From a virus, in the IMG/VR virus record IMGVR_UViG_3300032286_000195, positions 1 to 22,000 of that record: a DNA stretch of 22,000 nucleotides, one strand, 5' to 3'. The notes under the pieces are model-generated. The model did not search any database. It was given only the letters and a program-made list of their open reading frames with translations, and was not told the DNA's origin. Below, one piece after another: positions 1-22,000 of the stretch. Positions within the stretch are counted from its first letter, which is position 1, and the number at the start of each line of letters is the position of its first letter. Both the position numbers and the translations under genes were made by a program.

Positions 1-1143
1 ACCAATGAGTCTAAATTAACTATGTTTACTTCTCCTGTATTTACTGGAAATGTTCCATCAGTTACTAGTTCTACTGCTACAAGTATAAAAAAAGACACTG
101 ATTTAGTAAATAGAGCGTATGTAGACTCTCAAATTATTAATTTAACTTGGAGATTATCGGTAGTTTGTGCAACTACAGGAGCATTAGGTACATCTAATAA
201 CCTTGTTGGTGGTACCATCACTACTACCTATAGTCCTGGAACTTTAGGTGTCGGGGCAACACTTACTATTGCTACATCAACTAACTGGACTGCAATTACT
301 ATTGATGAGTATTCTTTTGCTGTTGGTGACCGTATTCTTATTAAAAATCAAGATAATGCTGCATACAATGGAATATATACAGCTACAACTAAAGGTACTA
401 TAGGGACTACAACTTCGTTTGTATTTACCAGAGCTACTGATTCTGATTTGGCTTCAGAGAACTTTTCAAGGCATGCAGTTTATGTTGAAAATGGGAGCGT
501 TAGTTCTGATTATGCAGATAGAGCTTTTACAAATATTGTAGATGGCGATGTAGTAATGGGAACTACTCCTCTCACATATACTCTTGCAGCTGGTCTTTCC
601 AATGCAATTGTTCCACTTACAGGAGTGGGTAGAATTCCTTATACAAATTCCAGTAGAGGACTCACATACACCATTCCATACTCAAATACTGGGCAAGTTT
701 TAAAAAGTGGTTTTGCTGCTCCAGGTGCAAATTTAGGTTGGTATGATCCATACCCATTTGATATGAAAACTGGAAAAATTGCTTCTACTGACTGGGATAA
801 TGTTGCTAGTCCAGTGGGTGAAGCAGTTGTTACTTTTGCTGTTTCTTTTCCAACTGGCGTTGTGCCTAACATAACATTGAGTCCAATATCAGTTGGGAAC
901 GATTTAATTATAGTTACTTTAAAAGAAGCACCTACAAACACTGGATTTACAGTTGTGGCTAGAAGATTGCAAGCATCTGCAACTGTTACTACTGCTGGTG
1001 GTACTCAAATTGCTAGAACAGGTGCTGATTTAATTTCTAATGCTAATCCGACTACCTATTGGACAGCAGTCCAAGGAGCAAGGATAGTAGGTACTCCATC
1101 CAGCACTAATGATGGTAGAACAGACTACGAAACCGTGGGTTAA
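1..1143 (+). CDS. Tail fibre / receptor-binding-like structural protein, 5' partial
   Basis: The reading frame is open from the left edge. The first in-frame ATG is at 22, but seven sense codons precede it, so the true start is probably outside the window. Near the N-terminus, 'DLVNRAYVDSQI' is the linker typical of phage tail-fibre proteins, where an 'xYVD' segment joins repeated modules. A Thr/Gly/Ser-rich beta module follows, with 'VGDRILIKNQ...NGIYT' and then 'RATDSD...VYVENG'. This is the same module order seen in many phage fibre or baseplate-appendage proteins. The C-terminal half (about residue 200 on) looks like a compact beta domain and has no recognised catalytic motif. The likely role is an extended virion appendage contacting the host surface. 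The exact subtype (long fibre, side fibre or baseplate protein) cannot be told. There is no signal peptide or membrane segment. Translation stops at TAA 1141-1143. Confidence 0.75.
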   Translation, partial: TNESKLTMFTSPVFTGNVPSVTSSTATSIKKDTDLVNRAYVDSQIINLTWRLSVVCATTGALGTSNNLVGGTITTTYSPGTLGVGATLTIATSTNWTAITIDEYSFAVGDRILIKNQDNAAYNGIYTATTKGTIGTTTSFVFTRATDSDLASENFSRHAVYVENGSVSSDYADRAFTNIVDGDVVMGTTPLTYTLAAGLSNAIVPLTGVGRIPYTNSSRGLTYTIPYSNTGQVLKSGFAAPGANLGWYDPYPFDMKTGKIASTDWDNVASPVGEAVVTFAVSFPTGVVPNITLSPISVGNDLIIVTLKEAPTNTGFTVVARRLQASATVTTAGGTQIARTGADLISNANPTTYWTAVQGARIVGTPSSTNDGRTDYETVG

Positions 1144-1181
1144 TAATGGTAGAATTAAGTAGAAGCTTTGGAGAATAAATA

Positions 1182-1316
1182 ATGTTTATAATTTTAAAAA
1201 TAACTACAATTGATGAAATTGCGGAATTTATTGTTTATAACAAATTTTCTCGCTCTGAATTAGCGAGATATTCAACCTATGAAGAGGCATTTCAAGACAT
1301 GCTTAGTAGGAAATAG
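1182..1316 (+). CDS. Small hypothetical protein (44 aa)
   Basis: This short ORF starts at ATG 1182 with a good Shine-Dalgarno (GGAG at 1170-1173, eight bases upstream) and ends at TAG 1314-1316. The product begins MFIILKITTI and ends in a charged helix-like stretch (YEEAFQDMLSRK). It lies downstream of the fibre gene in the same direction and fills a space that would otherwise be empty. A perfect 7-bp inverted repeat falls inside it (1248-1268). I do not recognise a family. Ribosome-site spacing and position support translation, but the small size keeps confidence moderate. Confidence 0.5.
   Translation: MFIILKITTIDEIAEFIVYNKFSRSELARYSTYEEAFQDMLSRK
1248..1268 (+). other. Perfect stem-loop inside the 44-aa ORF
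   Basis: TCTCGCT at 1248-1254 pairs fully with AGCGAGA at 1262-1268 across a 7-base loop. No T-run follows, so it is not a standard intrinsic terminator. It could be an RNA structure at the end of the fibre transcript, a protein site, or chance within coding sequence. Confidence 0.35.
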
Positions 1317-1360
1317 TAGTAAAATAGAAACATACAAAAGATATAAATAAGGAGATACAA

Positions 1361-1546
1361 ATGTCAGACAACAATCAATCAGAACTTCTAAATGGAGTTT
1401 TAAACATTACCCGTGACCAGCTAACTCGCTCTATGGGTATGGCTACCGAGCTAGAAGCTCTTCTAATTATTGAGCGAAAGAAAACTGCTGAACTTGAAGC
1501 TAAGGTTTCTGAACTCGAGAGTGCTTTGGAAGAAAAAAAGAAATAA
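1361..1546 (+). CDS. Small coiled-coil protein (61 aa)
   Basis: ATG 1361 follows a strong Shine-Dalgarno (AAGGAGA at about 1349-1355). The product is almost all helix. From about residue 27 to the end it shows heptad-like spacing of Leu/Ile/Val with many Glu and Lys residues (ELEALLIIERKK, then ELEAKVSELESALEEKKK), so a parallel coiled-coil dimer or trimer is likely. The stop codon is immediately followed by the next ATG (TAA-ATG), so it is probably co-translated with the gene at 1547. No known family is recognised. Small coiled-coil proteins beside fibre genes can be assembly or scaffold factors, but here that is only a suggestion. Confidence 0.7.
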   Translation: MSDNNQSELLNGVLNITRDQLTRSMGMATELEALLIIERKKTAELEAKVSELESALEEKKK

Positions 1547-2017
1547 ATGATAGCCGTAAAAGACGGCAACCGCACTTTGTATGTTGATGGCGAGTTGCTA
1601 GCCGACTCAACGTCATATAGACGTGGATCTACTAGATGGATAGAGTTTAAACTCTATAAAACCGTCGGTGGACAATATGTGCTGTCTAGGGTAGGTGTAT
1701 CTGTTATTTATCATGGAGCTGCGTGTGAGCTTGTAAGTAATTATAAATTACAGGAATCATCCCAGGAAAATCTTGAGTTAAATAGTGTTCCTTGCGAAAG
1801 GTGCTCTCCGGATAATAGCATAAGTTTAATTTTTCCAGAGAAGAACCGCTACTGGGCTCAGGTCAGCGAGCAAGCTTCAGCAGTGCTGGATGCACTATAT
1901 AAGTACGATGATGGCGGTGCTAGGTATCTAACCAACGTAGCTCAAAGGCTGCTAGAGGATGCTTCCAAAAAAGACAAAGATATTGCAAATGTCTACAGAT
2001 TTGAGATAATCGAATAA
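1547..2017 (+). CDS. Hypothetical protein (156 aa) with one CxxC motif
   Basis: The gene begins at the base after the previous stop codon and runs for 156 codons with ordinary codon use. The N-terminal half looks beta-rich (alternating hydrophobic residues in 'RWIEFKLYKTVGGQYVLSRVGVSVIYHG'-type strands, residues about 30-60). A short Cys pair (PCERC, about residues 83-87) follows, and the C-terminal half is helical (AQVSEQASAVLDALYKYDD; NVAQRLLEDASKK). A single CxxC is not enough to claim a zinc site. No family is recognised. It is the last gene before the DNA polymerase, and a candidate polA promoter overlaps its 3' end. Confidence 0.65.
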   Translation: MIAVKDGNRTLYVDGELLADSTSYRRGSTRWIEFKLYKTVGGQYVLSRVGVSVIYHGAACELVSNYKLQESSQENLELNSVPCERCSPDNSISLIFPEKNRYWAQVSEQASAVLDALYKYDDGGARYLTNVAQRLLEDASKKDKDIANVYRFEIIE

Positions 2018-2029
2018 AACTAGTAATAT
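2001..2029 (+). promoter_or_regulatory. Candidate promoter for the DNA polymerase gene
   Basis: TTGAGA (2001-2006) and TAATAT (2024-2029) are separated by exactly 17 bases, giving a predicted start near 2036 and a leader of about 19 bases before the polymerase ATG at 2055. The -35 matches the sigma70 consensus at five of six positions and the -10 at four of six. It overlaps the last codons of the preceding gene. Confidence 0.4.
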
Positions 2030-2054
2030 AGCTTTACCAATACGAAAGACGCAA

Positions 2055-3872
2055 ATGACAAACTTAGACGGTGTAAAACTAGAACTTGTCGACAATGTCG
2101 ATAAAGCTCGCGAGTTTATATCTTGGTTAGGCGAACGCCGACCACACAATGCAATATCCATTGATACTGAAACTGGCGAACTTCCAGGCGGTAAACGTGA
2201 TGATGCTCTATCTCCTTGGCATGGCCAGCTAAGATTAGTTCAGGTTGGCGATGGTATGACTGGGTGGGCTATCCCCTGGGGCGAGTGGTCTGGTGTATTT
2301 TACGAGGCAATGGACAAGTTTGACGGCCCGATTGTCTGCCACAACATTGCCTTTGAGGCTCGCTGGTTTGAGATTCAGTCCCGTTGGAAGATGCCTTGGC
2401 ATCGAGTCCACGACACCATGATTATGGCTCACCTTATTGACCCTCTAGGTTCAGGTGCTTTGAAAAACTTAACTTCTCGTTATGTAGATGCTAATGCTGC
2501 TCGTATGCAGCAAGTTTTAGATGATGGCATGGTAAAAAATGGCTGGACCTGGGGAACTGTGCCTATTAACTATCAGCCTTACTGGGCTTATGGTGCCCTG
2601 GACCCTGTTCTTACAATGCGTCTTTGGGAGATCTTCTGGGAAAAGTGTGGTCCTGGAAAGCCTTACAGCCAGGCTTACGAACTTGAGATGAACACTCGTC
2701 GCATTGTTACTCGCATGGAACTCAACGGTGCTCGTCTAGACCTCGACTACTCAAGAAAAAAGCATCAGGAACTAGTTGACTATACAGAGCAGGTCAAAGA
2801 CTGGGCAAAGAATACTTACGGGTTTTCTATTACAAGTAACGCTCAGCTAGTTCGCCAGTTTGAAGCACTTGGTGCAATGATTACTGAGACAACTCCGTCT
2901 GGAGCTAAGTCAGCCTCTGCAGACCAACTCAAGCTGCTGCTGCGTGACGGTACTCCGGAAGTGCAACAACTTGCAGACGTAGCTCTTAAGCAACGTAAGG
3001 CAGATAAGCTTGCATCTACCTACTTCTCAAACTTTATCAACGACAACGTAAACGGCTTTGTTCACCCATCTGTCAAAACTCTTGGTGCTCGTACTGGACG
3101 TATGTCTATCCAAAACCCGGCTCTACAGACCCTTCCTAAGGGTGACGACACTGTTCGTCGTGCTTTCTTGCCTAAAGACGACAAGCACGTAATCATTACT
3201 TCGGACCTTGACCAAGTTGAGTTCCGTATGTTTGCGTCGCTGTCTCAGGACCCAAACCTAATCAACCTATTTAATATGGCAGACGCGACTGGCTCAGATC
3301 CATTTACTGAGATTGGTCGTGAAATCTATGGTGACCCGACAATGCAAAAGTCAGACAAGAGACGTGGTCTAATCAAGGGCGTAGTTTATGGACGCCTCTA
3401 TGGCGCAGGTGTAGCTAAGCAGGCTTTGACTGCTGGTGTTCCAGAAGACCAGATGCGTGCGGTATCTAACGAATTTGATAAGCGTTTCCCGGGTATGCAA
3501 CTGTTCCAAAAAAGAGTTGAAGATACTGGTATGCGTCGTCTTCGTTCTGAGGGTCAAGGTTATGTAAATACTTGGACTGGACGTCGACTACCTTGTGACG
3601 AAGACCGAGTCTATGTTTTAACTAATTATTTAATACAAGGTGGTGCTGCTGAAATATTTAAATCCAATCTCGTAAGACTAGATCAGGCAGATTTAACAGA
3701 ACTCCTTATTGTTCCGGTGCATGACGAGATTGTTTTAAACGCCCCTAAAGATAGCGTAGAAGATATTAAACAAATTGTACGTGAATGTATGACCACTACT
3801 GAGGGATGGCAGGTACCACTAACTGCCGATGTAGATGGCGGATTTACTAACTGGGGGGGTAAATACTTATAG
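2055..3872 (+). CDS. polA: Family A DNA polymerase with 3'-5' exonuclease domain
   Basis: The 605-aa product is a phage-type Pol I lacking a 5'-3' exonuclease domain. The proofreading domain comes first: ExoI (SIDTETGELP, D37 and E39), ExoII (HNIAFEARW, about 96-104, with Glu where Asp is usual) and ExoIII (YGALDP, D183). The polymerase domain follows: RTGRMS (346-351), motif A (SDLDQVEFR, D384), motif B (R437...K441...Y445-G...Y449-G) and motif C (VPVHDE, 553-558). Aligned to E. coli Pol I, Y445 falls at position 762, where E. coli has Phe. It should be the replicative polymerase, working with the primase-helicase at 14293. The start is ATG 2055, with a modest GAAAG upstream. Base composition changes near 3610, so that the last 85 or so codons are more AT-rich than the rest, next to an inserted homing endonuclease gene. 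Confidence 0.96.
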   Translation: MTNLDGVKLELVDNVDKAREFISWLGERRPHNAISIDTETGELPGGKRDDALSPWHGQLRLVQVGDGMTGWAIPWGEWSGVFYEAMDKFDGPIVCHNIAFEARWFEIQSRWKMPWHRVHDTMIMAHLIDPLGSGALKNLTSRYVDANAARMQQVLDDGMVKNGWTWGTVPINYQPYWAYGALDPVLTMRLWEIFWEKCGPGKPYSQAYELEMNTRRIVTRMELNGARLDLDYSRKKHQELVDYTEQVKDWAKNTYGFSITSNAQLVRQFEALGAMITETTPSGAKSASADQLKLLLRDGTPEVQQLADVALKQRKADKLASTYFSNFINDNVNGFVHPSVKTLGARTGRMSIQNPALQTLPKGDDTVRRAFLPKDDKHVIITSDLDQVEFRMFASLSQDPNLINLFNMADATGSDPFTEIGREIYGDPTMQKSDKRRGLIKGVVYGRLYGAGVAKQALTAGVPEDQMRAVSNEFDKRFPGMQLFQKRVEDTGMRRLRSEGQGYVNTWTGRRLPCDEDRVYVLTNYLIQGGAAEIFKSNLVRLDQADLTELLIVPVHDEIVLNAPKDSVEDIKQIVRECMTTTEGWQVPLTADVDGGFTNWGGKYL

Positions 3873-3901
3873 TCTTGTAAACTATGTGGTAGCCTTGATC
3901 T

Positions 3902-4564
3902 ATGGCCAGTTTATATACGCTTTCATTAAAATTAAACATAGAAAATATACGCTACGTAGGTATAACTAAATATGATGATGTAGAAATAAGACTTAAAGCT
4001 CACAAAGAAAAAGTAGGTAGAGTAAATAGACCAGTCACCGATTGGATCGCTAAATATGGTAATGATGTAGTAATTATAAAATTAGCAGGTGATTTATCCT
4101 GGGATGAAGCCTGTCTGCAAGAGATAGAGTTAATAGCTAAACTAAAAAATGAAGGGTTTAATCTTTTAAATATGACATCAGGTGGAGACGGGTCGCTTGG
4201 TAAAAAAGACTCCGAGGAAACTAAAAGAAAAAAATCAATAAGTAGTACTGGAAGAGTATTTTCAGATGAGTCCAAGAAAAAAATTTCTATAGCAAATACA
4301 GGGAAAAAAAGATCGGATGAGTCAAAAAAGAAAATGTCTGATGCAAGAAAAGGTAAACCATTATCACCAGAGCATGTAGAAAAAATTAGAAAAAAATTAA
4401 TCGGGAGAAAGTGTAAACCAGAGACAGCTAAAAAAATATCGGACGCTCAAAAAGGTAAAAAATTGTCTGATAATCATGTAGCTAATTTAAAAATAGCGCA
4501 AGCAAAACGTAGAGAACGAGAAAGACAGGAGAAGCAAGACAGACAAGATGAAAAATTTAACTAA
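3902..4564 (+). CDS. Free-standing GIY-YIG homing endonuclease with six NUMOD3-like repeats
   Basis: Residues 1-90 fit a GIY-YIG nuclease: YTL (5-7) stands for GIY, YVG (18-20) for YIG, the expected catalytic Arg is R30 in 'EIRLKAH', and the conserved Glu lies in 'LQEIELI' (E74/E76). From residue 99 the protein is a Lys/Ser-rich array of six repeats with an exact 17-residue period. Gly recurs at 100, 117, 134, 151, 168 and 185, each followed by a basic patch, then 'SxE(S/T/H)xKKxS'. This is the NUMOD3 type of DNA-binding repeat found in GIY-YIG and HNH homing enzymes. The gene sits between polA and the RuvC-like gene, is much more AT-rich than both (28% GC in a 60-base sample), has no clear Shine-Dalgarno, and its end overlaps the next gene by 17 bases. 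It looks like a selfish insertion. It is free-standing, since no intron or intein was seen in the polymerase. Confidence 0.9.
   Translation: MASLYTLSLKLNIENIRYVGITKYDDVEIRLKAHKEKVGRVNRPVTDWIAKYGNDVVIIKLAGDLSWDEACLQEIELIAKLKNEGFNLLNMTSGGDGSLGKKDSEETKRKKSISSTGRVFSDESKKKISIANTGKKRSDESKKKMSDARKGKPLSPEHVEKIRKKLIGRKCKPETAKKISDAQKGKKLSDNHVANLKIAQAKRRERERQEKQDRQDEKFN
4196..4501 (+). repeat. Six tandem 51-bp (17-residue) repeats in the homing endonuclease
   Basis: Codons 99-200 hold six units of exactly 17 residues, each starting with a residue-Gly-basic step (LGKK, TGRV, TGKK, KGKP, IGRK, KGKK) and ending in a short amphipathic helix. Conservation is visible at protein level; at DNA level the units are A-rich and diverged. 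No unit is truncated or frameshifted. Confidence 0.85.
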
Positions 4565-5027
4565 ATTTGTCCTAGCTGTAGACCCTGGCAAAGCCAGCGG
4601 TATTGCGTTGTTTAAAAAAGAAGATGGCCAGGACCCAGAGCTAGTTTGGTCTGGGGAATATCAGCAAGATGAGTACGCTCAGCCGATTAGAAAAGCTCTA
4701 GCCCAGGCTATGATGGAGGGCATTGCTATAGAGATTGCTTGCGAGCGATTTACTATCAATGCTCAGACTGTAAAGAACTCCCAGTCACCTTACTCTTTGG
4801 AGCAAATTGGTATTTTAAAGCAGTGCATGATTGATTTAGGTATGAAAGCCGAAGATTTAAACCTACAAGCCCCGTCAGATGCTAAAGCTCTTTTTCCTAA
4901 TCCAGCACTAAAGAAGCTCGGTTACTGGCACAAAGGTGGCGAAGGCCACGCACTTGACGCAATCCGACACGGCTTGCTAAGATTTGTAAAAACAGGGTGG
5001 CATCCTGTAGGCTTATTAAAAGAATAA
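4548..5027 (+). CDS. RuvC-like Holliday junction resolvase / RNase H-fold nuclease
   Basis: The 159-aa product begins with a hydrophobic strand and 'AVDPGKASGIALF' (D12), the first-strand signature of the RuvC/RNase H fold. Further acidic candidates are E66 in 'IACERF', and H134 and D137 in 'GEGHALDAIRHG', which matches the C-terminal His/Asp segment of RuvC-type resolvases. Length agrees with the family (about 150-175 aa). It probably cleaves branched DNA made during phage replication and recombination, before packaging. It overlaps the 3' end of the homing endonuclease by 17 bases, and its AGGAGAAG ribosome site lies inside that gene. Before the endonuclease inserted it may have directly followed polA. 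Confidence 0.8.
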   Translation: MKNLTKFVLAVDPGKASGIALFKKEDGQDPELVWSGEYQQDEYAQPIRKALAQAMMEGIAIEIACERFTINAQTVKNSQSPYSLEQIGILKQCMIDLGMKAEDLNLQAPSDAKALFPNPALKKLGYWHKGGEGHALDAIRHGLLRFVKTGWHPVGLLKE

Positions 5028-5043
5028 AAGTATTAGCAAAAAA

Positions 5044-5074
5044 TTAACACAACAGAGTTTTTTTCTGCTAGTAT
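5044..5074 (+). promoter_or_regulatory. Candidate extended -10 promoter for the helicase-recombination operon
   Basis: TTAACA (5044-5049, five of six to consensus) lies 19 bases before TAGTAT (5069-5074), which is preceded by TGC, giving an extended -10 (TGCTAGTAT). The predicted start near 5081 would leave a leader of about 22 bases with AAGGA before ATG 5103. The ATG at 5073 falls inside the -10 box, which argues against it as the start codon. Confidence 0.45.
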
Positions 5075-5102
5075 GTACTTACACAACGACAAAAGGAATC
5101 CA

Positions 5103-6899
5103 ATGACTGTATTTGTAGACCTCGACCCAGCGGGCGGGCACATCGTCATTAACGCTGAATGGCGTTTAAAAGAACTATGTAAAAGCCTCCCTGGAGCTTC
5201 CTGGGACACCAAAACTTCTGTATGGCGTATTCCGCTTTCATGGGCTGGATGCTTAGCTCTACGCTCTACTTTCCGTGACAGCCTAGTTATTGGAGACGGT
5301 CTAGCTGCCTGGGCAGCCACTGAAAAACTTACTCGCATTGACCCGTCAAATGCTCTTCGTGATGTTGACATCTCAGAGATCGGTGACCAAGACTTGTTCC
5401 CCCACCAGCGTGCTGGAGTTGAGTTCTTAGCTACTGCTAAGCGTGCTTTACTTGCTGATGAACCTGGACTTGGTAAAACTGCTCAAGCTATTCGTGCTCT
5501 AAAGAAGATGCATGATAATGGCGAGCAGGTTTTTCCTGCACTAGTTATCTGCCCAAACACTCTTAAGAAGAACTGGGAGCGTGAGTTTGATAGATGGTGG
5601 CCAGGAGTAAATGTAACTGTAATTAATGGCTCTGCCGTTAAGCGTCGTGCTCAGTTTGACCAGCAATCTGACGTAATTGTTATTAACTGGGAATCATTAC
5701 GTACTCATTCAAGACTTTCTTCTTATGGCTCTATTGCTCTTGCCCGTTGTATTGATTGCAAAGGTCACGACTCTAGAATCACTCCTGCCCGTTGTGAGGT
5801 ACATACTCGTGAACTAAACGAGATTGACTTCAAAGCTGTTATTGCTGACGAGATCCACCGCTCAAAAGACCCAAAGTCTAAGCAGACTCGTGCTCTCTGG
5901 GCAGCTACCGGAGATGCCAACATTCGTTACGCTCTTACTGGTACTCCAATTGCTAACAATGTGATTGATCTTTGGCCTATTCTTCACTGGTTAGAGCCAA
6001 AAGAGTGGCCTAGCAAGACTAAGTGGATTGACCGCATGATTGACACAATGATTAATGCTTTTGGTGGAATGATGGTTCTTGGAGTGAAGGCTCACATGGA
6101 AGAAGAGTTCTATGCGGCAATCAATCCTCGTATGCGTCGCATGCTCAAGTCTCGCGTGCTTCCTTGGCTACCAGAAGTTATTACTGAACGTCGTGATGTC
6201 GAGATGGGTGCAAAGCAGGCCAAGGCTTACAAGCAGATGCTAGAGCATATGATTACTCTTTTAGAGACTGGAGAGTCTTTAATTGCATCTAATCCGTTGA
6301 CTCAGACTCTTCGTCTTCTACAGTTTGCTAGCTCCTATGCTGATGTATCTGTAGACGAGACTGGAAAAGAAAAAGTTACTTTGTCAGACCCCTCCTGTAA
6401 AGTAGATGCTCTGATGGATGATATTAAAAATGGTGACTTTGGTGAAGACTCTGTAGCAGTCTGTGCAGTGTCTCGTCAGCTCATTGAAATCCTAAGTGCT
6501 CGCTTAACTAAAGAGGGTATCGAACATGGTTTGATTACTGGTGCTCAGGATCAGGATGAACGTCAGAAGTCTATTGATGACTTCCAGTCTGGTAAGACTA
6601 AGTGGATTCTTTTCACTGCTCAAGCTGGTGGTGTTGGTGTCACCTTGACAACAGCACGAAGACTTGTTATGCTACAAAGACCGTGGTCTCTTGTTGATTA
6701 CAAACAAGCACTCGACCGTGTACACCGCATTGGCTCTGAGATCCACGATTGCGTGATTATCACTGACTATGTAACAGAAGGAACCGTCGAAGAGCGTGTA
6801 ATTGAAGCTCTAGACACAAAATCAGATAATTTTGAGCAGATAGTTCGAGACAAAGAACAACTACTCAAAATGCTCAAAGAAAGTAAGGCAACTCTATAA
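5103..6899 (+). CDS. SNF2/SMARCAL1-like DNA helicase (SF2)
   Basis: Start chosen at ATG 5103 (598 aa), five bases after AAGGA (5093-5097); the in-frame ATG at 5073 lies in the promoter. The N-terminal 60 residues (SWDTKTSVWRIPLSW) resemble the HARP-like segment of annealing helicases. Helicase motifs are clear: LFPHQRAGVEFL (Q-like), Walker A DEPGLGKT (119-126), DEIH (249-252), LTGTP (278-282), then lobe 2 with 'FTAQAGGVGVTLTTA' and 'QALDRVHRIGS'. Between motifs Ia and II is an insertion with C216, C219, C231 and H234 in zinc-finger spacing. SNF2-type phage helicases are thought to remodel forks or anneal strands. The stop overlaps the next start by one base, so it is coupled to the nuclease, annealase and ssDNA-binding genes downstream. 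Confidence 0.92.
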   Translation: MTVFVDLDPAGGHIVINAEWRLKELCKSLPGASWDTKTSVWRIPLSWAGCLALRSTFRDSLVIGDGLAAWAATEKLTRIDPSNALRDVDISEIGDQDLFPHQRAGVEFLATAKRALLADEPGLGKTAQAIRALKKMHDNGEQVFPALVICPNTLKKNWEREFDRWWPGVNVTVINGSAVKRRAQFDQQSDVIVINWESLRTHSRLSSYGSIALARCIDCKGHDSRITPARCEVHTRELNEIDFKAVIADEIHRSKDPKSKQTRALWAATGDANIRYALTGTPIANNVIDLWPILHWLEPKEWPSKTKWIDRMIDTMINAFGGMMVLGVKAHMEEEFYAAINPRMRRMLKSRVLPWLPEVITERRDVEMGAKQAKAYKQMLEHMITLLETGESLIASNPLTQTLRLLQFASSYADVSVDETGKEKVTLSDPSCKVDALMDDIKNGDFGEDSVAVCAVSRQLIEILSARLTKEGIEHGLITGAQDQDERQKSIDDFQSGKTKWILFTAQAGGVGVTLTTARRLVMLQRPWSLVDYKQALDRVHRIGSEIHDCVIITDYVTEGTVEERVIEALDTKSDNFEQIVRDKEQLLKMLKESKATL

Positions 6900-7831
6900 T
6901 GACAACTGAACCAATTAGAATCTCTAACTCTGAGATTCAAACATTCAAAGACTGCCGTCGTCGCTGGTGGTTTACCTATTACCGTCGTCTAAGACCAAAG
7001 GTAGAAAACTACACTGGTGCTCTAGCTCTTGGTTCTCGTATCCACGAGGCTCTAGATCAGTACTATTCAACTGGCATTCCGCTTTTAGATGCTCACTCAA
7101 AACTAGTTGCTAAGGATATGAAAACTCTTACCGACCAGTATCGTGACACTACCGAGCTTGAAACCGAAGCTGAACTTGGTCGCGTAATGCTTGAGGGCTA
7201 CCTAGAGTGGGTAGAACTTGAGGGTATCGATGCAGAGATTGAAATGATCTCTACTGAAGAAATTATTGAACGTCCAATGATGGATGGTCGTGTAACCCTA
7301 CAAGGTAAAATTGATATGCGTGTCCGTCGTAAGATTGACGGAGTTCGTATGTTCCGTGACTTCAAGACGGTTGGTAGCTCATTCACTGAGTTTGGTTCGA
7401 CTGCTCATATGAACGAGCAGATTCTTACCTACATGCTTCTAGAAGAAGCTCAGAACCAGGGCGGTGAGCGCTCTGAGGGTGGCATCTTTACTATGCTTCG
7501 TAAGGTAAAGCGTGGAGCGTACGCAAAGCCACCGTTCTATGGTCAGATTGAAGTTCGCCACAATGCTTTCACACTTCGCTCATTCTGGCAACGTCTTGAG
7601 GGTACTCTTGAAGACATGCTTCGAGTCCGTGATGGTCTCGATGCTGGAGAGAGCCACTATAAACTTGCATATCCAAAGCCGTCTCGTGACTGCAAATGGA
7701 AATGCCCATTCTTCTCTATTTGCCCGCTTGTTGACGATGGTTCGGCAGCAGAAGCAGCAATTAGCGATGCGTTTGCGGTCGCCGACCCTTACGGTTATTA
7801 CAACAACACAGAGACGAAAGGAGCAGAGTAA
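6899..7831 (+). CDS. PD-(D/E)XK nuclease with Cas4/AddB-like cysteines
   Basis: The 310-aa product opens with 'RISNSEIQTFKDCRRRWW', the start typical of RecB/Cas4-family exonucleases. The core runs through H49 (GSRIHEAL), D139 (GKIDM) and D154-x-K156 (FRDFKTVG), followed by Q174 (NEQILTYM). C19 and a C-terminal cluster C265, C269, C275 make four cysteines in the arrangement that holds a 4Fe-4S cluster in Cas4/AddB relatives, so an iron-sulfur protein is likely. It would trim DNA ends to give ssDNA for the Sak4-like annealase two bases downstream in the operon logic. The start overlaps the helicase stop (TAATG) and the stop overlaps the next start in the same way. Confidence 0.88.
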   Translation: MTTEPIRISNSEIQTFKDCRRRWWFTYYRRLRPKVENYTGALALGSRIHEALDQYYSTGIPLLDAHSKLVAKDMKTLTDQYRDTTELETEAELGRVMLEGYLEWVELEGIDAEIEMISTEEIIERPMMDGRVTLQGKIDMRVRRKIDGVRMFRDFKTVGSSFTEFGSTAHMNEQILTYMLLEEAQNQGGERSEGGIFTMLRKVKRGAYAKPPFYGQIEVRHNAFTLRSFWQRLEGTLEDMLRVRDGLDAGESHYKLAYPKPSRDCKWKCPFFSICPLVDDGSAAEAAISDAFAVADPYGYYNNTETKGAE

Positions 7832-8607
7832 TGTCGCAAGTCGATCGCAGTTTAACCATTATGGTTTATGGCGAATCTAAGGTTGGTAAATCAACCTTTG
7901 CCGTTACCGCACCCTATCCACGTTTGATGTTGGACGTAGAAGGCGGTCACCGCTTCCTACCTATCAATGTCAAATACTGGGACCCAATCCGTGAAGAGCC
8001 ACCAGTGGCTGACGGAACCTGGGACACAGTTGTAGTCCAAGTTCGTGACTACGACGTCGTTATGAAGACATTTCAATGGCTTCAGAGCGGCAAACACCAG
8101 TTCAAGTCCTTAATCATTGACTCCATCTCGGAGTTACAGGTTAAGTGCATGGACCAAATTGCAGGTACAGAGCAAATGAAGATGCAACAGTGGGGCGAAC
8201 TACTTCGTCACATGGGCGCACTACTTCGTGACCTCCGTGATCTTACAATGCATGCAACCCAGCCGTTAGAGGCTGTGGTGCTGACTGCAATGGCTCGTAA
8301 GGGTCAGGATGGCGTATACCGTCCTTATCTACAGGGTCAACTTGCAATTCAGGCTCCATACTTCTACGATATTCTTGGAGCAATTACAGTGGAGCAGGTT
8401 CCAAATCCTGACCCAATGCAGTCGCCTTACAAGGTTCGTCGAATGTATGTAGAACGCACTCCGGAGTATGAAGCCGGTGAGCGTGTACAAGGACGACTTG
8501 GAAAAGTCGTTGAGCAAGGCGATCTAGGAGTAGAACGCATGCTTGACATAGTCTTCGGTGAGAAGGCTGCAACTACAACTACAACTACTAATAAGAAAGC
8601 AGGCTAA
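7831..8607 (+). CDS. Sak4-like RecA-fold ATPase (phage annealing protein, AAA_24 type)
   Basis: The 258-aa product has a Walker A 'GESKVGKS' (14-21), 'LMLDVEGG' (33-39), a Walker B 'LIIDSIS' (94-100, D97) and a reduced RecA-like core without accessory domains. These features and the size match the Rad51-like Sak4 proteins or 'AAA domain, nucleotide-binding' proteins of phages. Sak4 proteins anneal single strands and act with an SSB; here a DUF669 ssDNA-binding-like gene follows directly and a PD-(D/E)XK nuclease precedes it, giving a complete recombination set. The C-terminus is a low-complexity Thr run (TTTTTTNKK) encoded by ACA/ACT repeats. Start ATG 7831 follows 'AAAGGAG' and overlaps the previous stop by one base. 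Confidence 0.82.
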   Translation: MSQVDRSLTIMVYGESKVGKSTFAVTAPYPRLMLDVEGGHRFLPINVKYWDPIREEPPVADGTWDTVVVQVRDYDVVMKTFQWLQSGKHQFKSLIIDSISELQVKCMDQIAGTEQMKMQQWGELLRHMGALLRDLRDLTMHATQPLEAVVLTAMARKGQDGVYRPYLQGQLAIQAPYFYDILGAITVEQVPNPDPMQSPYKVRRMYVERTPEYEAGERVQGRLGKVVEQGDLGVERMLDIVFGEKAATTTTTTNKKAG

Positions 8608-8614
8608 ACCAAAA

Positions 8615-9151
8615 ATGACATCAGTCAACTGGTCCGACCTAATCAAAGAAGCTGGCGATACAACCACCAACTTCGAACCACTGCCGGATGGCGATTACGA
8701 ACTTAAGGTAATTGACTCTAAGGCAACAACCACCCAGACGGGTAAAACTATGTTTAAAATCACCACTGAAGTTCAGGGTGGTCCACATGGCAAGCGTCGC
8801 GTCTGGGACAACCTAGTTGTCTCGCCTGAAAATGGTAAGGCTCTTGGCATGTTCTTTATGAAGATGACCGCACTTGGTTTGGGAAAGTCATACTTTGACC
8901 AGAACCCAAGCAACGCTCAGATTGAGCAGGCCCTATTCGGTCGCTCATTCCGTGCAACTCTTGGAACCAAGACCTACAACGGTAACCGTAGCAACGAAAT
9001 CAAGCAGTACCATATTATTCGTACTGATGTTGCTCCAGGTACTACTGAAGCACCTCAGGCTACTACAGCTGCCGCTCCGGCTCCTGCCCCTGCTCCGGCT
9101 CCTGCCCCTGCTCCGGCATCACCTGTTACTTCGGATGCAACTCCGTTCTAG
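8615..9151 (+). CDS. DUF669 ssDNA-binding-like protein with Ala-Pro tail
   Basis: Start chosen at ATG 8615 (178 aa), just after the Sak4-like gene; a longer frame would run back into that gene. Residues 1-135 match the DUF669 pattern: 'LPDGDYELKVIDSKATTTQTGKTMFKITTEV', then 'GKRRVWDNLVV' and 'GKALGMFFMKMTALGLG'. DUF669 proteins occupy the single-strand-binding slot in many phage recombination cassettes. The C-terminus is a flexible (AP)n linker (about 154-168) ending TSDATPF, which recalls the acidic '-DDIPF' tip that bacterial SSB uses to recruit partners, though it is less acidic. Role inferred: coat ssDNA and recruit the annealase and nuclease. It is the last gene before the hairpin at 9166. 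Confidence 0.75.
   Translation: MTSVNWSDLIKEAGDTTTNFEPLPDGDYELKVIDSKATTTQTGKTMFKITTEVQGGPHGKRRVWDNLVVSPENGKALGMFFMKMTALGLGKSYFDQNPSNAQIEQALFGRSFRATLGTKTYNGNRSNEIKQYHIIRTDVAPGTTEAPQATTAAAPAPAPAPAPAPAPASPVTSDATPF
9074..9117 (+). repeat. 18-bp tandem repeat coding for the Ala-Pro linker
   Basis: The 18-base unit GCTCCGGCTCCTGCCCCT occurs at 9074-9091 and 9092-9109, with a third partial copy to 9117. It encodes alternating Ala and Pro, and slippage here could change linker length without breaking the frame, since the unit is a multiple of three. Confidence 0.85.
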
Positions 9152-9165
9152 CACTCAGATAGACT

Positions 9166-9191
9166 CGGGGGGCACCTTATGGTGTCCCCCG
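9166..9191 (+). terminator. Strong GC hairpin ending the recombination operon
   Basis: Positions 9166-9176 pair with 9181-9191 over 11 bp (one G-T wobble) around a TTAT loop; the stem is mostly G-C. It lies 14 bases after the DUF669 stop and 20 bases before the next start. No T-run follows, so it may be a factor-assisted terminator, an attenuator or a 3' stabiliser rather than a classic intrinsic terminator. Confidence 0.6.
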
Positions 9192-9211
9192 TATCTATAA
9201 GAAAGGTATAT

Positions 9212-10210
9212 ATGAAAATCCTGTTTACAGGTATGGCTTCTCACCACACCAAGCCATCAACAAACGTTACTTTTTTTAGGACTCTATCTGAAAGAGTCGA
9301 AACATTTTCCACCGTAGAGTGGGCAAATCCAAGCGTTAATTGGACCAAAGACTATTTAGCTCAGTATGACTATGTTGTAGTTGGACTGACTCCGCCAACC
9401 AGCCTAAGTGCAAATAAAGTTTATGGAGCATTGCATACAATAAATATTATGTATGACTCTCCTAAGTTAGTTATGGTTTTAGACCATCCTCAGCTGTGGC
9501 AGTATAAGCATGGATTTAACTCAATTGATGCAAATCCACTAAATATATTCACTGACTTTTATTCAAAGCGTAGAGAGTTCTCTCTAGCTAAAAAGTTACA
9601 CCTAGAGAGCATAGCTGAGGCAAACAAAAAACTACTTACTAAAAAGTGGCCTAAGACTTTATATCCAGCTTTGCCTTGGAGGGTTACAAGAGATATAGAC
9701 AAACTTCTTGGTCTATCTGCCGAAGATAGCTTAATACCAGTAAATTTAGATGCGTTTTTAATAACAAAAGACGAGCCAGTAAGTAAAAAAGTCAAGCCTA
9801 CCTGGGTAACTGACCAGCCAAAATCTAGATGGGTAAATAATTTGTCTAGTCTTCTAAACCTGCCCATAAGCTCCCTGGGCTCGACTAAGAACTTATCTGA
9901 TTCTGATGCGTTTGACTTCATAGATAGTTCTTTTGGCCTTCTATTAGCCCCTCAGGAGCGAGGAGTGGGGGTTTGGTGGTCATATAGACTAATCCAGGCA
10001 CTGAACTCAGGGACGCCAGTACTTTCAGATTGGAAAGAAACTTTCGAACTTGGCCCTGAATGGTCACTACTTGGCTATGAGCTTGAAGCCCAGACAAAAG
10101 AAGATATAATTAAAATTGCAAAACTACAAAAAGAATCGTATCTCAGCAATATTTCAACAAAAAAAGATTCAGATACCCTTCTGAGTTCCATATTTAAAGA
10201 GACAAAGTAG
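9212..10210 (+). CDS. GT-B fold glycosyltransferase-like protein
   Basis: Start chosen at ATG 9212 (332 aa), after GAAAGG at 9201-9206; an upstream ATG at 9179 lies inside the hairpin. The N-terminus (MKILFTGMA, then 'QYDYVVVGLTPP' at 51-62 and 'KLVMVLDHPQLW' at 85-96) reads as a Rossmann-like first domain. The second domain ends with 'LLLAPQERGVGVWWSYRLIQALNSGTPVLSDW' (split here by meaning: about 243-274), the acceptor-to-nucleotide-sugar segment of GT-B enzymes. The domain order and the 'ALxxGTPVLSD' region resemble T4 beta-glucosyltransferase in layout, but identity is low by eye. It sits between recombination genes and small unknowns, away from the glyco-cassette at 17000, so its target could be DNA. 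A virion or host glycan target is equally possible. Confidence 0.6.
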   Translation: MKILFTGMASHHTKPSTNVTFFRTLSERVETFSTVEWANPSVNWTKDYLAQYDYVVVGLTPPTSLSANKVYGALHTINIMYDSPKLVMVLDHPQLWQYKHGFNSIDANPLNIFTDFYSKRREFSLAKKLHLESIAEANKKLLTKKWPKTLYPALPWRVTRDIDKLLGLSAEDSLIPVNLDAFLITKDEPVSKKVKPTWVTDQPKSRWVNNLSSLLNLPISSLGSTKNLSDSDAFDFIDSSFGLLLAPQERGVGVWWSYRLIQALNSGTPVLSDWKETFELGPEWSLLGYELEAQTKEDIIKIAKLQKESYLSNISTKKDSDTLLSSIFKETK

Positions 10211-10217
10211 GAGAAAA

Positions 10218-10640
10218 ATGCCAGAAATTAATTTTGGTTGGATACACCAGCAGCTAGAGAGTTCAAAGGTAGAAATAAATGTAGGTAACTCATTGATAGC
10301 ATTGCTCAAGACCTGGGAAGGCCAGGAGCTAACTACCGATCAAGCTAAAAAAGTATTAGATTACTTTTCTAAACTAGCACTTGGAGTCAATGTCTATGAT
10401 GATACCCCGCAAGAAGAAATATGGGTTCCGGCAGAGCCTGGTCGACTAGTCGTTGGCGATGAGGTAAGAGTACTAAAAGATGCTTTTACTGATAAAGTCG
10501 GCGTTCTACATAACGGTAGACGTGGCAAAATTGTAGGAATCCGTTATGGAGACATTATCTTTAAGTCAACTGATAATAAAACTCCAGACCTTAATGGCGT
10601 CCACTACTCGCCATATAAGCTGGAAAAAAGAATTAGATAA
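10218..10640 (+). CDS. Hypothetical protein (140 aa) with a KOW/SH3-like C-terminal part
   Basis: ATG 10218 follows GGAG seven bases after the previous stop. The N-terminal half is helical ('FGWIHQQLESSKVEINVGNSLIALLKTWEG', 'AKKVLDYFSKLA'). The C-terminal half has the spacing of a small beta-barrel of KOW/SH3 type: 'VVGDEVRVLKDAF' followed by 'HNGRRGKIVGIRYGDIIFK' (residues about 75-115). Such folds often bind nucleic acid or protein. No family is recognised, so no function is assigned. The stop overlaps the next start by one base. Confidence 0.7.
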   Translation: MPEINFGWIHQQLESSKVEINVGNSLIALLKTWEGQELTTDQAKKVLDYFSKLALGVNVYDDTPQEEIWVPAEPGRLVVGDEVRVLKDAFTDKVGVLHNGRRGKIVGIRYGDIIFKSTDNKTPDLNGVHYSPYKLEKRIR

Positions 10641-10864
10641 TGCGTACATCATTTGAACTAAAATTTGAAGCCGAAAACTATGAAGCAGCCATAAATCTTG
10701 CTGCTAAGTATGTTGGTGAATTTTTAGATATGCCTGTCAATGAAGTTTCTGATAAAACTGACATGGAGCTAAAAGTTGAGCTAGTTGATGATAAATATCA
10801 GGTAACAGCCTATGGCAAATTAAAAACAAATTTTGCTGCATTTGGACTTGACAAGCATAAATAA
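10640..10864 (+). CDS. Small hypothetical protein (74 aa)
   Basis: The gene starts at ATG 10640, overlapping the previous stop (TAATG), so it is translationally coupled. The product is acidic, with an amphipathic helix (ENYEAAINLAAKYVGEFLD, 12-30) followed by two strands (MELKVELVDDKYQVTAYGKL), suggesting a small alpha-beta fold. I do not recognise a family. The -35 of the next promoter lies within its last codons. Confidence 0.65.
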   Translation: MRTSFELKFEAENYEAAINLAAKYVGEFLDMPVNEVSDKTDMELKVELVDDKYQVTAYGKLKTNFAAFGLDKHK

Positions 10865-10876
10865 ATCCCATATTAT
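10848..10876 (+). promoter_or_regulatory. Near-consensus promoter giving a leaderless transcript
   Basis: TTGACA (10848-10853) is a perfect -35, and TATTAT (10871-10876, five of six) lies exactly 17 bases downstream. The expected start, about seven bases after the -10, falls on or next to the ATG at 10883. No Shine-Dalgarno stands before that ATG. This is the best promoter in the window. Confidence 0.75.
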
Positions 10877-10882
10877 TTAGTC

Positions 10883-11374
10883 ATGCAAACATTTGTACCT
10901 ATAACTACTAGTTTCGAAGATATCGCTAAGGTGCTTGACAATAAGCGCCTCAACAAGCAAGCCTTAGAAGGCTGGCAGATTCTTATGACTCTGCTTGAGC
11001 TTGATCCACAAGGAGAACACCGTACTCCTAAAGGCTGGGTAAACCATCCAGCAGTAAAGATGTGGCGTGGCCACGAAATGGCTCTATACTACTATATACA
11101 GTGCATGGTAGACGAATGGAGACGTCGTGGCTATAAGTCAACTATTGGCGACAAGGCTAAAGCAACAGTTTTTCGTGCGCTTGAGCTAGGGATAATTGAT
11201 GACTCTAATATGTTTAATCCTCAGTGGATGAGATATCGACCTCAATATAAGGAAATTGCTGCAAGCCATAGAGCCGCACTTTTAAGTAAAGATTATGAGT
11301 GGTATTCACAGTTTAATTGGCCAGAAGACAGGGGATATTACGTAGAAACATACGAATATGTGTGGCCAGTATAA
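10883..11374 (+). CDS. Pyrimidine dimer DNA glycosylase-family protein (MSMEG_6728-like)
   Basis: The 163-aa product carries the pattern of the MSMEG_6728 group of actinobacterial proteins, related to the T4 endonuclease V (Pyr_excise) family: 'MQTFVPITTSFEDIAKVLDNKRLNKQ' at the start, 'GWVNHPAVKMWRGHE' (about 51-65), 'EWRRRGY' (74-80) and 'YVWPV' at the end. T4 endonuclease V removes UV-induced cyclobutane dimers, so a repair role is likely, but activity of the actinobacterial branch is not known to me. Thr3 is close to where T4 endonuclease V has its catalytic Thr2, but whether it can act as a new N-terminus is unclear. It has its own strong promoter and appears to be translated without a leader, suggesting separate, perhaps early, expression. 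Confidence 0.65.
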   Translation: MQTFVPITTSFEDIAKVLDNKRLNKQALEGWQILMTLLELDPQGEHRTPKGWVNHPAVKMWRGHEMALYYYIQCMVDEWRRRGYKSTIGDKAKATVFRALELGIIDDSNMFNPQWMRYRPQYKEIAASHRAALLSKDYEWYSQFNWPEDRGYYVETYEYVWPV

Positions 11375-11421
11375 TTTGTAATTTATCGCAAGTTTAGTAC
11401 ACTAAAAAGAACTTATTAATA

Positions 11422-11427
11422 TATAAT
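11422..11427 (+). promoter_or_regulatory. Consensus -10 box six bases before a start codon
   Basis: A perfect TATAAT lies six bases before ATG 11434, the spacing that makes the start codon the first transcribed base. There is no Shine-Dalgarno. No good -35 is seen 16-18 bases upstream, so strength is uncertain. Confidence 0.5.
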
Positions 11428-11433
11428 CTTTAT

Positions 11434-11784
11434 ATGGCTAAAGATTCTAGAATCGGTGAGTCCCTCTGGTTTATCTGGGAGGGGGACAGTAAAGAGCCAT
11501 TTCACAAAGACTCTATCGTGTTCTACACAGAGGAGCATGTGGATATTGAAGAAGATGTTGTAAGAAAAGCTCTAGCTTCTTCTATACAAAGAGAAGGTAT
11601 ATCTGATTCCCTTTCTGGCGGATTTATGCTTATAGCTTCGGGAGCTTCCGGCCATTCTTATGCTGGCTACTCAACTGATTATGAGACGCAAGCTATTTGC
11701 AACTCTAACGGTTATTCGGAATCTGGACTAATTCTAAGTAAGGTTGCTCCGATTACTTGGGTAGAAATTTTTGATGTTTATTAG
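11434..11784 (+). CDS. Hypothetical protein (116 aa), probably leaderless
   Basis: The frame opens at ATG 11434, directly downstream of a TATAAT box and without a ribosome site. The product is acidic. It has an early Trp-rich strand (SLWFIWEGD), a helix (EEDVVRKALASSIQ, about 40-53), a Gly/Ser/Tyr-rich loop region (SGGFMLIASGASGHSYAGYSTDY, in the middle) and a C-terminal strand (ITWVEIFDV). No known family is recognised. Its last 11 bases overlap the WhiB-like gene in another frame, so the two are likely translated from one mRNA. Confidence 0.6.
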   Translation: MAKDSRIGESLWFIWEGDSKEPFHKDSIVFYTEEHVDIEEDVVRKALASSIQREGISDSLSGGFMLIASGASGHSYAGYSTDYETQAICNSNGYSESGLILSKVAPITWVEIFDVY

Positions 11785-12235
11785 TAATGAAGATTGGCAC
11801 GAAGATGCCGAATGCGGCAAGCCGGAAAATAAAGAATACATAAAAGATTTTTTTTCTAATAAGGCTTCTCAACAATACAAGGCATTAAAGATTTGTGACG
11901 CATGTCCGGTCAGAAAAGAATGTCTTCGCTGGGCACTAGATACTAAGCAAGTATGGGGAATTTGGGGTGGCTTAAACTACAAGCAAATTCGTCGAACACT
12001 TTCCGTAAACTGGGAAGGTCAAGAGATGCGCCATAATAGGTTCCCACTTTGCCCTTACTGTAAATCCAAAACAGCTTCTTTATCAACTAAAACTATTTCC
12101 AGGCCAAATGGTGGCCGCTGGGCAACTATGAAAATGGTTGAATGTTCAGATTGCCTGTTTAGCTGGCAAAGCAGAACTAGTGCTAATGCGGTTGACGCTT
12201 ACCACTCACAAGAGACTAAAAAGAAAAAGTCTTAA
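11774..12235 (+). CDS. whiB: WhiB-family regulator with C-terminal zinc ribbon
   Basis: Start taken at ATG 11774 (153 aa); a TTG three bases earlier is also possible. The N-terminal domain has every WhiB mark: C14 (DAECGKPE), then the CxxC-x5-C group C41, C44, C50 (ICDACPVRKEC), then 'WALDTKQVWGIWGG', with the G(I/V)WGG turn at 62-66. The four cysteines would hold a 4Fe-4S cluster, and WhiB proteins act by binding region 4 of the primary sigma factor. Most WhiB proteins end soon after a basic tail. Here residues 90-130 add C93-xx-C96 and C124-xx-C127 (CPYC, CSDC), a zinc-ribbon pattern. Phage WhiB proteins such as WhiB of TM4 can interfere with host WhiB regulators, so control of host or phage transcription is likely. 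The gene converges on the metallophosphoesterase gene, with only six bases between their stops. Confidence 0.88.
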   Translation: MFISNEDWHEDAECGKPENKEYIKDFFSNKASQQYKALKICDACPVRKECLRWALDTKQVWGIWGGLNYKQIRRTLSVNWEGQEMRHNRFPLCPYCKSKTASLSTKTISRPNGGRWATMKMVECSDCLFSWQSRTSANAVDAYHSQETKKKKS

Positions 12236-12241
12236 ATAACT

Positions 12242-13447
12242 TTATTTATTTCTTACAGGAATAACGCTGATGTATTCGCGTGGATCAAAGTCTCCACCAA
12301 ACGCCATTGTTAATAACCCAGGCTTAGATTCTAAACCTGCACGATCACGGAACCACTCTGAACCTGGGTCTGTAGTCGGGCACTGAAGCCATAGACGGTC
12401 ACCAATATCCATAGTTCGGAAGTTGTGGAAGTGTCCTGATACCCAGATGTCTGCAAGACCTAATGCAGTCTGTCCAGCAGCTTGGCCTGACAAATATCTT
12501 AGAACGTTGTTCTGATTTGCTTGGTGTCCGTGGAACATTCCCAAGTGAGTTCCGCAGATCTCTGTGACCAAGGTTTGATGACCAGATGATGGAAATCTAA
12601 ACTCCACATGCTGCAGGGCAGGATTCTCTGCGCAGGCATCTTGAACTGCTGAAGCAATCTCGACGTTCCAACCATCTGCTGGGTCTGCTGCAACTTGACG
12701 AGTTACCTCGTCGTGGTTTCCATTAATAACTGGAACAATCATGTTTTCAGCTAGTGGTGCAAAAGCTTTAATTTGAGCCATGAGCAATCTACGTGCAACT
12801 CTTACCTGTTCGGTTAGTCCTAGGTCTGAGGCAGCTTGACCCTGAAGACGACCATGCTGGCTAACGTTACCCTCTACGTGGTCTCCCGGAAGCCCGAGAG
12901 TGATTGTTCCAAATGAGAGTCCCATTTTTTGGTAGTTAGTAAATTTATTTACAGCTGCTTCTGTTAAGTAAAGAAGTCTGTCGATTGATTGCTGAGTCCC
13001 CTGCGTTCCAGATTTTTTACCAATCTGCTGGTCGCTAGGGAACACTCCGTAAGAGCCGGTTCCGGTTGCTTTTTTAATTCCCGTTGCTGGACGCCATTTT
13101 TTAAGTTCATCAACTAGCTTCTCGGCATCTAGTTGGTCATAACGAACAAGTGTGTTTGGAACTAAGTTGACTCGAAGTGATTCAAGAAACTCGCCGTCAT
13201 ACTTTTGCCACTTGCCGCGACGCATGGACGATACTGTCCATTCGTTAGGGTCTAATCCAAACTCTTCAATTACAGTAGCTGCGTCTGGTATCTCGGAAGA
13301 AGGCCTAGGTTTAGATATAATAAACCCACCCTTCGATGTGTCTACGTCCATTCTTGGACGCCAGTCTTCTGGAATGTTTAAAGCTTTAACATCTGAACCA
13401 GATTTTCCGGGACTACTTAAATCTTCTAAACGTTCTGAGATTCCCAT
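12242..13447 (-). CDS. Calcineurin-like metallophosphoesterase
   Basis: The 401-aa product has the metallophosphoesterase motifs in order: 'VFPSDQQIGK' (D139), 'LPGDHVEGN' (G188-D189), 'INGNHDE' (243-247), 'MFHGHQ' (306-308) and 'VSGHFHN' (338-341). These supply the residues for a two-metal site. The first motif has DQ rather than the common DxH, a variant seen in several phage enzymes of this group. About 130 N-terminal residues of unknown fold precede the catalytic domain ('LDPNEWTVSSMRRGKWQKYDG'). The substrate could be DNA ends (SbcD/Mre11-like), cyclic nucleotides or other phosphoesters, and no SbcC-like partner is visible. The start codon directly abuts the stop of the small HTH gene upstream on the same strand, so they form an operon. 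Confidence 0.88.
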   Translation of the reverse strand: MGISERLEDLSSPGKSGSDVKALNIPEDWRPRMDVDTSKGGFIISKPRPSSEIPDAATVIEEFGLDPNEWTVSSMRRGKWQKYDGEFLESLRVNLVPNTLVRYDQLDAEKLVDELKKWRPATGIKKATGTGSYGVFPSDQQIGKKSGTQGTQQSIDRLLYLTEAAVNKFTNYQKMGLSFGTITLGLPGDHVEGNVSQHGRLQGQAASDLGLTEQVRVARRLLMAQIKAFAPLAENMIVPVINGNHDEVTRQVAADPADGWNVEIASAVQDACAENPALQHVEFRFPSSGHQTLVTEICGTHLGMFHGHQANQNNVLRYLSGQAAGQTALGLADIWVSGHFHNFRTMDIGDRLWLQCPTTDPGSEWFRDRAGLESKPGLLTMAFGGDFDPREYISVIPVRNK

Positions 13448-13714
13448 TTACTTAGCCATTCTTTTGCAAGGGCATTCGCCACGACGGTGACGATCTACCG
13501 CACTATTACTTATGTCGTGTCCTTCTTCGCGAAGAATACGTCCAATAGTGCTGTTATTAATTCTAGTTGGATTTCCTTCTTCTACATCAATAACGGTTTT
13601 TAAATTTGTCCTATCTTGCTCTGGCAAGATGTTCCCAGTTAATAGTGTTCCTATCTTGCATAGCCGGACTATATGAGTAGTATTGGCAGCAGATAGTTTC
13701 TCAGATAGTGACAT
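13448..13714 (-). CDS. Small helix-turn-helix protein (88 aa)
   Basis: Start at ATG 13714-13712 with a strong AAGGAG eight or so bases upstream on the minus strand. The C-terminal half (about 50-78) reads as a helix-turn-helix: 'INNSTIGRILREEGHDIS' then 'NSAVDRHRRGE', followed by a CPC motif and a basic end. This layout is common in small actinophage DNA-binding proteins. The N-terminal half has no clear family. A regulator of the leftward operon or a DNA-binding partner of the metallophosphoesterase are both possible. A small-terminase role is less likely, because no large terminase is near. Confidence 0.65.
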   Translation of the reverse strand: MSLSEKLSAANTTHIVRLCKIGTLLTGNILPEQDRTNLKTVIDVEEGNPTRINNSTIGRILREEGHDISNSAVDRHRRGECPCKRMAK

Positions 13715-13740
13715 CGCTCTCCTTGTGTCGTTTATGTCAT

Positions 13741-13750
13741 TAAGTATAGC
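13741..13750 (-). promoter_or_regulatory. TATACT-containing motif upstream of the HTH gene
   Basis: Read on the minus strand, GCTATACTTA carries a -10-like TATACT. The identical 10-mer recurs at 14205-14214 upstream of the other leftward gene. No convincing -35 is seen 16-18 bases upstream, so it may be a weak promoter or a shared regulator site. Confidence 0.25.
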
Positions 13751-13764
13751 GAGGTTTTAGTATA

Positions 13765-14103
13765 TTAGCTAGCTTTTTTACGTGCTCTAACTGATTTAAT
13801 TTTTGGTTCCTCTATTGGGCTATTTTGGCCTAAAACTATAGTTTTAATGATTCCGATCTCTGCGCCGGTCTTCATTACATGAGCTTCGATGTTATTGACT
13901 CGATCTGCCAGGGAGCTTCCGCCGTTTTCCCAGAGCTGATGTTCTACCCGGTCGAGTCGATCTGCTAGAGTTCTACCATCTTTATCGGTTCCTAATGCTT
14001 GACCGATACGGTAAACTAATCTGTATATGGAGTAGATACCACCAAAAATTACGCCTAATGCTGTAATTACTGCGGCGATTGTGAAAATGGCTTCTGTTGT
14101 CAT
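13765..14103 (-). CDS. Membrane-anchored coiled-coil protein, DUF2746-like (holin candidate)
   Basis: The 112-aa product has one strong N-terminal membrane segment (about residues 6-30, 'FTIAAVITALGVIFGGIYSI'). Then comes a coiled-coil stretch with 'RTLADRLDRVEHQLWENGGSSLADRVNNIEAHV' (two parts, about 44-75), and last a basic tail (RARKKAS). The 'EHQL..NGGSSL.D.V..IE' pattern is that of DUF2746 proteins in actinophages, which have been suggested as holins because some lie in lysis cassettes. No lysin gene is in this window, so the holin call is uncertain. The N-out or N-in orientation cannot be read. It is the first gene of the leftward block and faces away from the primase gene. A TATTAT box lies five bases before its ATG. 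Confidence 0.65.
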   Translation of the reverse strand: MTTEAIFTIAAVITALGVIFGGIYSIYRLVYRIGQALGTDKDGRTLADRLDRVEHQLWENGGSSLADRVNNIEAHVMKTGAEIGIIKTIVLGQNSPIEEPKIKSVRARKKAS

Positions 14104-14108
14104 GGCCT

Positions 14109-14114
14109 ATAATA
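14109..14114 (-). promoter_or_regulatory. -10-like box five bases before the membrane-protein start
   Basis: On the minus strand TATTAT spans 14114 to 14109, and the ATG starts at 14103, the same geometry as the leaderless candidates at 10883 and 11434. There is no properly spaced Shine-Dalgarno. The -35 region is poor. Confidence 0.4.
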
Positions 14115-14231
14115 GAACTCTCTGGAAAGTAATTAGATTTGCTTTTTCCATTTTACCCTATAAGGGATCGCTTTATTTGACGGGCTGTTAGTTCGAGCCG
14201 CCAATAAGTATAGCCATTTCGGCACTGTAAC

Positions 14232-14260
14232 TTGCACTCGCCTGCATGCGGGTGTACTAT
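14232..14260 (+). promoter_or_regulatory. Promoter for the primase-helicase gene, with a dyad in its spacer
   Basis: TTGCAC (14232-14237) and TACTAT (14255-14260) are 17 bases apart. The predicted start near 14267 leaves about 26 bases of leader with GGAAAG (14279-14284) eight bases before ATG 14293. The spacer contains an imperfect palindrome centred on GCATGC (12 of 16 positions symmetric), well placed for a repressor. Confidence 0.5.
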
Positions 14261-14292
14261 TTTTATTACTAACTTATTGGAAAGACGTTTAT

Positions 14293-16890
14293 ATGAGCAA
14301 CTGGGAATCTGCTGGCAACGGCCGCCTACCTAAAGGTGCAGAATGGTACGCTAAGCAGGGTTGGGTGCTACTTCCTGTTCATGGTATTGAAGATGGTCGC
14401 TGTACATGTAATAAGCCTCACGGGGACTCTAAAGACGTAGGTAAGCACCCAGCTCTTTATAACTGGAATACCGAAGCTAGCTCAGACCCTACTCAGGTGG
14501 GGATTTGGTGGGAGCAAAATCCTGAATATAACATTGGTGTTTTTTGTAAGCCATCTGGCTTTTTTGCAATTGATATTGACCCACGTTCGGGCGGTGATGA
14601 GTCTTTTGAGATTCTAGAATCCCGTGCTGAAGGAAACCTACCTCCAACCGTTGAAGCCATAACTGGTGAATACAACGTTAAGGGCAAGGTAGTTCGTGGA
14701 CGTCACCTTATCTATCGCTGCGACCCAAATGAAAAATTCCTAGGCAACCTATCTAAAGAGGGTCTAAAAGGAATTGATATCAAGCACAACGGATATATTC
14801 TTATTGCTCCATCTCGTCACTTCTCTGGTACATCATATGACTGGAAGCCTGGTCATGCTCCATGGGAAATGGAGATTGCTGACGCCCCGGAAGACCTACT
14901 ATCTGTACTCCGAGCCAAAGCACTTCGTCAGTCCAGCGGATCTTCATACAAAGATGGCAACTGGGATTGGGTATCTGAACTAGAGTTTGCTGGCGAACGT
15001 GTTGACATTGAAAAAGTTCTTGAAGAAGGAATTGACGAGGGCCATCGAGCAGTAGAGGTTTATCGACTTGCCTGTGCACTTGCAAACAAGTTTGGAACTA
15101 GTTCCGAGGCTCGTTTGATGATTGAGTCAATGATGATTCGTTTTAACCACGAAATGGTTAGACCTCCGATGGAACTTGAGGGCACTAACTCACTTCTAAT
15201 GCATGTTCACCGTGCTATTGACTTTGTTGGTTCTAGTCCAAAGATTGATCGTTCTTGGCCAGGGCTTACTGAGTGGGTTGCAAACCAAGGTCAGGAGTGG
15301 GCTAATAACTCGTCTTCCAAGACTGCAACTTCCTATTCTCCTAATGTAGTTGGCACGTCAGTGACTCGACTAATCGAAGATGGTATGTCTATATCTGATG
15401 CTTCTAGTAACGGAAACTTAGACCTACCTAAAGACTTAGATGCTATTTCCGAAGAAGATGGTGGTCGTCCAGGTTGGCGTACACTTACTGATGTTGGAAA
15501 TGGTCGTCGGTTAGTTGACACTTATGGTTCCGCTATTCGATATACCCCTGGCCTTGGTTGGTTCCACTGGGATGGGACATACTGGCGTCCAGATGCCGAA
15601 GACCTAGAACTTCAAGAACTTGCTAAGCGTATTGCCCCTGTAATTGCTAGCGAGGTAGGAAACTATGGTGAAGACGAGCAGCAGAAAAAACAAGATGTAA
15701 TTAAGTGGGCTAATCAAGCTAAATCAAATAGCCGAATTAATAACATGATTACCAGTTGCGTCTCTGACCCTCGTGTTGTTGTTGGTGTAGAACGCTGGGA
15801 TGGCGATGAAAATCTGCTTGGTGTTATGAATGGTGTAATCGACCTAAAGACTGGTGAACTATTACGTGGTAAGCCAGATCTATATATTACAAAGCGTGCT
15901 CCGGTTTCTTACACCCCTGGACTTCGCAACGTACGCTGGGAGCAGTTTATTGATTATGCAACTGGTGGAGATAAAGAACTTCAAGACTGGATTCAGAGAG
16001 CAGTTGGATACACGCTAACTGGTTTGAATAATCAAGACATTATGTTCTTAGTTTATGGTCCTCCTGGTTCTGGTAAAAATACTTTTGTTGAGACTATTGT
16101 CGAAGCTCTTGGTACAGAGCAGTATGCTGGAGCACTCTCTTCTGAAGTTCTTGCTGCCGGAGATGGTAGATCCAGCTCTTCTGATCAGTACTACTTAGCC
16201 GAACTTCGTGGTAAGCGTATGATTTGGGTAGACGAGTTGCCTGAGACTGAGCGTCTAAAAGAAAATAAGATTAAGCAACTTACTGGTTCATCCACTATTC
16301 AAGCACGCTCTCCTGGCGAGAAGCCATTTACATTCCGTGCTCAAGGAAAGTTGTGGGTCACAACTAACCACCGTCCTATGATTACTGATGATGCCATGTG
16401 GCGTCGTATTCGTCCTATTCCATGGACAAATGTCGCGGAGAATCCAGACCCGGCTTTAAAGGCTTATCTAGCTGACCCTGAGGGTGGGCTTCCTGCAGTT
16501 CTTGCTTGGGCCGTTGAGGGTGCAATTAAATACTTAGGTTCATCTGCTCGTGACCCACTTGGCTGGTGCTCTGCTGTCCGTGAAGCAGCTGATATTTACC
16601 GTAAGAATGAAGACCGTATTGGCCTATTCCTAGATGAAGAAACACGCGAAACAGAGGGTGCTTCGGTACTTGTAAAGCAGTTATACTCCATCTATAGAAT
16701 GTGGTCAGATGAACGCGGTGAGCGTCCTATGACTCAGATTGCATTCCAGCGCAAGTTGACTGACCGTGGTCTACCTATTGTCGGTCAGGGCTCTAGAGCC
16801 GAGGTTAGAAACCGTACTCAGATGCCAAGAGTGGTAGAAACTGCTGAAGTTGATTGGTCTATGGCAACACGTTTTGCACGCAACATATAG
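14293..16890 (+). CDS. Prim-pol primase / SF3 helicase (D5-like)
   Basis: The 865-aa product joins two activities. Residues about 14-210 form a bifunctional primase-polymerase domain: 'GAEWYAKQGWVLLPV', a Cys/His patch (C37, C39, H43), 'FFAIDIDP' with catalytic D94 and D96, 'GRHLIYRC' (H138) and 'GYILIAPSRH'. The C-terminal part is a superfamily 3 helicase with the D5-type lead-in 'LLGVMNGVIDLKTGEL', Walker A GPPGSGKNT (589-597), Walker B 'MIWVDELPE' (D647-E648) and motif C/sensor 'LWVTTNHRP' (N692). A winged-helix-like C-terminus follows. It should unwind and prime phage DNA for the family A polymerase at 2055. It is transcribed alone from the promoter at 14232 and ends before the hairpin at 16940. 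Length is typical for fused phage/plasmid primases. Confidence 0.93.
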   Translation: MSNWESAGNGRLPKGAEWYAKQGWVLLPVHGIEDGRCTCNKPHGDSKDVGKHPALYNWNTEASSDPTQVGIWWEQNPEYNIGVFCKPSGFFAIDIDPRSGGDESFEILESRAEGNLPPTVEAITGEYNVKGKVVRGRHLIYRCDPNEKFLGNLSKEGLKGIDIKHNGYILIAPSRHFSGTSYDWKPGHAPWEMEIADAPEDLLSVLRAKALRQSSGSSYKDGNWDWVSELEFAGERVDIEKVLEEGIDEGHRAVEVYRLACALANKFGTSSEARLMIESMMIRFNHEMVRPPMELEGTNSLLMHVHRAIDFVGSSPKIDRSWPGLTEWVANQGQEWANNSSSKTATSYSPNVVGTSVTRLIEDGMSISDASSNGNLDLPKDLDAISEEDGGRPGWRTLTDVGNGRRLVDTYGSAIRYTPGLGWFHWDGTYWRPDAEDLELQELAKRIAPVIASEVGNYGEDEQQKKQDVIKWANQAKSNSRINNMITSCVSDPRVVVGVERWDGDENLLGVMNGVIDLKTGELLRGKPDLYITKRAPVSYTPGLRNVRWEQFIDYATGGDKELQDWIQRAVGYTLTGLNNQDIMFLVYGPPGSGKNTFVETIVEALGTEQYAGALSSEVLAAGDGRSSSSDQYYLAELRGKRMIWVDELPETERLKENKIKQLTGSSTIQARSPGEKPFTFRAQGKLWVTTNHRPMITDDAMWRRIRPIPWTNVAENPDPALKAYLADPEGGLPAVLAWAVEGAIKYLGSSARDPLGWCSAVREAADIYRKNEDRIGLFLDEETRETEGASVLVKQLYSIYRMWSDERGERPMTQIAFQRKLTDRGLPIVGQGSRAEVRNRTQMPRVVETAEVDWSMATRFARNI

Positions 16891-16898
16891 CATTTATG

Positions 16899-16907
16899 TG
16901 CTAGTGT
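16899..16907 (+). promoter_or_regulatory. Weak extended -10 candidate before the glyco-cassette
   Basis: TGCTAGTGT resembles the extended -10 at 5066-5074 (TGCTAGTAT), differing at one base. A start near 16914 would place the hairpin 16940-16968 in the leader of the gene at 17000. No well-spaced -35 is visible. Confidence 0.25.
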
Positions 16908-16939
16908 AATTATGTGCTGCTCGGGAGAGATTGGCCATC

Positions 16940-16968
16940 GAGGGGTCTGTTTATTAAACAGGCCCCTC
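16940..16968 (+). terminator. 13-bp hairpin between the primase gene and the glyco-cassette
   Basis: Positions 16940-16952 pair with 16956-16968 over 13 bp (one T-G wobble) with a three-base loop. It starts 50 bases after the primase stop and ends 31 bases before ATG 17000. The following sequence is AT-rich but not a T-run, so it may be a terminator for the primase message, a leader structure of the cassette, or both. Confidence 0.55.
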
Positions 16969-16999
16969 AAATTAAATTTATTGTTAATTTAAGGAATAT

Positions 17000-17740
17000 A
17001 TGCACGTAAGAATAGCAACCCCTATGTATGGAGGAAACTGTAAAGGTATCTATGTAGATAGTATTTTAGCTCTCACCTTTGCACTAGCCAGAGCCGGGCA
17101 TGAAGTTTCTTTCTCCAAGATATATAACGAAAGTCTTATTACTAGAGCAAGAAATAATCTTGTTTATGAATTTTTAAATAGTACTGCTGATGTACTTTTA
17201 TTTGTAGATGCTGATGAGGGTTTTAGTGCTCCAGATGTTCTTAAAATGCTTGAATTAGACAAAGATATTATTGGTGGAATTTATCCGATGAAAAATATTA
17301 ACTGGGAAAATATTAAAAAAGCTGTATTAGCTGGAAAAGAAAATTTAACGGAGTATTCTGGATTTTTTGCACTAAACCTACTCCCAGGTGAGACTCAATT
17401 TCAAGTAAATCAGCCAGTTGAAGTTACAGAGGTTGCCACTGGTTTAATGGCTATTAAGCGTTCTGTTTTTGAAAAAATGGAAGAGCACTGTCCAAAATAT
17501 GCACTAAATAATAGCACTGCTAATTTTGAATTTGACAAAATGGTTACAGAGTTTTTTACAACTAGTATTACTCCCGAAGGTATTTTACTGTCAGAAGATT
17601 ATCACTTTTGTCGCAAGTGGAGATCCTTAGGTGGTCAAGTATATGCTGCACCATGGGTTGCCGTTGATCATGCTGGAGAATACGTCTTTAGTGGTCGTTT
17701 TTCTTCTTATGCAGAGTTAAACGCTACTAAAATTGAATAA
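17000..17740 (+). CDS. GT-A fold glycosyltransferase
   Basis: ATG 17000 follows AAGGA at the usual spacing. The 246-aa product starts 'MHVRIATPMYGGNCKG' and carries 'SLITRARNNLV' (45-55), then 'VLLFVDADEGF', with the metal- and nucleotide-sugar-binding D70-A-D72. Later comes 'SEDYHFCRKWRSLGGQVYAAPWV' (split, about 198-220), with the acidic catalytic-base region E199-D200 and H224 in 'AVDHAG'. This is the arrangement of small retaining or inverting GT-A enzymes of the GT2/Anp1-like type common in phages. The sugar and acceptor are unknown. It is the first gene of a four-gene AT-rich cassette lying between fibre loci, which favours glycosylation of virion or surface structures. The stop lies one base before the next ATG. 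Confidence 0.8.
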   Translation: MHVRIATPMYGGNCKGIYVDSILALTFALARAGHEVSFSKIYNESLITRARNNLVYEFLNSTADVLLFVDADEGFSAPDVLKMLELDKDIIGGIYPMKNINWENIKKAVLAGKENLTEYSGFFALNLLPGETQFQVNQPVEVTEVATGLMAIKRSVFEKMEEHCPKYALNNSTANFEFDKMVTEFFTTSITPEGILLSEDYHFCRKWRSLGGQVYAAPWVAVDHAGEYVFSGRFSSYAELNATKIE

Positions 17741-17741
17741 T

Positions 17742-18767
17742 ATGATCTTAGATAATTTAGTTCAAAGATCAGTATCTCAGGGTGGTAGATTAGCTCCGAT
17801 AGTTATATCTAACGAGCTAACTTCTGGTACAGGGTTGATGAATCCGTCTATTTTTGTTAATTCTAAAAATGAGATTTTTATAAATCTACGCCACGTAAAC
17901 TACACGCTATATCACTCGGAGAACCAGCAACGCTTTATCAGCCCGTGGGGGCCGATGGCCTACCTACATCCGGAATCAGATTTAGCACTTAGAACAACTA
18001 ATTACATTTGTAAGTTAGATGAGAATCTATTAATAAGTGGTTACGGGGTAGTTGATACATCGGAATTTGATGTCACTCCGCTCTGGGAATTTACTGGAGA
18101 AGAAGATTGCCGTTTAGTTGAATGGGACGGTAGATACTACATAATTGGTGTAAGACGCGATACCACCACAAATGGTGAAGGTCGTATGGAACTTAGTGAA
18201 ATCACAATTAATGAAGAAACCTGGGAAGTAAAAGAAATTTCTAGGATACGTATTCCTGCTCCAGGAGAAAATCTTTCATACTGTGAAAAAAATTGGATGC
18301 CAATTCTTGATAAGCCTTTTCACTTTGTAAAATGGACTTCTCCCACAGAAGTTGTTAGAACTTATCCCGAGCTTCCTGCTCGTTGTGAGCAAGTATCTCT
18401 AAGTCAAGGATTAGTGACGTCTAAGGACCAGCGGGGTGGTTCTCAAGTGGTTAGGTGGGGAGATGTCTATATTGCTATAACACACGAAGTGGATCTTTTT
18501 AAAAACTATTTAAATCAAAAAGATGGAATTTATCGACATCGCTTAGTTGTTTGGGACGAGCAGTTTAATCTCATTGGACTCTCTCCAGAACCACTAACAT
18601 TTTTAGAAGGCCGAGTGGAGTTTGCAGCCGGAGCTGCTAAGTATGGCGATGATCTCTTGGTTAGCTTTGGTTTCCAGGACAATGCATCTTATGTGCTACA
18701 AGTTCCTAAAGTAGTAGTAGAAGAATTAATTTCTGATGCTTTACTGACTACTAGAGTGGGAGGATAG
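17742..18767 (+). CDS. GH130/GH43-like five-bladed beta-propeller protein
   Basis: Start taken at ATG 17742 (341 aa); a TTG at 17733 is an alternative. The sequence shows repeated beta-sheet blades with the marks of mannoside-phosphorylase-like propellers: 'LMNPSIF' near the N-terminus, 'EEDCRLVEWDGRYYIIGVRRD' (split, about 118-139) in place of the usual 'EDPR', then 'CEKNWMPI' and 'GGSQVVRWGDVYIAITHE'. In GH130 the EDPR-like blade supplies catalytic and phosphate-binding residues; here the Pro is replaced by Cys, so activity is open. There is no signal peptide. It may process or recognise a mannose-type glycan made or targeted with the neighbouring glycosyltransferase. It is a confident propeller by pattern, with only moderate confidence in GH130 membership. 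Confidence 0.6.
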   Translation: MILDNLVQRSVSQGGRLAPIVISNELTSGTGLMNPSIFVNSKNEIFINLRHVNYTLYHSENQQRFISPWGPMAYLHPESDLALRTTNYICKLDENLLISGYGVVDTSEFDVTPLWEFTGEEDCRLVEWDGRYYIIGVRRDTTTNGEGRMELSEITINEETWEVKEISRIRIPAPGENLSYCEKNWMPILDKPFHFVKWTSPTEVVRTYPELPARCEQVSLSQGLVTSKDQRGGSQVVRWGDVYIAITHEVDLFKNYLNQKDGIYRHRLVVWDEQFNLIGLSPEPLTFLEGRVEFAAGAAKYGDDLLVSFGFQDNASYVLQVPKVVVEELISDALLTTRVGG

Positions 18768-18773
18768 TAGATA

Positions 18774-19508
18774 ATGTACGAAGAGTACTGGAGACAAAAC
18801 ACTTATGAAATTGCAGATAGAGTTTCAAATATAAAAAATCTTTTAAAAACTTCTACTCCTTTAAATACTAAATTTACACGTAAAGGTAGCACTGGAGATG
18901 GTGGTTACGTGATTGCAGATGATATTAAATCTAATGATTATCTTGTCTCTTTTGGTATTGACAATAATGTTGATTTTGAAAAATCAATAAGTGAGTATGG
19001 CTGCAAGTCAGATTTATACGATAATTCAATTGACAAACTGCCATCTCATGTAGAAAACTCGACATTTTTTAAAAAAACTATTGGAACACATGAAAATGAA
19101 ATTTCTTTAGAGGAATCCATAAAAGATATAACTAAAGATATTATTTTAAAAGTAGATATTGAAGGTTCAGAATGGGACATATTCTCTCAAGTTTCTTTAG
19201 AGGATCTGTCTAAATGCAGACAAATACTTATAGAAGTGCATTGGATGCAAAATCTAAATAACAAAGATTTTTACAATAAAGCATTAACTGCGTTTACTAA
19301 ACTACGTAGCACCCATACCCCTGTATTAGTACACGCTAATAATAACGTTCCACTTATGATTATAGGTAATTCTCCTGTTCCTATGGTTTTTGAAATTTTA
19401 TATCTTAGAACTGTTGATTACACTTTTGCAAAAAGTGAAGATCCATTTGACGGGTTAGTTGTTAAAAATGATGTAAATTTTCCAGAGATAGGTCTTAGTT
19501 TTCCGTGA
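18774..19508 (+). CDS. FkbM-like SAM-dependent methyltransferase
   Basis: ATG 18774 follows GGGAGGA. The 244-aa product has 'GSTGDGGYVIADD' (38-50), 'DYLVSFGIDNNVDFE' (55-69), an acidic strand end 'SDLYDNSID' (79-87) and 'DIILKVDIEGSEWDIF' (122-137). This KxDIEGSEW motif is the hallmark of FkbM/Methyltransf_21-22 family enzymes, which methylate hydroxyl groups of sugars or small molecules. Within the cassette it most likely O-methylates the sugar added by the glycosyltransferase. The start lies six bases after the preceding stop and the last four bases overlap the next gene (GTGA), so it belongs to the same transcript. Confidence 0.75.
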   Translation: MYEEYWRQNTYEIADRVSNIKNLLKTSTPLNTKFTRKGSTGDGGYVIADDIKSNDYLVSFGIDNNVDFEKSISEYGCKSDLYDNSIDKLPSHVENSTFFKKTIGTHENEISLEESIKDITKDIILKVDIEGSEWDIFSQVSLEDLSKCRQILIEVHWMQNLNNKDFYNKALTAFTKLRSTHTPVLVHANNNVPLMIIGNSPVPMVFEILYLRTVDYTFAKSEDPFDGLVVKNDVNFPEIGLSFP

Positions 19509-20083
19509 GTGTAGATAATATTAAAAATTTAGTAATTAAACTTGCTGAAAACCCGTTTGATGCTTCGATTAATTTTGAATTAGCGTTAGAGTATGACTCT
19601 ATGAATCAGCCAGCTTCTGCTGTTTCTTTCTATTTACGTGCTATTGAATACGGTTATAAAACTAATTCATTGATTGTTTATACTTCGCTTCTTAGAATGT
19701 CTTTATGTTTTGAAAGACAAAAAGATAGAAAGCATACTGTATCTAATTCAATACTTCAAGCAATTGCTTATCTACCTAAAAGACCGGAAGCATACTTTTT
19801 ATTATCAAAAATTTATGAAAAAGATCAGAATTGGCAAGAATGTTACACTCAAGCAGCTATTGGACTTTCAACCTTAGATAGTCCTTTAGTTAAACTTCCA
19901 GCGTTTATTGATGGCTACCACGGGGATTACGCTTTAGAGTTTCAGCAAGCCGTTAGTGCTTGGTGGATTGGCAGAAAAGAAGAGAGCATTGAACTTCTTA
20001 AAAATCTAAGTGCTAGACCTGAGCTAAGTCTTTTATACAAGGACGCTGTAGAAAATAACCTAAAAAACTTAAAGATTTATTAA
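19505..20083 (+). CDS. TPR-repeat protein (192 aa)
   Basis: The start is GTG 19505, overlapping the methyltransferase stop by four bases (GTGA), a standard coupling arrangement. The product is all-helical with TPR signatures: 'NFELALEYDSMNQPASAVSFYLRAIEYG' (about 23-50) and 'AYFLLSKIYEKDQNWQECYTQAAIGLSTL' (about 95-123). Another likely pair follows at 'AVSAWWIGRKEESIELLKNLS'. TPR domains are protein scaffolds and often accompany glycosyltransferases that modify many sites on one protein. Here it may dock the cassette enzymes or hold the acceptor. It has no catalytic motif and no signal peptide. Confidence 0.75.
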   Translation: MSVDNIKNLVIKLAENPFDASINFELALEYDSMNQPASAVSFYLRAIEYGYKTNSLIVYTSLLRMSLCFERQKDRKHTVSNSILQAIAYLPKRPEAYFLLSKIYEKDQNWQECYTQAAIGLSTLDSPLVKLPAFIDGYHGDYALEFQQAVSAWWIGRKEESIELLKNLSARPELSLLYKDAVENNLKNLKIY

Positions 20084-20107
20084 TCTACAAATAAAATTGC
20101 ATTTGAG

Positions 20108-20128
20108 AGGCGTCCTGAGCAGGAGCCT
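20108..20128. terminator. Imperfect hairpin between convergent operons
   Basis: AGGC (20108-20111) and TCCT (20113-20116) pair with AGGA (20121-20124) and GCCT (20125-20128), with G20112 bulged and a GAGC loop. It sits in the 67-base gap between the rightward TPR gene and the leftward fibre gene. The flank is A-rich on the plus strand rather than T-rich, so it is not a classic intrinsic terminator in either direction. Confidence 0.35.
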
Positions 20129-20150
20129 AGAAAAAAAGAAAAAGACTAAA

Positions 20151-20636
20151 TTACGGTAAAGCTGTTGCACCTAATACTACTGAAACATCATCAAGGTTGA
20201 ACTCACCGATAAAGATGTCTGTTGGATAAATTGCGAGTACTATCTGTGTTGAAGTTGCTAAAACATTCTCAAATTTAAAATACTGCCAATCAGTAGATGT
20301 ACCTAAAAGACTTGTTGTCGTTGAACTGCCTAAAAAGTCAATTTGGTAGGTTCTTGATAAATCTGCATTTCTTAGCCAAAAGGATAAAGAATATCTTTGT
20401 CCAATAGTCAAACTTGTATCTTGAATATAGTACGCATATGGGCTGTTTTCTCCATCAAAAGAAGTATTTAAACTTGCTGGACTTGACCTAAAAACACTTG
20501 TATCTCTAACAGGATTGGTTGAATTTATCCAACCATTAAGGTTTACAGAAAAACTTGGATTAGTGACAAGGTTTGTCGGGGCAGGTGTAGACCCAGCCTT
20601 CACACTGCCAATCAATCCTGCAACAACACCAGACAT
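20151..20636 (-). CDS. Jelly-roll carbohydrate-binding-like virion protein (161 aa)
   Basis: The start ATG (20636-20634) overlaps the stop of the upstream fibre gene by one base (TAATG on the minus strand). After a short Gly/Ala-rich start, 'NLVTNPSFSVNLNGW' (about 22-36) opens a beta-jelly-roll of the CBM4/9-like type often seen in phage appendages. It continues through 'YYIQDTSLTIGQRYSLSFWLRNAD' (69-92) and 'WQYFKFENVLATSTQIVLAIYP', and closes with 'FNLDDVSVVLG' (145-155). This fold binds glycans in many proteins, so a host-surface-binding tip is a fair inference. Coupling to the fibre gene suggests the two products assemble together. Confidence 0.72.
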   Translation of the reverse strand: MSGVVAGLIGSVKAGSTPAPTNLVTNPSFSVNLNGWINSTNPVRDTSVFRSSPASLNTSFDGENSPYAYYIQDTSLTIGQRYSLSFWLRNADLSRTYQIDFLGSSTTTSLLGTSTDWQYFKFENVLATSTQIVLAIYPTDIFIGEFNLDDVSVVLGATALP

Positions 20637-22000
20637 TATGTAAGACCGTTACCGCTAATAATCCAAGAAGCAGAAGTAATTTTTACTGCGGTAGCCATGC
20701 CGTAAGCAGCTAAAGTTCTAGTTCCTGTAGTTCCGGGACCTGCTAAATACATAGTGTCAGTCGTAATTGCAATGCTAACAGATACGGTTGCTAAATTTAT
20801 AAACGTAATTGTTGTACCAATTTGGTAACCAACGCTACCACTTGCAGGAATAGTTATTGTTTGAGAAGCGGTGCTTCCAGAGAAATAAATATGTTTACCT
20901 GCGTCGGCGGCTACTAATGTGTATGAAGCTGTTTTAGCGTTTTGCGGTAGACCCATGTAGCCAGCGGTAGTTGCAGAGGTAGCAGCAACAGCTGCTGCTG
21001 GAGTAAGAGTTGTGTTACCGTTTAGGGTTATATTGTTTGTTGCACCTGATACTGCAGAGCCGATGTTAATTGCTGTAGTTGAACCAGACACACCAGCTGT
21101 TCCGATGTTTACGGTTTTTGTGTTACCGCTAAGAGTTGCTCCAGTAATTAAGTTGGCTGTAGCGTTGGCTGTAGTTCCGGCAATCGTTAAAGTAGTTGCC
21201 GCAGCAGCCATTGTAATAGTTGTTGGAGTTGCTAGTAGAGCAAGAGTTGCAGCGTTTGAGTTTATTGCTGGAGAGTTTAAGTTTATTGAGGTTGAAGATA
21301 TAAGGTTTGCTGTAGCAGTGTTGGTAGCATTTCCGATTGCAACAGCAGAGGCGTTTGTTCCACCGATAGTAATTGTTCCAAAGGCTCCAGTACCTGGCTT
21401 GGCACCGACATCCACGGTGATGTTTCCGGATGCGCCAGTGCTTGAACCTCCGGAGCCCGTTGAAATTGTTAGATTTCCTGAGCTTCCAGCCGTTCCCGCA
21501 CTGGCTGCACCCGTGGTAAGTGTAATAGCACCTGAAGTGTTTGTACCGCCAGCGGCTCCAACGGCTCCGGTAGATAAAGTGAGCGCACCTGAAGTACCGT
21601 TTGAAGCTGTAGCAGTACCAGTTGACAAAGTTACCGCACCAGAGGTGGCTGCTGAGTTTCCAGAACTAATAAGAACCGTACCCGTTGTACCAGAAGTAGT
21701 GGTTGTTCCAGTTAAAATGTCGATAGCACCAGAGTTAGCTGATGTTGTATTTGTCGTAAAGAAGTCTAGGTCTGTGGTTCCAGTTCCACCTGTGATAGAT
21801 GTGATACCAGTTAGTGCTTGGTTAGCACTTGATACTTGTGTCGCTTGTGTGCCTATAAATGCACTTGTACCGACGGTACCTTGTATTCCCTGTGTTCCTT
21901 GTGTTCCTGTTCCAGTAATACCCTGAGCACCTGTACTACCTTGCGCACCTTGCACACCATTTGTTCCTTGTGCGCCTGTTGTACCTTGTGTGCCTTGCGC
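20636..22000 (-). CDS. Collagen-like / low-complexity tail fibre, 5' partial
   Basis: The frame is open to the right edge, so the N-terminus is missing; the first in-window start-like codon (GTG at 21955) is not credible because collagen-like repeats already run through it. In protein order there are three parts. First come Gly-X-Y triplets (AQG, TQG, STG types) up to about 21869. Then come seven short beta repeats of the form SG-xx-LSTG (21733-21404). A Thr/Ala/Asn-rich region follows (NIGTAGVSG, NITLNGNTT). The C-terminal domain contains 'HIYFSGSTASQTITIP' and 'GTRTLAAYGMATAVKITSASW', a module seen at the ends of many phage fibre proteins. No catalytic residues are visible. It is probably a trimeric virion fibre, with the following jelly-roll protein as partner. 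Confidence 0.85.
   Translation of the reverse strand, partial: AQGTQGTTGAQGTNGVQGAQGSTGAQGITGTGTQGTQGIQGTVGTSAFIGTQATQVSSANQALTGITSITGGTGTTDLDFFTTNTTSANSGAIDILTGTTTTSGTTGTVLISSGNSAATSGAVTLSTGTATASNGTSGALTLSTGAVGAAGGTNTSGAITLTTGAASAGTAGSSGNLTISTGSGGSSTGASGNITVDVGAKPGTGAFGTITIGGTNASAVAIGNATNTATANLISSTSINLNSPAINSNAATLALLATPTTITMAAAATTLTIAGTTANATANLITGATLSGNTKTVNIGTAGVSGSTTAINIGSAVSGATNNITLNGNTTLTPAAAVAATSATTAGYMGLPQNAKTASYTLVAADAGKHIYFSGSTASQTITIPASGSVGYQIGTTITFINLATVSVSIAITTDTMYLAGPGTTGTRTLAAYGMATAVKITSASWIISGNGLT
21404..21733 (-). repeat. Seven SG-xx-LSTG beta repeats in the fibre
   Basis: Units such as SGAIDILTG, SGAVTLSTG, SGALTLSTG, SGAITLTTG, SGNLTISTG and SGNITVDVG recur every 14-19 residues. 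Alternating small and hydrophobic residues at regular distance suggest a triple-stranded or beta-helical shaft. Confidence 0.8.
21869..22000 (-). repeat. Collagen-like Gly-X-Y repeats, running off the right edge
   Basis: Reading leftward from the edge, triplets with Gly every third residue (mostly QGT, QGA, TGA) continue to about 21869, with one phase break at 'TGTGTQG'. Thr and Gln dominate the X and Y positions and Pro is absent, as in many phage collagen-like stalks. Confidence 0.85.

Follow-up and report, generated by a model that had tools for sequence, protein, structure and literature searches.

Why does a freshwater bacterial virus carry, next to its fibre genes, a compact row of genes for a glycosyltransferase-like enzyme, a beta-propeller, a methyltransferase and a tetratricopeptide repeat (TPR) protein, and do the four form a functional unit? 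The genes lie on a 22 kb viral contig (IMG/VR record IMGVR_UViG_3300032286_000195, positions 1-22,000), the whole of which is referred to here as the window (Table 1). The DNA polymerase of the window is 77% identical to its counterpart in the Actinomycetia phage DSL-LC01, while the primase shares 50-65% identity with those of DSL-LC01 and of large Microbacterium phages, and judging from this kinship the host is likely to be an aquatic actinobacterium. A near-DNA search of phages with the window returned no match, and PADLOC found no match to a defence system.

Table 1. Genes of the four-gene region and its surroundings in the 22 kb window.
Feature	Positions	Strand	Basis or remark
Left structural-like gene	1-1143		16 kb from the four genes
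Primase-helicase gene, directly upstream of the GT-A gene	14293-16890		phrog_1156, E 7e-117
GT-A glycosyltransferase-like gene, 246 aa, phrog_1574	17000-17740	+	ORF call, AF2 fold, PHROG
Five-bladed propeller gene, 341 aa from ATG	17742-18767 (TTG 17733 alternative)	+	AF2 fold, profile comparison
FkbM-type SAM methyltransferase gene (Methyltransf_21), 244 aa	18774-19508	+	Pfam PF05050
TPR protein gene, 192 aa	19505-20083	+	TPR model matches
CBM_4_9-like / tail or head-spike fibre protein gene	20151-20636	-	PF02018, PHROG, NCBIfam
Thr/Ser-rich fibre gene, collagen-like QGxQG repeats	20636-22000, runs past window end	-	sequence, composition

An initial annotation, made from the DNA alone, described the four genes as a tightly packed glycan cassette between two fibre loci. 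The packing is borne out by the ORF calls, all four genes being read from the same strand with small gaps or overlaps. The propeller gene overlaps the GT-A gene by eight bases if it starts at the TTG and is separated from it by a single base if it starts at the ATG; the latter is taken as the start because the closest relatives align from about ATG 17742 and not from TTG 17733. A gap of six bases then separates the propeller and FkbM genes, and the FkbM and TPR genes overlap by four. The location between fibre loci holds for the right side, where two structural-like genes lie on the opposite strand, but not for the left, where the primase-helicase gene adjoins and a block of replication genes intervenes before the left structural-like gene. 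The GC content of the four-gene region is lower than that of the primase gene (0.30-0.40 vs 0.46). The identities proposed for the four products (GT-A enzyme, GH130-like propeller, FkbM-like methyltransferase and TPR protein) are supported by fold, profile and Pfam matches.

The AF2 model of the second product (pLDDT 85.4, pTM 0.87) is a five-bladed beta-propeller. Its top PDB matches in Foldseek are of the GH130 type (TM 0.50-0.57, E down to 1.9e-9), and the best 41 comprise GH130-type enzymes, putative glycosidases of the same fold and Leishmania GT108, at TM 0.45-0.57 and 9-16% identity. Compared by hhalign with a profile of 34 GH130 sequences from bacterial genomes, the propeller profile gives E 1.3e-5 across 255 columns against E 0.03 or worse for shuffled, reversed and unrelated control alignments, all of these being single-comparison values. 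The Pfam test for GH130 (PF04041) failed at 12.5 bits, below a cut-off of 26 that no protein in the window reaches and that the best relative, the propeller of Synechococcus phage S-SCSM2R, misses with 21.4 bits. None of the GT108 PDB chains (6q50, 6q4x and others) was matched by the propeller profile at E<=1, and searches of PDB chain sequences with the single sequence or the profile yielded nothing relevant.

The putative active site is conserved. N34, R50, E121-D122, R124 and D313 are kept in 167 or 168 of 168 relatives, and in the profile alignment N34, R50, E121, D122 and D313 fall on GH130 residues with published roles, which include the catalytic Asp of the EDxR motif, the sugar-site Asn, an Arg and a C-terminal Asp (PMC4599007). 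K183-N184 and H248, invariant or nearly so among the 168 propeller sequences, were paired by eye with the KN and YHG motifs of GH130, the hhalign alignment shifting locally around K183. GH130 phosphorylases have three basic residues that bind phosphate; we tentatively place the Lys and His of these motifs at the phosphate site of GH130 enzymes. Because the fold and active site are GH130-like, yet the PF04041 cut-off is missed and the GT108 chains are unmatched, we call the propeller a new family within the GH130/GT108 fold superfamily. The propeller has at least 599 relatives in IMG/VR, and a scan of genome contigs gave matches in five MAG contigs only, so there is no clear cellular family. 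A viral fold search finds the propeller in giant-virus proteins (best TM 0.6-0.75), some of which bear the annotation fucosyltransferase, LicD or WcaK-like pyruvyl transferase.

The constant companion of the propeller is the TPR protein. Among unique loci drawn from the best 80 of each scan, and hence not a random sample, the TPR gene directly follows the propeller in 66 of 66 (own-type propeller scan), 53 of 53 (own-type TPR scan) and 57 of 66 (cyanophage-type scan); these counts rely on simple ORF calls and leave out duplicates and loci without room downstream, and the first two sets share contigs and are not to be summed. TPR genes without a propeller, seen in an early count, were traced to contig ends and the ORF-overlap filter. 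The TPR protein of the window has hits to several TPR models, the best at E 4e-5 and each short of its own Pfam cut-off, and its profile picks up designed TPR proteins at E 4e-12. The pair is also present in S-SCSM2R (recorded host strain WH7803), and the annotated relatives include two Synechococcus phages.

Fusions join the same partners in several orders. Propeller and TPR form a single ORF in L297 (528 aa; 11-18% identity to the rows of the TPR alignment, with no conserved columns in common) and, in reverse order, in L332 and its near-copies (538 aa); the propeller is fused to FkbM in L301 (526 aa), and the TPR protein to FkbM (L026 and others) or to Methyltransf_24 (the L072 group). These fusions argue for a physical or functional complex. 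The role of partner protein that the initial annotation gave to the TPR product thus gains support from both linkage and fusions.

The methyltransferase of the window scores 31.6 bits against PF05050 (E 2.2e-7, cut-off 22.7) and 19.4 against NCBIfam TIGR01444, below the cut-off of 37.7. Its gene is nearly private to this virus, the closest relative lying in locus L160 (82% identity, identical gene order) and a further enzyme of 50% identity being fused at the TPR C-terminus in L026. The gene has a GC content of 30% compared with 46% for the primase gene, which would fit a recent acquisition. Only the window and L160, among 116 loci, have a methyltransferase between propeller and TPR. The METHYLTRANSFERASE slot holds a separate methyltransferase, of FkbM or Methyltransf_24 type, right after the TPR gene in 72 of the 116 resolvable unique loci (one cut by a contig end); in 26 the TPR protein is long and carries an extra domain, and 16 have no adjoining methyltransferase, a class that takes in types missed by the profiles and in which many loci have a collagen-like fibre or portal-like gene in the next position. 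The long TPR proteins examined carry FkbM, Methyltransf_24, FkbM with radical SAM/SPASM, or a further region with DUF6445. Among the loci whose methyltransferase type the profiles miss, Pfam recognises an FkbM domain in L300 and L330, and L339 has a weak methyltransferase match. The TPR protein of S-SCSM2R contains DUF6445 and no Pfam methyltransferase; its middle region, from which the mtG profile was made, may not be a methyltransferase, which makes the methyltransferase counts for the cyanophage type less certain than for the own type.

Overall, a methyltransferase or extra C-terminal domain is present in about 86% of the resolvable loci, drawn from several families and arranged in three layouts. 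Across a tree built from 168 propellers, at least 17 switches of methyltransferase type are counted, ignoring loci without a recognised methyltransferase, and the closest kin of the window propeller (L160, L002, L003 and L164, in nested sets with 92-99% support) display three different arrangements. Comparative genomics thus strengthens the case, made in the initial annotation, for a methyltransferase as partner, without tying that role to one gene.

The GT-A gene behaves differently. The best fold matches of its AF2 model (pLDDT 91.8) include the collagen galactosyltransferase COLGALT1, Mnn9, polypeptide GalNAc-transferases and mimivirus R699, at TM at or below 0.5 and with GT-A similarity being generic, and the DxD motif (D70xD72) is invariant in 36 GT-A sequences. 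The module is absent from 44 of the 62 GT-A loci (best 80 loci of the scan), and the gene is a loose accessory that most module loci lack. We therefore rejected a fixed four-gene unit: the GT-A gene is mostly apart, the methyltransferase is swapped, and only propeller and TPR stay together. Independent scattering of the genes in relatives, which the initial annotation had named as evidence against its cassette, is what we find for the GT-A gene and clearly not for the propeller-TPR pair. The core unit is the propeller plus the TPR protein with exchangeable additions, and this core, with interchangeable methylating enzymes, is found in hundreds of aquatic virus contigs.

What might the module act on? 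Fibre genes neighbour many phage genes. Here, the fibre gene on the right encodes 22.5% Thr and 10.6% Ser, in agreement with the Thr/Ser-richness noted initially, with the collagen-like QGxQG repeats on its N-terminal side. The intervening CBM_4_9-like protein (PF02018, E 7.7e-5, slightly under the cut-off) matches minor tail and tail fibre proteins in PHROG and, under the cut-off, a spike-fibre domain in NCBIfam; it is a possible acceptor or a mere neighbour, and no enzyme of the module. Of 82 module loci, 69 have a collagen-like gene no more than 5 kb away, compared with 6 of 26 GT-only loci, a small control drawn from partly different phages. The share of bases in collagen-like genes is 0.25-0.35 inside 4.5 kb and drops to 0.075 beyond 8 kb. 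In phage DSL-LC02, collagen-like and tail-fibre genes flank the module. Taken together with the GT-A fold matches, this enrichment points to the fibre as the probable acceptor.

The computed picture is thus of a propeller with the GH130/GT108 fold and a conserved active site that is linked to a TPR protein, in most cases together with a swappable SAM methyltransferase, and lies near fibre genes. We consider it somewhat better than an even bet (a probability of roughly 0.55) that the phage encodes here a modular unit for building glycans, with which it decorates its own collagen-like fibre. The propeller, as a putative inverting glycosyltransferase akin to GT108, would extend a fibre glycan by a beta-linked sugar, which may be mannose donated by GDP-mannose, and FkbM would then cap the added sugar by O-methylating one of its hydroxyls. 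The TPR protein would hold together the propeller and the methyltransferase, and perhaps the fibre as well, in the way that O-GlcNAc transferase engages its substrate through its TPR part, while the GT-A enzyme, where present, could supply the initial sugar or an additional one. Repeated swapping of methyltransferases would alter the surface chemistry.

The same enzymes could instead modify a surface polysaccharide of the host (LPS, capsule or wall glycan) and thereby block superinfection or mask receptors. Cyanophage clusters that combine glycosyltransferases with O-methyltransferases have been read in this way (PMC7824862), and two of the annotated relatives are Synechococcus phages. We nevertheless regard this as rather unlikely: the neighbours are virion genes (fibre, portal, terminase-like) and collagen-like genes are enriched, the cassette of the window lacks nucleotide-sugar synthesis genes, and no lipid-carrier or membrane partner is seen among the annotated genes.

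A second question is the direction of the chemistry, since the propeller could instead work as a phosphorylase or hydrolase and serve to trim or recycle a glycan of the host or the phage. Its closest folds are GH130 phosphorylases and the mapped motif residues are kept; the retention of the Lys and His counts against a view of synthesis only. However, the partners are biosynthetic. Where no TPR gene follows a cyanophage-type propeller, the next gene encodes GT17, GT17-FkbM, FkbM, a weak methyltransferase match, a hexapeptide acyltransferase or a GT-like unassigned protein, and GT25 is found near the module in other loci. GT108 moreover demonstrates that the same propeller fold and site can carry out GDP-mannose-dependent mannosyl transfer (PMC8950772). 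Neighbours, fusion partners and giant-virus annotations favour a probably synthetic, GT108-like propeller over a trimming phosphorylase, and trimming or recycling seems to us quite improbable. Accordingly, of the initial proposal that the genes add, trim and O-methylate a sugar, glycan modification and methylation fare well, and trimming by the propeller does not.

Sugar hypermodification of phage DNA against restriction is very improbable: phage glycosyltransferases can act in this manner, according to the account of Pyle et al. 2024 relayed in PMC12619734, and some cyanophage-type relatives carry radical SAM or DUF6445 domains, but neither a base hydroxymethylase nor a thymidylate-synthase homologue was found among the scanned window genes, and the TPR-FkbM partners and the fibre-side site suit protein glycans better. 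That the genes are unrelated passengers in a variable region beside the fibre genes, as their lower GC content and the mostly solitary GT-A gene might hint, is scarcely credible and, for propeller and TPR, contradicted by a near-universal linkage and repeated independent fusions.

Decoration of the fibre is the reading we favour, and it can be taken a step further, albeit tentatively. The propeller may represent an undescribed viral glycosyltransferase family that forms, with the TPR protein, a plug-in assembly line for glycosylating and capping collagen-like phage fibres. Methyltransferase, radical-SAM, DUF6445 and GT17 domains could conceivably be swapped on and off this line, and the whole might parallel, in a bacterial virus, both the glycosylation of collagen and the logic of O-GlcNAc transferase. 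To our knowledge, phage virion glycosylation is limited to a few cases, all of which involve classical glycosyltransferases. No published description of a propeller-TPR module was found in the open-access papers searched, which is weak evidence of novelty. If fibre decoration is correct, sugar-coated and O-methylated fibres would be common in aquatic phages, given the number of propeller relatives in IMG/VR, which would bear on adsorption, host range and the stability of the particle, and the module would rest on an uncharacterised enzyme family.

How does the module compare with known systems? With the beta-mannoside phosphorylases and hydrolases of CAZy family GH130 it shares the five-bladed propeller, the EDxR Asp, the Asn, Arg and C-terminal Asp and the KN and YHG-type residues; unlike them, the window propeller stays below the PF04041 cut-off and is tied to a TPR protein, a methyltransferase and glycan-building genes. 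GT108, the dual glycosyltransferase-phosphorylases of Leishmania, has the same propeller fold but serves protozoan storage-polymer synthesis, and its PDB chains show no sequence match to the window propeller at E<=1. We know of no TPR or methyltransferase partner of GT108. In O-GlcNAc transferase (GT41), a TPR domain is tied to a sugar-transferring enzyme whose catalytic domain is GT-B; the analogy is one of working principle only, since here the TPR protein is separate or fused to a methyltransferase and the enzyme is a propeller. Nor do we know of a propeller-TPR unit in mycobacteriophages. Their glycosyltransferases glycosylate virion proteins, the targets named in the account relayed in PMC12619734 being capsid and tail tube (Freeman et al. 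2023). The cyanophage sugar-gene clusters resemble the module in combining glycosyltransferases with O-methyltransferases in aquatic phages, but they are large and include nucleotide-sugar enzymes, and their description mentions no propeller or FkbM, its sole reference to tetratricopeptides concerning RNA polymerase (PMC7824862). The giant viruses are different viruses with different enzymes, and the review of their glycosylation mentions neither propeller nor FkbM; the likeness lies in the glycosylation of collagen-like or fibril proteins by enzymes that the virus itself encodes, in O-methylated sugars and in the presence of the propeller fold, L230 glucosylating a collagen-like protein and methylated viosamine occurring in the glycans (PMC9614988).

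Propeller copies stand in tandem within a single cluster (loci L332-L335 and L338), and the second of them carries a TPR domain ahead of it in the same ORF. The tandem propellers are followed by methyltransferase-type and GT17+DUF6445 proteins, and the whole cluster possibly represents a multi-step assembly line. DUF6445 is also found on the TPR protein or on its neighbour in two Synechococcus phages (loci L082 and L083); in DSL-LC02 a radical SAM/SPASM domain is present as well. In several loci, L147 among them, genes for an ATP-grasp protein and for a glycosyltransferase of GT25-like type lie downstream of the module.

A propeller of a distant type, with 23% identity to that of the window, occurs without TPR in the Actinomycetia phage DSL-LC01 and two contigs (L084, L340 and L341), flanked by a methyltransferase-domain gene on one side and an Fpg/Nei-like DNA glycosylase gene on the other.

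Coordinates of the features discussed
Sequence	Positions	Feature
Window	2055-3872	DNA polymerase
Window	3902-4564	Homing-endonuclease-like gene; match to phrog_314 at E 7e-25
Window	14293-16890	Primase
L147	6524-8102	ATP-grasp protein and GT25-like glycosyltransferase
L084, L340, L341	~5900-6880	Distant propeller

The homing-endonuclease-like gene directly follows the DNA polymerase gene. In sequence comparisons the polymerase shares 77% identity with its DSL-LC01 counterpart, and the primase 50-65% with DSL-LC01 and large Microbacterium phages, similarities that point to an aquatic actinobacterium as the probable host.
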